DNA from: Micromonospora purpureochromogenes
GTDB taxonomy: Bacteria; Actinomycetota; Actinomycetes; Mycobacteriales; Micromonosporaceae
Direction: 5' to 3'
DNA length: 64,000 nt
Assembly: GCF_900091515.1 (NCBI RefSeq)
Contig: NZ_LT607410.1
Location: forward strand, 4,030,001-4,094,000
Shown: piece after piece, positions 1-64,000 of the stretch
Layout: the number at the start of each line of letters is the position of its first letter
Position numbering within the stretch: the first letter of the stretch is position 1
Made by a program: the position numbers and the translations under genes
Notes under the pieces: generated by a model
Databases searched by the model: none
Told to the model about the DNA's origin: nothing
The model's input: the letters and a program-made list of their open reading frames with translations, nothing else

Positions 1-1
1 C

Positions 2-730
2 ACCTGCCCGACCGAACCGGCGCCGGACGGGCTGGCCGGTTCGTCCGCGATCAGCCCGAGCGGGTACGCGAAGGCGAACGTCCTCGCCCTCAGCGGCCTC
101 GGCCCGTTCTACCGGGGCCAGGACGACGCGGAGGGTGCCAGGCGGCAGCCGGAGCGCGCGGCCGCATCCGGCCCGCCACCGCTCACGACCCTGCTGGCCG
201 CCGGCTCCGGGCCGATCGTCCTGGCTCTCGACTGCGCCCGCCCCGAGCCGACCCCGGCCGCCCCAGGGGCCGGGAAGACCTTGCCGAGGATCCCCGCCGA
301 GCCCGGCCAGCCGCTGGTGGCGAAGAGCCCGGTCCAGCTGACCGGCTCCGCCATGACCATGACGGGGTTGCGGATCGAGGGAATCGTCGAGCTGCCCACC
401 GCCGGCGGCACCCTGCGGGCCTTGAAGTTCAGCATGGATCGGGTGACGACCGACGACGCCCGACTCCGCGCACCCGGCTCGGCCGGCCGCACCGTGCGGG
501 TCGCCACCGATCAGCTGACGCTCAGCGGCGAGGTCGCCGTCTACGCCACCCGATTCGTCGGACGTCTCCCCGGCGTAACGATCACGCTGAGCCCGGAGCT
601 GCCGCTCCCCCCGGGGATCGCCACCACCTCGCCGGTCCCGGTGACGTTCACTGGCGTGGCTGTCGACCTGGCCTTCCTGGAGGGCCACTCGCTCACCGCC
701 CGGCCGGCGCTGAAGCTCAGCGTGAACTGA
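2..730 (+). CDS. 3' part of an unknown protein
   Basis: The reading frame is open from the first bases of the window to a TGA at 728-730, so the 5' end lies outside. About 242 residues are visible. The first 90 or so are rich in Ala, Pro and Gly. The last 150 form alternating hydrophobic and polar strands such as LRIEGIVELP, VATDQLTLSGEVAVY and PVTFTGVAVDLAF, which look like a beta-rich exported or surface domain. No catalytic motif or membrane segment is visible in this part. I do not recognise the family. An internal ATG at 281 would give 149 aa, but the codon usage upstream is continuous, so the longer partial frame is preferred. Confidence 0.6.
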   Translation, partial: TCPTEPAPDGLAGSSAISPSGYAKANVLALSGLGPFYRGQDDAEGARRQPERAAASGPPPLTTLLAAGSGPIVLALDCARPEPTPAAPGAGKTLPRIPAEPGQPLVAKSPVQLTGSAMTMTGLRIEGIVELPTAGGTLRALKFSMDRVTTDDARLRAPGSAGRTVRVATDQLTLSGEVAVYATRFVGRLPGVTITLSPELPLPPGIATTSPVPVTFTGVAVDLAFLEGHSLTARPALKLSVN

Positions 731-1259
731 CGGCTGCACCGTCGGTCAGACGCCGCGATCCTCAACCCCGGCGCGGTCGGGGCCAGACACGCCCTGCGGC
801 ACCGTGGCTCACGCACCCGACCTGACTGCGCCGGCAGGCCGTGCGGGAGCCACCACGAGGCGGTGGGCGGCCGGAAGGCCCTGTCCCCCGCCACCGGGCA
901 TCAGTGCGACGCCCCCTCGATGACGCCTCCCACCGGCAACCGCATGCCGCCAATTGGGCCTCGGACGGCAATCCACGCGGCGTGGCATATGCGGCCCAGG
1001 AATCCTGAGCATGGGCGCCGGCCCCGCGTCGGGTGACCGGCTCCGAGATCCCTCCCGTCGCACCCGGTCCCAGCGCCACCTTCCGCACCAGCCTTCGCGC
1101 GCCCCGGGGCCCTTCTACTCCTCCTGCGGGATTTCCGCGCGTGATTGCGCAAAGCCGACCGGAACCCCCGCTACTCGGGTAGTCTCGCGCGTTTCCGTGA
1201 ACCGGGCCCGGGTAAGCGGCGGGCGACGGCCGGTAAGACCAGTCGAGGGGAGTATCACG
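731..1259. other. intergenic region
   Basis: This 530-bp stretch separates the unknown gene from the secreted peptidase. The open frames across it lack a ribosome binding site or family signature. It should hold the peptidase promoter and a purine-rich ribosome binding site (GAGGGGAG near 1245) just before the ATG at 1260. I see no repeat or RNA gene. Confidence 0.4.
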
Positions 1260-1958
1260 ATGAATTCGGTGTTCCGTAAGAGCGTGCTGTCCGTTGCCGT
1301 GCTGGCCAGCGGCGCCTTCACTGGTTCGGCGATCGCCGCCCAGGCGTCCGCCGATCCGATGACACCGTCGCAACCGACACAGGTGCAGAGCGTGCCGGCC
1401 TCCGCCGACCAGCCTCCGCCGCCGCCCGCGCCCCCGCCGGCGCCTCCGCCGGAGGACGGGCAGCGGGTGCTCCACTACGACTATCAGCGCCAGCCGAACT
1501 CCTACTACTGCGCGCCCGCCGCAACCCGGATCGCCCTGTCCACCCAGGGCAAGGTCGTGAGCCAACGCGAGGTCGCCGACAAGCTGGGCACCACGGCGGA
1601 CGGCACCGACTCGGTGGACGCCACCACTCGCGTGCTCAACGACATGACCGCCGGCGGCTACGAGACGACCGAGATCCAGGGCGCCGAGGCCGACCCGCAG
1701 CAGGAAGCTGAGCTGCGCAACAACGTGGTGGAGGCGGTCGACGCCAACCGTGGCGTGGTAGCCAACATCATGGGCACCGCCGTCGACACCGAGGGCCACC
1801 GGTACTCGTACGAGGGTGGGCATTATCTGAGCGTCGTCGGTTACCGCGACGGCGGTGAAACCATGAAGATCGCCGACCCGTACGACCCGACGAAGAGCTA
1901 CTGGATGACCGACGACAAGCTCGCCGACTGGATCGCCGCACGCGGCTACTCGAGCTAG
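1260..1958 (+). CDS. secreted C39-like cysteine peptidase
   Basis: A 232-aa exported protein. Residues 1-31 are a signal peptide (KSVLSVAVLASGAF core, ASA before the likely cut). Residues 51-64 are a Pro/Ala linker (PPPPPAPPPAPPP). Residues 70-230 resemble the peptidase C39-like family: QPNSYYCAP gives the putative nucleophile Cys84, GGHYLSVVGY gives His188, and IADPYDP gives Asp206. The family fold suggests a papain-like hydrolase acting outside the membrane; the substrate is unknown. The ATG at 1260 is chosen because it follows GAGGGGAG and starts the signal peptide. The open frame extends upstream to 954 without signal features. It stands alone, convergent with tatC. Confidence 0.8.
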   Translation: MNSVFRKSVLSVAVLASGAFTGSAIAAQASADPMTPSQPTQVQSVPASADQPPPPPAPPPAPPPEDGQRVLHYDYQRQPNSYYCAPAATRIALSTQGKVVSQREVADKLGTTADGTDSVDATTRVLNDMTAGGYETTEIQGAEADPQQEAELRNNVVEAVDANRGVVANIMGTAVDTEGHRYSYEGGHYLSVVGYRDGGETMKIADPYDPTKSYWMTDDKLADWIAARGYSS

Positions 1959-2134
1959 CCCCGACCAGGACGTTCCCGCCGGCCGGGTCCCCCACGGGAC
2001 CCGGCCCACGCTTGGGTCGGCCCGGCACCGCTCCCGGACATCCCGCCGCCTCTCGCCGTTCAGCGGGAGGAAACGGCGGCGCCGCCCCCGTCAGGCGGAG
2101 GCGGCGTCGTGGACAACCCGGGGCGCGGACGCCG

Positions 2135-3088
2135 TCAGGTCATGTCGTCGAAGCGGCGGTCGATCGGGGCGGGCGCCGCGACCGGCGCCGGCGCGTCGAC
2201 CGGCCCGGAGAAGTCGACCCGCGCCGACGCCTCGACCGGCTCGGTGTCCAGCTCCAGCGGCGACACCTCGTCGTCGCTGAGGTCGGAGTAGATCTCCTTG
2301 CCCCGGCCCCGCCGCTTGTCGTTGATGAAGGCCACCCCGACCGCGGCGAAGTAGAGCGCGCAGAGGCAGATCGCCAGTGCGGTCATGCCGAACGGGTCGG
2401 GGGTCGGCGTGACCACCGCCGAGAAGGCGAAGAACACGAAGACCGCCACCCGCCACCAGCTCAGCAGCTTCCGCGCGCTGGCCAGGCCGACGAAGTTGAG
2501 CATCAGCACGATCAACGGGAACTCGAACGCCACCCCGAACAGCAGGATCAGGTTGGTGACGAACGAGATGTACCGGGTGATGTCGAGCGTGGTGGTGATG
2601 TCGCCGCCGCCGGAGACGTTGAGCAGGAACTCCAACCCCTTGGCGGTAACGAAGAACGCCAGCACGGCGCCGGCGGCGAACAGCGGCGCCGCCAGGGCGG
2701 TGAAGAAGTACGCGTACCGCCGTTCGTGCCGGTGCAGGCCCGGCGCGATGAACGCCCAGAGCTGGTAGAGCCAGACCGGTGCGGCGATGATCAGACCCAC
2801 CCAGAGGCCGACCTTCAGCTGGAGCAGGAACAGGTCGGCCGGACCGAGCTGGACAAAGTTGCACGACCCGTTGACCAGGCGCGCCTTCGGCAGGTCGCAG
2901 TACGGCTGCTGCAACAGGTGCAGCACCGGACCGGAGAGCCAGATGCCGAAGCCGAAGCCGACCATGATCGCCAGTGAGGCGCGGAAGAGACGGTTGCGTA
3001 ACTCACGGATGTGCTCCATGAGCGTCATGGAGCCGTCGGCGGCCCGTTGGAACTCGTTCGGGCCGCGCTTGCGGAGCGCGAAGGCCAC
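2135..3088 (-). CDS. tatC: Sec-independent translocase subunit TatC
   Basis: A 317-aa polytopic membrane protein, core receptor of the twin-arginine translocase that exports folded proteins. The N-terminus has the family signature MTLMEHIRELRNRLFRA, followed by six predicted membrane helices up to about residue 245 (for example ASLAIMVGFGFGIWL, NLILLFGVAFEFPLIVLML and VAVFVFFAFSAVVTPTPDP). The conserved FEFPL and TPTPDP motifs are present. The tail after residue 255 is charged and Pro/Ala rich, as in many actinobacteria. It starts with ATG 18 nt after tatA stops, so the two are co-transcribed. Placement after pafBC is the usual actinobacterial arrangement. Confidence 0.95.
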   Translation of the reverse strand: MAFALRKRGPNEFQRAADGSMTLMEHIRELRNRLFRASLAIMVGFGFGIWLSGPVLHLLQQPYCDLPKARLVNGSCNFVQLGPADLFLLQLKVGLWVGLIIAAPVWLYQLWAFIAPGLHRHERRYAYFFTALAAPLFAAGAVLAFFVTAKGLEFLLNVSGGGDITTTLDITRYISFVTNLILLFGVAFEFPLIVLMLNFVGLASARKLLSWWRVAVFVFFAFSAVVTPTPDPFGMTALAICLCALYFAAVGVAFINDKRRGRGKEIYSDLSDDEVSPLELDTEPVEASARVDFSGPVDAPAPVAAPAPIDRRFDDMT

Positions 3089-3106
3089 GGTGCTCGGGCC
3101 CTTCGG

Positions 3107-3418
3107 TCAGTTGTCGCGGACGCGCTGCACCGGGTCGACCGGCGGGGCGACCGGCTGCTGCGGGGCCTGCTGCGGGGCGTACTGCTGCTGCGCGTACGGC
3201 TGCTGACCCGCGTGCGGCGGCAGCGGCTGGTAGCCGGCCTGCGCGTCGGCCTTCTCGGCCAGGTCGCGGTCGTCGTCCTGCAGGCTCTTGGTCTCCGCCT
3301 TGATGATCCGCAGCGAGCGGCCCAGCGAGCGGGCCGCGTCGGGGAGCCGCTTCGCGCCGAAGAGCAGGATCAGCACGACCACGAGTACGGCGATGTGCCA
3401 CGGCTTGAGGGCACCCAT
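3107..3418 (-). CDS. tatA: Sec-independent translocase subunit TatA
   Basis: A 103-aa single-span protein that forms the Tat pore with TatC. It has the canonical order: short N-terminus, helix [20 protein letters not shown], then the amphipathic helix [19 protein letters not shown], and a Gln/Pro-rich tail ([18 protein letters not shown]). The FGAKRLPD hinge is diagnostic. The frame is open 24 codons further upstream, but the ATG at 3418 is chosen because [11 protein letters not shown] is the usual TatA start and GGAG precedes it. Confidence 0.93.
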
Positions 3419-3631
3419 GGGAAGCTCCAGTCGCTCTGTGTCGAAGGGTGTGTCGCAGCCCATCGTACGTGCGTCGAGAGCCGTTGCCACCCGCCGGGCC
3501 GCTGGTGACGCGTCCGGCCGGTGAAGTCTTGACCACCCTCGCGTGTCCCGTCAACCACCTGACGACGTCCATCCGTGCGCAAAAGGAAGCCGGATCGCGC
3601 AGCCGACGCGCAGTTCACCGACCGGGGTCGA

Positions 3632-3880
3632 TCACTTCCCCCGCTTGGCCTTGATCAGCTCCACCCGCTGCTGGGTCGTCTCGACCTGCCGCTGGAGCGT
3701 CTCGGCCCGCTCGGAGAGCGCCTCGGCGGCCTCGCGCAGCACGTCCGCGTCGGCCTGGCGGCGCTGCAGCGCCACCGCCGCCCGACGCAGCCGGGGCAGC
3801 CGCGCCAGCACCGGCCGGACCGCCAGGGCCAGCACGACGAGCGCGAACAGCACCACCGCGAGAACGATCCACTTCACCAC
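3632..3880 (-). CDS. small membrane protein with coiled coil
   Basis: An 82-aa protein. Residues 3-23 form one membrane helix (WIVLAVVLFALVVLALAV). Residues 40-75 are a heptad-like charged helix (DADVLREAAEALSERAETLQRQVETTQQRV), ending in a basic tail. The function is unknown. It lies 10 nt downstream of pafC on the same strand and upstream of tatA, so it is probably in the pafBC transcript. Similar small proteins occur at this position in related actinobacteria, but I cannot assign a role. Confidence 0.75.
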   Translation of the reverse strand: MVKWIVLAVVLFALVVLALAVRPVLARLPRLRRAAVALQRRQADADVLREAAEALSERAETLQRQVETTQQRVELIKAKRGK

Positions 3881-3890
3881 GGCGGTCAGC

Positions 3891-4916
3891 CTACTGGGTG
3901 ACGGCCCCCACCGCCGGGTCGGCCGACGGTGCGCCGTCGCCCACCAGCGTCCCGTACGCCTCCAGCGCGGCGAGCGCCTGCGCCCGTACCTGATCGGCGA
4001 GCTCGGCCGGGGCGACCACGGTGACGTCCGGCCCCAGCCCGAGCACGAACCGGCGGGCCCAGCCCAGGTCGGTCACCCGCAGCGAGACCAGCCACTGGTC
4101 GCCGTCGCCGGCCTCCACCCGCTCGCAGGGGTAGTACTCGGTGATCCACCGCTCGCCCCGACCGATCCGCAGGGTGATCAGCGGCAGGTCCGGCGAGGGG
4201 CGGAACACCCCGTCGGTGAGGTCGTGCGGACGCGCCTGCGGCGGCACCACCGCCGGCTCGTCCAGCTCGGCGACGGCGTCGATCCGGTCGGCCCGGAAGA
4301 GCCGGACCGCCTCGGCCCGGCGGCACCACGCCTCCACGTACGCCCGGCCGCCGACCATCAGCATCCGCAGCGGGTCGATGGTGCGCTCGCTGGTCTCGTC
4401 CCGCGCCGCCGTGTAGTAGGTGATCCGCAGCGCCCGGCCGCCCTCGACCGCCGACCGCAGCGCCTCGACCTGCCGGGTGTCCCCGGGCAGCCGTACCGCC
4501 ACCGGGGCGCCGACCAGGTCGCCGGCCGCGTTCTCGATCTTCGCCAGGGCCCGCTCCACGGCCTCCCGGTTGGCCACCCCGGGCGTCTCCGCGAGCATCC
4601 GCAGCGCCACCACCAGAGCCAGCGCCTCGTCCGGGGTCAATCGCAGCGGCCGGTCGATGCCGGCGTCATAGGTGATGGTGACCCGGTCGCCGTCGAAGGC
4701 CATGTCGATCAGGTCACCCGGGCCGTAGCCCGGCAGTCCGCAGACCCAGAGCAGCTCCAGGTCCTCGCGCAGCTGCCGCTCGGTGACGCCCAGGTCGCCG
4801 GCCGCCTCGGCGATCTCGATGCCGGGGCGGGCGAGCAGGTAGGGCACCAGGTTGAGCAGCCTGGCCAGCCGGTCGGCGGAGGTGCGGGAGCCGCCCCGGG
4901 CGGCCGGCCGGGTCAC
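3891..4916 (-). CDS. pafC: PafC, WYL-domain transcriptional regulator
   Basis: A 341-aa protein with an N-terminal winged-helix region (ADRLARLLNLVPYLLARPGIEIAEAA), followed by a WYL domain and a C-terminal extension. PafB and PafC form a heterodimer that activates the mycobacterial DNA-damage (RecA-independent) response. The start is the GTG at 4916, which overlaps the pafB stop by four bases (GTGA). That arrangement implies translational coupling and equal dosage. A longer upstream frame exists but would run through pafB in another frame. In the WYL region, VEGGRALRITYYTA and RTIDPLRMLMVGGRAYVEAWCRRA are recognisable. Confidence 0.9.
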   Translation of the reverse strand: MTRPAARGGSRTSADRLARLLNLVPYLLARPGIEIAEAAGDLGVTERQLREDLELLWVCGLPGYGPGDLIDMAFDGDRVTITYDAGIDRPLRLTPDEALALVVALRMLAETPGVANREAVERALAKIENAAGDLVGAPVAVRLPGDTRQVEALRSAVEGGRALRITYYTAARDETSERTIDPLRMLMVGGRAYVEAWCRRAEAVRLFRADRIDAVAELDEPAVVPPQARPHDLTDGVFRPSPDLPLITLRIGRGERWITEYYPCERVEAGDGDQWLVSLRVTDLGWARRFVLGLGPDVTVVAPAELADQVRAQALAALEAYGTLVGDGAPSADPAVGAVTQ

Positions 4917-5911
4917 CGGGGGCCTCCGGCCACGGCCAGGTCGTCCTGCCGGACGGCGATCTCCTTGAGCCGTTGGATCACCGCGTCGCGCACCTCCGGC
5001 GGTTCCAGCACCCGCACGTCCGGGCCGTACCCGACGAGGTGGCCGGCGAGGGACTCGGGGTCGGCGTACGGCAGGACCAGCCGGTCGCCGTCGGGACCCG
5101 GCAGGGTCTGCACGGCCCAGCGGCGCAGGCCGGCGGCGCGGCCCGGGGCGGCCAGCACGGTGGCCCGGCCGGTGCGCTCGACCGGCCCGGACCAGCGGGC
5201 CACGTGGCTGATCAGGTCGACCCCGGCGGGCGGTTCGTACCCGCCCGGCTCGCCGGTCACCCGGACCGCGCCCACCACCCGGGAGAGCCGGAAGCAGCGG
5301 GTGGCGTCCCGGTCCAGGTCGTGGCCGACCACGTACCAGCGGCCGCGCCAGCAGACCACGCCCCACGGCTGCAACCGGCGGCGGGTCGGCGCGTCCCGGT
5401 CGGGCACCCGGTAGTCGAAGCCGACCTCGCGCCGGTCCCGCGCGGCGGCGGTCAGCGGCGCGAACGCCGGGTCGACCGTGACCATCGGCTCCAGGCCCAG
5501 GGTGGCCTGCGGGTCCACGTCGACACCGGCGGCGCGCAGCTTCGCCAGCCCGGAGGAGGCGGCGGCGGCCAGGCCCGCGTGCTGCCAGAGCCGCGCGGCG
5601 ATGCCCACCGCGGCGGCCTCGTCCGGTTCCAGGGGGATCTCCGGCAGCGCGTACTCCCGGTGGGCGATCCGGTAGCCGGGCTCGGCGTCGAAGACGCTGG
5701 CCGTGCCGGTCTCCAGCGGCACCCCCAGCTCACGCAGCTCGGCCTTGTCCCGCTCGAACTTGCGCTGGAACGCCTCGTGCTCCTTGGCGTCGTCCGGATC
5801 ATGCTCGTAACCGGGCACGGTCGCGGCGATCTGCGCGGCGGTCAGGAACCGTCGCGTGGAGAGGAGACAGATCACCAGGTTGACCAGGCGTTCGGTACGG
5901 CTCCGCGACAC
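4913..5911 (-). CDS. pafB: PafB, WYL-domain transcriptional regulator
   Basis: A 332-aa paralogue of PafC. Residues 1-60 are a helix-turn-helix (RTERLVNLVICLLSTRRFLTAAQIAATVPGY) with the FERDKAELRELGVPLE segment typical of PafB. A WYL domain follows (VGFDYRVPDR, QPWGVVCWRGRWYVVGHDLDRDATRCFRLSRV), then the WCX tail. It is the first gene of the run pafB-pafC-small protein-tatA-tatC. It lies upstream of and divergent from the CDF transporter. Unlike the compact pafA-pafB-pafC order of many actinobacteria, pafA is 2.6 kb away, beyond two plus-strand genes. Confidence 0.9.
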   Translation of the reverse strand: MSRSRTERLVNLVICLLSTRRFLTAAQIAATVPGYEHDPDDAKEHEAFQRKFERDKAELRELGVPLETGTASVFDAEPGYRIAHREYALPEIPLEPDEAAAVGIAARLWQHAGLAAAASSGLAKLRAAGVDVDPQATLGLEPMVTVDPAFAPLTAAARDRREVGFDYRVPDRDAPTRRRLQPWGVVCWRGRWYVVGHDLDRDATRCFRLSRVVGAVRVTGEPGGYEPPAGVDLISHVARWSGPVERTGRATVLAAPGRAAGLRRWAVQTLPGPDGDRLVLPYADPESLAGHLVGYGPDVRVLEPPEVRDAVIQRLKEIAVRQDDLAVAGGPR

Positions 5912-6012
5912 GTGTGAACGCTAGCAGCCCGCAGGCCGCACCCGTGCACCCACGCGGGCGCGGCGCGCGGCACACCTGCCGCCGTCGCCCGGCGGTGGCG
6001 GCCCGGCGGTCT

Positions 6013-6018
6013 TAGGGT
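6013..6018 (+). promoter_or_regulatory. -10 box for leaderless CDF gene
   Basis: TAGGGT ends 7 nt before the ATG at 6026, which would place the transcript start at or within a base or two of the start codon. The GTG at 6017 in the same frame would lie inside the -10 box, so the ATG is favoured. Confidence 0.45.
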
Positions 6019-6025
6019 GAGGCGC

Positions 6026-7027
6026 ATGTCGGAAGGCGAAGCCAAGAACGAGAGCGTCGGCACCGTCGTGGTGGCGGGCGCGGCGAACCTCGCCATCGCG
6101 GTGGCCAAGCTGGTCGCCGGGCTGATCTCCGGCTCCGCCGCGATGCTCTCCGAGGCCGCCCACTCGGTCGCCGACACCACCACCGAGGTGCTGCTCTACC
6201 TGGCGCTGCGCCGGGGCGCCCGGCCCGCCGACACCCGGCACCCCTTCGGGTACGGCAAGGAGAGCTACGTCTGGGCGTTCCTCGCCGCGCTGTTCACCTT
6301 CGTCGCCGGGGCGGGCTTCGCCATCACCCACGGCGTGACCACCATCCTGGTGCACCGGCACAGCGGCGACTACCTCGTCTCCTACGTCGTGCTGGCGGTC
6401 TCCTTCGCCATCGAGTCGATCTCGCTGGCCCGGGCGGTGCGCCAGGTGCGCAAGGAGTCGCGCCGCTGGCGGACCTCCCCGCGCCGGTTCCTGCGGCTGA
6501 CCGCCGACACCACCGTCAAGGCGGTGTTCCTGGAGGACAGCGCCGCCCTCGTCGGCCTGCTCCTCGCCGCGGTCGGGCTGGGCCTGTCCCACCTCACCGG
6601 CGACGAACTGTGGGACGGCCTCGCCTCGATCGCCATCGGCCTGCTGCTGCTGGTGGTCGCCGTCATCCTCGCCAGGAGCAACCTGTCGCTGCTGGTCGGG
6701 CGCGCGGTGCCGGAGCGCCTGCACCGCGAGATAGAGCAGGAAATCGCCGGTCTGCCGACCGTGGACCGGGTCGACACCCTGATGACCATGCAGCTCGGCC
6801 CGGAGGACATCCTGGTGGCCGCCAAGGTCGACTTCCACGATCAGGCCACCGGCGCCGACATCGAGGCCGCCGCCGACGAAGCCGAGCGCCGGCTCACCGC
6901 CCGCTACCCGGAGATCGGCTACGTCTTCCTCGACCCGACCCGGTCGATGCCCGGCGCCGACGGGCGACTCGCCCGGCGTACCCAGGACCCGGCCGACCAG
7001 CGGCCCGTCGAGCCCGGCACGCCCTGA
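6026..7027 (+). CDS. cation diffusion facilitator metal transporter
   Basis: A 333-aa inner-membrane divalent cation/proton antiporter of the CDF family. It has six predicted helices and a cytoplasmic C-terminal domain. Metal-site motifs are visible: LSEAAHSVADTTTE (His and Asp spaced as in HxxxD) in helix 2 and FLEDSAALVG in helix 5. The loop HPFGYGKESYVWAF is the family signature. Residues 235-320 form the ferredoxin-like cytoplasmic domain (VDRVDTLMTMQLGPEDILVAAKVDF). Substrate (Zn, Fe, Mn or Co) cannot be told from sequence. It is divergent from pafB and probably leaderless. Confidence 0.88.
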   Translation: MSEGEAKNESVGTVVVAGAANLAIAVAKLVAGLISGSAAMLSEAAHSVADTTTEVLLYLALRRGARPADTRHPFGYGKESYVWAFLAALFTFVAGAGFAITHGVTTILVHRHSGDYLVSYVVLAVSFAIESISLARAVRQVRKESRRWRTSPRRFLRLTADTTVKAVFLEDSAALVGLLLAAVGLGLSHLTGDELWDGLASIAIGLLLLVVAVILARSNLSLLVGRAVPERLHREIEQEIAGLPTVDRVDTLMTMQLGPEDILVAAKVDFHDQATGADIEAAADEAERRLTARYPEIGYVFLDPTRSMPGADGRLARRTQDPADQRPVEPGTP

Positions 7028-7057
7028 CCCGGGCGCGGCCGAGCCGCGCGGCGCGGA

Positions 7058-7063
7058 TAGCGT
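7058..7063 (+). promoter_or_regulatory. -10 box for leaderless DUF3866 gene
   Basis: TAGCGT ends 7 nt before the ATG at 7071, only about 35 nt after the CDF stop. The DUF3866 gene may therefore have its own promoter rather than simple read-through. Confidence 0.4.
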
Positions 7064-7070
7064 GCCGGGC

Positions 7071-8156
7071 ATGGTGCGATGGCGGTCGGGAACGGTGGCG
7101 GCGGTACGACGGCGGTGGGCCGGCGCGGTGGAACTCGACGTCGACCTGCCCGACGGCGGCGGCCTGCGCGCCCTGGCGTACCCCGCCCTGGTCGGCGACC
7201 CGGCGCCCGGCGACCGGGTGCTGCTCAACGCCGGCGCCCTGCTGATGGGGCTGGGCACCGGCGGCTACGCCCTGGTCGTGGCGCTGCCCGACCGGCTCCC
7301 GCCGGACCCGGCGCAGGCCGGCGACACCCGCGACGCCGGCCACCTGGTCAAGGCCCGCTACACCCCGTTGCAGGCGATCATGCTCGGGGTGGACGAGGAG
7401 GCGTCGGAGCACCACGAGCTGCTGGCCCGGGCGGAGAGCCTCGACGGGCTGCCCGTGGTCGCCGCCGACCTGCACTCGGCGCTGCCGGCGATCCTGGCCG
7501 GCGTACGCGCCGAGGCCCCCGACGCCCGGGTGGCGTACCTGCTCACCGACGGCGGCGCCCTGCCGGCCTGGTTCTCCCGCACCTTGGACGGGCTGCGCGG
7601 CGAGTTGGTGGGCACGGTCAGCGTCGGGCAGGCGTTCGGCGGCGACCTGGAGGCGACCACCCTGCACAGCGGCCTGCTGGCCGCCCGGCACGTGCTCCGC
7701 GCCGACGTGGCGATCGTCGCCCAGGGCCCGGGCAACCTGGGCACCGGGACCACCTGGGGCTTCTCCGGGGTCGCCGTCGGCGAGGCGGTCAACGCCGTCG
7801 CCACCCTCGGCGGTCGGCCGGTCGGTTCACTGCGGATCTCCGACGCCGACCCGCGCCCCCGGCACCGCGGCGTCTCCCACCACAGCCTCACCGCGTACGG
7901 CCGGGTCGCCCTGGCCCCGGCGGACCTCGTCGTGCCCGACGGCCTGGACCCGGCGCTGGCCGCGGAGGTGGACGCGGCGCTGGCCCCCCTCGCGGGGCGG
8001 CACACCCTGGTCCGGGTGCCCACCGCCGGCCTGGACGCGGCGCTGCGCGCCCTGCCGGTCACGCTGTCCACCATGGGCCGGGGCCTGGACGCCGACCACG
8101 CCTACTTCCTGGCGGCGGCCGCCGCCGGCCGGCACGCGGCCCGCCTGGCGGCCTGA
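7071..8156 (+). CDS. DUF3866 family protein
   Basis: A 361-aa protein resembling the actinobacterial DUF3866 family, whose function is unknown. It begins VRWRSGTVAAVRRRWAGAVELDV (small beta-barrel-like N-terminus). It continues with PALVGDPAPGDRVLLNAGALLMGLGTGGYALV and a long alpha/beta region with Gly-rich loops (IVAQGPGNLGTGTTWGFSGVAVGEAVN). HRGVSHHSLTAYGRVAL carries clustered His residues that could bind metal. It ends with STMGRGLDADHAYFLAAAAAGRHA. No membrane segment or signal peptide is seen. It is convergent with the small gene downstream of pafA. Confidence 0.8.
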   Translation: MVRWRSGTVAAVRRRWAGAVELDVDLPDGGGLRALAYPALVGDPAPGDRVLLNAGALLMGLGTGGYALVVALPDRLPPDPAQAGDTRDAGHLVKARYTPLQAIMLGVDEEASEHHELLARAESLDGLPVVAADLHSALPAILAGVRAEAPDARVAYLLTDGGALPAWFSRTLDGLRGELVGTVSVGQAFGGDLEATTLHSGLLAARHVLRADVAIVAQGPGNLGTGTTWGFSGVAVGEAVNAVATLGGRPVGSLRISDADPRPRHRGVSHHSLTAYGRVALAPADLVVPDGLDPALAAEVDAALAPLAGRHTLVRVPTAGLDAALRALPVTLSTMGRGLDADHAYFLAAAAAGRHAARLAA

Positions 8157-8258
8157 CCGCCCCGGCTCAGCGCGGCGGCCCGTTCCACCGTTTACGGTGG
8201 GTCGCGGTGTCCTGGCCGGCGGTCACCCCGACTCGCCGCCAAACCGCGGCGCGCGGGA

Positions 8259-8453
8259 TCAGCCGACGAGGAAGATCAGTGCCAGCCAGCCACCGACGAT
8301 GGCGACCAGCGCGACCGCGAGCACCCAGGTCGGCACGGTGTACTCGCCGCGGCGGTTGCGCTCGATCTCGGCGCGGATCTTCTCCCGGCGCCGTTCGACC
8401 CAGTTCAGCTTCTCGGTGCCGCGATCGCGGTCGGAGGGTGAGGAAGTGTTCAT
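8259..8453 (-). CDS. small tail-anchored membrane protein
   Basis: A 64-aa protein. The N-terminal half is highly charged and helical (EKLNWVERRREKIRAEIERNRRGE). A single hydrophobic helix fills the C-terminus (VPTWVLAVALVAIVGGWLALIFLVG). The start is the ATG at 8453; the longer open frame upstream is the shadow of pafA. It lies 60 nt downstream of pafA on the same strand and is likely co-transcribed. Function unknown. Confidence 0.7.
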   Translation of the reverse strand: MNTSSPSDRDRGTEKLNWVERRREKIRAEIERNRRGEYTVPTWVLAVALVAIVGGWLALIFLVG

Positions 8454-8512
8454 CGCGACGCCAGCGTACCGGTGCGTCGGCGGCCGGTGCCGGGCACCGG
8501 CCGCCGACGTCC

Positions 8513-9871
8513 TCACATGCTGGCGATCAGGCGTTCCACCCGCTCGTCGTACGCCCGGAACGGGTCCTTGCAGAGCACGGTGCGCTGCGCCTGGTCGTTG
8601 AGCTTCAGGTGCACCCAGTCGACGGTGAAGTCGCGCCGCTTCTCCTGGGCGTGCCGGATGAACTCGCCGCGCAGCCGGGCCCGGGTGGTCTGCGGCGGGG
8701 TCTCCTTCGCCTCGAAGATCTCCGGGTCGGTGGCCACCCGGTCGACCTGCCCGCGCCGCTCCAGCAGCCCGTAGAGGCCCCGGCCACGACGCAGGTCGTG
8801 GTAGGCCAGGTCCATCTGGGCCACCCGGGGGTGCGACAGCGGCAGATCGTGCTTGCGCTGGTAACGCTCGATCAGCCGCAGCTTGGTCACCCAGTCGATC
8901 TCGCGGGCCACCGGGTCGAGGTCGCCGCTCTCCACCGCGCCGAGCACCCGGCCCCACAGCTCGACCACCCGCTTGGCGGTCTGGTCGCCGCCCCGGCGCT
9001 CGACGAACTCGGTCGCCTTGGCCAGGTACTCATGCTGGATCTCCAGCGCGCTGACCTCCTTGCCGGAGGCCAGCCGCACCTTGCGCCGGCCGGTGATGTC
9101 GTGCGACACCTCCCGGATCGCGCGGATCGGGTTCTCCAACGTCAGGTCGCGCATCACCACCCCGGCCTCGATCATCCGCAGCACGATGTCGGCGCTGCCG
9201 ACCTTGAGCAGCGTGGTGACCTCGTTCATGTTCGAGTCACCGACGATCACGTGCAGCCGGCGGTACCGCTCAGCGTCCGCGTGCGGCTCGTCGCGGGTGT
9301 TGATGATCGGACGGCTGCGGGTGGTCGCCGAGGAGACGCCCTCCCAGATGTGCTCCGCCCGCTGCGACAGGCAGTACACCGCCCCACGCGGGGTCTGCAG
9401 CACCTTGCCGGCGCCGCAGATCAGCTGGCGGGTGACCAGGAACGGGATGAGCACGTCGGCCAGCCGGCCGAACTCCCCGTGCCGGGAGACCAGGTAGTTC
9501 TCGTGGCAGCCGTACGAGTTGCCGGCCGAGTCGGTGTTGTTCTTGAACAGGTAGATCTCACCGGCGATGCCCTCGTCGTGCAGCCGCTTCTCGGCGTCGA
9601 CGAGCAGCCCCTCCAGGATCCGCTCGCCGGCCCGGTCGTGGGCCACCAGGTCCACCACCGAGTCGCACTCCGGGGTGGCGTACTCCGGGTGTGAGCCGAC
9701 GTCCAGGTAGAGCCGGGCACCGTTGCGCAGGAACACGTTGCTGGACCGGCCCCACGACACGACGCGGCGGAAGAGGTACCGGGCGACCTCGTCAGGGGAC
9801 AGCCGACGCTGCCCGCGGTAGGTACAGGTGACGCCGTACTCGGTCTCAAGGCCGAAGATTCGCCGCTCCAT
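8513..9871 (-). CDS. pafA: Pup--protein ligase PafA
   Basis: A 452-aa ATP-dependent ligase, of the glutamine-synthetase-like fold, that joins the C-terminal glutamate of Pup to substrate lysines. The N-terminus [20 protein letters not shown] and the motif [21 protein letters not shown] are family signatures, with acidic residues for ATP/Mg. [22 protein letters not shown] and [29 protein letters not shown] are the conserved catalytic and nucleotide loops shared with Dop. Length matches PafA; it lacks the Dop loop. Here it sits between rmlC (same strand) and a small membrane protein, separated from prcA by about 7.4 kb of glycan genes. Confidence 0.97.
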
Positions 9872-9939
9872 GCTGTGACATTAGCCGCCCGGAGGCCCCG
9901 TTCGTCACTGTCACCGCACAGGTCGTGCTCTCCGGTCGA

Positions 9940-10563
9940 TCACATACCGTCCGAGTACGACATTCCGTCCGGCCGCAGGCTCGCCGTGAAGGCCCGGCAG
10001 GCCTCGTACTCCGGCAGCAGGCCGGACTCGCGGGCCTGCGCCAGCGTCGGCGCGGCGGCGTCCCGGGCGGAGAGCTGCGGGGCCTCGGCCGGCCACTCGA
10101 TGGCCAGGTCGGCGTCGAGCGGGTGCACGGCGTGCTCGCCGGTCGGGTTGTAGGTGGTCGAGCAGAGGTAGCTCAGCGTCGCATCGTCGGTCAGCGCGCA
10201 GAAGCCGTGCCCCAGCCCCTCGCTGAGGTAGACCGCGCGCCGGTCGACGTCGTCGAGCCGGACGCCCTCCCACCGGCCGAACGTCGGCGAGCCGACCCGC
10301 AGGTCCACGATCACGTCCAGCACCGCGCCGCGCACGCAGGTGACGTATTTGGCCTGGCCCGGCGGCACGTCGGCGAAGTGGATGCCGCGCACCACGCCGC
10401 GCGCGGAGACCGACAGGTTGGCCTGGGCCAGTCGCAGCGGATGCCCGACCGCCTCGGCGAGACGGTCGAAGCGGTACCACTCCATGAACAGCCCGCGCGG
10501 GTCGCCGTGCTGCTGCGGGCTGATCTCCCAGGCCCCCTCGATGCCCAGCTGCCGGATCTTCAC
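9940..10563 (-). CDS. rmlC: dTDP-4-dehydrorhamnose 3,5-epimerase
   Basis: A 207-aa cupin enzyme, third step of dTDP-L-rhamnose synthesis. Motifs include QHGDPRGLFMEWYRFDRL, QANLSVSARGVVRGIHFADVPPGQAKYV with the catalytic His region, and LSEGLGHGFCALTDDATLSYLCSTTYNPTGEHAVHPLD. The start is a GTG at 10563. Seven bases upstream lies AAGGTGG, a good ribosome binding site, contributed by the end of a 59-bp tandem repeat. It follows rmlA on the same strand and is probably co-transcribed with it. Confidence 0.94.
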   Translation of the reverse strand: MKIRQLGIEGAWEISPQQHGDPRGLFMEWYRFDRLAEAVGHPLRLAQANLSVSARGVVRGIHFADVPPGQAKYVTCVRGAVLDVIVDLRVGSPTFGRWEGVRLDDVDRRAVYLSEGLGHGFCALTDDATLSYLCSTTYNPTGEHAVHPLDADLAIEWPAEAPQLSARDAAAPTLAQARESGLLPEYEACRAFTASLRPDGMSYSDGM

Positions 10564-10570
10564 GACTGTG

Positions 10571-10688
10571 CCACCTTCGTTCGCGACTGCGGGGCTCGCA
10601 GAACCGGCTCACTCCTCGCGCTCACCGGGCCACCTTCGTTCGCGACTGCGGGGCTCGCAGAACCGGCTCACTCCTCGCGCTCACCGGG
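10571..10688. repeat. perfect 59-bp tandem duplication
   Basis: Two identical 59-bp units, 10571-10629 and 10630-10688, lie head to tail between rmlA and rmlC. The distal unit covers the rmlA stop codon (10681-10683). The proximal unit supplies the rmlC ribosome binding site. Each unit contains a partly self-complementary core (GGGGCTCGCAGAACC). Confidence 0.9.
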
Positions 10689-11568
10689 GAACCGCCTCTC
10701 CGTGCTTCTCGGCCAGCAGGCCGAGCAGGTAGTCGCCGTAACCGCTCTTGGTCAGCGGCTCGGCCAGCGCGCGCAGTTGGTCGTCGTCGATCAGGCCGGC
10801 CCGCCAGGCCACCTCCTCGACGCAGCCGATCTTCATGCCCTGGCGCTCCTCGATCACCCGGACGAACTCGCCGGCCTGCATCATCGAGGCGAAGGTGCCG
10901 GTGTCCAGCCAGGCGGTGCCCCGGTCCAGCACGGTCACCGACAGCTCCCCGGCCTCCCGGTACGCCTCGTTGACCGCGGTGATCTCCAGCTCGCCCCGGG
11001 CGCTGGGCTTGAGGTCGCGGGCGATGCCCACCACCCGGTTGTCGTAGAAGTACAGGCCCGGCACCGCGTACCGGGACTTCGGCTTCTCCGGCTTCTCCTC
11101 GATCGACAGCACCTTGCCCTCGTCGTCGAAGTCGACCACGCCGTACGCCTCCGGGTTGGCCACCGGGTACGCGAACACCCGCCCGCCGACCGGGTCGCCG
11201 TGCGCGGCGAGCTGCCGGCCCAGGCCCGCGCCGTGGAAGATGTTGTCGCCCAGGATCAGCGCCACCGACTCGTCGCCGATGAAGTCCGCGCCGAGCACGA
11301 ACGCTTGCGCGATACCCTCCGGGCGGGCCTGGGTGACGTACTCCAGCCGCAGGCCCCACTGGCTGCCGTCACCGAGCAGCCGCTCGAACTGGGACTGGTC
11401 CTCCGGCGTCGTGATCACCAGGATCTCCCGCACCCCGGACATCACCAGGGTCGACAGCGGGTAGTACACCATCGGCTTGTCGAAGATCGGCATCAGCTGC
11501 TTGGAGACCGCCCGGGTGATCGGCCAGAGCCGGGACCCGGTGCCACCAGCGAGAAGGATTCCACGCAC
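10681..11568 (-). CDS. rmlA: glucose-1-phosphate thymidylyltransferase
   Basis: A 295-aa nucleotidyltransferase that makes dTDP-glucose from dTTP and glucose-1-phosphate, first step of the rhamnose pathway. The N-terminal [18 protein letters not shown] is the pyrophosphorylase signature. [31 protein letters not shown] and [17 protein letters not shown] are typical RmlA segments, as is [19 protein letters not shown]. The start is GTG at 11568. The stop lies inside the second copy of the 59-bp repeat. It is divergent from rmlB, with about 88 bp between them for both promoters. Confidence 0.95.
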
Positions 11569-11641
11569 CCGGGGAGACTACCTGCACCGGCGCGAACCGG
11601 ACAGCGGGGTCGCCGTCCCCCGGGGTCCGCGAGGATTCGCG

Positions 11642-11647
11642 TACACT
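11642..11647 (+). promoter_or_regulatory. -10 box for rmlB operon
   Basis: TACACT lies 9 nt before the GTG start of rmlB, so the message would have almost no leader. No clear -35 hexamer is visible. Confidence 0.4.
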
Positions 11648-11656
11648 TCCGGACCC

Positions 11657-12658
11657 GTGAGGATTCTCGTCACCGGCGGAGCCGGATTCATCGGGTCGGA
11701 GTACGTACGGATGCTGCTGGGCGTGCCCGGCGGCGACGCTGCCGGGGTGCCCGCCGTGGAGCCCACCGCGGTGACGGTGCTGGACAAGTTGACCTACTCC
11801 GGCAACCTGAACAACCTCGCGCCGGTGCGCGAGAACGCCCGGCTGCGCTTCGTGCAGGGCGACATCTGCGACCCGGCCCTGGTCGACCAGGTCGTCGCCG
11901 ATCACGACGTGATCGTGCACTTCGCCGCCGAATCGCACGTCGACCGCTCGATCGCCGGCGCCGCGCCGTTCGTCACCACCAACATGCTGGGCACCCAGAC
12001 GCTGCTGGACGCCGCGCTGCGGCACGGCACCGGCCGCTTCGTGCACGTCTCCACGGACGAGGTTTACGGCTCCATCGACGAGGGCTCCTGGACGGAGACC
12101 TGGCCGCTGGCCCCGAACTCCCCGTACTCGGCCTCCAAGGCCGGCTCGGACCTGCTCGCGCTGGCCTACCACCGCACCCACGGCATGGACGTGGTGGTCA
12201 CCCGCTGCTCCAACAACTACGGGCCGTACCAGTTCCCGGAGAAGGTCATCCCGCTGTTCGTGACCAACCTGCTCGACGGCGGCACCGTCCCGCTCTACGG
12301 CGACGGCGGCAACGTCCGCGACTGGCTGCACGTGCACGACCACTGCCGGGGCATCGCCCTGGTGCAGCAGAAGGGCCGCGCCGGCGAGGTCTACAACATC
12401 GGCGGCGGCACCGAGCTGAGCAACAAGGAGCTCACCGGCCGGCTGCTCGAGGCGTGCGGCGCCGACTGGGACCGGGTGGTCCCGGTCGCCGACCGCAAGG
12501 GCCACGACCGCCGCTACTCGCTGGACATCAGCAAGATCAGCGCCGAGCTGGGGTACGCCCCGAGCATCGACCTGGACCGCGGCCTGGCCGAGACGGTGCA
12601 GTGGTACCGGGACAACCGCGCCTGGTGGGAGCCGCTGAAGGCGGCCAAGAGCGCATGA
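11657..12658 (+). CDS. rmlB: dTDP-glucose 4,6-dehydratase
   Basis: A 333-aa extended short-chain dehydrogenase, second step of dTDP-L-rhamnose synthesis. RILVTGGAGFIGSEYVRMLL is the NAD-binding GxxGxxG. HFAAESHVDRSI is the substrate-side motif. STDEVYGSI precedes the catalytic Tyr-Lys pair in NSPYSASKAGSDLL, and TRCSNNYGPYQFPEKVIP is diagnostic of RmlB. The start is the GTG at 11657, where the Rossmann fold begins; the frame is open upstream without homology. The stop overlaps the rmlD start by four bases (ATGA). Confidence 0.95.
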   Translation: MRILVTGGAGFIGSEYVRMLLGVPGGDAAGVPAVEPTAVTVLDKLTYSGNLNNLAPVRENARLRFVQGDICDPALVDQVVADHDVIVHFAAESHVDRSIAGAAPFVTTNMLGTQTLLDAALRHGTGRFVHVSTDEVYGSIDEGSWTETWPLAPNSPYSASKAGSDLLALAYHRTHGMDVVVTRCSNNYGPYQFPEKVIPLFVTNLLDGGTVPLYGDGGNVRDWLHVHDHCRGIALVQQKGRAGEVYNIGGGTELSNKELTGRLLEACGADWDRVVPVADRKGHDRRYSLDISKISAELGYAPSIDLDRGLAETVQWYRDNRAWWEPLKAAKSA

Positions 12659-13542
12659 GCCGGGTGCTCGTCACCGGCGCGGGCGGGATGCTCGGCCGGG
12701 ACCTGCTGGCCGTGCTGTCGACCCGGCCGGACCTGAAGGTGACCGCCGCCACCCGCGCCGAGCTGGACATCACCGACGCCGAGGCCGTCCACGCCGCCGT
12801 CGCCGGCCACGACGTGGTGTTCAACACCGCCGCGTGGACCGACGTCGACGGCGCGGAGCAGAACGAGGCGGCCGCCACCGCCGTCAACGGCGACGCGGTC
12901 GCGCACCTCGCGCGGGCCTGCGCCGCCACCGGCGCGCGGCTGCTGCACGTCTCCACCGACTACGTCTTCCCCGGCGACGCCACCCAGCCGTACGCCGAGG
13001 ACGCGCCCACCGACCCGGTCAACGCGTACGGCCGCAGCAAGCTGGCCGGGGAGCGGGCCGTTGCCCGATTCCTCCCGGAAACCGGCTACGTCGTGCGTAC
13101 CGCGTGGCTCTACGGGGCGCACGGGCCGAACTTCGTGGCCACCATGCTCCGCCTCGCCGAGCAGCGCGAGCAGCTCGACGTGGTCGACGACCAGCAGGGC
13201 CAGCCCACCTGGTCGTACGCGCTGGCCACCCAGTTGGTGGCGCTGGCCGACGCGGCGCTGGCCGGCCGCGCTCCGGCCGGGATCTACCACGGCACCTGCT
13301 CCGGCCGGACCACCTGGTGCGGCCTGGCCCGCGCCACCTTCACCCTCGCCGGGCTCGACCCGGAGCGGGTCAGACCCACCACCAGCGACCGGTTTCCGCG
13401 TCCGGCCGCCCGACCGGCGTACAGTGTGCTAGGGCACGACCGCTGGGCGGCCGCAGGTCTTCCGCCGCTGCCGGACTGGCGTGACACGCTGTCCGACGCC
13501 TTCGACTCCCCCACTCCACCCGCCCCGTGGAAGGTCGCATGA
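12655..13542 (+). CDS. rmlD: dTDP-4-dehydrorhamnose reductase
   Basis: A 295-aa NAD(P)H-dependent reductase giving dTDP-L-rhamnose, last step of the pathway. VLVTGAGGMLGRDLLAVL is the nucleotide-binding motif. DVVFNTAAWTDVDGAE, LLHVSTDYVFPGD and NAYGRSKLAGERAV (Tyr and Lys of the YxxxK pair) are RmlD signatures. Both ends overlap neighbours by four bases (ATGA): rmlB upstream, the DUF2304 gene downstream. All four rml genes are therefore present in 9.9-13.5 kb. Confidence 0.95.
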   Translation: MSRVLVTGAGGMLGRDLLAVLSTRPDLKVTAATRAELDITDAEAVHAAVAGHDVVFNTAAWTDVDGAEQNEAAATAVNGDAVAHLARACAATGARLLHVSTDYVFPGDATQPYAEDAPTDPVNAYGRSKLAGERAVARFLPETGYVVRTAWLYGAHGPNFVATMLRLAEQREQLDVVDDQQGQPTWSYALATQLVALADAALAGRAPAGIYHGTCSGRTTWCGLARATFTLAGLDPERVRPTTSDRFPRPAARPAYSVLGHDRWAAAGLPPLPDWRDTLSDAFDSPTPPAPWKVA

Positions 13543-13925
13543 AGCTCACCCTGGTCACCGGTCTGACCGGCCTGCTCCTGCTGGTCACCATCGTCGAGCT
13601 GCTGCGCCGTCGGCAGCTCCGCGAGAAGTACGGCATGCTCTGGCTGGCCGTACTTCTGATCATCATTCCGCTGTCGCTGTTCCCCCGCCTGCTCGACAAC
13701 GTGGCCGGCTTCTTCGGGGTGGTCTCCGGCGTCAGCCTCGTGCTCTTCCTCGGCATCGTCTTCCTGCTGCTGGTGTGCGTGCACCTCAGCTGGGAGGTCA
13801 GCGCCCTGGAGGAGGAGACCCGCACCCTGGCCGAAGACTTCGCCCTGCTCCGCGCCGAGGTCGACGCCGACCGCGCGGCCCGCACCGAATCAGCCCGAGA
13901 CGAACTGGTGTCCCACGATGGTTAA
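13539..13925 (+). CDS. DUF2304 domain small membrane protein
   Basis: A 128-aa protein with three hydrophobic segments (TLVTGLTGLLLLVTIVELL, LWLAVLLIIIPLSLF, LVLFLGIVFLLLVCVHLSWEV). The charged motif RRRQLREKYGMLW is typical of DUF2304. An acidic coiled coil follows (SALEEETRTLAEDFALLRAEVDADRA). DUF2304 proteins are commonly encoded beside polyprenyl-phosphate glycosyltransferases, as here. The start is the ATG at 13539, overlapping the rmlD stop. The 3' end overlaps the next gene by 8 bases. Confidence 0.85.
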   Translation: MKLTLVTGLTGLLLLVTIVELLRRRQLREKYGMLWLAVLLIIIPLSLFPRLLDNVAGFFGVVSGVSLVLFLGIVFLLLVCVHLSWEVSALEEETRTLAEDFALLRAEVDADRAARTESARDELVSHDG

Positions 13926-14619
13926 CGGCAAGCGCGTTCTGATCATCATCCCCGCGCTCAACGAGTCCGGCTCGATCGCCGACGTCGTCGGCGAGGTCCG
14001 CGGCGAGCTGCCCGGCGTCGACGTGCTGGTGGTCGACGACGGCTCCACCGACCGCACCGCCGCGGTGGCCGCCGCCGCCGGCGCGCGGGTCGCCAAGCTG
14101 CCGTACAACCTCGGCGTCGGCGGGGCCATGCGGCTCGGCTACCGGTACGCCCGAGACAACGACTACGACGTCGCCATCCAGATCGACGCCGACGGCCAGC
14201 ACGACCCGCGCTACGTGCCTAAGCTCGTCGACCTGCTCGACGACACCGACCTGGTGATCGGCGCCCGGTTCGCCGGCGAGGGCGACTACACCGTCCGCGG
14301 CCCCCGCCGCTGGGCCATGGTCATGCTCTCCGCCGTGCTCTCCAAGGTCGCCAAGACCAAGCTCACCGACACCACCTCCGGCTTCCGCGCCGCCAACCGG
14401 CGGGTCATCGAGATGTTCGCCGGCTGGTACCCGGCCGAGTACCTCGGCGACACCGTCGAGACGCTGGTGCACACCGCCCGTCGCGGCTACAAGATCCGGC
14501 AGGTGCCGGTCGCCATGCGCAAGCGGATGGCGGGCACGCCCAGCCACTCCCCCGCCAAGGCGATGATCTACCTCGGTCGCGCGTTCGCGGTACTCACGCT
14601 GGCGCTCATCCGCCGGTGA
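13918..14619 (+). CDS. family 2 glycosyltransferase, polyprenyl-phosphate type
   Basis: A 233-aa cytoplasmic GT-A enzyme resembling dolichyl/undecaprenyl-phosphate sugar transferases. KRVLIIIPALNESGSIADVV begins the fold. VLVVDDGSTDRTA gives the nucleotide-binding aspartates. AIQIDADGQHDPRYV contains the metal-binding DAD, and DTTSGFRAANRRVIEMF is typical of this subgroup. It ends in a hydrophobic tail without extra membrane spans. It probably loads a sugar onto a lipid carrier for the pathway encoded here. The next gene overlaps it by four bases (GTGA). Confidence 0.88.
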   Translation: MVNGKRVLIIIPALNESGSIADVVGEVRGELPGVDVLVVDDGSTDRTAAVAAAAGARVAKLPYNLGVGGAMRLGYRYARDNDYDVAIQIDADGQHDPRYVPKLVDLLDDTDLVIGARFAGEGDYTVRGPRRWAMVMLSAVLSKVAKTKLTDTTSGFRAANRRVIEMFAGWYPAEYLGDTVETLVHTARRGYKIRQVPVAMRKRMAGTPSHSPAKAMIYLGRAFAVLTLALIRR

Positions 14620-15926
14620 TCCGGCGGCTGCTCCACCTCGTCCCGCCCGGCACCCTCGCCGTGGGTGCCGGGCTGGCCCTGCTCGGGCTGGCCTCCTACG
14701 TCCACCTCGCGGTGGCCGGGCACAGCCTCACCGAGGCCGACTACTCCTCCCTGTCGGTGCTCTGGTCGATCGTCTTCACCCTCGGCATCGGCGTGTTCAT
14801 GCCCGTCGAGCAGGAGGTCGCCCGGGTCGTCGCCGCCCGCCGCAGCCAGGGACTGCCGCCCGGTCCCGTACTGGCCCGGGGCGCCGTCCTCGCCGCCGGG
14901 GTGCTCGCCGCGATGATCGTGGTGATCCTCGCCGCGCACGGGCCGCTCACCGACCGGCTCTTCGCCGGCGACGCCGCCATGGTCACCGTGCTGATCGGCG
15001 CGCTCGTCGCCATGGCCGTCGCCTACACCACCCGCGGCGTCCTCTCCGGCCTGCAACTCTTCCCCTGGTACGGCACCCAGCTCGGCGTCGACGGCGGACT
15101 GCGGATCGCCATGGTCGCCGTGCTCGGGCTCACCGGCGTCACCTCACCCCTGTGGTACGGGCTGGTGCTGGTGATCGCCCCGCTGGCCGGCGTACTGCTC
15201 ACCCTGCCGCCGGTGCTGCGTGCCGCCGGCGGCGGCGTACCGGTCGCCTGGGGCGCGCTGCTGCGCGGCCTCGGCCTGCTCACCGTCTCCAGCCTGCTCT
15301 CCCAGGTCGTGGTGAACATCGGCGTGATCAACGTACGGCTGCTCGACCCGTCGGACGTCGCCACCGCCGGAGCGCTGCTCTCCGCGCTGGTGCTGGTACG
15401 CATCCCACTGTTCGTCTTCGCCTCCCTGCAGGCGTCGCTGCTGCCCGGCCTGGCCACCTCCGCCACCACCGGCGACCTGCGCGGCTTCCACAGCCTGCTG
15501 CGCCGGGCGCTCGGCATCGTCACCGCGCTCGGCGTCCTCGGCGCGCTCGGCGCGATCGCCCTCGGCCCCTGGCTGGTGGGCACCCTGTTCGACGCCGCCG
15601 ACGTGCTCGGCCACGGGGACTTCGCCTGGCTGGCCGTGGCCACCCTGGCCTACCTGTGGGCGATGGTCCTCGGCCAGGCGCTGCTCGCCCTCGACCGGCA
15701 CCGCGCCCAGGCCCTCGCCTGGACCGTCGGCGTGGCCGCCCTGGTCGCCGTGACCCTCACCCCGGCGTCGGTGGCGCTCCGCGTCGAGCTGGCCTACACC
15801 GTCGGCTCCGTCGTGGTGGCCGCCGCCATGGCGCTGCTGCTGCGCCGCCAGTCCCGCCCCACCCCCACCCCGACCCGGTCCCTCGACGACGCCGTGGCGA
15901 CCGGAGTATCCGGAGGCATCCGATGA
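14616..15926 (+). CDS. polysaccharide flippase-like membrane protein
   Basis: A 436-aa protein with about twelve hydrophobic helices and few charged residues, resembling MATE/Wzx-type lipid-linked oligosaccharide flippases. The N-terminal domain has TLAVGAGLALLGLASYVHLAV and LGIGVFMPVEQEVARVVAARR. No ATP-binding motif is present, as expected for an MOP-superfamily transporter. A role in moving a rhamnose-containing lipid-linked glycan across the membrane is inferred from its place between two glycosyltransferases. The GTG start overlaps the upstream TGA. The 3' end overlaps the next ATG. Confidence 0.75.
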   Translation: MIRRLLHLVPPGTLAVGAGLALLGLASYVHLAVAGHSLTEADYSSLSVLWSIVFTLGIGVFMPVEQEVARVVAARRSQGLPPGPVLARGAVLAAGVLAAMIVVILAAHGPLTDRLFAGDAAMVTVLIGALVAMAVAYTTRGVLSGLQLFPWYGTQLGVDGGLRIAMVAVLGLTGVTSPLWYGLVLVIAPLAGVLLTLPPVLRAAGGGVPVAWGALLRGLGLLTVSSLLSQVVVNIGVINVRLLDPSDVATAGALLSALVLVRIPLFVFASLQASLLPGLATSATTGDLRGFHSLLRRALGIVTALGVLGALGAIALGPWLVGTLFDAADVLGHGDFAWLAVATLAYLWAMVLGQALLALDRHRAQALAWTVGVAALVAVTLTPASVALRVELAYTVGSVVVAAAMALLLRRQSRPTPTPTRSLDDAVATGVSGGIR

Positions 15927-16951
15927 CCCGCCCGCAGGTGACCGCGGTGATGCTGGCCTACGGCGCCGAGCCGTACCTGGTCGACGCCGCCCGGGCCGTG
16001 CTGGACAGCACCGACGTCGACATCGACCTGATCGTGGTCGACAACGGCTGCACCGGCGACGGCATCGACGTCGTCAAGGGCTTCCCCGGCGTCCGGGTGA
16101 TCCGCCCCGAGGAGAACACCGGCTACTCCGGCGGCTGCCGGGTCGGCGCCGCCGAGGCCACCGGCGAGTGGCTGGCCTTCGTCAACAGCGACGCCGTCGT
16201 CGCCCCCGACGCCCTGGCCAAGGTCGTCGCCGTGGCCGGCGAGCCGGGCGTGGGCGCCGCCATGGCCTCCATCCGCCTCGCCGACAACCCTGAGCTGATC
16301 AACACCTCCGGCAACCCGCTGCACTTCACCGGGCTGTCCTGGGCCGGCGGCAACGGCGAGCCGGCCAGCGCGCACGCCGTCCGCACCACCGTGCCGTCGC
16401 TCAGCGGCTGCTGCTTCGTCATCAACCGGGAGCTGTGGCGGGAGCTGGACGGCTTCGCCGCCGAGTACTTCGCCTACCACGAGGACACCGAGCTCAGCCT
16501 GCGCCTCTGGCAGCGCGGGCTCCGGCTGGAGTACGTCCCGGACGCCGTCGTGCGGCACCACTACGAGTTCTCCCGCAACGCCCTCAAGCTCTACCTGGTC
16601 GAGCGCAACCGGCTGGTCACGCTGCTCACCGCGTACGAGACCCGGACGCTGGTGGTGCTCGCCCCGGTCCTGCTGCTCACCGAGGCGGCCATGCTGGCCG
16701 CCGCGCTCGCCGGCGGCTGGGTCAACCAGAAGTTCCGCGGCTGGGGCTGGCTCTGGACCAACCGGGCCTGGCTGAAGTCGCGCCGCCGGCAGCTCCAGAA
16801 CGAGCGGATCGTGCCCGACGGGGTCATCGCCGAGCTGATGACCGCCCGGGTCGCCCCGTCGAACGTCGACTCGCCCCCCGGCATGGGCGTCTTCAACGCC
16901 ATCGCCGCCGGCTACTGGGCCCTGGCCAAGCCGCTGCTGCGCAAGCGCTGA
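15923..16951 (+). CDS. family 2 glycosyltransferase, rhamnosyltransferase-like
   Basis: A 342-aa GT-A glycosyltransferase resembling WbbL-type rhamnosyltransferases. Motifs: VTAVMLAYGAEPYLVDAARAVL, IDLIVVDNGCTGDGIDVV, ENTGYSGGCRVGA, LAFVNSDAVVAPDAL (metal-binding SDA in place of DXD), and ELDGFAAEYFAYHEDTELSLRL with the catalytic acidic cluster. The C-terminal region has one or two hydrophobic segments (TLVVLAPVLLLTEAAMLAAALAGG). It is the last gene of the operon and probably consumes the dTDP-rhamnose made by the rml genes. A strong hairpin follows at 17107. Confidence 0.85.
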   Translation: MTRPQVTAVMLAYGAEPYLVDAARAVLDSTDVDIDLIVVDNGCTGDGIDVVKGFPGVRVIRPEENTGYSGGCRVGAAEATGEWLAFVNSDAVVAPDALAKVVAVAGEPGVGAAMASIRLADNPELINTSGNPLHFTGLSWAGGNGEPASAHAVRTTVPSLSGCCFVINRELWRELDGFAAEYFAYHEDTELSLRLWQRGLRLEYVPDAVVRHHYEFSRNALKLYLVERNRLVTLLTAYETRTLVVLAPVLLLTEAAMLAAALAGGWVNQKFRGWGWLWTNRAWLKSRRRQLQNERIVPDGVIAELMTARVAPSNVDSPPGMGVFNAIAAGYWALAKPLLRKR

Positions 16952-17106
16952 CCGTTTCGAAGGTGCACGGCCGTCCGGCAGCCGGCCGGCCGTCGCCGCA
17001 TCCGTTCCTCGGACACCTCCGGAGACGCCTGGAGGCGCGTCCCGCCGCCGTCGGCCGACACCGGCCTCCACGGCCACCTCGGGCGTCTCGTGGCGCTGCA
17101 CTTTCA

Positions 17107-17148
17107 CGGAAAGAGTGGCTATTCCGCGTGGAATAGCCACTCTTTTCG
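17107..17148. terminator. bidirectional hairpin between convergent operons
   Basis: A perfect 16-bp stem (17110-17125 with 17130-17145) encloses the loop GCGT. It extends to 19 pairs with one G-T wobble. The stem is much less GC-rich than its surroundings, and short A and T runs flank it. It lies between the glycan operon and prcA, which converge here. Confidence 0.75.
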
Positions 17149-17258
17149 GGAAAGCGCCTGGATCCTGGGCCGGGCGTGGGAGCGGCCCGGGGGCTCGCGC
17201 GGACCCGGACAGGCCGCGGGGGCCGGGGAAAGCCCCGACCCCCGCGAACCAGGTACCG

Positions 17259-18092
17259 CTACGCCTCCGGCGTCTGCTCCGGCTGACCCTCCAGGTCCGC
17301 CGAGGCGGCCGACGTGCTCGGCTTGTGCGCCTCCTCCGTCGGCACGGTCGGCGTCTTCGCCCGGCCGCCGGCCGGCGCGGCGTCACCCGCCGCGTCCCCG
17401 TCGAGCAGCGCGGTCAACGCCGCCCCGGTGACCCGCCGGAAGGTACGCCCCACCCGGCGCCGGTCCAGGACCGCCACCTCCAGCTGGTTGGCGGCGATCG
17501 TCCGGGCGGCCCCACCCTCACCGCCGACGCTGCTCAGCGCCTGCACGGCCACCCGCACCGCCTCGCTCAACGACATCTCCGGCCGGTGCTGCGCCTTCAA
17601 CACCCCGGTGATCGCCTCGGCCTGACCGCCCATGGCCATCCGGCCCGGCTCATCGTTGACCGAACCGTCGTAGGTGATCCGGTACAGCTCGTCGTCCTCG
17701 GCGGTGGCACCCACCTGCGCCACGCAGATCTCCACCTCGAACGGCTTGGACTGCTCGGTGAAGATCGAGCCCAGCGTCTGCGCGAACGCGTTCGCCAGCG
17801 CCCGGCCGGTGACGTCGCGCCGGTCGTAGCTCAGGCCGTTCAGGTCGGCCATCCGCACGCCGGCCCGGCGCAGGTTCTCGAACTCGTTGTAACGGCCGAC
17901 CGCGGCGAAGCCGATCCGGTCGTAGATCTCGCTGACCTTGTGCAGGGCGCTGGAGAGGTTCTCCGCGACGAAGAGCACCCCGCCCTCATAGCTCAGGACC
18001 ACCGCGCTGCGACCCCGGGCGACGCCCTTACGGGCCAGCTCGGAGCGGTCGCGCATGATCTGCTCGGGCGAGGCGTAGAACTGCATGGCCAC
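17259..18092 (-). CDS. prcA: 20S proteasome alpha subunit
   Basis: A 277-aa alpha subunit forming the outer rings and substrate gate of the bacterial 20S proteasome. [42 protein letters not shown] is the conserved N-terminal gate helix region. [22 protein letters not shown] and [29 protein letters not shown] are alpha-subunit signatures. Residues after about 230 form an acidic, low-complexity tail ending TPEA. The start is taken at GTG 18092; an in-frame ATG at 18086 is also possible. It lies 62 nt downstream of prcB. Confidence 0.95.
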
Positions 18093-18154
18093 GGCGGCGG
18101 TTCTCCTTCGGGCGCTGTGCTGACGACTGCTGACTGTGAGGTGGGAAGCGGGCC

Positions 18155-18994
18155 TCAGCCGCCCGGGTTCTCCATCCGCGCGGCCACGACCGCCTCGGCG
18201 ATCGCCGCCGTCTCGGCGTCGGTGAGCCGGTGGGTGCCATCGGCCGTCGCCGTCATCACCACCGGGTAGATCCGCCGGGTCAGGTCCGGGCCGCCGGTGG
18301 CGGTGTCGTCGTCCGCGGCGTCGTAGAGCGCCTCGACGGCCAGCCGGACCGCGTCGTTCACGGAGATCCCGGCGCGGAAGCGCTTCTTCAGGGCGGACTT
18401 GGCGAAGAGCGAGCCCGAGCCGATCGCGTCGTAGCCGGTCTCCCCGTAGGGACCGCCGGTGACGTCGAAGCTGAAGATCCGCCCGGCCGTCGCCGGGTCC
18501 TTCGCGGCCAGGTCGAAGCCGGCGAAGAGCGGCACGACCGCGAGCCCCTGCATGGCCGCGCCGAGGTTGCCGCGGATCATCGAGGCGAGCCGGTTGGCCT
18601 TGCCGTCGAGCGAGAGCATCGCGCCCTCGATCTTCTCGTAGTGCTCCAGCTCCACCTGGAACAGTCGCATCAGCTCGATGCCGATGCCGGCCGTGCCCGC
18701 GATGCCCACCAGCGAGTACGCGTCGGCCGGGTGCACCTTTTCGATGTCGCGCTGGGCGATCAGGTTGCCCATGGTGGCCCGCCGGTCGCCGGCCATCACC
18801 ACGCCACCGGCGGCCGAGATGGCCACGATGGTCGTCGCGTGCGGCGCCAGGTCGGCGGCCATGCCCGGCGGCAGCGGCCGTCGGCCGGGCAGCATCTCGG
18901 GGGCCACCCTGCTCAGGAACGAGGTGAAGGAGGACGTCCCCGCGTTGGTGAACACATCTGGTAGACGCCCGGATGGATCAAAGCCCGCTGCCAC
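18155..18994 (-). CDS. prcB: 20S proteasome beta subunit
   Basis: A 279-aa precursor of the catalytic beta subunit. A propeptide of about 52 residues ends at LAPHA. The mature enzyme would start [19 protein letters not shown], with Thr as the N-terminal nucleophile and the conserved Asp and Lys nearby. [25 protein letters not shown] is typical of beta subunits. The GTG start at 18994 lies inside the preceding endonuclease gene, an overlap of 82 bp, so translation is probably coupled. It acts in the cytoplasm on pupylated proteins fed by Arc/Mpa. Confidence 0.95.
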
Positions 18995-19476
18995 GTGGTT
19001 CCTCTCAGGTACGTGATCGCCCTGGCCAGCCTCGTGGGACTGTCACGGAACTGGCCAAGACCACCGTTGCAGTTGAAGCAGAGTATCCCGCGCACCCATC
19101 CGGTGCGATGATCGTGGTCCAGGTGTTGCGGGTCGGCGCCGCCACAGATCGCGCAGACACCGCCCTGTTCGGCCAGGAGCTCGTCGAACTCCTTCTGCCC
19201 CACGCCGTAGCGGCGGCGCAGGTGGTACTCGCGACTACCGCCGTGGAGCCGTTGCCGGGTCTCCTTGAGACCCTCGGCGACCGGCACCGGAGACCTCTTC
19301 TGCGGGGCGATGCCGCGCCTACGGCGGCTCTCCTCCGACCGGGCGGTCGCGCAGGCCTTGCAGTAGAAGGCCAGCGCGTCCACCCGTCGGCGGTCGCGGT
19401 GGAACTCAGTGAGGGGAAGTGCCGGCTTGCACTGCGGGCGCACCTTGCCCGAGCGCAAATCGAACATATGCCTCAC
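18913..19476 (-). CDS. endonuclease VII-like HNH protein
   Basis: A 187-aa protein with a recombination-endonuclease-VII type zinc/HNH domain at about residues 90-165. [38 protein letters not shown] contains two CxxC pairs and the HxDHDH catalytic motif. A second zinc-finger-like segment near the N-terminus ([19 protein letters not shown]) keeps one CxxC but has only a single Cys in place of the first pair. The GTG start overlaps the pup stop by four bases (GTGA), and its 3' end overlaps prcB by 82 bp. It is thus embedded in the pup-prcBA operon. DNA cleavage is plausible from the family. Its role beside the proteasome is unknown. Confidence 0.85.
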
Positions 19477-19688
19477 TGACCCCCTTTCTGCACATAACCC
19501 CTAACGAACTCTTCTGCGTTCTCCTCCAGGACGGAGTCGATCTCGTCGAGCAGGTCGTCGACGTCCTCGGTGATCTCGGCGTGCCGCTCGGCGACCTCCG
19601 GGTTCGCCTCGGTGGTGACGTCCTCGATCTCCTCGCCCTGACGGGCCTTGCCCGACTGCGACTGCCCGCCGCTGTCACGAGTGGCCAT
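19473..19688 (-). CDS. pup: prokaryotic ubiquitin-like protein Pup
   Basis: A 71-aa disordered, acidic tag. It starts MATRDSGGQSQSGKARQ and has the Mpa-binding helical segment (EVAERHAEITEDVDDLLDEIDSVLEENAEEFVRGYVQ). It ends in GGQ, so Dop must deamidate the last Gln to Glu before PafA can ligate it. The ATG at 19688 is the canonical start; the open frame continues upstream without homology. It overlaps the endonuclease gene by four bases. Confidence 0.96.
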   Translation of the reverse strand: MATRDSGGQSQSGKARQGEEIEDVTTEANPEVAERHAEITEDVDDLLDEIDSVLEENAEEFVRGYVQKGGQ

Positions 19689-19794
19689 GGCTGCCTCCTC
19701 CACGATCGTCTGCGATGAACTTACCTCGCCTGAGCGACGAAAAGCCCGCCGCGCGCCGGCTCGCGGCACCCGACGGGCGTACGTCGGCGGCCGG

Positions 19795-21312
19795 TCAGCC
19801 GCCGGTGAGCGTCTCCAGCAGGTCCTTGGCGCTCGCGCACCGGTCGAAGAGCGCGCCGACGTGCGCGCGGGTGCCCCGTTCCGGCTCCATCATCGGCACC
19901 CGGACCAGCGACTCCCGGCCGACGTCGAAGATCACCGAGTCCCAGCTGGCGGCGACCACCTCGGAGGCGTACTGGGCCAGGCAGCGGCCCCGGAAGTAGG
20001 CGCGGGTGTCCTCCGGCGGCTGGACCATGGCGGTGCGGGTCTGCTCGTCGTCGAGCAGCGTCTTCATCGACCCGCGGGACACCAGCCGGTGGTAGAGGCC
20101 CTTCTCCGGGCGCACGTCGGAGTACTGCAGGTCGACCAGCTGGAGCTTGTGCGAGCCCCAGCCGAGCTTCTCCCGCTCCCGGTAGCCCTCCAGCAGCCGC
20201 AGCTTGGCCACCCAGTCCAGCTCGTCGGCGCAGAGGAACGCGTCGCGGCCGAGCCGGTCCAGCACGCTCTCCCACCGGTCCAGCACGTCCGTGGTCTGCT
20301 CGTCGACGTCGTCGCCGTACCGGTCGTCGACAAAGGACCGGACCCGCTCCAGGTAGGCCCACTGGACGTCGAGGGCGGTCAGCCGGCGGCCGTCGCGCAT
20401 CCGCATCAGGTGCTTCAGCGACGGGTCGTGACTGACCGCGCGCAGTTCGCTGACCGGGTCGGCGATGCCCAGGTCGGCGCCGAGCGCCTTCTCCTCGATC
20501 ATGGTGAGGATCAGCGCGGTGGTGCCGAGCTTGAGGTAGGTGGAGATCTCCGAGAGGTTGGCGTCGCCGATGATGACGTGCAGCCGCCGGTACTTGTCGG
20601 CGTCGGCGTGCGGCTCGTCCCGGGTGTTGATGATGGGCCGCTTGAGGGTGGTCTCCAGGCCGACCTCGACCTCGAAGAAGTCGGCCCGCTGGGAGATCTG
20701 GAAACCGCTCTGGCCGCCGTCCTGGCCGATGCCGACCCGGCCGGCGCCGCAGACGATCTGCCGGGTGACGAAGAACGGCGTCAGGTACGCCACGATGTCG
20801 GCGAACGGGGTCTGCCGGCGCATGAGGTAGTTCTCGTGCGCGCCGTAGCTGGCGCCCTTGTTGTCGGTGTTGTTCTTGTAGAGGTGGATCGGGTGGGTGC
20901 CGGGGATGGTGGCGGCGCGGCGGGCGGCCTCGGCCATCACCCGCTCCCCCGCCTTGTCCCAGCGCACCAGGTCCAGCGGGTTGGTCACCTCTGGGGTGGA
21001 GTACTCGGGGTGGGCGTGGTCGACGTAGAGCCGCGCGCCGTTGGTGAGTATCACGTTGGCCAGGCCGAGGTCCTCGTCGGCGAGCGCCTCGGCGGGGTCG
21101 TACGCGGCTCCGGAGTAGGTGAAGCCGCGGGCGTCGCGCAGTGGCGACTCCTCCTCGTAGTCCCACCGGGCCCGGCCGCCGCGGTTGAGCTCGGGGCGCG
21201 CTCCGTAGGCGTTGACCACCTGGGAGGAGGTGACCATCGGGTTGGCTCCGGCCTGGCCGGGCACGGAGATTCCGTACTCGACCTCGGTGCCCATGATCCG
21301 TCTAACGCTCAT
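19795..21312 (-). CDS. dop: Pup deamidase/depupylase Dop
   Basis: A 505-aa paralogue of PafA that deamidates Pup-Gln and removes Pup from substrates. [20 protein letters not shown] and [20 protein letters not shown] (with the catalytic Asp of Dop in the [13 protein letters not shown] loop) are diagnostic. [20 protein letters not shown] and [29 protein letters not shown] match PafA. The segment around residues 35-85 before the [11 protein letters not shown] motif corresponds to the Dop loop absent from PafA. It lies 106 nt upstream of pup on the same strand. Confidence 0.96.
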
Positions 21313-21370
21313 CGACCTACCCGCTTCGCTCGCCCGACCCGGTCCCCCGTCACGTCGAGCGTAGTCCGCC

Positions 21371-23440
21371 TCAGGGCGTAGGGGGGCACGCCGGCACAGG
21401 CGGCTCGGGTGTCGCGGGCGGGGCGCCGGGCACGGGGGGCGGCTCGGAGGGGAGCACGTCGCACTCGGGAACAGTGAGGGGCACGAAGCTGATCCGGTGG
21501 CGCAGCGACGGGTCCTTCCTGATCAGCCGCTGGACCCGGCGTTCGGCGCGGGGGTCGGCGGTGATGAAGCGGATCGGCCCGGAGACCCGCCGGACGATCT
21601 GGTCGGTGCGTTCGGGTTCGAGGAAGTCCAGGTTGTATACGCCGGGTTCGGTGCGCGCGGTGGTGCCGTGCAGCGCGTCGACGCAGAGGGTCTCGACGTA
21701 GCCCCGGTAGGGGCCGCGGTCGAGGACGATGGTGGTGGTGTCGGGCAGGTCGGGGTACCGCTGCGCGGCGGCGGCGCAGACCCACGCCTCTTTGGACGGC
21801 AGGTGCAGGTCCTGGTGCACCCACCGCTGCGTCCAGGTCCGCTCGTTGGCGATGAGCAGGCTCGGGTGCCATCCGGTGACGCCGCAGAGCGTCACGGCGA
21901 CGGCCATGACGACGACTCCGGTGAGGACGCCGGCGACGGTGGTCGCGATGCCGCGCGGCGACCGGCCGGGCCGGGGTACGGGCAGCAGCCGGATCACGGC
22001 GGCGGCGCCGACGACGAGCAGCGCCGTGGCCAGGTGGGTGGACTTGATGAAGTAGTAGCCGGGCTCGACGCCGGAGGTGGTGTTGTACTGCGCGATGCCC
22101 AGCGGCAGGGCGACGCCGATGGCGGCGACGAGCAGCCAGCGCCGCCAGGTGGGGTCGGCGCGGCGGACCTGGACGAGCAGGGCCACCCCGATGATGCCGC
22201 CGAGCCAGATGAGTGCGCGCCAGGCTTCGGTGCGGGCCTCGATGCCGCCGTTGACGGCCAGCGCCTCGGTCTGCTTGGCGCGCAGCACGCCGAGCAGCGG
22301 GGCGACCAGGGCGAGGGGGGCGGTGAGGAGGCCGACGGCGAGCACGGTGGGCCAGCGGCGCAGCGCCTCCCGCCGGTGGCCGAGCACCCAGCAGAGCACC
22401 AGCGCGGCGGCGGGCGGGAGGAACAGGTAGTAGGTGAAGCCGATGGCGACGAGCAGCGCGGCGAGCAGGACGACCTGTTCGCGGGTGTTGGCGAGCGGCC
22501 GGCCGACCAGCGCGGCGAGCAGCACGGTGAGGGCCAGCCCGAGGATCTCGGTCGGGTAGCCGGAGACGAGCAGGCGGGGCAGTTGGGTGCCGAGGATCAG
22601 GGCGCCGACGACGACGGTGAGCACGATGCGGTGCAGCGGGTGGACGGGTCCGGCGATGCGGTGCGCGGCCCAGAGCAGCACCAGCACGAGGAGTCCGAAG
22701 CTGGCCATGAGCCAGCCGGCGTAGTGGTCGACGGCGGCCGCGCCGCGGGGCGCGGCGCCGACGGGGGTGAGGAAGCCGTCGAGCATGGCGGTGACCAGGT
22801 GCCAGCCCTGCGGGTAGTAGAGCAGTTGGGAGAGGATCTGGTCCTTGGCGGCGGCGGGGTCGACGAAGGCGTAGCCGCCGAGGCGGCCGACGACGTCGAA
22901 GAGGGCCAGGTGTCGCCAGTTGTCCTCGCCGCGGGCGAGGATGCTCAGCTGGTCGGCGAGGTCGGTGGCGCGCTGCCAGGGCGCGGAGAGGTACGTGAGC
23001 ATCGCGGCGGTGCCGGCGACGGGGAACAGGTCGACCCGGCCGGGGCGCGGCAGGCGGGGGCGTCGGCGCAGCGCGGCGGCGGCGAGGACGACCACGGTGA
23101 GGGCGACGCCGGTCAGCGGCACGGGCCGCATGCCCCAGGGCCAGACGGCGAAGAGCAGTCCGCCGGCGGTGGCCGCGCCGAGCAGCAGGGCGAGCGCGAG
23201 CACCAGCCGGTCGAGCAGGGTACGGCCGCCGCGCAGCACGCTGGCGGTGGCGAGCAGCACGAGCGGCGGCAGCAGCCAGCCGCCGTGCAGGGCGTGCGTG
23301 GCGGCGGGTACGCCCCAGGCCGCCATGAGCGCCGCGAGCACGACCGGACCCCGTCGCCAGGGGCGCCGGGTCGGGGCGGGCGGGTGCGCGTCCTCGACCG
23401 CCGTGGTGGGCGGCTCGAGGACGGTGAGCTCGGACGACAC
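21371..23440 (-). CDS. large polytopic membrane protein, GT-C-like
   Basis: A 689-aa protein with about twelve or more hydrophobic helices between residues 30 and 520, then a soluble C-terminal domain (residues 530-660) and a Pro-rich tail ([21 protein letters not shown]). Arrangement and size resemble polyprenyl-phosphate-dependent GT-C glycosyltransferases, but no family motif is certain. The extracytoplasmic segment [20 protein letters not shown] near residue 160 has clustered acidic residues. It starts with GTG at 23440, preceded by CGAGGAG. It lies between arc/mpa and dop on the same strand, with a strong hairpin just upstream. Function unknown. Confidence 0.7.
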
Positions 23441-23545
23441 GAAGCTCCTCGGACGGTCGACGGCGGTGTGCGAAGTCTACCGACGAGTCCGGCATTTGAC
23501 CCCCTGGGGACGCAGCGCCCAGGTGAACGTGTCGTGACATGCGAG

Positions 23546-23577
23546 GAAGCCCCGCGGCGCGGGCGCCGCGGGGCTTC
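23546..23577 (-). terminator. hairpin after arc/mpa
   Basis: A perfect 14-bp GC-rich stem (23546-23559 with 23564-23577) and 4-nt loop lie 12 nt after the arc/mpa stop and before the 689-aa membrane protein gene. It would end or attenuate the arc transcript. No long T-run follows, as is common in actinobacteria. Confidence 0.65.
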
Positions 23578-23589
23578 GTCGTCGTCCGG

Positions 23590-25371
23590 TCAGAGGTACT
23601 GGCCGGTGTTGCTGGCGGTCTCGATGGACCGGCCGGCCTCGGCGCCCTTGCCGCCGGAGACGAGCGTGCGGATGTAGACGATCCGCTCGCCCTTCTTGCC
23701 GGAGATCCGGGCCCAGTCGTCCGGGTTGGTGGTGTTGGGCAGGTCCTCGTTCTCGCGGAACTCGTCGACGCAGGCGTCGAGCAGGTGCTGCAGGCGCAGA
23801 CCCTTGCGCCCGGAGGTGAGGAACTCCTTGATCGCCATCTTCTTGCCGCGGTCGACGATGTTCTGGATCATGGCGCCGGAGTTGAAGTCCTTGAAGTAGA
23901 GGACTTCCTTGTCGCCGTTGGCGTAGGTCACCTCGAGGAAGCGGTTCTCCTCGGTCTCGGAGTACATCCGGAGCACGACCGCGTCGATCATCGCCGCCAC
24001 GGTGGCCTGCGGGTCACCGCCGTGCTCGGCGAGGTCGTCCGGGTGCAGGGGCAGCCCGGAGAGGATGTACTTGGAGAAGATGTCCTTGGCCGCCTCGGCG
24101 TCCGGACGCTCAATCTTGATCTTCACGTCGAGCCGGCCGGGGCGCAGGATGGCCGGGTCGATCATGTCCTCCCGGTTGGAGGCGCCGATCACGATGACGT
24201 TCTCCAGCCCCTCCACACCGTCGATCTCGCTGAGCAGCTGCGGGACGATCGTGTTCTCGACGTCGGAGGAGACGCCGGAGCCGCGGGTGCGGAAGACGGA
24301 GTCCATCTCGTCGAAGAAGACGATGACGGGGGTGCCCTCGCCGGCCTTCTCCCGGGCCCGCTGGAAGATCAGCCGGATGTGCCGCTCGGTCTCGCCGACG
24401 TACTTGTTGAGCAGCTCGGGGCCCTTGATGTTGAGGAAGAAGCTGGTGTGCTTCTCCTCACCCCGGCGCTCGGCGATCTTCTTGGCCAGCGAGTTGGCCA
24501 CCGCCTTGGCGATCAGCGTCTTGCCGCAGCCGGGCGGCCCGTAGAGCAGGATGCCCTTCGGCGGCCGGAGCTGGTGCTCGCGGAACAGCTCGGCGTGCAG
24601 GAAGGGCAGCTCCACCGCGTCGCGGATCTGCTCGATCTGCGACTGGAGGCCACCGATGTCGCCGTAGTCGACGTCGGGCACCTCCTCCAGGACGAGCTCC
24701 TCGACCTCGCTCTTCGGGATCCGCTCGTACGCGTACGCCGAGCGGGGTTCGATCATGAGCGAGTCGCCGGCCCGGATCGGCGAGCCGATCAGGGTCTCCG
24801 CGAGGTGCACGATGCGCTCCTCGTCGGAGTGCGAGACCACCAGCGCGCGGTCGCCGGTGCTGCCGTCCGGACCCGCGAGGATCTCCTTGAGCATCACCAC
24901 CTCGCCGACCCGCTCGTAGCCGAAGGCGTCGACGATGTTGAGCGCGTCGTTGAGCAGCACCTCCTGGCCACGCCGCAGCTCGGCGGCGTCCAGCGAGGGC
25001 GAGACGGCGACCCGGAGCTTGCGTCCGCCGGTGAAGATGTCCACCGTGCCGTCGTCGTGCCGCGCGAGGAAGACGCCGTAGCCACTCGGTGGCTGCGCCA
25101 GCCGGTCGATCTCCTCCTTGAGCGTCACGATCTGCGCGCGAGCCTCCTTGAGGGTGCTCACGAGCCGGTCGTTGTTCTCGGTCAGCCGCGCCAACTGTGC
25201 CTGGGTGGCCGCCAGCCGCTCTTCGAGCTGCCGGACGTGTCGGGGGCTTTCGGTCAACTTGCGCCGCACCAGAGCGAGTTCCTCTTGCAGGAACGCGACC
25301 TGCGTGGAGAGATCGTGGGCTTCCTTTTCCCACCGTGCGGCGCGCGAGTCCGCGTCGTCGCTGCGTGCCAC
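23590..25371 (-). CDS. arc: proteasome-associated AAA+ ATPase Arc/Mpa
   Basis: A 593-aa hexameric unfoldase that recognises Pup and feeds substrates to the 20S core. The N-terminal coiled coil (about residues 10-95, e.g. [24 protein letters not shown]) binds Pup. OB-fold interdomains follow. The AAA module has Walker A GPPGCGKT near residue 280 and Walker [10 protein letters not shown] near 350, with the second region [17 protein letters not shown]. The C-terminus GQYL is the proteasome-docking motif. The start is GTG at 25371. It is divergent from the ferredoxin gene, with about 177 bp for promoters. Confidence 0.97.
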
Positions 25372-25548
25372 GTCCCACCTCCCCGGGGGGCTTGAACGTT
25401 CTGCCCTAACACTAGCCGCTATGAGCGCGATTCGGTCCTACGCAACACCCTCGTCACCGAACCTTGATCGCCAAGGGTCGCCTCCGGGTCGGGTACGGGC
25501 GTTCGGGTACCGTCGGGGCGTGGGACGGGAGAACATGGGGGGTGCATC

Positions 25549-25845
25549 GTGGCGGAGGTCGTGACGGACCAGCTTCAGGTCTGGGTGGACCAGGATCTCT
25601 GCACGGGCGACGGGCTCTGCGTGCAGTACGCGCCGGAGGTCTTCGAGTTCGACGTCGACGGCCTGGCGTACGTCAAGGGCCCCGACGGTGAGCTGCGGCT
25701 GGCCGCGGGCAGCCGGGTGGACGTGCCGGAGCACCTGCGCCTGGAGGTGATCGACTCGGCGAAGGAGTGCCCGGGCGAGTGCATCCACGTCGTGCGCGGC
25801 AGCGACGGCGTCGAGGTGGCCGGCCCGGAGGCCGAGGAGGACTGA
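25549..25845 (+). CDS. ferredoxin
   Basis: A 98-aa soluble electron carrier. Cys18, Cys24, Cys74 and Cys78 (LCTGDGLC and KECPGECIH) are spaced as in small actinobacterial ferredoxins carrying a 3Fe-4S or 4Fe-4S cluster. The family phrase APEVFEFDVDGLAYV is present. The GTG start at 25549 is preceded by GGGGGG. It is divergent from arc/mpa and ends in a strong hairpin. A physiological partner is not evident nearby. Confidence 0.85.
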   Translation: MAEVVTDQLQVWVDQDLCTGDGLCVQYAPEVFEFDVDGLAYVKGPDGELRLAAGSRVDVPEHLRLEVIDSAKECPGECIHVVRGSDGVEVAGPEAEED

Positions 25846-25868
25846 CCCGCCCGAGCGGGCACAGACGT

Positions 25869-25907
25869 CGCGGGGCCGCGGACGACGATGTCGTCCGCGG
25901 CCCCGCG
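25869..25907. terminator. bidirectional hairpin
   Basis: A perfect 17-bp GC-rich stem (25869-25885 with 25891-25907) with a 5-nt loop lies between the ferredoxin gene and the convergent 191-aa gene. It can serve both transcripts. Confidence 0.8.
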
Positions 25908-25923
25908 TGCGTCGGTCGGGCCC

Positions 25924-26499
25924 TCAGAGCACCGGGCGGCCCACCACGGAGGCGACCAGCCGGGCGAACTCCTCCAGCCGGGCGATCTGGCCGGCGCCGC
26001 CGTCGTCGAGCGTCTTGCCGAAGCGCAGCGCGTCGTGCCGGGGCGCCCCCACCATCTCGTCGCCGGGCGGCGCCTCGTCCAGCGAGGTCAGCAGCAGGTA
26101 GACGTCGATGCTGTCGACCCGGACCTCGCCGCTGTCGGCGCGGGTCAGCCGCCGCCGGCAGCCGACCTCGGTGACGGTGGAGACCGGCACCACCCGCAGC
26201 GACGAGGTCATCGACCCGGGCGGCCCCTCCCCCGGCGGCACGTCCTCGCCGTGCCAGAGCACCAGGCGGCTGCCGTCGCAGACGACGACCTCCTGCCACA
26301 CCCCGTTGACCTCGTTGACGAAGCGTTCCAGGGTGAAGCCGAGCACGGACGCGCCGCGCAGCACCCCACCGAGCGCCTCCAGGGCGATGTCCGGGTCCCG
26401 AAGGTAGGCCCGCGCCGCCGATTCGAGGTCCTGGTAGGGCGACCAGTCCGGGAACACCGCCGGCAGATCCCCACCACCGCCGAAGCCCGGCCGACTCAT
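25924..26499 (-). CDS. conserved hypothetical protein
   Basis: A 191-aa soluble protein without signal peptide or membrane helix. It contains an alpha/beta pattern (GVWQEVVVCDGSRLVLWHGEDVPPGEGP, SLRVVPVSTVTEVGCRRRL). I do not recognise a catalytic motif. It is downstream of trmI on the same strand, 81 nt after its stop, and precedes the shared hairpin, so it may be the last gene of a site-2 protease-trmI-hypothetical operon. The start is an ATG at 26499. Confidence 0.7.
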   Translation of the reverse strand: MSRPGFGGGGDLPAVFPDWSPYQDLESAARAYLRDPDIALEALGGVLRGASVLGFTLERFVNEVNGVWQEVVVCDGSRLVLWHGEDVPPGEGPPGSMTSSLRVVPVSTVTEVGCRRRLTRADSGEVRVDSIDVYLLLTSLDEAPPGDEMVGAPRHDALRFGKTLDDGGAGQIARLEEFARLVASVVGRPVL

Positions 26500-26580
26500 G
26501 CCCTCTCCCCCAGGTCGCGCCGCCGACCCGCACCGGCCGGCGGAATCCGCCCGCTCACTCCCAGCCGCCCCGCCCCGCCG

Positions 26581-28764
<2,184 letters not shown>

Positions 28765-28822
28765 CTACGCCGTGCCGATCATGCTCCGGTGCGCCGATCA
28801 CGGCCCTGTCACACCGGTGCCC

Positions 28823-28828
28823 TAACCT
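28823..28828 (+). promoter_or_regulatory. -10 box for RecB-like gene
   Basis: TAACCT ends 7 nt before the ATG at 28836, consistent with a leaderless transcript. Confidence 0.35.
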
Positions 28829-28835
28829 TCGGGAC

Positions 28836-29750
28836 ATGACGGCGGAACCGGTGATCGACGAGCAGGCCACTCCGGCGGCGGCGCTGCCGGCCACCATCCG
28901 GGCGTCGTTGTCGCCGTCGCGGGCGGCGGATTTCAAGACCTGTCCGCTGCTCTACCGGTTCCGCAGCATCGACCGGCTGCCCGAGCGCCCGACGGTGGAG
29001 CAGGCCCGGGGCACCCTGGTGCACGCGGTGCTGGAGCGGCTGTTCGACCTGCCGGCCGGCGGGCGCACCCCGGACGCCGCAGGCGGCCTGGTGGCCCCGC
29101 AGTGGGACCGGCTGGTCACCGAGCAGCCCGAGCTGGCCGGCCTGTTCGACCCGGGCGACGAGGCGGGCACCGCCGAGTTCCTGCGCTCGGCGGCGGGGCT
29201 GCTGGAGGGCTACTTCGCGGTGGAGGACCCGCGCCGGCTGGAGCCGGCCGAGCGGGAGAGCCTGATCTCGGCGGTGGTCGACGAGCAGCTGCTCATCCGG
29301 GGCTACCTCGACCGCCTCGACGTCGCGCCGGACGGCGCGCTGCGGGTGGTCGACTACAAGACCGGCGGCGCGCCCCGGGAGGCGTTCGAGGCCCGCGCGC
29401 TGTTCCAGCTGAAGTTCTACGCGCTGGTGCTGTGGCGCACCCGGGGGGTGGTGCCGCGGGTGCTGCGCCTGCTCTACCTCAAGGACGCCGAGGTCTGCGA
29501 CTACTCACCGGACGCCGAGGAGCTGCTGCGCTTCGAGCGCACGGTGGTGGCGCTCTGGCAGGCCATCGAGCAGGCCACCGCGCGCCAGGATTTCCGGCCC
29601 CGGCCGAGCCGGCTCTGCGACTGGTGCAGCCACCAGGCGCACTGCCCGACCTTCGGGGGCACCCCGCCGCCGTTCCCGGACCGGTCGGCGGCCGCCGACC
29701 CGCTGCGCGACGCCCGCTCCGGCCCGGCCGCCCCCGGCGCCGACGAGTGA
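28836..29750 (+). CDS. RecB family exonuclease
   Basis: A 304-aa PD-(D/E)XK nuclease-like protein. SPSRAADFKTCPLLYRFRSIDRLPE is the N-terminal signature. GTLVHAVLERLFDLP contains the conserved His, LRVVDYKTGG is the DYK catalytic triad region, and ALFQLKFYALVLW is the QxxxY motif. CDWCSHQAHCPTFG near the C-terminus supplies cysteines that may join an N-terminal Cys in an iron-sulfur cluster. A role in DNA repair is inferred from the family. The start is the ATG at 28836; a long frame upstream is a shadow of the protease gene. Confidence 0.88.
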   Translation: MTAEPVIDEQATPAAALPATIRASLSPSRAADFKTCPLLYRFRSIDRLPERPTVEQARGTLVHAVLERLFDLPAGGRTPDAAGGLVAPQWDRLVTEQPELAGLFDPGDEAGTAEFLRSAAGLLEGYFAVEDPRRLEPAERESLISAVVDEQLLIRGYLDRLDVAPDGALRVVDYKTGGAPREAFEARALFQLKFYALVLWRTRGVVPRVLRLLYLKDAEVCDYSPDAEELLRFERTVVALWQAIEQATARQDFRPRPSRLCDWCSHQAHCPTFGGTPPPFPDRSAAADPLRDARSGPAAPGADE

Positions 29751-29987
29751 GCCACCGAGCGATCCGGCGGCGCGGGCGCGGGCGGCCCAGCCGCCACCTG
29801 CGTAGACCCCCGGCCTGACGCCCGCTCCGGCGCAGACGGGCCGCCCGCCGGTCCCCGGCCGTCGGTGCTCCGCTCGCTGCGCCCGTCCCCGCCGGCCAGC
29901 CCGACCCAGTGGCGGAGGTCGTCTCCTCCTGAGGAGGAGGCCGGGTTCACCGCCCGCGATGGCCTGGCGCGCCGGGCGGCGGCTATC
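29751..29987. other. intergenic region left of TnpB element
   Basis: A 237-bp noncoding stretch after the RecB-like gene. I see no gene, hairpin or promoter of note. It ends at the left inverted repeat of the TnpB element. Confidence 0.35.
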
Positions 29988-31494
29988 GCGGTGTCCACTT
30001 ACGTTCGTCGGATTGGTCGCTGCCGGAATTTGTCGTACCCGTTGGGTTGGGTGTGGTTGTGCCTCGTCGTCGGGATCCCAACGGGCCTCGGGTCGTGTAT
30101 CGCACGGCTCGTGTAGCTCTGCGGGTGACGGCTGGGCAGCGGCGGCGGTGTTTCGGATTGCTGCGCTCGGCCGGTGACGTGTGGGCGTGTGTCCTGGAGG
30201 TCAACGCGTGGCGACGCCGTCGCCAGGATGCGCCGCTGGCTGGTTATCAGCAGTTGTGTCGGGAGTTGTCCGGGCCGGGGCCGGGCACGTTCGGCGAGTT
30301 GGACAGCACGGGTGCCCGGTCGGTGTTGCGGCGGTTCTCCGATGCGTGGTTCGCGGCGGCGAAAGCCCGCCAGGACGGTGACCTGTCGGTGCGGTTTCCG
30401 CGTCGTCGGCGGGCGTTGATGCCGGTGCGCTGGTATCACGGCACGTTCACCCTCGACGGCCGTCGGGTCCGCCTCCCCACGGCCAGGGGCACGTCGCCGT
30501 TGTGGGTCAGGCTGGCGCGGGAGGTGCCCTACCCGGTCGAGCAGGTCCGCTCGGTCACCCTGCTGTGCGAGGGCGGCCGGCTGTTCCTCGACGTGACCGC
30601 CGAGGTTCCGGTGGCAACCTATCCGGCGGGCCAGGGGCCGGACCCGGACCGGGTGGCGGGGGTGGATGTGGGGATCATTCACCCGTATGCGGTGGCCGGC
30701 CCCGCTGGTGAGGGGCTGTTGGTGTCGGGGCGGGCGATCCGCGCGGAGCACCGCATGCACCTCGCCGACACCAAGACCCGCCGCCGCGCCGTGGCCCGCA
30801 GGGCACCGAAGCCGGGCCAGCAAGGGTCACGGCGGTGGCGGAAATACCGGCGGCGGGCGCGGTTGGGGGAGGGTCGGCATCGGCGCAGGGTCCGGCAGGC
30901 CCAGCACGAAGCCGCCCGCACGGTGGTCTCGTGGGCGGTAGAGCAGCGGGTCGGTGTGCTCAGGGTGGGTGACCCGCGAGGGGTCCTCGACATCGACGCG
31001 GGGCGGCGGCACAACCTGCGGCTGCGGCAGTGGCAGATCGGCCGCCTGATGCAGGTCCTCACCGACAAAGCTGTCCAGGCGGGCATCACCGTCGACACGG
31101 TCAACGAGCGCGGCACCTCCTCCACCTGCCCCGCCTGTCTGCGGCGGGTGCCGAAACCCCGTGGCCGGACCCTGACCTGCCCGCACTGCAAGTTCTCCGG
31201 GCACCGCGACCTGATCGCGGCAGCCATCATCGCCACCCGCACCCCGGGCGGCGGACCCACCACCCCCACAGCAGCCGTCGCGCTACCCGAGGTGGTCAAG
31301 CACCGTCGAGCCGGCCGACACCTTCCCGGTGCCAGCCAGTCCCGGCGTGATCCCCGCCGCCCACCACAGGCGGCGAGAGGATCAGTTGGCCCGCGGAGGC
31401 CCGCCTCACCACCAGGTGGGGAGTCGCTCGCCCAAACGGCGAGGATCCACAACGGTGCATCGGAAACCCGGTGAACACGTTTAGTGGACACCGC
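29988..31494 (+). mobile_element. TnpB-only insertion element
   Basis: A single tnpB gene is framed by a 12-bp perfect inverted repeat: GCGGTGTCCACT at 29988-29999 and AGTGGACACCGC at 31483-31494. The matching continues loosely inward (TACGTTC versus AAACGTGTTC). There is no TnpA partner and no evident target duplication. The left end also carries TTAC at 29999-30002, a tetranucleotide used at IS200/IS605-type cleavage sites. Boundaries are inferred from the repeat alone. Confidence 0.55.
30047..31474 (+). CDS. tnpB: TnpB-family RNA-guided nuclease-like protein
   Basis: Up to 475 aa from TTG 30047; GTG 30053 or 30059 are alternative starts. The fold order is N-terminal OrfB region, RuvC-I (RVAGVDVGIIHPYAV, Asp207), then RuvC-II at residues 300-320. 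Next is a zinc ribbon (CPAC at 361-364 and CPHCKF), then RuvC-III (GHRDLIAAAIIA, Asp388). In the RuvC-II strand the usual Glu of the I-E-D-L pattern is Gly308, followed by Asp309 (VLRVGDPRG). A Glu lies instead at position 354 in VNERGTSSTCP. The C-terminus has an 80-residue basic extension. A guide RNA, if made, would overlap the 3' end of this gene. Confidence 0.85.
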   Translation: MGVVVPRRRDPNGPRVVYRTARVALRVTAGQRRRCFGLLRSAGDVWACVLEVNAWRRRRQDAPLAGYQQLCRELSGPGPGTFGELDSTGARSVLRRFSDAWFAAAKARQDGDLSVRFPRRRRALMPVRWYHGTFTLDGRRVRLPTARGTSPLWVRLAREVPYPVEQVRSVTLLCEGGRLFLDVTAEVPVATYPAGQGPDPDRVAGVDVGIIHPYAVAGPAGEGLLVSGRAIRAEHRMHLADTKTRRRAVARRAPKPGQQGSRRWRKYRRRARLGEGRHRRRVRQAQHEAARTVVSWAVEQRVGVLRVGDPRGVLDIDAGRRHNLRLRQWQIGRLMQVLTDKAVQAGITVDTVNERGTSSTCPACLRRVPKPRGRTLTCPHCKFSGHRDLIAAAIIATRTPGGGPTTPTAAVALPEVVKHRRAGRHLPGASQSRRDPRRPPQAARGSVGPRRPASPPGGESLAQTARIHNGASETR

Positions 31495-31496
31495 AC

Positions 31497-31502
31497 TAGC
31501 GT
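31497..31502 (+). promoter_or_regulatory. -10 box for histidine kinase gene
   Basis: TAGCGT ends 6 nt before the ATG at 31509. Its -35 position falls inside the right end of the TnpB element, so the insertion may have altered this promoter. Confidence 0.4.
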
Positions 31503-31508
31503 CGCGGT

Positions 31509-32699
31509 ATGACCGACGGACCCGCGCGATGGTGGCAGCGCCGACCGCTCGCCGGTGACGCGCTCTTCGCCGCCGCCCTGGTGCTGCTGGAGATCGCCTT
31601 CCTGCTGCTCACCCCGCCGGAGTTCTGGCCCGGGCGGATGCCGGGCGCGCTGGCGTGGAGCCTGCTCGCGGCCGCCCCGGTGGCGCTGCGCCGGGTCGCC
31701 CCGTGGACGGCGGTGAGCCTGGCCGTGGCCACCCTGATGCTGCCGGTGCTGCTCAAGCTCGCCCCCGGCACGCAGGGCCTGGCGTTCATGGTCCTGACGT
31801 ACACGATGGCCGCGCACCGGCCGGCGCGGCAGGCGGCGCTGGCCGCGGTGCTGCTCTGGGTGCCGGTGGGGGTGACCAACCTGGTCGCCCCGCCGGAAGG
31901 GGTGCTGGCGGTGGGCCCGGGCTACCTGCTGCTCAACAACCTGCTCATCGCCCTGTTGTCGTACGCGGTGGGGCGGGCGGTGCAGGCGCGGCGCACGTCG
32001 GTGCGGGCGCTGCGGGAGCGGGCCCGGGTGGCCGAGGAGAACCAGCGTTCCCTGGCCGAGCAGGCGGTCGCCGACGAGCGGCGCCGGATCGCCCGGGAGC
32101 TGCACGACGTGGTCGCCCACCACGTGAGCGTGATGGGGGTGCTGGCCACCGGGGCGCGTCGGGTGCTGCGCCGCGACCCGGACGCCGCCGACGAGGCGAT
32201 TGCCACCATCGAGGACACCAGCCGGGTCACCTTGCGGGAGATGCGCCGCCTGCTGGACGTGCTGCGCACGGACGCGGAGCCGGCGGCGGACCTGACCCCA
32301 CAGCCCGGCCTGGCGGGGATCGAGGCGTTGGTCGAGCAGGTACGGGAGGCGGGCCTGCCGGTGACCCTGCACGTCGAGGGCACGCCCGGGCCGGTGGAGG
32401 AGGGTGTGTCACTGACCGTCTACCGGATCGTGCAGGAGGCGTTGACCAACGCGCTCAAGCACGCCGGGGAGGCCACCGCGCAGGTGCGGCTCACCGTCGC
32501 CGATGGCTGGCTGACGGTGGAGGTCACCGACACCGGGCGCGGGCCGGGACCGGGACCCGACCGGATCGGGCACGGCCTGGTCGGCATGCGGGAGCGGGTC
32601 GGCCTCTACGGTGGGACCCTGCGGACCGGTCCCCGGCCGGGCGGCGGCTTCCGGGTGTCGGCGCGGATCCCGGTGGAGTCGGTCGGGGCCGCGGCATGA
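31509..32699 (+). CDS. NarL-type sensor histidine kinase
   Basis: A 396-aa membrane sensor. Four to five hydrophobic helices fill residues 15-150. A HisKA_3 dimerisation domain follows, with phospho-acceptor His199 in RRRIARELHDVVAHHVSVM. The HATPase domain has YRIVQEALTNALKHAGEA (N box) and VTDTGRGPGPGP plus GHGLVGMRERVGLYGG (G boxes). No extracytoplasmic sensing domain of size is present, so the stimulus may be perceived in the membrane. It pairs with the response regulator 118 nt downstream. Probably leaderless. Confidence 0.92.
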   Translation: MTDGPARWWQRRPLAGDALFAAALVLLEIAFLLLTPPEFWPGRMPGALAWSLLAAAPVALRRVAPWTAVSLAVATLMLPVLLKLAPGTQGLAFMVLTYTMAAHRPARQAALAAVLLWVPVGVTNLVAPPEGVLAVGPGYLLLNNLLIALLSYAVGRAVQARRTSVRALRERARVAEENQRSLAEQAVADERRRIARELHDVVAHHVSVMGVLATGARRVLRRDPDAADEAIATIEDTSRVTLREMRRLLDVLRTDAEPAADLTPQPGLAGIEALVEQVREAGLPVTLHVEGTPGPVEEGVSLTVYRIVQEALTNALKHAGEATAQVRLTVADGWLTVEVTDTGRGPGPGPDRIGHGLVGMRERVGLYGGTLRTGPRPGGGFRVSARIPVESVGAAA

Positions 32700-32817
32700 C
32701 CCGGGAGCACCGGGCGGGCGCCGCCGGCCGGGCCACGCCGGCCCGGCACCGACGCGGGCGGCCGGGCCACCACCGCACGGGCGACCGACCGCACCAACAG
32801 CAGGACAGGGAGAGCTC

Positions 32818-33504
32818 ATGAGCGACGGTACGGCGGCGGCACGGCCGGTGCGGATCCTGCTCGCCGACGACCAGCCGCTGCTGCGTACCGGCTTCCGGAT
32901 GGTGCTGGGCACCGAGGAGGATCTGGACATCGTGGCCGAGGCCGGGGACGGCCAGGAGGCGGTGGAGCTGTCCCGGCGGCTGCTGCCGGACGTGGTGCTG
33001 ATGGACATCCGGATGCCCCGGATGGACGGGGTGGCGGCCACCCGGGCCATCGTCGACGCCCGGCTGCCGGTGCGGGTGCTCATCCTCACCACGTTCGACC
33101 TGGACGAGTACGTGGTGGGGGCGCTGCGCGCCGGGGCGAGCGGCTTCCTGGCCAAGGACGTACCGGCGGAGGAGCTGGTGACCGCGATCCGCACGGTCGC
33201 CGCCGGGGAGGCGGTGGTCGCGCCGCGCATTCTCAAGCGGCTGCTGGACCGCTTCGCCGACGTGCTGCCCGATCCGGCGGCCACCCCGCCGAAGGCGCTC
33301 AAGTCGCTCACCGAACGGGAGCGGGAGGTGCTGGTGCAGGTGGCCCGCGGGCTTTCCAACGCCGAGATCGCCGCGGCGCTGTCGGTCAGCGAGACCACCA
33401 TCAAGACCCACGTCGGGCACGTGCTGACCAAGCTGGGGCTGCGCGACCGGGTGCAGGCGGTGGTGCTGGCGTACGAGACGGGGCTGGTCCGCCCGCGACG
33501 GTGA
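32818..33504 (+). CDS. NarL/FixJ-type response regulator
   Basis: A 228-aa DNA-binding regulator. The receiver domain has Asp17-Asp18, phosphorylation site Asp63 (DVVLMDIRMPRMDG), the Thr in LILTTF and the Lys in FLAKDVPAEEL. The C-terminal LuxR-type helix-turn-helix is LTEREREVLVQVARGLSNAEIAAALSVSETTIKTHVGHVLTKLG. The ATG at 32818 follows GGGAGAG. It is the partner of the kinase immediately upstream. Targets are not apparent, although the adjacent debranching gene is convergent rather than downstream. Confidence 0.93.
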   Translation: MSDGTAAARPVRILLADDQPLLRTGFRMVLGTEEDLDIVAEAGDGQEAVELSRRLLPDVVLMDIRMPRMDGVAATRAIVDARLPVRVLILTTFDLDEYVVGALRAGASGFLAKDVPAEELVTAIRTVAAGEAVVAPRILKRLLDRFADVLPDPAATPPKALKSLTEREREVLVQVARGLSNAEIAAALSVSETTIKTHVGHVLTKLGLRDRVQAVVLAYETGLVRPRR

Positions 33505-33511
33505 TCGCTCG

Positions 33512-35605
33512 TCAGGCTTCGCGCGGCGACGTGGCCAGGCTGGTCTGCCGGTCCGTCTCCTCGCCGCGCCGATCCACGCTGCCGATGGCGTCGACCCGGC
33601 CCCACCGCCCCGGGATGTCGAGCAGTTCGATGCGGCCGAACCGCTCGGGCAACGCCGGCCCGACCACCAGATCATCCCCGCACGGCTCGAGACCGAGCAG
33701 AGTGCGCACCAGCAGCAGGGGTGCTCCGGTCGCTTCGGACTGCGGACTGTTGGCCGTCGGGTACGGGACGGGGCCCCGGGTCAACTCGCGGTCGAAGCCG
33801 CCGAAGGCCTCCGGCAGCCTGCCCTGGAAGTGGTGCGACGCGTCGATGATCCCCTCGGCGATGCGGCCCGCCTCGCAGGTGAAGCCGTACCGGCGCAGCC
33901 CCCAGGCGATCAGGGAGTTGTCGGACGGCCAGACGGTGCCGACGTGGTACCCGAGCGGGTTGTAGCGGCCCTCCCCCTCGGCCAGGGTGCGTACTCCCCA
34001 GCCGGAGAAGAGGCGGGGGCCGAGCAGGTGTGCGGCGATCCTGGCCGCCCGGGACTCCTCGACGATGCCGCTCCACAACAGGTGGCCGATGTTGGAGGAG
34101 AGGGCGTCGACCTGGTGGCCGTCGCCGTCGAGGGCGAGGGCGTAGTACTCGCCGTCGGTGACCCAGAAGTCGCGGTTGAAGCGCTGCTTGAGCTCGGCCG
34201 CTTCGCGTTCGAGCCGGTCGGCGTAGTCGGGGTCGTTCCAGAACTGTCGGGCCAGCCGGGCGCCGCGGATCTTGGCGTCGTAGGCGTAGCCCTGCAGCTC
34301 ACAGGTAGCGCGGGGCAGACCGGCCAGCCTCCCGTCACGGAACGAGATCGCGTTGGGGGATTCCTTCCAGCACTGGTTCTCCAGCCCGGTTCGTTCGTTG
34401 CGCCGCTGGTACCAGACGTAGCCGTCGCCCATGATGTCGCCGTACTCGTCGATCCAGTGCAGGGCCGCCCGCGCCTCGTCCTCGAACTCGCGTACCGTAT
34501 CGGCGTCTCCGGTCCACCGCTCGTACTCGTCGAGCAGGGTCACGTAGAGCGGGGTGGTATCGGCGGCACCGTAGTAGGGGGCCTGCGGGCGTTCCTCGAA
34601 CGCGACCAGTTCCCCGTAGCGGAACTCCCTCAGGATCTTGCCAGGCTCCTCGTCCCGGAAGTCGTCGAGCACCGCGCCCTGGTCGATGCCGAGCATGTGC
34701 AGGGTGGCAAGGGCGAGGCCCGGTGCGAACGGCAACGCCTGCAGGCTGGTGAAGATGGCTTCCCGGCCGGCGATGGTAGCGCTCCACGGAAGCCCCGCCG
34801 CAGGCAGCGTCTCGGCCGGTAGCGTCAGCGGCGAGTACCCCAGCGCGGCGAGATCGACCATGGTCCGCCGGTACGTCCGCTCCAGTGGCTCCCAGGCGCA
34901 GATCAGCTGCGGAGCCGCGCCGAGCCACTGTTGGAGGTTCCACTCGAGCCGGGACCTGTCCCGCCTGCGGCGGCCGGGATAAACATGCTCCCGGACGTCC
35001 TCACCGTCCGGGCGCAGCACCAGGCCTCGGACGTGCAGCGTCGTGCTCCACTGGCCGTGCGGTTCGATGCGAGTCTGGTACGTCAGCCCCCGTTCGTCGA
35101 CCTGCGCCGGCTCGGTGGAGGAGATGACCGTCTCCCGGCGGAACGCGTCGCGCTGGTAGCCGAGATGCAGCCGGCCGTTCTCGACGCGCCGGTACAGCCG
35201 ACCCTTCGGCGTACGCCCCTGGGCCGCCACGATCAGCGGCACGAAGTCGGAGTCCGCCTCCACGTGGACGGTGATCTCGGCCGGTTCGCCGGAGTGGTTG
35301 AGCACCGTCAACTGCTCCTCGAAGCTACCGGCCACCGACCGCTCCCGGATCACCGACACCTTCGCGTCGACGTAGTGGGTGGGTGCGCCGGGCACCAGGA
35401 AGAAACGCACCTCGAAGTAGGACGGGTCGTCCCGGGCGAGCGGGCTCAGCCGTTCACCGTTGAGGGTCAGCCGCCAGAGGGACAGGAACCGGGTGTCGAA
35501 CGAGTAGAACCCGGACGGCGCAGTGGGCTTCGCCTCCAGGTCGCCACAGCCGTCGCTCAGCACGAAGATGTTGCCGTCGAGGATCCTGATCAGGTCCGTC
35601 TTCAT
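33512..35605 (-). CDS. glycogen debranching-like enzyme, copy A
   Basis: A 697-aa cytoplasmic protein. The N-terminal half (residues 1-220) is the glycogen debranching bis N-terminal domain (ILDGNIFVLSDGCGDLE, GFYSFDTRFLSLWRLTLNGERL). The C-terminal half is an (alpha/alpha)6 amylo-alpha-1,6-glucosidase-like barrel with EEPGKILREFRYGE, TPLYVTLLDEYERWTGD and HWIDEYGDIMGDGYVWY. Activity on glycogen or another alpha-glucan is a family inference. It overlaps its SCP2-like partner by four bases (ATGA). Its C-terminal half shares a 416-bp identical tract with copy B. In the barrel entrance it has WSATIAGREAIFTS where copy B has WFMAIFGRDSIFTS, a Glu for Asp change. Confidence 0.85.
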   Translation of the reverse strand: MKTDLIRILDGNIFVLSDGCGDLEAKPTAPSGFYSFDTRFLSLWRLTLNGERLSPLARDDPSYFEVRFFLVPGAPTHYVDAKVSVIRERSVAGSFEEQLTVLNHSGEPAEITVHVEADSDFVPLIVAAQGRTPKGRLYRRVENGRLHLGYQRDAFRRETVISSTEPAQVDERGLTYQTRIEPHGQWSTTLHVRGLVLRPDGEDVREHVYPGRRRRDRSRLEWNLQQWLGAAPQLICAWEPLERTYRRTMVDLAALGYSPLTLPAETLPAAGLPWSATIAGREAIFTSLQALPFAPGLALATLHMLGIDQGAVLDDFRDEEPGKILREFRYGELVAFEERPQAPYYGAADTTPLYVTLLDEYERWTGDADTVREFEDEARAALHWIDEYGDIMGDGYVWYQRRNERTGLENQCWKESPNAISFRDGRLAGLPRATCELQGYAYDAKIRGARLARQFWNDPDYADRLEREAAELKQRFNRDFWVTDGEYYALALDGDGHQVDALSSNIGHLLWSGIVEESRAARIAAHLLGPRLFSGWGVRTLAEGEGRYNPLGYHVGTVWPSDNSLIAWGLRRYGFTCEAGRIAEGIIDASHHFQGRLPEAFGGFDRELTRGPVPYPTANSPQSEATGAPLLLVRTLLGLEPCGDDLVVGPALPERFGRIELLDIPGRWGRVDAIGSVDRRGEETDRQTSLATSPREA
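33927..34342 (-). repeat. 416-bp inverted repeat, copy A
   Basis: Read on the minus strand this tract is identical, base for base in my line-by-line comparison, to 37821-38236 on the plus strand. It lies inside debranching gene A. Immediately outside it the two genes diverge at both edges. Confidence 0.92.
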
Positions 35606-35979
35606 CCGCGCCGCCCACGGTCACGGACGACGTCCCGCGGATGTCGCGCCCCGGGGGGAGGTGCGAAGAGCCGCTCCAACAGGACGATGAACCGAAACTT
35701 TCCCTCGCTCGTTATCTCGTTCCTCAGCCACGCCGGCAGCGGTTTGGCCTCGCCACGGACCATGCGGTCGAAGAAGGCACTGTCGGCACGGATGACGGCG
35801 TCGGCGTCGGCGTCCCGTTGTGACACGCGGACGGCACCGCCGCGGATCTCCACGAACCAGTGGTCGACCGCCTGGTCGTCTTCCAGGTCGAACCGGATGG
35901 TGCCGTTCGTCTTCTTCAGCACGCGTTCGTGGCCGTGTCGTTCGAGCGCGTCGAAGAATCTCCGGGTCGTCTCCGACAT
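35602..35979 (-). CDS. SCP2-like small protein, copy A
   Basis: A 125-aa soluble protein of the sterol-carrier SCP2-like type, with the pattern GTIRFDLEDDQAVDHWFVEIRGGAVRVSQRDADADAVIRADSAFFDRMVRGE. The region from about residue 90 is basic and ends PPGARHPRDVVRDRGRRG. SCP2 domains bind hydrophobic ligands; the ligand here is unknown. It is the first gene of a two-gene operon with debranching copy A. The same two-gene unit, with diverged sequence, occurs divergently at 36193-38606. Confidence 0.8.
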   Translation of the reverse strand: MSETTRRFFDALERHGHERVLKKTNGTIRFDLEDDQAVDHWFVEIRGGAVRVSQRDADADAVIRADSAFFDRMVRGEAKPLPAWLRNEITSEGKFRFIVLLERLFAPPPGARHPRDVVRDRGRRG

Positions 35980-36100
35980 GGCACCACCACCCCCGGGCAG
36001 AAGAATCGCGACCAGGATTCAGGATCGCTCAGATTGCGGTGCCCTGACCTCACCCGGAACGGATGAGATCGACGGGCCACTCACGCAGGACACGGAGATT

Positions 36101-36117
36101 TCACCCGGTGCGGGTGA
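36101..36117. promoter_or_regulatory. possible operator between divergent SCP2 operons
   Basis: TCACCCG and CGGGTGA are separated by three bases, an inverted repeat of 7 bp arms. A further TCACCCGG half-site is at 36050-36057. A second short inverted repeat (GGCGG-TACG-CCGCC) is at 36121-36134. They lie in the 213-bp region from which both operons are transcribed, so a common repressor or activator is plausible. Confidence 0.4.
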
Positions 36118-36192
36118 TGCGGCGGTACGCCGCCACCGGTCATCGTGAGGGTGGCTGCTCGTCCGGGCTCGGGGACCTACCGGAGGAGACTC

Positions 36193-36570
36193 ATGTCGAA
36201 TCCCACCGCCAACTTTTTCGACGCGCTCGGCCGGCGGGGCCACGAACCCCTCCTCGAGGAGGCCGTCGGCAGCATCCGGTTCGACCTCGAACACGACCAC
36301 GAGGTCGACCACTGGTTGGTGGTGATCAGACGCGGCGATGTCCACGTCTCGCGGGAGGAGAGCGGAGCCGACTGCGTGTTCACGGGCAGCAGAGCGGCCT
36401 TCGACCGGATCGTCACCGGCAGGTCGCACGTCTACGCGGCGTGGGTGCGTAACGAACTCAGGGCCGAGGGTGACGTGCGGCTTGGCCGTTTCCTCCAGCG
36501 GGTGATGCCGGGGCCACCCGGCGCGCACCACCCACGGGAGTTCGCCCGCCGGGAGAGCGGACCGGCATGA
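36193..36570 (+). CDS. SCP2-like small protein, copy B
   Basis: A 125-aa paralogue of the SCP2-like protein at 35602, same length. It shares the frame NFFDALGRRGHEPLLEEAVGSIRFDLEHDHEVDHWLVVIRRGDVHVS and the ending PPGAHHPREFARRE. The ATG at 36193 follows GGAGGAG. Its stop overlaps the start of debranching copy B by four bases (ATGA). The two SCP2 genes are divergent and flank a shared control region. Confidence 0.8.
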   Translation: MSNPTANFFDALGRRGHEPLLEEAVGSIRFDLEHDHEVDHWLVVIRRGDVHVSREESGADCVFTGSRAAFDRIVTGRSHVYAAWVRNELRAEGDVRLGRFLQRVMPGPPGAHHPREFARRESGPA

Positions 36571-38606
36571 GCGACGGACTCGTTCGACTACTGGACGGCA
36601 ACACGTTCGTGGTCAGTGAGGAGACCGGCGACATCGACGCGTCGCCGGCCATCCCGACCGGTTTCTTCTCGTTCGACACCCGGTTCCTGTCGAAATGGAT
36701 CCTCTCCATCAACGGTGAACGGGTCAACGCGCTCACCGTTGAGGAGGTCGACTACTTCGAGAGCCGATTCTTCGTCGTCCCGACCGTCCTGACCCCGCTG
36801 GTGGACATCAGCGTGTCGGCCATTCGTGAGCGCTCGATCGGCGAGAGCTTCAACGAGCGGCTGACCGTGATCAACCACGAACCCGGGCCCGTCGATCTGC
36901 GAATCCGGATCGACATCGAGAGCGACTTCGCCGACCTTTTCGAGATCAAGGACGTGCGCAACAAGAAGGGCGGGCACTACGCCCGGATCGAGGACGGGTG
37001 CCTGCGGCTCGGCTATCGGCGGGAGGCGTTCCACCGGGAGACGTTGGTTTCCTCCACGGAGCCGGCGCACATCGACGAGCGGGGGTTGACGTACGACGTC
37101 CGGCTCGAACCGCACGGCGAGTGGGTCACCGACATCCACGTGCAGACCCTGGGCGTGGACGGACGTGATCTTCGGGAGACTCTGCAGGGCTCGCCCGGTC
37201 GGGCCCGCGGGCAGATGCGGCAGGACCTGGACCGTTGGCTCGCGGAGGCCCCCCGTCTTACCTGCGACTCCCCCGCGTTGGCGATGACCTACCGGCGCAG
37301 CCTGGCCGATCTCGCCGCGCTGCGCTTCATGCCGCTGACCGGCGGCGGACATGCCCTGCCCGCCGCCGGCCTGCCGTGGTTCATGGCGATCTTCGGCCGG
37401 GACAGCATCTTCACCAGCCTGCAGGCGCTGCCGTTCGTGCCGGAACTGGCGGTCACGACGCTGCGCCTGCTGGCGCTGTTGCAGAGCGTCGTCCTCGACA
37501 ACTTCCGCGAGGAGGAGCCGGGGAAGATACTGCACGAACTGCGGTACGGGGAGACGATCGGCTTCGAGGAGCAGCCCCACTCGCCGTACTTCGGCAGCGC
37601 CGACTCCACGCCGCTGTACGTGATCCTGCTCGACGAGTACGAGCGGTGGACCGGAGACGCCGCCACCGTGCGGATGCTCGAGCGCTCCGCGAGAGCCGCG
37701 CTGCACTGGATCGACGAGTACGGCGACATCATGGGCGACGGCTACGTCTGGTACCGGCGCCGCAACGAGAAGAACGGGTTGGAGAATCAGTGCTGGAAGG
37801 ACTCCTGGGACTCGATCTCCTTCCGTGACGGGAGGCTGGCCGGTCTGCCCCGCGCTACCTGTGAGCTGCAGGGCTACGCCTACGACGCCAAGATCCGCGG
37901 CGCCCGGCTGGCCCGACAGTTCTGGAACGACCCCGACTACGCCGACCGGCTCGAACGCGAAGCGGCCGAGCTCAAGCAGCGCTTCAACCGCGACTTCTGG
38001 GTCACCGACGGCGAGTACTACGCCCTCGCCCTCGACGGCGACGGCCACCAGGTCGACGCCCTCTCCTCCAACATCGGCCACCTGTTGTGGAGCGGCATCG
38101 TCGAGGAGTCCCGGGCGGCCAGGATCGCCGCACACCTGCTCGGCCCCCGCCTCTTCTCCGGCTGGGGAGTACGCACCCTGGCCGAGGGGGAGGGCCGCTA
38201 CAACCCGCTCGGGTACCACGTCGGCACCGTCTGGCCCTTCGACAACTCCCTGATCGCCTGGGGGCTACGCCGCTACGGCTTCAGCCAGGAAGCGGGCCGC
38301 ATCGCCGAGGGGATCATCGACGGCGCCGAGTTCTTCGAGGGCAGACTGCCGGAGGCCTTCGGCGGATACGACCGGACGCTGACCCGGTATCCCGTGCTGT
38401 ACCCCACGGCGTGCAGTCCGCAGGCGTGGTCCACGGGCACCCCCCTGTTGTTGCTGCGCACCATGCTCGGCATGGAGCCGCGGGGGAACCACCTGGTGAC
38501 CAGGCCGGCCGTGCCCCCGGGCATGGGCCGGATCGAACTGCTCGGCATTCCCGGCCGGTGGGGCCGGGCCGGCGCCCTGGGACGCGCCCGCCCGGAGCGG
38601 CGCTGA
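36567..38606 (+). CDS. glycogen debranching-like enzyme, copy B
   Basis: A 679-aa paralogue of copy A with the same two-domain build: LLDGNTFVVSEETGDIDASP and GFFSFDTRFLSKWILSINGE in the N-terminal domain, and WFMAIFGRDSIFTSLQALPF, EEPGKILHELRYGE and YVWYRRRNEKNGLENQCW in the barrel. Residues 419-557 are encoded by the 416-bp tract identical to copy A. Outside that tract the two differ throughout. Enzyme class (amylo-alpha-1,6-glucosidase) is inferred from family; substrate unknown. It is translated with SCP2 copy B. Confidence 0.85.
   Translation: MSDGLVRLLDGNTFVVSEETGDIDASPAIPTGFFSFDTRFLSKWILSINGERVNALTVEEVDYFESRFFVVPTVLTPLVDISVSAIRERSIGESFNERLTVINHEPGPVDLRIRIDIESDFADLFEIKDVRNKKGGHYARIEDGCLRLGYRREAFHRETLVSSTEPAHIDERGLTYDVRLEPHGEWVTDIHVQTLGVDGRDLRETLQGSPGRARGQMRQDLDRWLAEAPRLTCDSPALAMTYRRSLADLAALRFMPLTGGGHALPAAGLPWFMAIFGRDSIFTSLQALPFVPELAVTTLRLLALLQSVVLDNFREEEPGKILHELRYGETIGFEEQPHSPYFGSADSTPLYVILLDEYERWTGDAATVRMLERSARAALHWIDEYGDIMGDGYVWYRRRNEKNGLENQCWKDSWDSISFRDGRLAGLPRATCELQGYAYDAKIRGARLARQFWNDPDYADRLEREAAELKQRFNRDFWVTDGEYYALALDGDGHQVDALSSNIGHLLWSGIVEESRAARIAAHLLGPRLFSGWGVRTLAEGEGRYNPLGYHVGTVWPFDNSLIAWGLRRYGFSQEAGRIAEGIIDGAEFFEGRLPEAFGGYDRTLTRYPVLYPTACSPQAWSTGTPLLLLRTMLGMEPRGNHLVTRPAVPPGMGRIELLGIPGRWGRAGALGRARPERR
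37821..38236 (+). repeat. 416-bp inverted repeat, copy B
   Basis: This tract is the plus-strand partner of 33927-34342. Identity starts at TTCCGTGACGGG and ends at GTCTGGCC; the next bases differ (CTTC here, GTCC in copy A). The copies are about 3.5 kb apart in opposite orientation. Confidence 0.92.
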
Positions 38607-39098
38607 CCGCTGCGCGCTGGCACCCGGACGTGCAGCCGGTCGGACCGCACAACGAGCCGGCATGCCCGCTCCGCGGCTGCCCCGCCCCACCACGAACACC
38701 GCTGCCGACGTCGGCTTCGCTCGCGATGGCCGGCCACACCTGGGCGGTGGCCGGCGGCTACGTCACGGGGCGTACCCGAGGAGCCGTCGGTGGGGCGACG
38801 GCCCGGTTGCCGTGGTCACCTACCGTCACAAAAGACGGCGCGGCGCGGTTGACCATGACGTGACGTCAGGTCCTAGCGTCGGTTCCGCCGCCGTCCCGGC
38901 GGGTGGAAACACGTTCGACCGGTCGCCGGCTCAGGGGCAACCCTGAGCCGGGCTCCGGGCCGACCCGCAGCGGGAAATCCGCGCCGCGTCCGCCCCTGGT
39001 CGGACGGATCCGGCGGGCAGGGCACGGAGGATGGGAGCAGCCCCACCGACCAGCGGGGGCGGCGGGGACACCGCAAGCAGACGGAAGAGGTAGATGAC
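38607..39098. other. intergenic region with possible ABC operon promoter
   Basis: This 492-bp gap follows debranching copy B. It has no convincing gene. TTGACC at 38849-38854 followed by TAGCGT at 38874-38879 (19-nt spacing, rather long) may be the promoter of the ABC transporter operon. A TGACGTCA palindrome lies between the two elements (38861 region). The leader would then be about 210 nt. Confidence 0.35.
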
Positions 39099-39866
39099 GT
39101 GACCGCGACGGTAGGCCGGCAGGCGCAGGCCGCGGCCCGGGCCAGCGACGTGTGGAAGGTGTACGGCAGCGGCGAGGCGCAGGTCGCCGCGCTGCGGGGG
39201 GTGAGCGCCGAGTTCGAGCGCGGCCGGTTCACGGCGATCATGGGCCCGTCGGGTTCGGGCAAGTCGACGCTGATGCACTGCCTGGCCGGGCTGGACTCGG
39301 TCACCAAGGGCACGATGCACATCGGCGACACGACGGTGACCGGGCTCGGCGACGCCGGCCTGACGAAGCTGCGGCGGGACAAGGTCGGTTTCATCTTCCA
39401 GCAGTTCAACCTGCTGCCGACGCTGACCGCCCAGGAGAACATCGTGCTGCCGCTCTCCATCGCCGGCCGCAAGCCCGAGCAGGCCTGGTACGACACCGTG
39501 ATCGACACGGTCGGCCTGCGGGACCGGCTGGGGCACCGCCCGGCGCAGCTCTCCGGCGGTCAGCAGCAGCGGGTGGCGTGCGCCCGGGCGCTGGTCGCCC
39601 GACCCGAGGTGATCTTCGCCGACGAGCCGACCGGCAACCTCGACTCCCGCTCCGGCGCGGAGGTGCTCAACTTCCTGCGCAACTCGGTACGCCAGCACGG
39701 CCAGACCATCGTGATGGTCACCCACGACCCGACCGCCGCCGCGTACGCCGACCGGGTGATCTTCCTGGCCGACGGGCAGGTCGTCTCCGAGCTGATCGAG
39801 CCGACCGCCGACACCGTGCTGGACACCATGAAGAAGCTCGACACGTCGGCCGAGGTGGCGCGCTGA
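39099..39866 (+). CDS. ABC transporter ATP-binding protein, MacB/LolD type
   Basis: A 255-aa ATPase. Walker A is GPSGSGKST at residues 49-57. FIFQQFNLLPTLTAQENIVLPL is the Q-loop region, LSGGQQQRVACARAL the signature, and VIFADEPTGNLD the Walker B with the TGNLD extension typical of the MacB/FtsE/LolD class. VMVTHDPTAAAYADRVIFL is the H-loop. The GTG start follows GGAAGAGG. The stop overlaps the permease start by one base (TGATG), so the two form one exporter operon. Confidence 0.94.
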   Translation: MTATVGRQAQAAARASDVWKVYGSGEAQVAALRGVSAEFERGRFTAIMGPSGSGKSTLMHCLAGLDSVTKGTMHIGDTTVTGLGDAGLTKLRRDKVGFIFQQFNLLPTLTAQENIVLPLSIAGRKPEQAWYDTVIDTVGLRDRLGHRPAQLSGGQQQRVACARALVARPEVIFADEPTGNLDSRSGAEVLNFLRNSVRQHGQTIVMVTHDPTAAAYADRVIFLADGQVVSELIEPTADTVLDTMKKLDTSAEVAR

Positions 39867-42415
39867 TGTTCCGCGCAACCTGGAAGAGCCTGCTGGCGCG
39901 CAAGGTGCGCCTCATCCTCTCCGGCCTGGCCGTGGTGCTGGGCGTCATGTTCGTCTCCGGCGCGTTCGTGCTGACCGACACGCTCGGCCGCTCGTTCGAC
40001 GCGGTCTTCGCCGACGCGTACGAGGGTGTCGACGTCAACGTCTCCGCCAAGCCGAAGATCGCCCTCAGCGAGACCGAGGGTGAGCAGGTGCCCGCGGCGA
40101 TGCCGGCCGCGACGCTGGAGAAGGTCCGCACGGTCGGCGGGGTGGCCGAGGCCACCGGGATCGTCGCCGCGGACGGCGCCCGCCTGATCGGCAGCAACGG
40201 CAAGGTGGTCACCTCGTTCGGTCCGCCGCAGCTCGGCGAGAACTGGGTGGGCGAGAGCGACCTGGTCAAGCTGCGCGAGGGCCGCGAGCCGCGAGCCGAC
40301 GACGAGATCGTGATCAACGGGGCGCTGGCGCAGGCCGCGAAGGTGACGGTCGGCGACCGGGTCGGCGTGCTGACCCTGGAGCCGAAGAAGGAGTTCACCG
40401 TGGTGGGCGTCTTCGGTTACAGCGGTGACCGGGACTCCCTCGGCGGGGCCAACGAGATCGCCTTCACCACCCCGGTGGCGCAGCGGCTGATGCTCGGCGA
40501 GCCGGACGTGTTCACCAACATCAGTGTTAAGGCCGCCGACGGGGTCGGCGAGGCCGCGCTGCGCGACGACATCGCTGCGGCGGTCGGCGGCGACTACGAG
40601 GTCAAGACGGGCGAGCAGCTCTCCGCCGACGCCTCGGCGGGGCTGAAGGAGGGGCTCTCCTTCTTCAACAAGATCCTGCTCGGCTTCGCCGCGGTGGCGC
40701 TGCTGGTCGGCACCTTCCTCATCCTCAACACCTTCTCGATCATCGTGGCGCAGCGCACCCGGGAGCTGGCCCTGATGCGGGCCATCGGGGCCAGCGGCCG
40801 GCAGATCATCGGCTCGGTGGTGCTGGAGGCCGTGGCGGTGGGCCTGATCGCCTCCGTGCTCGGCCTGGGCGCCGGCATCGGCGTCGGCGCGCTGCTGGCG
40901 TACCTGTTCGGCAAGCTGGCGGGCGGGCTGGCGCTGGCCGGCATCGGCGTGCCGGCGGCCGCGGTGATCGGCGCGTTCTCGGTGGGTCTGGTGATCACCG
41001 TGGTGGCGGCGCTGCTGCCGGCGCTGCGGGCGTCGCGGATCCCGCCGATCGCGGCGATGCAGGACGTGGCCACCCCGGACCGCCCGCTGACCAAGGTGAC
41101 GGTGGCCGGCGCGATCGTCACCGCGATCGGCGGCACGCTGCTCTTCCTGGGGCTCAGCGGCAACGCCGGGGACAACACCCTGGCCACCATCCTCGGCGGC
41201 GTGCTGTTCGCCTTCATCGGGGTGGCGCTGCTGACCCCGCTGATCAGCCGGCCGGTGGTGTCCCTGCTCGGGGCGCTGTTCGCCTGGTCGGTGCCGGGCA
41301 AGCTGGGCCGGCTCAACTCCGGCCGCAACCCGCGCCGCACCGCGATCACCGCGGCGGCGCTGATGGTCGGCATCGCGCTGGTCACCGGCGTGACGGTGAT
41401 CCTGGACTCGGCCAAGGGCAGCATCAGCGCGCTGGCCGAGGACCAGATCAAGGCCGAGCTGGTGATCGCCGGGGTGCAGGGCGGTCCCCGCCCGCCGAGC
41501 TTCGACCCGGCGGTGCTGGAGAAGGCGGCCGCAATCCCGGGCGTCCAGATGGTCGACGGCGAGTACGGCGACATGGCGGTGGTCAACGGCGAGCGCACCT
41601 GGGTGGCGGCGTCGAGCAACGTCGCGTCGCTGGAGCGGATCTTCGGGGCGAAGGCCACCGCCGGTGACATCAGCCGGCTGGCGCCCGATCAGATGCTGTT
41701 CAGCTCCGACACCGCGACGTCCCGCAACGTGTCGGTCGGCTCGAAGGTCAGCGTCCAGCTGTCCCGGGGCGAGGCCCGCACGTACACGGTCAGCGGCATC
41801 TACGAGAGCTCGCAGCTGACCAACCCGGTGGTGCTGCCGCCGCAGGCGGCGAAGGACTTCGCCATCCCGCAGCCGATCCAGGGCTTCCTGCAGCTCGCCC
41901 CCGGCACCCGGGTCGCCGACGTGCAGCCGCAGGTCGAGACGCTGCTCGCCGACAGCCCCGAGGTGTCGGTGGCCGACCGGGCCGCCTTCATCGAGCAGCA
42001 GACCAGCCAGCTGGACACCCCGCTGCGGATGATCCAGATCCTGCTGGCGCTGGCCATCGTGATCGCGGTGCTGGGCATCATCAACACCCTGGCCCTGTCG
42101 GTGCTGGAGCGGACCCGCGAGCTGGGCCTGCTGCGGGCGATCGGGCTGCGCCGGGCGCAGACCATGCGGATGATCACCGTGGAGGCGGTGGTGATCTCGG
42201 TCTTCGGCGCGCTGCTCGGCGTGGTGGTCGGCACCGGCCTCGGCGCGGCGGTGGTCGAGGCGCTCAAGGACGAGGGCATCACCGACCTGATCCTGCCCTG
42301 GGGCCAGATGGGGATCTTCCTCGGGCTGGCCGCGATCATCGGGGTGATCGCCGCGGTGCTGCCCGCGGTGCGCGCCGCGCGGATCAACGTGCTGGGCGCC
42401 ATCGCGCACGACTGA
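39866..42415 (+). CDS. FtsX-like ABC transporter permease
   Basis: An 849-aa membrane protein with a duplicated FtsX-like architecture. Helix 1 (LILSGLAVVLGVMFVSGAFVL) is followed by an extracytoplasmic MacB-PCD-like domain, then three helices near residues 265-390. A second set follows: helix near 485-510, an extracytoplasmic domain, then three helices at the C-terminus. RTRELALMRAIGASGRQIIGSVVLEAV and RTRELGLLRAIGLRRAQTMRMITVEAV are the paired coupling segments. It works with the ATPase upstream, probably as a mechanotransmitting exporter or lipoprotein/antibiotic pump. The substrate is unknown. Confidence 0.92.
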   Translation: MFRATWKSLLARKVRLILSGLAVVLGVMFVSGAFVLTDTLGRSFDAVFADAYEGVDVNVSAKPKIALSETEGEQVPAAMPAATLEKVRTVGGVAEATGIVAADGARLIGSNGKVVTSFGPPQLGENWVGESDLVKLREGREPRADDEIVINGALAQAAKVTVGDRVGVLTLEPKKEFTVVGVFGYSGDRDSLGGANEIAFTTPVAQRLMLGEPDVFTNISVKAADGVGEAALRDDIAAAVGGDYEVKTGEQLSADASAGLKEGLSFFNKILLGFAAVALLVGTFLILNTFSIIVAQRTRELALMRAIGASGRQIIGSVVLEAVAVGLIASVLGLGAGIGVGALLAYLFGKLAGGLALAGIGVPAAAVIGAFSVGLVITVVAALLPALRASRIPPIAAMQDVATPDRPLTKVTVAGAIVTAIGGTLLFLGLSGNAGDNTLATILGGVLFAFIGVALLTPLISRPVVSLLGALFAWSVPGKLGRLNSGRNPRRTAITAAALMVGIALVTGVTVILDSAKGSISALAEDQIKAELVIAGVQGGPRPPSFDPAVLEKAAAIPGVQMVDGEYGDMAVVNGERTWVAASSNVASLERIFGAKATAGDISRLAPDQMLFSSDTATSRNVSVGSKVSVQLSRGEARTYTVSGIYESSQLTNPVVLPPQAAKDFAIPQPIQGFLQLAPGTRVADVQPQVETLLADSPEVSVADRAAFIEQQTSQLDTPLRMIQILLALAIVIAVLGIINTLALSVLERTRELGLLRAIGLRRAQTMRMITVEAVVISVFGALLGVVVGTGLGAAVVEALKDEGITDLILPWGQMGIFLGLAAIIGVIAAVLPAVRAARINVLGAIAHD

Positions 42416-42432
42416 CCCGAGGCACGCCGCGA

Positions 42433-42466
42433 CGAAGGGGCCCCGCCGACCGGCGGGGCCCCTTCG
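42433..42466. terminator. bidirectional hairpin
   Basis: A GC-rich inverted repeat of 16-bp arms (42433-42448 with 42451-42466) with only two bases between them, effectively a 15-bp stem with a 4-nt loop. It lies between the permease gene and the convergent HAD gene. Confidence 0.8.
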
Positions 42467-42474
42467 CGCGTGGT

Positions 42475-43146
42475 TCAGGCCGGCGGCTCGCCGAGCAGCG
42501 CGGCCAGCAGCTCCAGGTCCGCCGCGGTCAGGCTCTCCACCTGGTGTACGCCGTCGATCGGCGCGATCGGCACCTCCGCGGGGACCGCCAGCACCGCCGC
42601 GCCGGCGGCGAGCGCGCTGGCCACCCCGGTCGGCGAGTCCTCGATGGCCACGCACCGGCCGATCGGCACGTCCAGCAGCCGCGCCGCCGTCAGGTACGGC
42701 TCCGGGTGCGGCTTGGCCAGGTCCACCTCGTCGCCGCAGACCACCGCGTCGAAGCTGTCCCGCCCGAGGGTGTCCAGGGCCACCTCGACCAGCGGTCGCC
42801 CGCTGGAGGTGACCAGCGCGGTGGGGATACCGGCGGCGCGTACCGCCCGCAGCAGGGCCAGCGCGCCGGGCCGCCAGCGCAGCCCGGTGCGGAACAGCTC
42901 CAGGATCCGGGCGTTGATCCAGTCGATGCTGGCCTGCGGGTCCCGCTCCGGTTGGCCGAGGTCGTCGTGCACGATCCGCATCGACTCCGCCATGCTCGTG
43001 CCGATCACCGCGCGCCGCGCGGAGTCGGAGAGCGAGCCGCCGTACTCGGCCGCCAACTCGCGCAGCGCGACGTCCCACAGCTTCTCGCTGTCGACCAGGG
43101 TGCCGTCCATGTCGAAGAGCACGGCGGCGGGGTGTGGGCTGCTCAG
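42475..43146 (-). CDS. HAD-superfamily hydrolase
   Basis: A 223-aa phosphatase of the beta-phosphoglucomutase-like HAD group. Motif I is LFDMDGTLVDSE, motif II TALVTSSGRP, motif III AKPHPEPYL, and motif IV VAIEDSPTGVASALAAGA. The start is uncertain. A CTG at 43146 lies 6 nt after a GGAGGAGG ribosome binding site, while the only other candidate in front of motif I is a GTG at 43122, 30 nt from that site. No ATG, GTG or TTG in frame fits the ribosome binding site. Substrate unknown. Confidence 0.8.
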   Translation of the reverse strand: MSSPHPAAVLFDMDGTLVDSEKLWDVALRELAAEYGGSLSDSARRAVIGTSMAESMRIVHDDLGQPERDPQASIDWINARILELFRTGLRWRPGALALLRAVRAAGIPTALVTSSGRPLVEVALDTLGRDSFDAVVCGDEVDLAKPHPEPYLTAARLLDVPIGRCVAIEDSPTGVASALAAGAAVLAVPAEVPIAPIDGVHQVESLTAADLELLAALLGEPPA

Positions 43147-43246
43147 CGGGGGCCTCCTCCGGCTGGGGTGTGTCGGGGCGATCCTCTCAGCCCGGCCCGG
43201 ACGGCCCGCCGCCCTCCCCGCCGGAAGGTGACCTGGGCGATCCCGC

Positions 43247-44005
43247 TCAGCCGAGGTCGCAGGCGTCGAGGGAGTTCTCGTAGCCGCGGAAGAACGAGTC
43301 GGTGCGCTGCTCGGCCGTGCCGTGGGAGCCCTCCGCGAACCAGGGCTGGTCGGGGTCGTCACCGACGGCGAGCAGCCCCTCGCGGAACTCGTCGAGGTCG
43401 CCCGTGTCCAGCTTCAGCACGCCCGAGCGGACCGAGTCACCCAGGTACGCCCCGGCCATGCAGTCGGCCTGCAACTCCTGCTGGATGGTGAAGTTGTAGC
43501 GGATGCCGAGGCGTACCTGGATGCCGTGGGCGTACTCGTGGCCGAGCAGGTAGAACACGAACGCGTCGCCGACCTGGCGGAACGCGGCCACCGACCAGTT
43601 GACGTCGTAGGCGATGAAGTCACCCTGGGAGCAGTAGACGGCGTTGTTGCGCGGCAGCGCCTGGCCGCCGCAGGCGACCTCCCCCTCGCGCTGGTAGGGC
43701 ACGATCCGGCGGATCGGGCGGAACTGCTGGCCGGAGGCTTTGAACTGGGCGCCCCAGTAGTCCTCGGCGATGTTCACCGCGTCGCCGATGTCGGTCTTGA
43801 ACTCCTCGACGCTGGTGGTGCCGTCGGCCCGGGTGGTCTCCGCGCCCGGCGAGGAGGCCTGCCGGGACTGGCCCGGCGCCGGTTCGCGCGGCTCCTGCGG
43901 GCCGCTCTCCCCCACCCCGCCGACGGCGCAACCGGCCGCCACCACCAGCGCCACCACCGCCGCGGCGAGCGAGCCGCGCGACTGCGATCCCGAGCGTGCC
44001 GTCAC
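43247..44005 (-). CDS. neutral zinc metallopeptidase-like lipoprotein
   Basis: A 252-aa exported protein. The signal has a lipobox (LVVAAGC, lipidated Cys26), followed by a low-complexity Pro/Ser/Glu linker to about residue 60. The C-terminal domain resembles the YpfJ-type putative neutral zinc metallopeptidases: LLGHEYAHGIQVRLGI carries HExxH, and QQELQADCMAGAYLGD supplies the third acidic ligand. NNAVYCSQGDFIAYD is family-typical. It probably sits on the outer face of the membrane. The GTG start is at 44005. It is followed by the HAD gene on the same strand. Confidence 0.88.
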   Translation of the reverse strand: MTARSGSQSRGSLAAAVVALVVAAGCAVGGVGESGPQEPREPAPGQSRQASSPGAETTRADGTTSVEEFKTDIGDAVNIAEDYWGAQFKASGQQFRPIRRIVPYQREGEVACGGQALPRNNAVYCSQGDFIAYDVNWSVAAFRQVGDAFVFYLLGHEYAHGIQVRLGIRYNFTIQQELQADCMAGAYLGDSVRSGVLKLDTGDLDEFREGLLAVGDDPDQPWFAEGSHGTAEQRTDSFFRGYENSLDACDLG

Positions 44006-44106
44006 TGTTGCCCTCCCAGGCGTCGCGGCCGATGCGGTCGGTGTACCCCGGCCGTGGATTGATCATGCCGGGCGACGGCCGCCGGGACCACGGGCGGACG
44101 GCCGGC

Positions 44107-44622
44107 TCAGCTGTCCCGGAGGTGAAACAGCGCCACCGCCCTGTCCGGGTCCAGGTGCAGCTGGAGGTGCCGGCTGCCGGCAGCACCCTCGTCGTAGGCC
44201 GCGCTGTGCCGCCACCGCACGCCCGCCGGCACGTACGGGGACAAGCCGGGCCAGACCGTCGGCTCCGTGCCCGCCGCCTTCCAGGGGTACGCGGCGGCCA
44301 GCGCCCGCGCGTCGGCCGGGCGCAGCCGCACCACTCCCTGGTACATCCAGTCCGTGGGCCCGGGCGCCCGGGAGCATGGGTTCGCTTCGGTGTCGACCTG
44401 CCAGTGCACGTCGAGGAAGTCACCGAGGCCGGGCACCTGCTCGGCGGGGAACCCGCGCTCGGTGCGGATCCTGGCCTTGTCCGCCGCGAACTGGTCGGGA
44501 CAGGCCCGATCGGCGGCGACCTCCTCGCCGACCAGCCAGGCGACGCCGCCGCAGGCGGCCAGCAGCACCAGGATCGGAACGGCGGCCAGCAGCCACGGCA
44601 CCCGACGGGTCCATCTCGTCAC
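44107..44622 (-). CDS. membrane-anchored hypothetical protein
   Basis: A 171-aa protein with an N-terminal hydrophobic segment (VPWLLAAVPILVLLAACGGVAWLVG). The LAAC could be a lipobox, but hydrophobic residues continue after it, so a plain anchor is equally likely. The outside domain has two Cys (ACPDQF, NPCSRAPGP) that may form a disulfide. The family is not recognised. It lies between the zinc-peptidase lipoprotein gene and two small membrane-protein genes on the same strand. Confidence 0.65.
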   Translation of the reverse strand: MTRWTRRVPWLLAAVPILVLLAACGGVAWLVGEEVAADRACPDQFAADKARIRTERGFPAEQVPGLGDFLDVHWQVDTEANPCSRAPGPTDWMYQGVVRLRPADARALAAAYPWKAAGTEPTVWPGLSPYVPAGVRWRHSAAYDEGAAGSRHLQLHLDPDRAVALFHLRDS

Positions 44623-44641
44623 CGGCGGATGATAACGATCA

Positions 44642-44845
44642 TCAGGAGCGTCCGTCGCCTCGACGGATGACGTCGCTCTGCGAGGCGTGCCGGTTCTGCT
44701 CGTAGCGCTGCTGCTCCACCACCGCCGCCCGCCGGGCGCCCGGGTCCTCCGCCGAGGCCGTCCGCTCCCGGTCGCGCCAGGCGACCCAGCCGACCGCCGC
44801 CGCCACGACCGCGCCGGCCACCCCGAGGATCACCCACACCGTCAT
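44642..44845 (-). CDS. small membrane protein, tandem copy 2
   Basis: A 67-aa protein with one N-terminal membrane helix (VILGVAGAVVAAAVGWVAW) and a charged tail (RDRERTASAEDPGARRAAVVEQQRYEQNRHA). It is clearly a paralogue of the gene immediately upstream and overlaps it by four bases (ATGA). Function unknown. Confidence 0.65.
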   Translation of the reverse strand: MTVWVILGVAGAVVAAAVGWVAWRDRERTASAEDPGARRAAVVEQQRYEQNRHASQSDVIRRGDGRS

Positions 44846-45057
44846 AAGGATCCTCCGGAATTGTGGCCGTGATGGGTGACGTGGCCCTGGGTGGCGTGCC
44901 GGCCTGCTTCGTATCGCTGCTGCTCCGCAAGCGCAGCCTGCCCGGCCATCCGGTTCTCCGCGGAGGCGGTCCGCTCCCGGTCCCGCCAGGCGACCCAACC
45001 GACCGCCGCCGCCAGGACTGCGCCCAACACCCCGAGGATCCCCCAGGTCGTCGTCAT
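44842..45057 (-). CDS. small membrane protein, tandem copy 1
   Basis: A 71-aa protein, ILGVLGAVLAAAVGWVAW helix then RDRERTASAENRMAGQAALAEQQRYEAGRHA, closely matching tandem copy 2 at 44642. The His-rich end (HVTHHGHNSGGSL) differs. The start is the ATG at 45057; the longer open frame upstream runs antisense through the methyltransferase gene. Promoters for this pair and for the methyltransferase must share the 38 bp in between. Confidence 0.65.
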   Translation of the reverse strand: MTTTWGILGVLGAVLAAAVGWVAWRDRERTASAENRMAGQAALAEQQRYEAGRHATQGHVTHHGHNSGGSL

Positions 45058-45081
45058 GGATCCACGGTAGACCCGGATCGC

Positions 45082-45087
45082 TAGGCT
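45082..45087 (+). promoter_or_regulatory. -10 box for methyltransferase gene
   Basis: TAGGCT ends 8 nt before an ATG at 45096, the position expected for a leaderless start. This supports 45096 as the original start of the frameshifted methyltransferase. Confidence 0.4.
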
Positions 45088-45153
45088 GCGCACCGATGAC
45101 GGGGACCAGCTTCGACGATCACGAGCGGGCACGCTGGACCGGGACGGGCGGCG

Positions 45154-45951
45154 GTGTACGAGCGCACTTTCGCCCGGCTCTGCGCGTACCCGGCAGAGGC
45201 GCTGCTGGACGCGGCGGGCGCCGGGGCCGGCATGCGGGTGCTCGACGTGGGCACCGGAACCGGCACGGTCGCGGCGCTGGCGGCCGGGCGCGGCGCGACG
45301 GTGGTCGCGGTGGACGCCGAGCCGTCGATGCTGGCCCGCGCCCGCCGGTGGGTGCCCGACGCCCGGCTGGTCCGCGCCGCGCTGCCGCACCTGCCGGTGA
45401 CCACCGGCGCAGTGGACGCCGCCGTGGCGAACTTCGTGCTCAACCACGTCGGCGACCCGGCCGCCGCGGTGGCCGGGCTGCGCCGCACGGTACGCCCCGG
45501 TGGCCGGATCGCCGTCACCGTCTGGCCCTCGCCGCAGCCGCCCCTGCAACGACTCTGGGGTGAGGTGTTCGCCGACGTGAACGGTGGTGAGCTGCCGAGG
45601 GTGGCGGCGGAGCGGGACTTCCCGCGCACCGAGGAGGGGCTGACGGGTCTGCTCGCCCGGACGGGGCTGGACGACGTGCAGTGCCGGACGCTGACCTGGA
45701 CGCACCGGGCCGACCCGGACGAGTGGTGGACCGGCCCGGCCAGCGGCCTCGGCATTCCGGGGCTGCTGTTGCAGCGGCAGCCGCCGGCGACCCGCGAGGC
45801 GCTGCGGCGCCGCTACCTGCAACTGTCCGCCCGCTACCGGGATGCCGACGGGCTGCTCGCCCTGCCCACCGCCGCGCTGCTCGCCTCCGGTGTCGTGAGC
45901 CGACCTGTGCCGACTAACGGGCCCGGGCCCAGGTCAGGAAGCGCTCGGTGA
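45154..45951 (+). CDS. class I SAM-dependent methyltransferase, frameshifted 5' end
   Basis: A 265-aa open frame with the SAM-binding motif MRVLDVGTGTGTVAALAAGRG, VDAEPSMLARARR (acidic loop), AAVANFVLNHVGD and LRRTVRPGGRIAVTVW. The natural N-terminus seems to begin at ATG 45096 in another frame (TSFDDHERARWTG). Removing one base near A45144 joins it to VYERTFARLCAYPAE. As the sequence stands the gene would have to start at GTG 45154, with no ribosome binding site. It may be a real frameshift or a sequencing error. The 3' end overlaps the convergent small gene by 38 bp. Substrate unknown. Confidence 0.8.
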   Translation: MYERTFARLCAYPAEALLDAAGAGAGMRVLDVGTGTGTVAALAAGRGATVVAVDAEPSMLARARRWVPDARLVRAALPHLPVTTGAVDAAVANFVLNHVGDPAAAVAGLRRTVRPGGRIAVTVWPSPQPPLQRLWGEVFADVNGGELPRVAAERDFPRTEEGLTGLLARTGLDDVQCRTLTWTHRADPDEWWTGPASGLGIPGLLLQRQPPATREALRRRYLQLSARYRDADGLLALPTAALLASGVVSRPVPTNGPGPRSGSAR

Positions 45952-46162
45952 GGTTCTCCGGCACCGCGTGCCCGTTGAGCTGGGAGAGCTGCGCGCCGGC
46001 CTCGGCCATCAGGGTGCTCAGATAGATCAGCAGCGCGGTGCGGTCCTCGCGGTACTCGACCAGCAGCGCCAGCCGCGCCGGCTGGCAGGGCCACTCCGCG
46101 CCGCAGGCCCGACACCGCCACAGGGGGCGCATCGGCAGGTGCGGTCGAGACGCGCGGCTCAC
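45914..46162 (-). CDS. small Cys-containing conserved protein
   Basis: An 82-aa protein (GTG start) with a WRCRACGAEWPC motif, resembling half of a zinc knuckle. A helical stretch follows (ARLALLVEYREDRTALLIYLSTLMAEAGAQLSQLNG) and the ending ERFLTWARAR. Similar proteins are common in Micromonosporaceae and sometimes labelled flavin reductase, a name the sequence does not support. It overlaps the gene upstream by four bases (GTGA) and is the last of three tiny coupled genes divergent from an XRE regulator. Confidence 0.65.
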   Translation of the reverse strand: MSRASRPHLPMRPLWRCRACGAEWPCQPARLALLVEYREDRTALLIYLSTLMAEAGAQLSQLNGHAVPENLTERFLTWARAR

Positions 46163-46377
46163 CTGGCCACCACCACTGTCCGGTCCAGCCGGACGAGCGC
46201 GAAACGCTCCCGCAGATCGACAGAGCCGTCCGGCCGTACGTCGCGGCCAACCAGCTCGACCCAGAGCGCGCCATCGACCTCGCGCCGGTCGAGCACCTCG
46301 CTGACATGCATGACGAGCGGCCTCCTGCCGAAGCGGTAGAAATTCTCGGGGACCGTGATCACGTCGCCGACGGTCAC
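46159..46377 (-). CDS. small conserved protein
   Basis: A 72-aa, probably all-beta protein: VGDVITVPENFYRFGRRPL, VMHVSEVLDRREVDGALWVELVGRDV, ERFALVRLDRTVVVAR. No catalytic residues are evident. The GTG start at 46377 overlaps the previous stop by four bases, and the stop overlaps the next start by four. A longer frame upstream in the same phase has no homology-like content or ribosome binding site. Position beside XRE and DUF397 genes hints at the same functional unit. Confidence 0.6.
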   Translation of the reverse strand: MTVGDVITVPENFYRFGRRPLVMHVSEVLDRREVDGALWVELVGRDVRPDGSVDLRERFALVRLDRTVVVAR

Positions 46378-46556
46378 CAGCGGCCTCCGTTCGCCCGCCA
46401 GCGGCTTGCCGGGGTCTGGTTGCCCACCCGGGTCTGGTCCGCGGTCGCGAACAAGACGCTCGACGGCTTCGCCCGCCTGGCTCGCACGATGCCCGGCACC
46501 AGGCACGAAGGCGGGATCGGGGTCGCGGGCTTGCGGCGCCGGAAACGGAACAGCAC
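46374..46556 (-). CDS. small basic protein
   Basis: A 60-aa basic protein beginning LFRFRRRKPATPIPPS and ending ASRWRANGGRW. The GTG start at 46556 is preceded by GAGGAGG at 6-nt spacing, the best ribosome binding site in this cluster. That is the main support for the gene. It heads the three-gene overlapping run that continues at 46377 and 46162. Not recognised. Confidence 0.5.
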   Translation of the reverse strand: MLFRFRRRKPATPIPPSCLVPGIVRARRAKPSSVLFATADQTRVGNQTPASRWRANGGRW

Positions 46557-46780
46557 AGGGGGCCTCCTCGGGATATCGGGGGCGGCCCCGCTTGATCGTC
46601 GAGGCGGCCCCAAACAAGTTCCGCTGACGGCTCCGACTACGCCAGCGGTAGCGCTGGTGACACTCTGCTGTGGAGGGCACTACGCTCGGAAGGCGTCTCG
46701 CAGGTCCGGGCTGAGCTGGCGGAACGACCATCAGACCTGTGGCGGCATGATTAGTTGATCACCAGTTTGGGGCACCCTGA

Positions 46781-47761
46781 ATGGCAGATGTTCCGAGTCC
46801 GCTCGCCGCCTTCATCGTGGGCGAGATCCGCCGGGCCCGTGGGGCCGCCGGCTTGACACAGGAGGCATTCGGCCGAGCTGCGGGTTTCAGCGCGTCACAT
46901 GTCAGCGCCGTTGAAGGCGGCACTCGCGCCCTGACTATGGACTTCATCAAGGGAGCCGATCGCGCGCTGACCAGCGGCGGCTTGTTCGAGCGCCTGGTGT
47001 CCAAGCTCGGTGCACCGTCGTGGTTCCTGCCGTGGCTCGACGCCGAGCGCGGGGCGACGCAGCTCCGGTACTTCGAGCCGAACCTGATCCCGGGTCTTCT
47101 GCAGACCGAGGCGTACGCCCGCGCCGTACTGCGGCTGGATCCACGCCTCAGCGACGACGAGGTCGAACGCCGGGTGGCCGCGCGCATCGAGCGGCAGGCG
47201 ATCCTGGGCGGGGAGTCACCGCCTCAACTCGTCGTGGTCGTTGACGAGGCGGCTGTCCGACGCGTCGGGGACGGGTGCGAGAAACTGATGGGTGAGCAGA
47301 TGTTGAAGCTTGTAGCCTGCGCCGAGCGACCTAACATCAGCATTCACGTCATTCCGCCGGAGGTCGGCCTTCACGCGGGCCTGTCCGGCCCGCTGTCGTT
47401 GGCACACCTGGCCGACGAGCTGGGTCGGCCACCTGGAGAGCCAACTGGGCGGCGATGTCGTAGATCGGCCGTCCGACCTGGATACGCTCTTCCAGCGGTG
47501 GGAGAGCGTACGCAACGAGGCACTGTCGCGGCGGCAGTCACTGGACCTGATCAAGGAAGTAGCGAATCAATGGACCTAACTGGTGCACGGTGGAGAAAGT
47601 CCACCCGTAGCGGTACCAGCGGCGGCAACTGTATCGAGGTTGCCGACAACCTCCCCGGCGTGGTCGCCGTGCGCGACTCCAAGGACTCCACCGGACCGAC
47701 TCTCGCTTTCGCTCCCCACGCCTGGCACGCGTTCGTCGCCCACATCACCGCGCGGCCCTGA
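46781..47761 (+). CDS. XRE regulator, frameshifted and fused in frame to DUF397
   Basis: The 326-aa open frame starts as an XRE/DUF5753 (Scr1-like) regulator. It has helix-turn-helix RARGAAGLTQEAFGRAAGFSASHVSAVEGG (residues 18-47), then LRYFEPNLIPGLLQTEAYARAVL and PNISIHVIPPEVGLHAGLSGPLSLAHLAD. At about 47417 the natural frame shifts by one base. The family-like ending (SWVGHLESQLGGDVVDRPS through DLIKEVANQWT, stop 47577-47579) is in the neighbouring frame. The shifted frame instead runs on into the DUF397 gene. Either the regulator is broken, a base is wrong, or a fusion protein is made. Confidence 0.65.
   Translation: MADVPSPLAAFIVGEIRRARGAAGLTQEAFGRAAGFSASHVSAVEGGTRALTMDFIKGADRALTSGGLFERLVSKLGAPSWFLPWLDAERGATQLRYFEPNLIPGLLQTEAYARAVLRLDPRLSDDEVERRVAARIERQAILGGESPPQLVVVVDEAAVRRVGDGCEKLMGEQMLKLVACAERPNISIHVIPPEVGLHAGLSGPLSLAHLADELGRPPGEPTGRRCRRSAVRPGYALPAVGERTQRGTVAAAVTGPDQGSSESMDLTGARWRKSTRSGTSGGNCIEVADNLPGVVAVRDSKDSTGPTLAFAPHAWHAFVAHITARP
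47570..47761 (+). CDS. DUF397 domain protein
   Basis: A 63-aa protein: GARWRKSTRSGTSGGNCIEVA, DNLPGVVAVRDSKDSTGP and LAFAPHAWHAFVAHI are the standard DUF397 blocks. Its ATG overlaps the end of the unshifted XRE frame by 10 bases. DUF397 proteins are almost always paired with XRE/DUF5753 regulators in actinobacteria and are proposed toxin-like or developmental partners. It is therefore probably the original separate gene. Confidence 0.8.
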   Translation: MDLTGARWRKSTRSGTSGGNCIEVADNLPGVVAVRDSKDSTGPTLAFAPHAWHAFVAHITARP

Positions 47762-47839
47762 CCGCCTCGCTGTCCGGCTCGGCCGGCCGGCTCCGACGTT
47801 GCCGGTGACGGCCCACCCGCGGCCGAGAGGAGCGACATC

Positions 47840-48244
47840 ATGAAGTACATGATCATGCTGTACGGCTCGCAGCGCGACTACGACGCGATGGCGGGCCGCC
47901 CCGGCGACAACCCGCCGCCGATGTCGCCGGAGCAGGTAGCGGCGATGCACGCCCACATGGAGGCGGTGCACAAGGAGATCGCGGAGTCGGGCGAGCTGGT
48001 CGACGGCCGGGGGCTGACCGCCCCGGTGCACGCCCGGCGGGTCCGGGTGCGCGAGGGTGCGCCCGTGGTGACCGACGGCCCCTACCCGGAGACGCAGGAG
48101 GTGCTGGCCGGCTTCACGATCGTGGAGTGTGACAGCTTCGACCGGGCCACCCGGATCGCCGCGCGGTTCGTCAACCCGGACGCCGAGGGCGAGTACGTGG
48201 ACGTGCGGCCGGTCGCCGAGGGCATCGAGGACCTCAACGGCTGA
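47840..48244 (+). CDS. YCII/DGPF domain protein
   Basis: A 134-aa small cytoplasmic protein with MKYMIMLYGSQRDYD, MHAHMEAVHKEIAESGELVDGRGL and the DGPF-like motif VVTDGPYPETQEVLAGFTIVEC. It follows a GAGAGGAG ribosome binding site. The stop overlaps the start of the next sigma-factor gene (TGATG). YCII/DGPF proteins are the characteristic neighbours of ECF42-type sigma factors, where they are thought to modulate or be controlled by the sigma factor. Confidence 0.88.
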   Translation: MKYMIMLYGSQRDYDAMAGRPGDNPPPMSPEQVAAMHAHMEAVHKEIAESGELVDGRGLTAPVHARRVRVREGAPVVTDGPYPETQEVLAGFTIVECDSFDRATRIAARFVNPDAEGEYVDVRPVAEGIEDLNG

Positions 48245-49485
48245 TGACCGCCGACGCCGTCGAGGACCTGCTGCGCCGCCTGACGCCGCAGGTCCTCGGT
48301 GCGGTGGTGCGCCGCTACGGGCACTTCGACACCGCCGAGGACGCCACCCAGGAGGCGCTGCTGGCGGCCGCGACCCGGTGGCCCGTCGACGGCGTACCCG
48401 ATGACCCGCGCGCCTGGCTGATCACCGTCGCGGCGCGGCGCCTGACCGACCTGCTCCGCAGCGAGCAGGCCCGGCGGCGGCGCGAGGACGACGTCGCCCG
48501 GCGGTTGCCGCCCGAGCAGTGGCTCGCTCCCCCGGCGGACCGCCGGACCCCGGAGGACGACAGCCTGGTGCTGCTCTTCCTCTGCTGCCACCCGGAGCTG
48601 CCCCCGGCCGCGCAGATCGCGCTGACCCTGCGGGCCGTCGGCGGCCTGAGCACCGCCGAGGTGGCCCGGGCGTTCCTGGTCCCGGAGGGCACGATGGCCC
48701 GCCGGATCACCCGCGCCAAGCAGCGCATCCGGGACAGCGGCGTGCCGTTCGGCCTGCCCACCGGCCCGGACCGGGCGGCCCGCCTGGCCACCGTCCGGCA
48801 CGTGCTCTATCTGATCTTCAACGAGGGGTACGCCAGCACCGCCGGGCCGCTGCTGCGCCGGGTGGACCTGTCCACCGAGGCGATCCGGCTCACCCGGATG
48901 CTGCACCGGCTGCTCCCCGAGGACGACGAGGTGACCGGGCTGCTGGCGTTGATGCTGCTCACCGACGCCCGGGGGCCGGCCCGGGTCGGGCCGAACGGCG
49001 AGCTGGTTCCGATGGCCGAGCAGGACCGCAGCCGGTGGCGCACCGACCAGATCGCCGAGGGCCTCGCGCTGGTCAGCGCGGTGCTGCCGCGCGGCGACGT
49101 CGGGCCGTACCAGGTGCAGGCGGCGATCGCGGCGCTGCACGACGAGGCGACGAGCGCCGAGGAGACCGACTGGCCGCAGATCGAGGCGCTCTACACGGTG
49201 CTCACCGGCCTGTCCGACAACCCGGTGGTGGCGCTGAACCACGCGGTCGCGGTAGCCATGGCCCAGGGCGCCTCCGCCGGGCTCGACCTGCTCGCCGGGC
49301 TGGCGGCCGACCCCCGGCTCGCCGCCGACCCGCGGCTGCCCGCCGCCCGCGCGCACCTGCTGGAACGCACGGGCGACCTCGGCGCGGCGCGCGCGGCGTA
49401 CGAGGAGGCGGCGCGGCGGTCGATGAACCTGCCGCAGCAGCGCTACCTTTACGCCCGCGCCGCCCGCCTGGCCGACGCCGGCTGA
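48244..49485 (+). CDS. ECF42-type RNA polymerase sigma factor
   Basis: A 413-aa sigma-70 family protein. Region 2 is at residues 5-75 (AVVRRYGHFDTAEDATQEALLAAATRWP, PRAWLITVAARRLTDLLRSE). Region 4 is at about 120-170 (AQIALTLRAVGGLSTAEVARAFLVPEGTMARRITRAKQRI). The remaining 240 residues are the TPR-like C-terminal extension of ECF42 proteins (VLYLIFNEGYASTAGPLLRRVDLSTEAIRLTRML, NPVVALNHAVAVAMAQG). No anti-sigma gene is adjacent; the YCII protein upstream is the likely partner. Confidence 0.9.
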   Translation: MTADAVEDLLRRLTPQVLGAVVRRYGHFDTAEDATQEALLAAATRWPVDGVPDDPRAWLITVAARRLTDLLRSEQARRRREDDVARRLPPEQWLAPPADRRTPEDDSLVLLFLCCHPELPPAAQIALTLRAVGGLSTAEVARAFLVPEGTMARRITRAKQRIRDSGVPFGLPTGPDRAARLATVRHVLYLIFNEGYASTAGPLLRRVDLSTEAIRLTRMLHRLLPEDDEVTGLLALMLLTDARGPARVGPNGELVPMAEQDRSRWRTDQIAEGLALVSAVLPRGDVGPYQVQAAIAALHDEATSAEETDWPQIEALYTVLTGLSDNPVVALNHAVAVAMAQGASAGLDLLAGLAADPRLAADPRLPAARAHLLERTGDLGAARAAYEEAARRSMNLPQQRYLYARAARLADAG

Positions 49486-49704
49486 GCTGGTCTCACCACT
49501 GCCGGCCGGGCACCAGCACCCTGGTGGCGTGGGGCAGCGTGGTCAGGATCCGGCGACTCCCGGCGCCCCGCTCGACGGCGACCAACTCGGTCCGCTCCCG
49601 GTTCCGTCGGGTCGCCGACCGCCTCGGGCACAGCGACGCCGAGGCCGGCGACGCCGTCAAGCAACGGCGCGATCCGACGCACGAGTCGACCTGATCGAGA
49701 CCGG

Positions 49705-50217
49705 TCAGGGTCGCGGCGCGGGTTGCACCAGGAACACCGGGTACCGGGCGGCGACCGCCTCGAACTCCGCCAGCGGGGCGCGCCGGTCGACCGGCAGGTG
49801 CGGCCGGGCGCCGGGGGCGAGGTGTAGGTAGCGGCGCAGGATCGGGGCACGCCGGGCGACGTCGACCTCCCGCAGCAGCACCTGCTCGCGCCCGCCGTGG
49901 TGCAGCACCGCCCGGCCGCCGGCCGCCCGCACGTTGCGTACCCAGTTGGCGTTCTCACCGAGCATGGAGACCAGGTAGCGGTCACCGTCGAGGTCGGCCA
50001 CCACCACCGGCACGGCGATACTTTGGCCGGTGCGCCGCCCAGGTACCTCCAGGGTGACCGCGCGGCGCGGGGCGAGCACCCCGGTGGCGAACTGGGCGGC
50101 GTCCAGCCGGTTCATCAGCCGGGCCAGCCGGTTGGGGCGGTCGCCGGGGTACAGCCGGCGCTTGGCCTCGTACAGCAGCTCCATCACGCGACGCACGTCC
50201 ACCTCCTGCGGTCCCAC
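49705..50217 (-). CDS. F420-dependent nitroreductase-like (DDN family)
   Basis: A 170-aa protein similar to deazaflavin (F420)-dependent oxidoreductases of the Ddn family. VTLEVPGRRTGQSIAVPVVVADLDGDRYLVSMLGENANWVRNVRAAGGRAVLHHGGRE holds the conserved RTG, phosphate-binding loop and NWVRN motif. The helical N-terminus (RVMELLYEAKRRLYPG) is usual. The GTG start is at 50217, divergent from the next gene. The 49486-49704 gap upstream of its end shows no gene. Confidence 0.85.
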   Translation of the reverse strand: MGPQEVDVRRVMELLYEAKRRLYPGDRPNRLARLMNRLDAAQFATGVLAPRRAVTLEVPGRRTGQSIAVPVVVADLDGDRYLVSMLGENANWVRNVRAAGGRAVLHHGGREQVLLREVDVARRAPILRRYLHLAPGARPHLPVDRRAPLAEFEAVAARYPVFLVQPAPRP

Positions 50218-50317
50218 CGTCGAGTCTGCGCGCCGCCGACCGATGCGGGCAGGGGCGTTGGTCCCGGCCGGGTAATCCGGATGTCGCCACCGTACGCAGG
50301 CGGCACACTGTCGCCCG

Positions 50318-51565
50318 ATGAGCGACGGCGACGAGCACGGCTGGTACTACGCCCCGTCCAGAACCCTCGCCGGGGCGTTGCAGCGGGGGTTGGGCCGTGG
50401 CGCGCACCGCGCCATGGTGGACCCGGCAGCCCCCGACCTGGTACGCGACTGCCTGCGCCGCGACCGGCGGTTCTGGTGGGTGGTGGACGAGCGCGCCGTC
50501 TACCTGGCCCGCCTGGTGCGGGACCTCGCACTGCCGCTGGAGCCGATCCTGCGCGACTGGTACGACTCGCCCGACGGGGAGCACGACGACGACAACGCCT
50601 TCACCGCGACCCTGGAGGTCCTCGACGTGCTGGGCCGGGCCGGCGCCGAGGAGGCGGTCGAGGGGGTGCGCCGGTACGTCCGGGAGGGGCCCCGATGGAA
50701 CGAGGCACTCACGCAGGTGGCGCGCACGTGGCCCGGGGCGTGGTGGGACGACCTGTACCCGGCGGTGATGCGCCGGCCGGACGCGCTGGAACAGGCCCGC
50801 GAGTGGCGGCGGTGCCTGCCCTGGCGGGCCTGGGCGGAACGCGACCCGCGCATCGCCGACGCGGTGCGCGACGACGGACCGCGGCGGCCGCACCGCCCGG
50901 GGCGGGATGAGCCGTCGGCGGTGCTGCTGGAGATACTGCGCGACCGGGACCGCTCCGCCCAGTGGCGGATGGTCCTGCGCGAACTGGGCTTCCGCCCACC
51001 CGAACCGGCCCTGCTCGACATGGCGGAGGAGTTGGCCGCCGCCGGGCTGGCCGGTCCCCTGAGCCGGCCGCTGCTCGCCGTCGGCCCGCCGGCCCTGCCG
51101 GCCGCCCGCGCGTGGGTACGCGCCGACGCCCACCCGCTGACCTGGCCGGCCCTGCGACTGCTCGCCGCCCACGGGGACGCCGGCGACGTCCCGGCGCTGC
51201 TGTCCGGCCTGGACTGGTTGGACACGCACGACGACCGGTGCGGCTACGACCAGCTCGTCGAGGGGCTGGCCCGGATCGGCGGGGCGCAGGCACGGGAGGT
51301 CCTGCCCAGGCTGCGTCGGCTCTGGTTCAGCCCGCACTCCTACGAACGTGCCGCCTACCTGCGGGCGCACGCGGCGCTGGACCCGGCCGGGGTGCAACGG
51401 CGCTTCGCCGAAGGCCTGTGGGACTGCGAGGCGGACGTGCGGCTGCTGTCCGCCCGGCGGGTGGCGCTCGACGGCCCGGCCCGCGAACGGTTGCGGTACC
51501 TGCGCGACGACCCGATCGAGACGGCCGAGGTGCGGGCCGCGGCCGCCGAGCGCCTGGACGGATGA
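50318..51565 (+). CDS. hypothetical protein, possible HEAT-like repeats
   Basis: A 415-aa soluble protein rich in Trp and Arg. Repeated helix pairs are suggested from residue 210 on (LARIGGAQAREVLPRLRRLWFS, ERAAYLRAHAALDPAGVQRRFAEGL), compatible with an alpha-solenoid. No enzyme motif is visible. The ATG at 50318 is 8 nt after CACACT, which could be a weak -10. It is convergent with a cluster of small minus-strand genes. Family not recognised. Confidence 0.6.
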   Translation: MSDGDEHGWYYAPSRTLAGALQRGLGRGAHRAMVDPAAPDLVRDCLRRDRRFWWVVDERAVYLARLVRDLALPLEPILRDWYDSPDGEHDDDNAFTATLEVLDVLGRAGAEEAVEGVRRYVREGPRWNEALTQVARTWPGAWWDDLYPAVMRRPDALEQAREWRRCLPWRAWAERDPRIADAVRDDGPRRPHRPGRDEPSAVLLEILRDRDRSAQWRMVLRELGFRPPEPALLDMAEELAAAGLAGPLSRPLLAVGPPALPAARAWVRADAHPLTWPALRLLAAHGDAGDVPALLSGLDWLDTHDDRCGYDQLVEGLARIGGAQAREVLPRLRRLWFSPHSYERAAYLRAHAALDPAGVQRRFAEGLWDCEADVRLLSARRVALDGPARERLRYLRDDPIETAEVRAAAAERLDG

Positions 51566-51578
51566 GGCCGCCGAGCGG

Positions 51579-51938
51579 TCAGTCGGTGAACCAGCCGAGG
51601 ATCGGCGCGCCCCGATGATCGGGACGTTCCGCCCAGGCCCGGTCCCACTGCTCGGCGACGTCCGCGCCCGCCTGCGCCGCGCGCTGGTACCCGTCGAGCA
51701 GGTGGTGCCGCTGCCACGCCGCGGCCGCCTGCGCGGGCGTGAGCTGGTGCAGCGCGTACCGGCGGGGCCGTTCCGCCCACACCGGCCCGACCGCGACGTA
51801 CCAGTGCTCGCCGCCGCGCCACTCGGCCAGGCCGTCGAGCGGCCCGTCGTAGAACTCCTGGCACCAGAGCATCCGCACGCCGTCGAGCTGGGGCCGGCCG
51901 GTCAGCACCGAGGCCTCATGGGTCCAACAGTCGTCCAT
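51579..51938 (-). CDS. hypothetical protein
   Basis: A 119-aa soluble protein with many aromatic residues: GRPQLDGVRMLWCQEFYDGPLDGLAEWRGGEHWYVAVGPVW. A helical segment follows (TPAQAAAAWQRHHLLDGYQRAAQAG) and the end is GAPILGWFTD. The ATG at 51938 is taken as start; a GTG at 51959 in the same frame is possible. It is the last gene of a minus-strand group. Not recognised. Confidence 0.55.
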   Translation of the reverse strand: MDDCWTHEASVLTGRPQLDGVRMLWCQEFYDGPLDGLAEWRGGEHWYVAVGPVWAERPRRYALHQLTPAQAAAAWQRHHLLDGYQRAAQAGADVAEQWDRAWAERPDHRGAPILGWFTD

Positions 51939-51970
51939 ATACCGCGCACGGTAGTCCACGGGGCCGGGCG

Positions 51971-52300
51971 TCACCCGCCGTCGCCGGCCCAGTCCGGGGC
52001 CGGGCCGGCGGTCGGGCCGGGTGGCGGTGGGGGCCGCACGAACGGCAGGGTGATCCCGTCCCGGTCGAGCACGGCGACGTAGTGGCCGAGCAGCGCGTCC
52101 AGTTCGGCGCCGAGGTGGTCGGCCCACTCCCGGGCCGTCACCAGGTCGCCGGCGCGCAACGCCGCCCGGACCAGCTCGACGTCCTCGCGCAGCACCGACA
52201 GGCTGTCGCCCTGGATCAGCACGCCGGGGAAACGGCGCGGGGGCAGGCGCAGCACGGCGGCGTTGCCACGGTCGTGCAGGTCGACCTCGATGCGTTCCAC
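51971..52300 (-). CDS. DUF6959-like small protein
   Basis: A 109-aa protein with EVDLHDRGNAAVLRLPPRRFPGVLIQGDSLSVLREDVELVRAALRAGD, which resembles the DUF6959 family as I recall it, then REWADHLGAELDALLGHYVAVL and a Pro-rich end. No catalytic signature is present. The GTG at 52300 is the start; the frame is open upstream into the hydrolase gene shadow. It lies 19 nt downstream of the hydrolase stop. Confidence 0.55.
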   Translation of the reverse strand: MERIEVDLHDRGNAAVLRLPPRRFPGVLIQGDSLSVLREDVELVRAALRAGDLVTAREWADHLGAELDALLGHYVAVLDRDGITLPFVRPPPPPGPTAGPAPDWAGDGG

Positions 52301-52319
52301 CCGCCGACCGTAGCCGCCG

Positions 52320-53153
52320 TCAGCCCTCGGCGAGGACCTCCCGCAGCCGGGCGGCAAACCGCTTCGGGTCCTCCACGAAGCCGATGTGGCCACCGGGGAA
52401 CATCGCCGGCGCGGCGCCGAGCGCCTCGGCCAGCGCCCGGGAGGTGAGGTCGCAGACCTGGCCGGTCGACTCCTCGCCCAGGCCCACGACGACCCGGGTC
52501 GGGCCCTCCCGCAGCGCGGCAACGTCGGGCTGGAACCGGGTGGTCCCCCGGATCATGTGGACGTACTGGAAGTGCTCGTCGGCGGCGGCCTGCGGGGCGG
52601 GTTCGCCGCCGAACATGCCCTGGACCACGGGCTCGGGCAGCTCGATGTTCGCGTTGGCGAGGAACTGCCGCCCGGCGCCCAGCCGGTCCCCGGCCAGGTA
52701 CGTGGCGATCATGGCGTCCTCCCGGGCGAAGCGGTCCTCGCGGTCGTCGAGCAGGCCGATCAGCGGCGGCTCGTGCGCGATGACGGTGTGCGCCCGCTCC
52801 GGGTGGGCCTGGGCGAGGGCGAGGACGGTCACCGCGCCGCCGCTGGAGCCGAGCACGGCGGCCGGGCCGGCGTCGAGGTGGGCGATCAGCCGGGCGACGT
52901 CGTCGGCGCGCAGCTGTGGGGTCGAGTCCTGGTGCGGATCGTGCAACAGACTGCGGTTGATGCCCCGCGGGTCGGTGGTGAGCACCGTGTGGTCGACGGC
53001 CAGCAAATCGGCCAGCGGCGCGAACGCCCCGGCGTCCATCGGGGCGGCGACCAGCGCCACCAGCGGCCCCTGTCCGCGTACCTCGTAGTGCAGTCGCCCG
53101 TCGGGGACCGCCAGGGTCGCGGTGGTGACAGGTGCGGTGGATGTGCTGCTCAT
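52320..53153 (-). CDS. alpha/beta hydrolase
   Basis: A 277-aa soluble alpha/beta-hydrolase fold enzyme. The nucleophile elbow is GSSGGA (AAVLGSSGGAVTVL), the oxyanion-side motif is VALVAAPMDAGAF, and the acid is in VVVGLGEESTGQV. The late His is in MFPGGHIGFVEDPKRF. TDPRGINRSLL corresponds to the usual DxRGxG motif. Substrate unknown. The ATG at 53153 is divergent from the SigG-like sigma gene at 53223 with about 70 bp between them. Confidence 0.88.
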   Translation of the reverse strand: MSSTSTAPVTTATLAVPDGRLHYEVRGQGPLVALVAAPMDAGAFAPLADLLAVDHTVLTTDPRGINRSLLHDPHQDSTPQLRADDVARLIAHLDAGPAAVLGSSGGAVTVLALAQAHPERAHTVIAHEPPLIGLLDDREDRFAREDAMIATYLAGDRLGAGRQFLANANIELPEPVVQGMFGGEPAPQAAADEHFQYVHMIRGTTRFQPDVAALREGPTRVVVGLGEESTGQVCDLTSRALAEALGAAPAMFPGGHIGFVEDPKRFAARLREVLAEG

Positions 53154-53222
53154 CGGGTCCTCCCGGGTCGTGGCGTGCGCGTTCGGAGTGGAGACTTCCG
53201 TCGTACGGCAGAATCATCGCTC

Positions 53223-54299
53223 GTGAGGGCTGTTTCTCCGCGCGTCGCCGACGACGCCCGCGACGCCGGGCTGGACCGGGCGCGCGAGGGCGACCAGGCC
53301 GCGTTCGCCGACCTGGTGGCGCCACTGCGTCGCGAGCTGCACGCGCACTGCTACCGGATGCTCGGCTCCGCCCACGACGCCGACGACGCCCTTCAAGAGG
53401 CGCTGCTGCGGGCGTGGCGCGGGTTGCCGCGCTTCGAGGGGCGCAGCTCGCTGCGCTCCTGGCTGTACACGGTGGCCACCCGCACCTGCCTGGACGCGGT
53501 GGCCGGGCGCGCCCGCCGAGCGCTCCCGGTCGACCTCGGCCCGGCCAGCGAGCGGGCGGTGCTGGACAGCGCCCCGGCGGGCCACGTCGCCTGGCTGGGC
53601 CCCTACCCCGACGCCGGGCTCGCCGACGGTCCGGCCGCCCCCGACGTACGCTACGAACAGCGCGAGGCCGTCGAGCTGGCCTTCGTCGCGGCCCTGCAGC
53701 ACCTGCCGGGCAACCAGCGGGCGGCGCTGCTGCTCTTCGAGGTGCTCGGCTTCTCCGCCGCCGAGATCGCCACCATGATGCGCACCTCGGTCGCCTCGGT
53801 GAACTCCGCGCTGGCGCGCGCCCGACGGCTGGTGGCCGACCGGGTGCCGCCGGTCAGCCAGCAGCGGACCCTGCGTCGCGTCGACGACACCCGGCTGCGG
53901 GAGATCGTCACCGGCTACGCGACCGCCCTGGAGAACGGCGACACCGAGGCGCTGGTCGCGCTGCTGACCGAGGACGTCACCTGGTCGATGCCGCCGCTGC
54001 CGCAGTGGTACCGGGGGCTGGCGGCGGTCACCGACTTCGCCCGCGAGCTGCCGATGACCCGGTGCGGGAGCTGGCGGCACCGGACGACCGGCGCGAACGG
54101 GCAGCCGGCGGTGGCCTCGTACCTGCGCACGCAGGACACCGGCCACTACCTGGCCTGGTCGATCAACGTGCTGACGCTGGGGCACGGCCGGATCGCCGGG
54201 ATCACCTCGTTCCTGGGGGCCGAGCACTTCGCCGGGTTCGGGCTGCCGGGCTCGCTGCCACCGGAGGGCGAGGACGGCAGCATCTCGCGGCCCCGGTGA
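53223..54299 (+). CDS. SigG-like ECF sigma factor with SnoaL domain
   Basis: A 358-aa sigma factor of the SigG/TIGR02960 type. Region 2 is near residues 20-90 (CYRMLGSAHDADDALQEALLRAWRGLPRF, LRSWLYTVATRTCLD). Region 4 is near 155-205 (LPGNQRAALLLFEVLGFSAAEIATMMRTSVASVNSALARARRLV). The C-terminal SnoaL-like domain starts around residue 225 (YATALENGDTEALVALLTEDVTWSMPPLPQWYRG). The start is GTG at 53223. CAGAAT ends 8 nt before it and could be its -10. It is divergent from the alpha/beta hydrolase. No anti-sigma gene is adjacent. Confidence 0.88.
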   Translation: MRAVSPRVADDARDAGLDRAREGDQAAFADLVAPLRRELHAHCYRMLGSAHDADDALQEALLRAWRGLPRFEGRSSLRSWLYTVATRTCLDAVAGRARRALPVDLGPASERAVLDSAPAGHVAWLGPYPDAGLADGPAAPDVRYEQREAVELAFVAALQHLPGNQRAALLLFEVLGFSAAEIATMMRTSVASVNSALARARRLVADRVPPVSQQRTLRRVDDTRLREIVTGYATALENGDTEALVALLTEDVTWSMPPLPQWYRGLAAVTDFARELPMTRCGSWRHRTTGANGQPAVASYLRTQDTGHYLAWSINVLTLGHGRIAGITSFLGAEHFAGFGLPGSLPPEGEDGSISRPR

Positions 54300-54350
54300 C
54301 CAGGGCGGCACGAAGGCGCTGTCCCGCCGGTGACGCGGGCCGCCGCGCAG

Positions 54351-54929
54351 CTAGCCGATGCGGTCGAGGAAGCCCAGCACCCGCTCGGTGAGCAGCGTGG
54401 CCGCCGGCTCGTGGTGGGAGGGCAGGCTGCTGTCGGCGAACAGGTGCTGCGGGCCGGGGTACAGGAACAGTTCGGCGTCCGGGGCCGCCGCGACGAGGGC
54501 GCGGGCCGCGTCGAGGTCACCCTCGTCGACGAAGAACTCGTCGGCGTCCATCCCGTGCACCTGGACCGGCACGCCGGCCGGCCACTCCCCGCCGAACTCG
54601 GACGTCGGGATGCAGCTGTGGAAGAGCAGGGCGCCCTTCGCGCCCGGTCGGGTCTGGGCCAGCAACTGGGCCGGCATGACCCCGAGCGAGAACCCGGCGT
54701 ACACCAGACCGTCGGGCAGCCCCTCGGCCGTGAGCCGGCCGCGCTCCAGGATAACGTCGAATCCGACCGTCCGGCCGTAGTCGAGGCCCTCCCCCAGGGT
54801 GTCGAAGGTCTTGCCGTCGTAGAGATCCGGGGTGTGCACCGTGTGCCCGGCTGCCCTCAGCCGGTCGGCGAAGTCGCGGACCCCCGGTGTCAGCCCCTGC
54901 GCGTGGTGGAACAACAGCACCTCAGCCAT
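54351..54929 (-). CDS. dienelactone hydrolase family protein
   Basis: A 192-aa alpha/beta hydrolase of the dienelactone-hydrolase type. It begins VLLFHHAQGLTPGVRDFADRLRAAGHTVHTPDLYDGKTF. The nucleophile position has Ser in VYAGFSLGVMPA where classical enzymes have Cys. The Asp is in VHGMDADEFFVDEG and the late His in LYPGPQHLFAD. The Ser variant makes classic dienelactone activity doubtful. It is convergent with the sigma gene and divergent from the next methyltransferase gene. Confidence 0.85.
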   Translation of the reverse strand: MAEVLLFHHAQGLTPGVRDFADRLRAAGHTVHTPDLYDGKTFDTLGEGLDYGRTVGFDVILERGRLTAEGLPDGLVYAGFSLGVMPAQLLAQTRPGAKGALLFHSCIPTSEFGGEWPAGVPVQVHGMDADEFFVDEGDLDAARALVAAAPDAELFLYPGPQHLFADSSLPSHHEPAATLLTERVLGFLDRIG

Positions 54930-55071
54930 GCGACGTCCCTCTCCGTGGAATCTGCTCGTGCGCGACGTCCAGGATGATGCCTGGCACGCCCGACATTCTG
55001 GTGAGCGGCACGGCCCTGGACGGCCGGTAAATCACGGGCGCTGCCGCCGGATCCGGCGGTACGGTCCGGCG

Positions 55072-55812
55072 ATGCGGGATGCGGACGGCTACTTCGGCGA
55101 AGCGGTGGCGGCGACCTACGACGACCGGACCAGCGAGATGTCCGATCCCGCCGTCGTGGCGGCCACGGTCGACGTGCTGGCCGAACTCGCCGGCGCCGGC
55201 CGGGCCCTGGAACTGGGCGTCGGGACCGGACGCGTCGCGCTGCCGCTGGCCGCCCGCGGTGTGCCGGTGCACGGCGTCGACCTGTCCCGGGCGATGGTCG
55301 ACCGGCTGCGCGCCAAGCCCGGCGGCGACGCGATCGGCGTGACGATCGGCGATTTCGCCACCACCCGGGTGGACGGGACGTTCTCGGTGGCGTACCTGGT
55401 CTTCAACACGATCATGAACCTGACCACCCAGGAGGCCCAGGTGGCCTGCTTCCGCAACGCCGCCGCGCACCTGGCCCCCGGTGGCCGCTTCGTGATCGAG
55501 GTCCTGGTCCCCGAGCTGCGCCGGCTCCCGCCCGGCCAGAACGTGGTGCCCTTCCACGTCTCCCCGACCGAATGGGCGTACGACATCTACGACGTCGCCA
55601 CCCAGGCGACCAGCTCCAACTACGTCCGCATCGTCGACGGTCGCGGGGAGTACCGGTCGATCCCCTTCCGGTACGTGTGGCCGGCGGAACTCGACCTGAT
55701 GGCCCAGCTCGCCGGGCTGCGACTGCGGGACCGCTGGGACGGGTGGAACCGGGCACCGTTCACGAGCGAAAGTCGCCAGCACGTCTCGGTCTGGGAGAAG
55801 CCCGCCGACTGA
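55072..55812 (+). CDS. class I SAM-dependent methyltransferase
   Basis: A 246-aa enzyme. The SAM-binding loop is RALELGVGTGRVALPLAARG, and VHGVDLSRAMVDRLRAK holds the ribose-binding Asp. VAYLVFNTIMNLTTQEAQVACFRNAAAHLAPGGRFVIEV is the family core. The C-terminal region (YVWPAELDLMAQLAGLRLRDRWDGW) ends HVSVWEKP. Substrate unknown. The ATG at 55072 is 6 nt after TACGGT, so it may be leaderless. Confidence 0.9.
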   Translation: MRDADGYFGEAVAATYDDRTSEMSDPAVVAATVDVLAELAGAGRALELGVGTGRVALPLAARGVPVHGVDLSRAMVDRLRAKPGGDAIGVTIGDFATTRVDGTFSVAYLVFNTIMNLTTQEAQVACFRNAAAHLAPGGRFVIEVLVPELRRLPPGQNVVPFHVSPTEWAYDIYDVATQATSSNYVRIVDGRGEYRSIPFRYVWPAELDLMAQLAGLRLRDRWDGWNRAPFTSESRQHVSVWEKPAD

Positions 55813-55861
55813 GCGCTGTGCGATCCTGACGGATACCCGTCCGGGTGAGCGGGGAGATCCG

Positions 55862-56155
55862 ATGGCGACCCTGATCCTCAGCCGACCGCCGCACGACTCC
55901 GCCCTGCTTCGGCGGATCCGGGTGACGGTGGACGGACGCCAGGTTGCCGGGCTACGCCCGGGCCGGTCGGCGAGCGTGAGCGTGGAGAGCGGTCAGCACG
56001 TCGTCCAGGCGAGTCTGGACTGGACGCGCAGCGAGGCGCTGACCGTCCGGGTGGGTGACGAGGAGACGGTGGCGCTGGAGGTGTCGTGCCCGGTGCGCGC
56101 CTACTGGCAGACCTGGACGGCACCGTTGCGAGCGTTGGACATCCGGCGGGTCTGA
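55862..56155 (+). CDS. small hypothetical protein
   Basis: A 97-aa protein with a likely beta-sandwich pattern (IRVTVDGRQVAGLRPGRSASVSVESGQHVVQASLDW, ALTVRVGDEETVALEV). It resembles PEGA-like carrier domains but is too short to assign. It lies 50 nt after the methyltransferase on the same strand, so they may be co-transcribed. Confidence 0.6.
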   Translation: MATLILSRPPHDSALLRRIRVTVDGRQVAGLRPGRSASVSVESGQHVVQASLDWTRSEALTVRVGDEETVALEVSCPVRAYWQTWTAPLRALDIRRV

Positions 56156-56251
56156 GCTGGACGACGTCGCCCGGGACGTCGGCGGCACCTGCTCTTGTGC
56201 CTCCCGAGCCGCTCGGACCACCTGCGGCGTACCGCGGTGACATGATGGGGC

Positions 56252-56755
56252 ATGCCCGCGATCGAAGTGGTGCTCGGTGACATCACCGACGAGGACGTCG
56301 ACGCCATCGTCACCGCGGCCAACGAGTCGCTGCTGGGTGGCGGCGGTGTGGACGGGGCGATCCACCGCGCGGCCGGACCGCGACTGGCCCGGGCGGGTGC
56401 CGCGCTGGCGCCCTGCGAGGCCGGCGACGCCGTCGCCACACCGGCGTTCGACCTCGACCCACCGGTGCGCCACGTCATCCACACCGTCGGCCCGGTGTGG
56501 GAGGGCGGCGGCCACGGCGAGGCCGAGATCCTGGCCTCGTGCTACCGGCGCAGCCTCGCCGTCGCCGACGAGATCGGCGCCCGCAGCGTCGCCTTCCCCG
56601 CCATCGCCACCGGCGTGTACGGGTTCCCGCCCGAGCAGGCGGCGACGATCGCGCTCTCGACCATCAGGGCCACGCCGACCCAGGTCGAGCGCGTCCGCCT
56701 GGTCGCCTTCGACGAAGCGACGTACCAACTTTTGACCACCGCGGCGCGGGCGTGA
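56252..56755 (+). CDS. macrodomain ADP-ribose-binding protein
   Basis: A 167-aa single macrodomain. [39 protein letters not shown] is the defining N-terminal motif. The ADP-ribose loop and catalytic region are [16 protein letters not shown] and [20 protein letters not shown]. By family it removes ADP-ribose from proteins or hydrolyses O-acetyl-ADP-ribose in the cytoplasm. The ATG at 56252 lies 5 nt after CATGAT, a possible -10. No ADP-ribosyltransferase gene is adjacent. Confidence 0.92.
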
Positions 56756-57001
56756 ACCGCGACCGGCGGTGAGGCCGGCGGTCACATCGATCCGCTGAGC
56801 AACGGCGCGTCGTCGTGGCGCGGCCGCCCGGGGTCGCTGCGCCCTGCGGGCCTCGCGTACGCAGTTCGACAATCGCCGGTCGCCCCACGTCGCGTCGACT
56901 GGCGTTGAGCGGGGCGGTGTGAAGCCGCGCGGGAGCACCGAACCTGCCCTGTCGGCCTGCGGTTCCCGATCCCCGGCCGACCGCCCCTGCCCAGGTACGA
57001 C

Positions 57002-57627
57002 GTGGTGCCGGAGCACCTGGCCGAGCGGTACCAGCAGATCTACGTCCTCACCCTGGGCGAGCTCATCCTGGTCACCGTCCTCACCCTGAGCGACATGCCG
57101 TTCGGCGCCGGCCGGATCACCGCGTTCGCCACCGCGTTCGTCGCGGCGGTCCTGCTGTGGTGGAGCTACGCCCGGGGAGCCGGCGCCCGGCTGAGTACCG
57201 CCATCGAGCGGTCCCCGCACCGGGAGCGGCTCGTCCAGACCAACCCGTACGTCCACTGGCTCATGGTGGTGGGCGTGGTCGGCGTCGCCGCCGGATTCAT
57301 GCGGATCATCGAACATCCCACGCAGCGGCCGGACGACACTCTGACCGCGCTCATCCTGGGCGGCGCCGCGCTGTTCCTGGTCGGCGGGCCACCCTCGACC
57401 ACGAGGTCCTCGGACGCATCCCGCTCTCGCACGTGGTCGGCGTGCTCGCCGCCGTCGGCATCGCGCCGGCCGCCCCGCACCTGTCGAACCTGGTCCTGGG
57501 CTTCGGCACCACCATCGTCCTGCTGGGAGTCGCGGCGGTGGAGTTCGTCAGACGGCAGCGCGCGGACGGGTCTGCGGCCCCGGATGAGGGCGAACGCCCG
57601 CCATGTCGCCCGGAAGACCGACCCTGA
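57002..57627 (+). pseudogene. low-temperature requirement A (LtrA) remnant
   Basis: A fragment of a polytopic LtrA-family membrane protein. The first frame gives HLAERYQQIYVLTLGELILVTVLTL and helices to ALFLVGG (about 57390). The match then continues in another frame with ATLDHEVLGRIPLSHVVGVLAAVG and LGFGTTIVLLGVAAVEFVRR to 57627. Only the C-terminal half of a normal family member of nearly 400 aa is present, and a frameshift near 57390 breaks it. It is therefore very likely inactive. Confidence 0.7.
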
Positions 57628-57790
57628 CGCCGGCAGGCGTCCGGCGTTCGCGTGGATGCTACGGCGCAACTCCTGCCGACGTCGGCAGCTGAGGGCGCGA
57701 CCTCCCGCCACTTACGGGCTGGTCATCCACTTCTGCCGAGGCCAGGGCGTCGATGTATCTCGCTTGCCCGGGCGAATCTTGACCGACAGG

Positions 57791-58442
57791 ATGCGGGACA
57801 TGCTCGCCGATCTGTGGCCGCTGTCCGGTCTCACCATCGTCACACCGCACCTGCAGCCGCGCCTGCCAGGCGAGGAGGAACTGGCTGCGCTAGCCGATCT
57901 CGCAAACCAGGGCGTGCATCGCCCCGGCGAGCGGCCGTTCCTGACCCCGTGGACCGACGGCAGCCATGCCGACCGGGCGCGGTTCGTCCTGCAGGAACAC
58001 TGGGACCAGCTCGCCTCCTGGGACGTGGCAGCGTGGCGGCTCGGGATGGGCGTCTTCCGGGCGGGCCAGCCGATCGGCAAGGTCACGCTTTCGCGCACGA
58101 GACTTCCCGGTGGTCAGACAGGTGACGACCTCGGCCTGGCTCGGCGTCGATCATCAGGGCAGAGACTATGGAACGGAAGCGGGAGCCGGACTGCTCACCC
58201 TCGCTTTCGATCATCTCGGCGCCACCGCCGCACTGACCGAGGTGTTCCAGGACAACCACTCCTCCCAGGGCGTATCGCGCAAACTCGGCTACGGGCACGG
58301 CGGGATTTCCGTCGATGCGCGCGACGGTGAGGCCGTCGTCTCCGACCGCCTGCGTCTGACCCTGCAGCGGTGGCGCCAGCACAAGCAGCCAGCCGTCACG
58401 GTCGACGGCTTGGACAGCTGCCGAGCCTGGTTCGGACTCTGA
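57791..58442 (+). pseudogene. GNAT acetyltransferase, frameshifted
   Basis: The first part (RDMLADLWPLSGLTIVTPHLQPRLPGEEELAALADLA, then WDVAAWRLGMGVFRAGQPIG) is in one frame. The second part (RARDFPVVRQVTTSAWLGVDHQGRDYGTEAGAGLLTLAFDHLGA, EVFQDNHSSQGVSRKLGYGHGGISV) is in another. Together they make a GNAT of normal size, about 215 residues. A one-base shift near 58085-58100 disrupts it. The acetyl-CoA site (HQGRDYGTE) is retained. Inactive unless the shift is a sequence error. Confidence 0.75.
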
Positions 58443-58596
58443 TCCAGGCATCCGGATCTGCCGCCGACCGCGCCCTACGCAGTGTCACCACAACCGGACC
58501 GAGCCGGCGACCGGTCGTGCCAACGACAGTGCTACGGAAGACTCGGTCTGTCGGGCGTGCACTGGTGTGAGGCGTTGACAGACGGCGGTTGTCTGA

Positions 58597-59568
58597 TCAA
58601 TCGAAGTCGTTGCCGGTGAGGACCCAAGCGATGCCCTGCTCTGGGTCTTCCATCGCGAGGTGCAGGTACCAGATCTCGTCGTCGGGCTCCTGCCAGGCAA
58701 CGCAGTGCAGGCGTTCGACAAACGCTGTGACGATCTCCGGATCTGCGGGAGGAGTCAACCCAGCCATTGCGGCGAGTGCCTTCCAGAGAGCTGCCCGTCC
58801 CAGCGCCTGTCCGGTTCGCCGCTGGTAGGCCCGTTCACCGGCGGCCAGGTGCACCAAGCTGGGGTAGACATCGGCAAAGAGCACCTGGGATCCCTCGTGG
58901 CCCCGCCGGCCCTGCCACCGTTGGCCCCTAGGCATCGTGGCCTGGTCAGTGGCGACCATCGAGGCTGCCTCCCACGCAGTGCCGTGGAACGCGTATGCCT
59001 GGGCGGCCGATGACAAACCGTCCAGGATCGGCACCGCGTCATTCTGTGCCGGCCGTACGGTGGTCGTGGGCAGCGGCATCGGGTCGGCCAGGTGGTTCGG
59101 ATAGGCCCATATGGTGCAGCCCGACATGCCGGTCCGGTCGTACTCGGGAATGTCCAATGTGCTGTACCAGGTGGCAGCTTCCCACTGGTGAAGGCACAGC
59201 GGGGCACCGAGCAGTTGTGAGTCCAGGTCGATGGCGGCGCGGAGGTCCTCGCCGTGCAGCACGCGAGTTTGGGCCGCCAGGTGCCGCGTACGCGGGTTGG
59301 TCAGATGTGGGGATAGTTCTCGCCACGTACGGTGCTGCGCTACCACCTCCCACAGCGGCCCCGGGTAACCCTTGTCGTCGTCGGGGAACAGTTCCGCAGC
59401 GGCAGCGGCGATCCCGGCCGGCGCTTCCAGTGCCACGACGTGGGCCACCTCCCGCCGCTCGTCCAATGGCGCCCCATCGACTGTGGCAGCGAAATTCAGC
59501 AGGTCATGCCAGCGTCCAGCGTCGGCCAACAGGTCCAGGCTGCGGTACGAGACAGCAGGTGAGGTCAC
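58597..59568 (-). CDS. hypothetical protein
   Basis: A 323-aa soluble protein (GTG start at 59568, with AGGA upstream). It begins SPAVSYRSLDLLADAGRWHDLLNFAATVDG and contains AAIDLDSQLLGAPLCLHQWEAATWYSTLD, AQAYAFHGTAWEAASMVATDQATMPRG and the end IWYLHLAMEDPEQGIAWVLTGNDFD. It is helical, without membrane spans or catalytic motif that I can name. The family is not recognised with confidence. Confidence 0.65.
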   Translation of the reverse strand: MTSPAVSYRSLDLLADAGRWHDLLNFAATVDGAPLDERREVAHVVALEAPAGIAAAAAELFPDDDKGYPGPLWEVVAQHRTWRELSPHLTNPRTRHLAAQTRVLHGEDLRAAIDLDSQLLGAPLCLHQWEAATWYSTLDIPEYDRTGMSGCTIWAYPNHLADPMPLPTTTVRPAQNDAVPILDGLSSAAQAYAFHGTAWEAASMVATDQATMPRGQRWQGRRGHEGSQVLFADVYPSLVHLAAGERAYQRRTGQALGRAALWKALAAMAGLTPPADPEIVTAFVERLHCVAWQEPDDEIWYLHLAMEDPEQGIAWVLTGNDFD

Positions 59569-59866
59569 GGCGTCATCCTGCCGACCCGCAAGGCCCGAGG
59601 GCGCGTCAGGGTGTCTTCGTGAAGTCCGCCGCGGACGTGGGTGGGCGGGCGTCACGTCGAACTCGGCCTGCGGCTGCGGGACCTAGATAGTCGGTACCCG
59701 CGAGCAGGGGCAGGCAGGCCGTCCTCAGCTGCCGCTGGTGGGTGCCGACGGATCGCGCCGGGTCGGGCGAGGAAGGCGGAATCACGATACGGCGCTACCG
59801 TCGGCCTTTCGATGTTCGGCGATTCGGCTCCTGCCGAGAGACTGCCGGAGGACCAAGACTGAAGCG
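59569..59866. other. intergenic region
   Basis: This 298-bp stretch between divergent genes has no convincing gene. It should hold the promoters for the hypothetical gene at 58597-59568 and the membrane protein at 59867. No clear repeat was seen. Confidence 0.3.
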
Positions 59867-60259
59867 ATGTCTCACGATATCGGGGGTGCGCCACGCGCCC
59901 AGATAGCAATCACTGCTCTGCTCATCGTCGCCGGCACGCTCATCCTCTTCGTCCCCGCCGGTGACGAGGGCCGAGTCCTCGTGCCGATCAGCGAAGGTCA
60001 CGGACTGTCCGCCGTAGACGGGGTCGGCGCGGCACTGCTGGCGTTGGGCGGCACCTGGCTGGAAGTGCTCGTGGTACGGCGCCTGCCGTACCTCGCGCTG
60101 CCCCCACGGGCCTTGTTCGGACTCGGCGTGCTGGCCGGCCTCGGCATGGGGCTCCTGATCGCCTCGGTCTTTTCGGGGTTCTTCTGGTGGTGGGCTGTCG
60201 GCGCCACCGCACTTGGCGTTGCCGTCCTCGTCCTCGCGCCCCTTACAGCGCGCCGTTGA
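59867..60259 (+). CDS. small polytopic membrane protein
   Basis: A 130-aa protein with four hydrophobic helices: IAITALLIVAGTLILFV, GVGAALLALGGTWLEVLVV, ALFGLGVLAGLGMGLLIASVF and WWWAVGATALGVAVLVLAPL. No charged motif or known domain is evident. The ATG at 59867 is favoured over the upstream open frame because hydropathy starts there. It is followed within about 40 bp by the end of an IS110 element. Function unknown. Confidence 0.6.
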   Translation: MSHDIGGAPRAQIAITALLIVAGTLILFVPAGDEGRVLVPISEGHGLSAVDGVGAALLALGGTWLEVLVVRRLPYLALPPRALFGLGVLAGLGMGLLIASVFSGFFWWWAVGATALGVAVLVLAPLTARR

Positions 60260-60284
60260 GGTCGCTGACCGTACGTCCGCTTCT

Positions 60285-61560
60285 GGCACCCCTCTGTGTC
60301 AAGTGATGATCAAGAGGGATGTTCTAGGCTGGGGTGTGGCGGGTCCGGGAAGTGACTTTTCCGAAGTGTCGATCTCGGGGTTCAGGTCGGCCGCGCTGGA
60401 TTGCAGAGTCGCCCCCGCGTGTCCTCCCGGACCCGTCCTGACCAGCTTCGCGTCGGCTGTCATCTGCCGGTAGACGATGTCGGACAGGCGCCGCTTGAGT
60501 GCCCGTAGGGCCTCCATCGGGGTTTTGCCCGCGGCCAGTCTGCGCCGGTAGTAGCGGCGGCCTTCGGTGTCACGGCGTAGCTGGACGATGGCCATGATGT
60601 GCAGCGCGCGGTTGATGCGCCTGTTCCCGGCTCTGGAGAGGCGGTGGCGGTTCTGGTCGCCGGACGAGGCGTCGATCGGTGCGGTGCCGTTCCACGAGGC
60701 GAAGTGGGCGCGGCTGGGAAACCGGGCGATGTCTGCGATGTCGCCGATCAGGCGGGCGGCGCCGGAAGGGCCGATGCCGGTCAGGTCCATCAGCCGGCTT
60801 CCGGTGTTGTTGACCAGGTCGGTGAGTTCCTGTTTCGCGGTTGTGATCTTCTTGTCGATGACGACGAGTTCGCCGATCAGTTCGGAGGCCAGCCGGCGGC
60901 GGGTCTTGCCGACCACGTCGCGCGGGCGCACGGTGCCCAGCAGGGCGCGGGCCTGCTGGGCGGACAGGTCCTTTTTCGCGCCGCCGGCACCAGTTCGAGT
61001 AGCAGGTGGTGCAGCCGGGAGACCACGTCGGTGCGGGCCCGGCCGAGCTGGTCACGGCGGTCGACGAGCAGCCGTAACGCGACTGTGGTGTCGTCGGTGA
61101 CGACCTGCCGCAGGCCTTCGGTGCGCAGGGCGACCACAGCGACGCTGCGGGCGTCGACCGGGTCGGTCTTGCGGCCCTGGCCGGTGGCGAACACGCGGGC
61201 CCGGGCGGACAGCTTCGCGGGAACGTCCACGACGGTCTCGCCGTCGGCGACCAGGCGTTGAGCGACGTGCCGGCCGATGCCGTTGCAGCCCTCGACCGCC
61301 CACCGGCGGTCCTTGTGCTTGCGGCCGGCGCTCAGCATGGCCTGGTAGCCGTCGCGGTCGGTGCCGAAGCGGCCCTGCCCGAGGGCCTTCTCCCGGGTGT
61401 TGATGATTTCGATGGTGGCGGAACGCTTGTGCGGGTCCACGCCGATGATGACCTGGGCCATCGTGTCCTCCCTCGATCCGACGGTGTTCGTGGACGGGAG
61501 GGCAGCGCTACCTTGAGCCGGGCAGTCCCCTCTTGAGCCTCTCACCGCCGCGGTGACCGG
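60285..61560 (-). mobile_element. IS110-type insertion sequence, approximate limits
   Basis: The transposase frame spans 60299-61461. IS110 elements lack long terminal inverted repeats, so the ends cannot be fixed here and are set loosely. The noncoding stretch upstream of the transposase start (61462 to about 61560) is where IS110 members encode a bridge RNA. Confidence 0.5.
60299..61461 (-). pseudogene. IS110-family transposase, -1 frameshift at A5 run
   Basis: The DEDD-type N-terminal half begins at ATG 61461: VIIGVDPHKRSATIEIIN, WAVEGCNGIGRHVAQRLVADG, TDPVDARSVAVVALR. The C-terminal half lies in the -1 frame: KTRRRLASELIGELVVIDKKI, DLTGIGPSGAARLIGDIADIARFPSRAHFASWNGTAPIDASSGDQNRHRLSRAGNRRINRALH, which carries the catalytic Ser region. 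The shift occurs at an AAAAA run (60976-60972 on the minus strand). All other core motifs are intact. IS110 enzymes are normally a single frame, so this copy is probably inactive unless -1 slippage occurs. Confidence 0.85.
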
Positions 61561-61694
61561 CGGGGCGCACGCCAGATGAGAGCCACACCAACCTGCGGTG
61601 GGCAGCCGCGATGAGAGCGACTCCGCCGGTCACCTCGACCAAGCCTGGCCTGGCTGCGGTCGTAGCACCAGTCAACAGGTAGCCGCTTGGCGTG
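61462..61694. other. noncoding end of IS110 and flank
   Basis: A 233-bp stretch without a gene. The part next to the transposase probably belongs to the insertion sequence and could encode its bridge RNA. The remainder is flank up to the hypothetical gene ending at 61695. Confidence 0.35.
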
Positions 61695-62516
61695 TCAGTC
61701 CGGTGACGAGCGCCATCGGTCGAGGTCGGCCCACGTCGTGTGCAGGGCGACGGCAAGGTGGCCGCCGAACGTGACGGTTCCCTCGTGCGAGGCGTATGCG
61801 ATCCAGCTCAGTGTGTCGTCGCTCCATACACCCTCGACGCCGGCATAGCGGGGCGCGACAATGTCCACGTCAACGAGGTAGTCGGTGCCGTCCTCGCGCA
61901 GTTCCATCACCCGCCGCCCGCCCATCTCGCGCAACTCGCGGCGTACGTGAGCGATGCCCTGCTCGTCCCACATCGCCGCCTCGGCCAGCACCAGGACGTC
62001 CGGCGGGATCGGCTCGGCCAGTAGCGGATACCAGCACCTGTCCACCAGCCCCCACCACCGCCGCAGCTGGTCCTGCCGTGCGGCCGCCTCGGCCGGCGTC
62101 AACACCCGCCGGTAGGCCAGCGGTTCCACTCGAAGGTCGCCGCCCGCCAGCCAGCCGTTCACCGTCGATCGGAAGAGCCGACGTTCAGCGGCCATCGCTT
62201 CGGCCTCCACCTCGTTACCGGCCGGCTGGGTGAGCGGCGAGTGGGCCCCGTCGGCCGCCGCGACCAGGGCATCGACCAGACCGGCCAGCTCCGGCAGCAG
62301 ATCCGGATCCAGCCGCTCGATCTCCACCAGGATCGCCTCGACCACGTGGTAACGAGGAAAGAGCCGCCACGCTTCGGGCTGGTAGCGGAACCCGTCCTTG
62401 ACGCCGCCCTGGTTTGGCAGCGCTGCGTACTTGCGCGTCAGCTCGTCGTATCGCTCCATCAACCACCGACGTGCCGCCGTGTGCAAGGTCAACGAGTCCA
62501 CGGCACAGAATCCCAC
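61695..62516 (-). CDS. hypothetical protein
   Basis: A 273-aa soluble protein (GTG start 62516). RWLMERYDELTRKYAAL and the C-terminal part LREDGTDYLVDVDIVAPRYAGVEGVW, LSWIAYASHEGTVTFGGHLAVALHTTWADLDRW are recognisable only as regular alpha/beta sequence. No motif known to me. It lies 43 bp after the end of the sigma-factor gene on the same strand. Confidence 0.6.
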   Translation of the reverse strand: MGFCAVDSLTLHTAARRWLMERYDELTRKYAALPNQGGVKDGFRYQPEAWRLFPRYHVVEAILVEIERLDPDLLPELAGLVDALVAAADGAHSPLTQPAGNEVEAEAMAAERRLFRSTVNGWLAGGDLRVEPLAYRRVLTPAEAAARQDQLRRWWGLVDRCWYPLLAEPIPPDVLVLAEAAMWDEQGIAHVRRELREMGGRRVMELREDGTDYLVDVDIVAPRYAGVEGVWSDDTLSWIAYASHEGTVTFGGHLAVALHTTWADLDRWRSSPD

Positions 62517-62558
62517 GAGCCCATCGGCGACGTACTGTCATGCCGCTCACCGCACGCC

Positions 62559-63500
62559 TCAGCGGCGCAGGGCGGTCTCCCGCCCCATGTGCGAGAGCTT
62601 CTCGGGATTGCGCACGGCGTAGAGCCCGGTGATGAGCCCGTCGTCGATGCGCACCGCCACGACGGTGTCGATCTCGCCGGCCTGCCAGAAAATCAGCGCC
62701 GGGTAGCCGTTGACCTGTGCCGGCCGCAGCGACGCGGTGTCGGCAATCCTGCCCAGCCCGGCAACCAGCAGGCGCGCTACCTTGTCGGCCCCCACGATGG
62801 GACGCGGGACGGCCTGCTTGACTCCGCCACCGTCACCCAGGAGGACGACATCCGGTGCGAGGATGTCGAGCAGGCTCTGCAGATCGCCCGTTTCGGCCGC
62901 CCGCCGGAACGCCTCGAGCGCGTCTCGGGTCTCGGCCGCGGAAACGACCCCGCGCGGCCGGCGCGCCGCAACGTGGGCCCGTGCCCGGTGCGCGATCTGG
63001 CGGACGGCGGCCTGGCTCTTGTCGACGGCTTCGGCGATCTCGTCGTACCCGACATCGAACACCTCGCGCAGCACGAACACCGCCCGCTCGGTCGGCGTGA
63101 GCGTCTCCAGCACCAGCAGCATCGCCATCGAGACGCTGTCGGCCAACTCGACGTCCTCGGCCACGTCGGGCGTGGTGAGCAGCGGCTCGGGCAGCCAGGG
63201 ACCGACGTAGGACTCCCTGCGGCGGCCGAGCGTACGCAGCCGGGCGAGTGCCTGGCGGGTGGTGATCCGGACCAGGTAGGCACGCTGATCCCGCACCGCG
63301 CCGAGATCGACGCCCGCCCACCGCAACCAGGTCTCCTGCAGCACGTCCTCCGCATCGGCGGCCGAGCCGAGCATCTCGTACGCGACGGTGAAGAGCAGGT
63401 TGCGGTGGGCGAGGAACGCCTCGGTGGCGAGGTCCGGGCGGTCGTCGCGGCCGCTGCCCCTGCCACGATCGTCGGGTGCGGTCTGCGGCGTGCCGACCAT
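62559..63500 (-). CDS. ECF41-type RNA polymerase sigma factor (SigJ-like)
   Basis: A 313-aa sigma factor. Region 2 is near residues 30-100 (HRNLLFTVAYEMLGSAADAEDVLQETWLRWAG, QRAYLVRITTRQALARLR). Region 4 is near 135-195 (LTPTERAVFVLREVFDVGYDEIAEAVDKSQAAVRQIAHRARAHVA). The C-terminal SnoaL-like domain carries the ECF41 marks LLGDGGG and the closing YAVRNPEKLSHM. The start is set at ATG 63500 because AGGAG precedes it by 6 nt and the promoter at 63539-63565 puts the transcript start downstream of the other ATG (63536). It likely controls itself and the divergent decarboxylase gene. Confidence 0.9.
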   Translation of the reverse strand: MVGTPQTAPDDRGRGSGRDDRPDLATEAFLAHRNLLFTVAYEMLGSAADAEDVLQETWLRWAGVDLGAVRDQRAYLVRITTRQALARLRTLGRRRESYVGPWLPEPLLTTPDVAEDVELADSVSMAMLLVLETLTPTERAVFVLREVFDVGYDEIAEAVDKSQAAVRQIAHRARAHVAARRPRGVVSAAETRDALEAFRRAAETGDLQSLLDILAPDVVLLGDGGGVKQAVPRPIVGADKVARLLVAGLGRIADTASLRPAQVNGYPALIFWQAGEIDTVVAVRIDDGLITGLYAVRNPEKLSHMGRETALRR

Positions 63501-63538
63501 GGGTGACTCCTGTTCGCTCGCGACTGTGTCACCCATCA

Positions 63539-63565
63539 GATGCCGGGCCCGGCAGTTGTGTGACA
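63539..63565 (-). promoter_or_regulatory. ECF41-type promoter of the sigma gene
   Basis: On the minus strand TGTCACA (63565-63559), 16 bases, then CATC (63542-63539). This matches the ECF41 promoter pattern TGTCACA-N16-CGTC as I recall it, with one change. It is oriented towards the sigma gene and implies autoregulation. Confidence 0.65.
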
Positions 63566-63602
63566 CCGAGACCTCGTTGTGGCGGGGGTCACGTCATCAC
63601 GC

Positions 63603-63629
63603 TGTCACAGGGATCTGATCGCCGGCATC
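63603..63629 (+). promoter_or_regulatory. ECF41-type promoter of the decarboxylase gene
   Basis: TGTCACA (63603-63609), 16 bases, then CATC (63626-63629), oriented towards the decarboxylase start at 63671. It is the same sequence and spacing as the divergent promoter of the sigma gene. Confidence 0.65.
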
Positions 63630-63670
63630 TCGTGTTCGTCCAGTGCCACACCACGAGGAAGGGCGAAATC

Positions 63671-64000
63671 ATGGACGCTCGATTCAACATGCTCGACAAC
63701 GAGATCGCCGTCAAGTTCTTCAAGCGGTTCGCCAACGCGAGCATGGTGATCCATCAGTCGCCGCTGCCGAAGTCCACGCAGGAGCTGGTGTCGCTGCGCG
63801 CCAGCCAGATCAACGGCTGCGGTTGGTGCATCGACATGCACACCAAGGAGGCCGCGGCCGCCGGGGAAAGCTCGGTTCGGCTCAACCTGGTCGCCGCCTG
63901 GCGCGAGTCCACCGTTTTCACCGAGGCCGAGCAGGCCGCTCTGGCGCTCGCCGAGGAGGGCACCCGGCTCGCCGACGCCCACCACGGCGTGTCCGACGAG
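63671..64000 (+). CDS. carboxymuconolactone decarboxylase family protein, partial
   Basis: The first 110 residues of an AhpD-like protein. It has FNMLDNEIAVKFFKRFANAS, then LVSLRASQINGCGWCIDMHTKEA, with the CGWC pair and following His that form the peroxidase-like redox centre of this family. LNLVAAWRESTVFTEAEQAALALAEEGTRL is typical. The 3' end lies beyond the window. These proteins are the usual targets of ECF41 sigma factors, and the gene has the matching promoter. Confidence 0.9.
   Translation, partial: MDARFNMLDNEIAVKFFKRFANASMVIHQSPLPKSTQELVSLRASQINGCGWCIDMHTKEAAAAGESSVRLNLVAAWRESTVFTEAEQAALALAEEGTRLADAHHGVSDE

Follow-up and report, generated by a model that had tools for sequence, protein, structure and literature searches.

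Recurrent gene conversion within head-to-head debranching-enzyme genes of Micromonospora and a short loop probably kept apart by selection

Two debranching-enzyme genes of Micromonospora purpureochromogenes, transcribed away from each other, share inside their coding sequences an inverted repeat that is identical base for base, and they are diverged on either side of it. The locus raises the question of which process made or keeps this inner stretch identical: gene conversion, an inversion switch, constraint on the DNA itself, or an error of assembly. The pair lies in a window of 64,000 nucleotides (contig NZ_LT607410.1, positions 4,030,001 to 4,094,000), the whole stretch of DNA analysed here, taken from a genome of a single contig of 6.67 Mb in which ten matches to the debranching-enzyme family were found.

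The genes form a cassette of four in the order gdeA-scpA / scpB-gdeB, arranged head to head, with a gene of the SCP2 family preceding each gde gene (Table 1). Sequence and domain similarity place the gde genes among the GH133-like, archaeal-type debranching enzymes; a match of gdeB to the GDE_C domain fell slightly under the Pfam cut-off (20.6 versus 21 bits). The sole solved relative found with gdeB at E ≤ 0.01 was 7vma, an archaeal-type amylo-alpha-1,6-glucosidase (E = 1.1e-88). From their position between the divergent genes, the promoters of both arms would be expected in the central spacer.

Table 1. Features of the cassette (positions in the window)
Feature	Position	Strand	Description
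gdeA	33512..35605	-	GH133-like (archaeal-type) debranching enzyme gene, 697 aa, with changed putative acid loop; open frame; Pfam GDE_N_bis and MGH1-like_GH
Converted tract in gdeA	33927..34342	-	416 bp, exact repeat match
gdeA loop motif WKESPN	34352..34369	-	Directly upstream of the tract, not homogenised; coordinates from tract offset
scpA	35602..35979	-	Small SCP2-family gene; 4-bp overlap with gdeA start
Central spacer	35980..36192	.	213 bp separating the two divergent arms, at the middle of the head-to-head arrangement; from frame coordinates
scpB	36193..36570	+	Small SCP2-family gene; 4-bp overlap with gdeB start
gdeB	36567..38606	+	GH133-like debranching enzyme gene, 679 aa; open frame; Pfam GDE_N_bis and MGH1-like catalytic domain
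gdeB loop motif WKDSWD	37794..37811	+	Residues 410-415; putative general-acid loop; usual form in the enzyme family
Converted tract in gdeB	37821..38236	+	416 bp, identical to the gdeA tract

The perfect repeat, first reported by a sequence-only reading of this DNA, was confirmed: the reverse-complement identity extends over exactly 416 bp, is maximal on both sides, and both tracts lie in codon phase 0. The divergence of the copies outside the tract was borne out as well. Identity between gdeA and gdeB (nucleotide/third position) was 0.66/0.55 before the wider segment that contains the tract, 0.95/0.92 inside it and 0.71/0.63 after it, and the two proteins share 466 of 677 aligned residues. 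Even at a local identity of 90%, the probability that an exact run of 416 bp begins at a given position would be about 1e-19, assuming independent sites. When four distant paralogues, out of the ten family matches of this genome, were aligned with gdeA and gdeB, no exact run exceeded 30 bp.

A search of 160 genomes of the same genus, the window strain (G000) included, identified the complete head-to-head pair in at least 14 genomes, with at least 15 pairs among the matches listed, two of them in G086 (G086a and G086b). A partial pair in G091, broken by contig ends, was excluded. The 15 pairs, whose members are labelled A (gdeA type) and B (gdeB type), were placed in one codon alignment, in which the A gene of G052 begins at its match start; relatives include M. 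phytophila DSM 105363 (G069), M. globispora S2901 (G010), Micromonospora sp. CB01531 (G056) and Micromonospora sp. KC606 (G089). In a wider sample of 250 genomes of the family, all whole-pair spans among the matches listed came from Micromonospora.

Comparison of these relatives, which the sequence-only reading had proposed as a way to look for conversion tracts, revealed long tracts in nine of the 15 pairs. In all nine the exact A/B run, 165-673 bp long, falls in one and the same part of the catalytic region: 673 bp in G152, 496 in G086a, 416 in G000, 392 in G089, 382 in G124, 370 in G043, 213 in G099, 189 in G032 and 165 in G056. The other six lack a long run, the longest measuring 128 bp in G110 and 38-73 bp in G069, G010, G086b, G112 and G052. 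Across the 15 pairs, all listed A/B runs of at least 35 bp fall in alignment columns 1058-1825. When the A gene of one pair was compared with the B gene of another, the longest run did not exceed 136 bp (median 40; 210 comparisons).

The same picture emerged from third positions and from trees. In ten 15-codon blocks (columns 390-539), third-position differences ranged from 0.03 to 0.23 within pairs and from 0.08 to 0.37 between species, the within-pair value lying below both the A-A and the B-B value in every block; in the 26 blocks preceding column 390, the within-pair value was the higher one in 24. In trees built from the 5' and from the 3' segment, the A and B genes of every one of the 15 pairs were separate, whereas in the tree of the middle segment the two genes of a genome came together in many species. 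Similarly, the nearest copy was of the same gene type for all 30 genes in the 5' part and for all 30 in the 3' part, while inside the tract nine of the 15 pairs were closest to their own partner. Tracts are identical within a genome, their sequence is specific to the species, and the linkage of 5' and 3' parts is unaltered. Likeness within a genome exceeds that between orthologues, tract borders are sharp, and the flanks keep their orthology without crossover, the pattern of concerted evolution. The recent gene conversion between inverted copies that had been read from the window is strongly supported, and conversion recurs in this segment in further species of Micromonospora.

Two other explanations of the identity find little room in these data. 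Strong constraint on the DNA of the segment could in principle preserve it without any conversion, and the segment is indeed better conserved between distant paralogues too (nucleotide identity 0.75-0.79, against 0.64-0.70 before it). However, the segment is more different between orthologues of two species than between the paired copies inside a genome, and the middle-segment tree groups by genome. Constraint alone is contradicted by these third-position differences between species, and its probability is negligible. An identity created by assembly collapse, mis-join or polishing error, the alternative raised by the sequence-only reading, is also very improbable, if slightly less so. Identical repeats that exceed the length of short reads are hard to place, and the matter is judged here from assemblies alone; nevertheless, long tracts of different sequence occupy the same segment in separate assemblies, several of them in 1-5 contigs, and a collapse is incompatible with the 25-45% third-position difference that flanks the tract on both sides. 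Misassembly was rejected as unlikely on this recurrence.

It had also been proposed that recombination between the inverted tracts could act as a natural switch, flipping the 3.5-kb interior and exchanging the 3' ends of the two genes to give alternate enzyme variants. Invertible gene segments whose coding frames recombine are a known class, and the present locus resembles them in having inverted repeats within two divergent reading frames. Here the repeats are inverted, free of mismatches and in the same codon phase, and chimeras of gdeA and gdeB built in silico from exchanged 5' and 3' parts are both open, as had been predicted. Yet exchanged 5'/3' types were found in none of the 15 assembled pairs, the gene type being kept in 15 of 15 at one assembly per species, a sampling in which a minority orientation within a culture would be invisible. 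The absence of a second orientation from these pairs sets the locus apart from known invertible segments.

The surroundings of the cassettes point in the same direction. Flanks are shared within the groups G000/G069/G010/G086a, G032/G043 and G052/G086b, and by a match of 110 nt between G099 and G124. In all 17 flank comparisons between species that gave a match, including this short one, each flank matched one on its own side, A with A and B with B, and no match joined an A-side flank to a B-side flank; a histidine kinase gene adjoins gdeA and an ABC transporter gene adjoins gdeB in four of four members of the first group. Moreover, a Pfam scan of nine nearby proteins detected no invertase. 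In the absence of swapped types and crossed flanks from the 15 assembled pairs, the switch was rejected, and we regard it as very unlikely.

Beyond these three shared-flank groups, neighbourhoods were unshared or nearly so, the surroundings of the cassette varying by species (loci L038-L047 and L158-L162). In view of the varied neighbourhoods and of the two cassettes in G086, the four-gene cassette may be mobile or transferred as one unit. In the window, a TnpB-like gene with OrfB_IS605 and Cas12f1-like_TNB domains lies about 2 kb from gdeA (positions 30047-31474, plus strand).

A special role of the head-to-head arrangement in conversion is suggestive. The one case found of neighbouring A-type and B-type genes in direct orientation, in G126 (L158, 5542-12135), has no identical run as long as 30 bp. 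Among other family members, two direct pairs from Plantactinospora loci had longest runs of 36 and 26 bp, and one convergent pair from a MAG had 61 bp. With so small a number of controls, and no matching for similarity among them, a driving role of the arrangement is not claimed.

The latest event in the window strain can be placed in relative terms. M. phytophila, the nearest relative of G000, has no long tract (longest A/B run, 39 bp), which implies either that the event in G000 is younger than the split of the two or that the tract has decayed in M. phytophila; the former is probably the case. At the 41 tract sites where the two genes of M. phytophila differ, the G000 sequence agrees with A at 28, with B at 12 and with neither at one, the sites of each kind being arranged in blocks. 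The most recent transfer, over an older mosaic, was thus probably for the most part one of gdeA-like sequence into gdeB.

The borders of the tracts direct attention to a short loop. Eight of the nine long tracts start at columns 1270-1281, within 12 nt directly behind the loop motif. This motif, with positions counted from its first Trp, is WKDSWD in the gdeB gene of 14 pairs (WKDSPD in G052). In gdeA it is mostly WKESPN-like, with Glu at +2 in 13 of 15 and a residue other than Asp at +5 in 12 of 15. Over columns 386-574 of the nine homogenised pairs, the codons that differ most often in amino acid are +2, +4 and +5, each of them in seven of nine. Counted as cells of the alignment, 28 of 54 differ from +1 to +6, compared with 7 of 1026 from +7 to +120, so that non-synonymous differences are bunched in a small part of the homogenised sequence; from -28 to 0, however, 23 of 261 differ too.

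The window pair is not homogenised upstream of the loop, and a clean island is visible in relatives, not in G000. In G099, the two genes are identical for 105 bp upstream of the loop and for 213 bp downstream of it, and in the loop itself CCG ACG (A) stands against TGG GAC (B); 31 codons to the left and 130 to the right are identical in G089, and 21 and 163 in G086a. The tract of G152 is the only one that runs through the loop, and its gdeA has the gdeB loop.

Since tracts in other species stop at these codons or straddle them, it appears that selection separates the WKDSWD of gdeB from the changed loop of gdeA. The loop is probably an island held apart in this way, and our preferred reading is that conversions across it are mostly selected against. 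The rival is that conversion proceeds as described and the island arose by chance or drift, the gdeA loop being simply free to vary. This is possible, though we think it doubtful. The +5 residue of gdeA is varied (N, H, T, K, E or D), and three of the 15 gdeA genes have Trp-Asp at +4/+5. Among 13 further A-type genes whose motif could be read, +5 was Asp in five and +2 was Asp in 11, and a gdeA loop so labile fits relaxed constraint as well as selection. Nevertheless, G086a, G089 and G099 are identical over 21-33 codons to the left and 70-163 to the right while differing at 2-4 loop codons, all non-synonymously, and drift after a single conversion would need hits in these loop codons only. In addition, all 15 gdeA genes have an unbroken frame, and 14 of them keep the RLPE motif (RLPD in G099). 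Taking tracts and loop together, we consider it highly probable that the head-to-head pair undergoes recurrent, segment-limited, non-crossover gene conversion, and probable that its two loop forms are kept apart by selection.

What the loop may do is suggested by comparison with yeast, whose debranching enzyme needs Asp1241 and Glu1492 for the glucosidase step, as stated in the sections of PMC4837477 consulted. Counting along the alignment printed there puts Asp1241 at the last residue of WMD, two positions after the Trp (W+2). On this basis, Asp412 of gdeB would match yeast Asp1241, Glu596 of RLPE would be the base, and Asp415 is an alternative candidate for the acid. A profile alignment of the yeast enzyme to gdeB was weak and places WMD elsewhere than at WKDSWD. 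Outside the gdeA type, Asp was found at W+2 in all 80 motif copies and at W+5 in 77 of them, the copies coming from 78 of 80 named loci, which had partly been found by the pattern NQCWKDSW. A paralogue elsewhere in the G000 genome (L006, G000:C1:4964042-4969063) reads WKNSPD, with Asn at W+2, a further naturally altered form of the putative acid loop.

An interpretation of gdeA as a dead enzyme, from the loss of Asp at +5, was dropped because, by this count, yeast Asp1241 falls at W+2, which is mostly Glu in gdeA. This substitution raises the possibility that gdeA is active with changed chemistry or specificity. If selection does hold the two loops apart, gdeA would be an active-site variant and not a spare copy, and the short loop is likely to constitute the functional difference between the two debranching enzymes.

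Mechanistically, conversion would be homologous, recurrent and without crossover, and confined to a catalytic segment of about 670 bp (aligned codons about 386-608). The conserved core would be the sole stretch similar enough for strand invasion between the copies; each conversion would renew the homology and so permit the next one, whereas the diverged 5' and 3' parts would not pair. A more speculative and rather unlikely extension is that two functionally different debranching enzymes share a continually renewed core, with the palindromic cassette serving as a conversion device and a loop of about five codons held apart. If this were true, bad mutations would be purged from the core and gains would reach both enzymes, with their division of labour kept.

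The nine pairs represent a replicated natural experiment in bacteria, one sub-gene segment having been homogenised in nine pairs of a single genus. Its borders and the inner island are legible codon by codon, and they show how conversion and selection can partition one gene. A practical consequence is that trees and orthology calls built on the converted segment will mislead.

Searches of open-access literature brought up no report of conversion between these Micromonospora genes. 7vma, which we infer to be the same protein as the Thermococcus gammatolerans enzyme of PMC9142091, aligns with residues 9-649 of gdeB, including W-K-D-S-x-D and the RLPE-like site. In the excerpts of that article, the enzyme is a single one, and a paired copy with a changed loop is a feature of gdeA/gdeB. 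Long-lasting concerted evolution of prokaryotic paralogues, tuf and others, has been described (Wang and Chen, 2018; PMC6053082). There, too, according to the available portions of the article, copies within a genome are closer to each other than to orthologues of other species, recurrently over many lineages. In contrast, whole genes apparently evolve there as one unit, whereas here only an inner segment is affected, and the flanks and the loop are diverged. The head-to-head pair is likewise a feature of the gdeA/gdeB case. The words "glycogen" and "inverted" are absent from the main text of PMC6053082. As for the loop, the model of Teshima and Innan, as presented in extracts of Willett (2013; PMC3728101), holds that selection keeps islands of divergence despite gene conversion. 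The examples given there are eukaryotic (copepod, yeast, Rh and opsins), whereas here the pair encodes bacterial enzymes, the island is a putative acid loop and selection is deduced from the pattern. As far as these portions of PMC6053082 and PMC3728101 go, concerted evolution and selected islands are both already known kinds, and the loop resembles the latter in that a short non-synonymous difference persists within a homogenised stretch.
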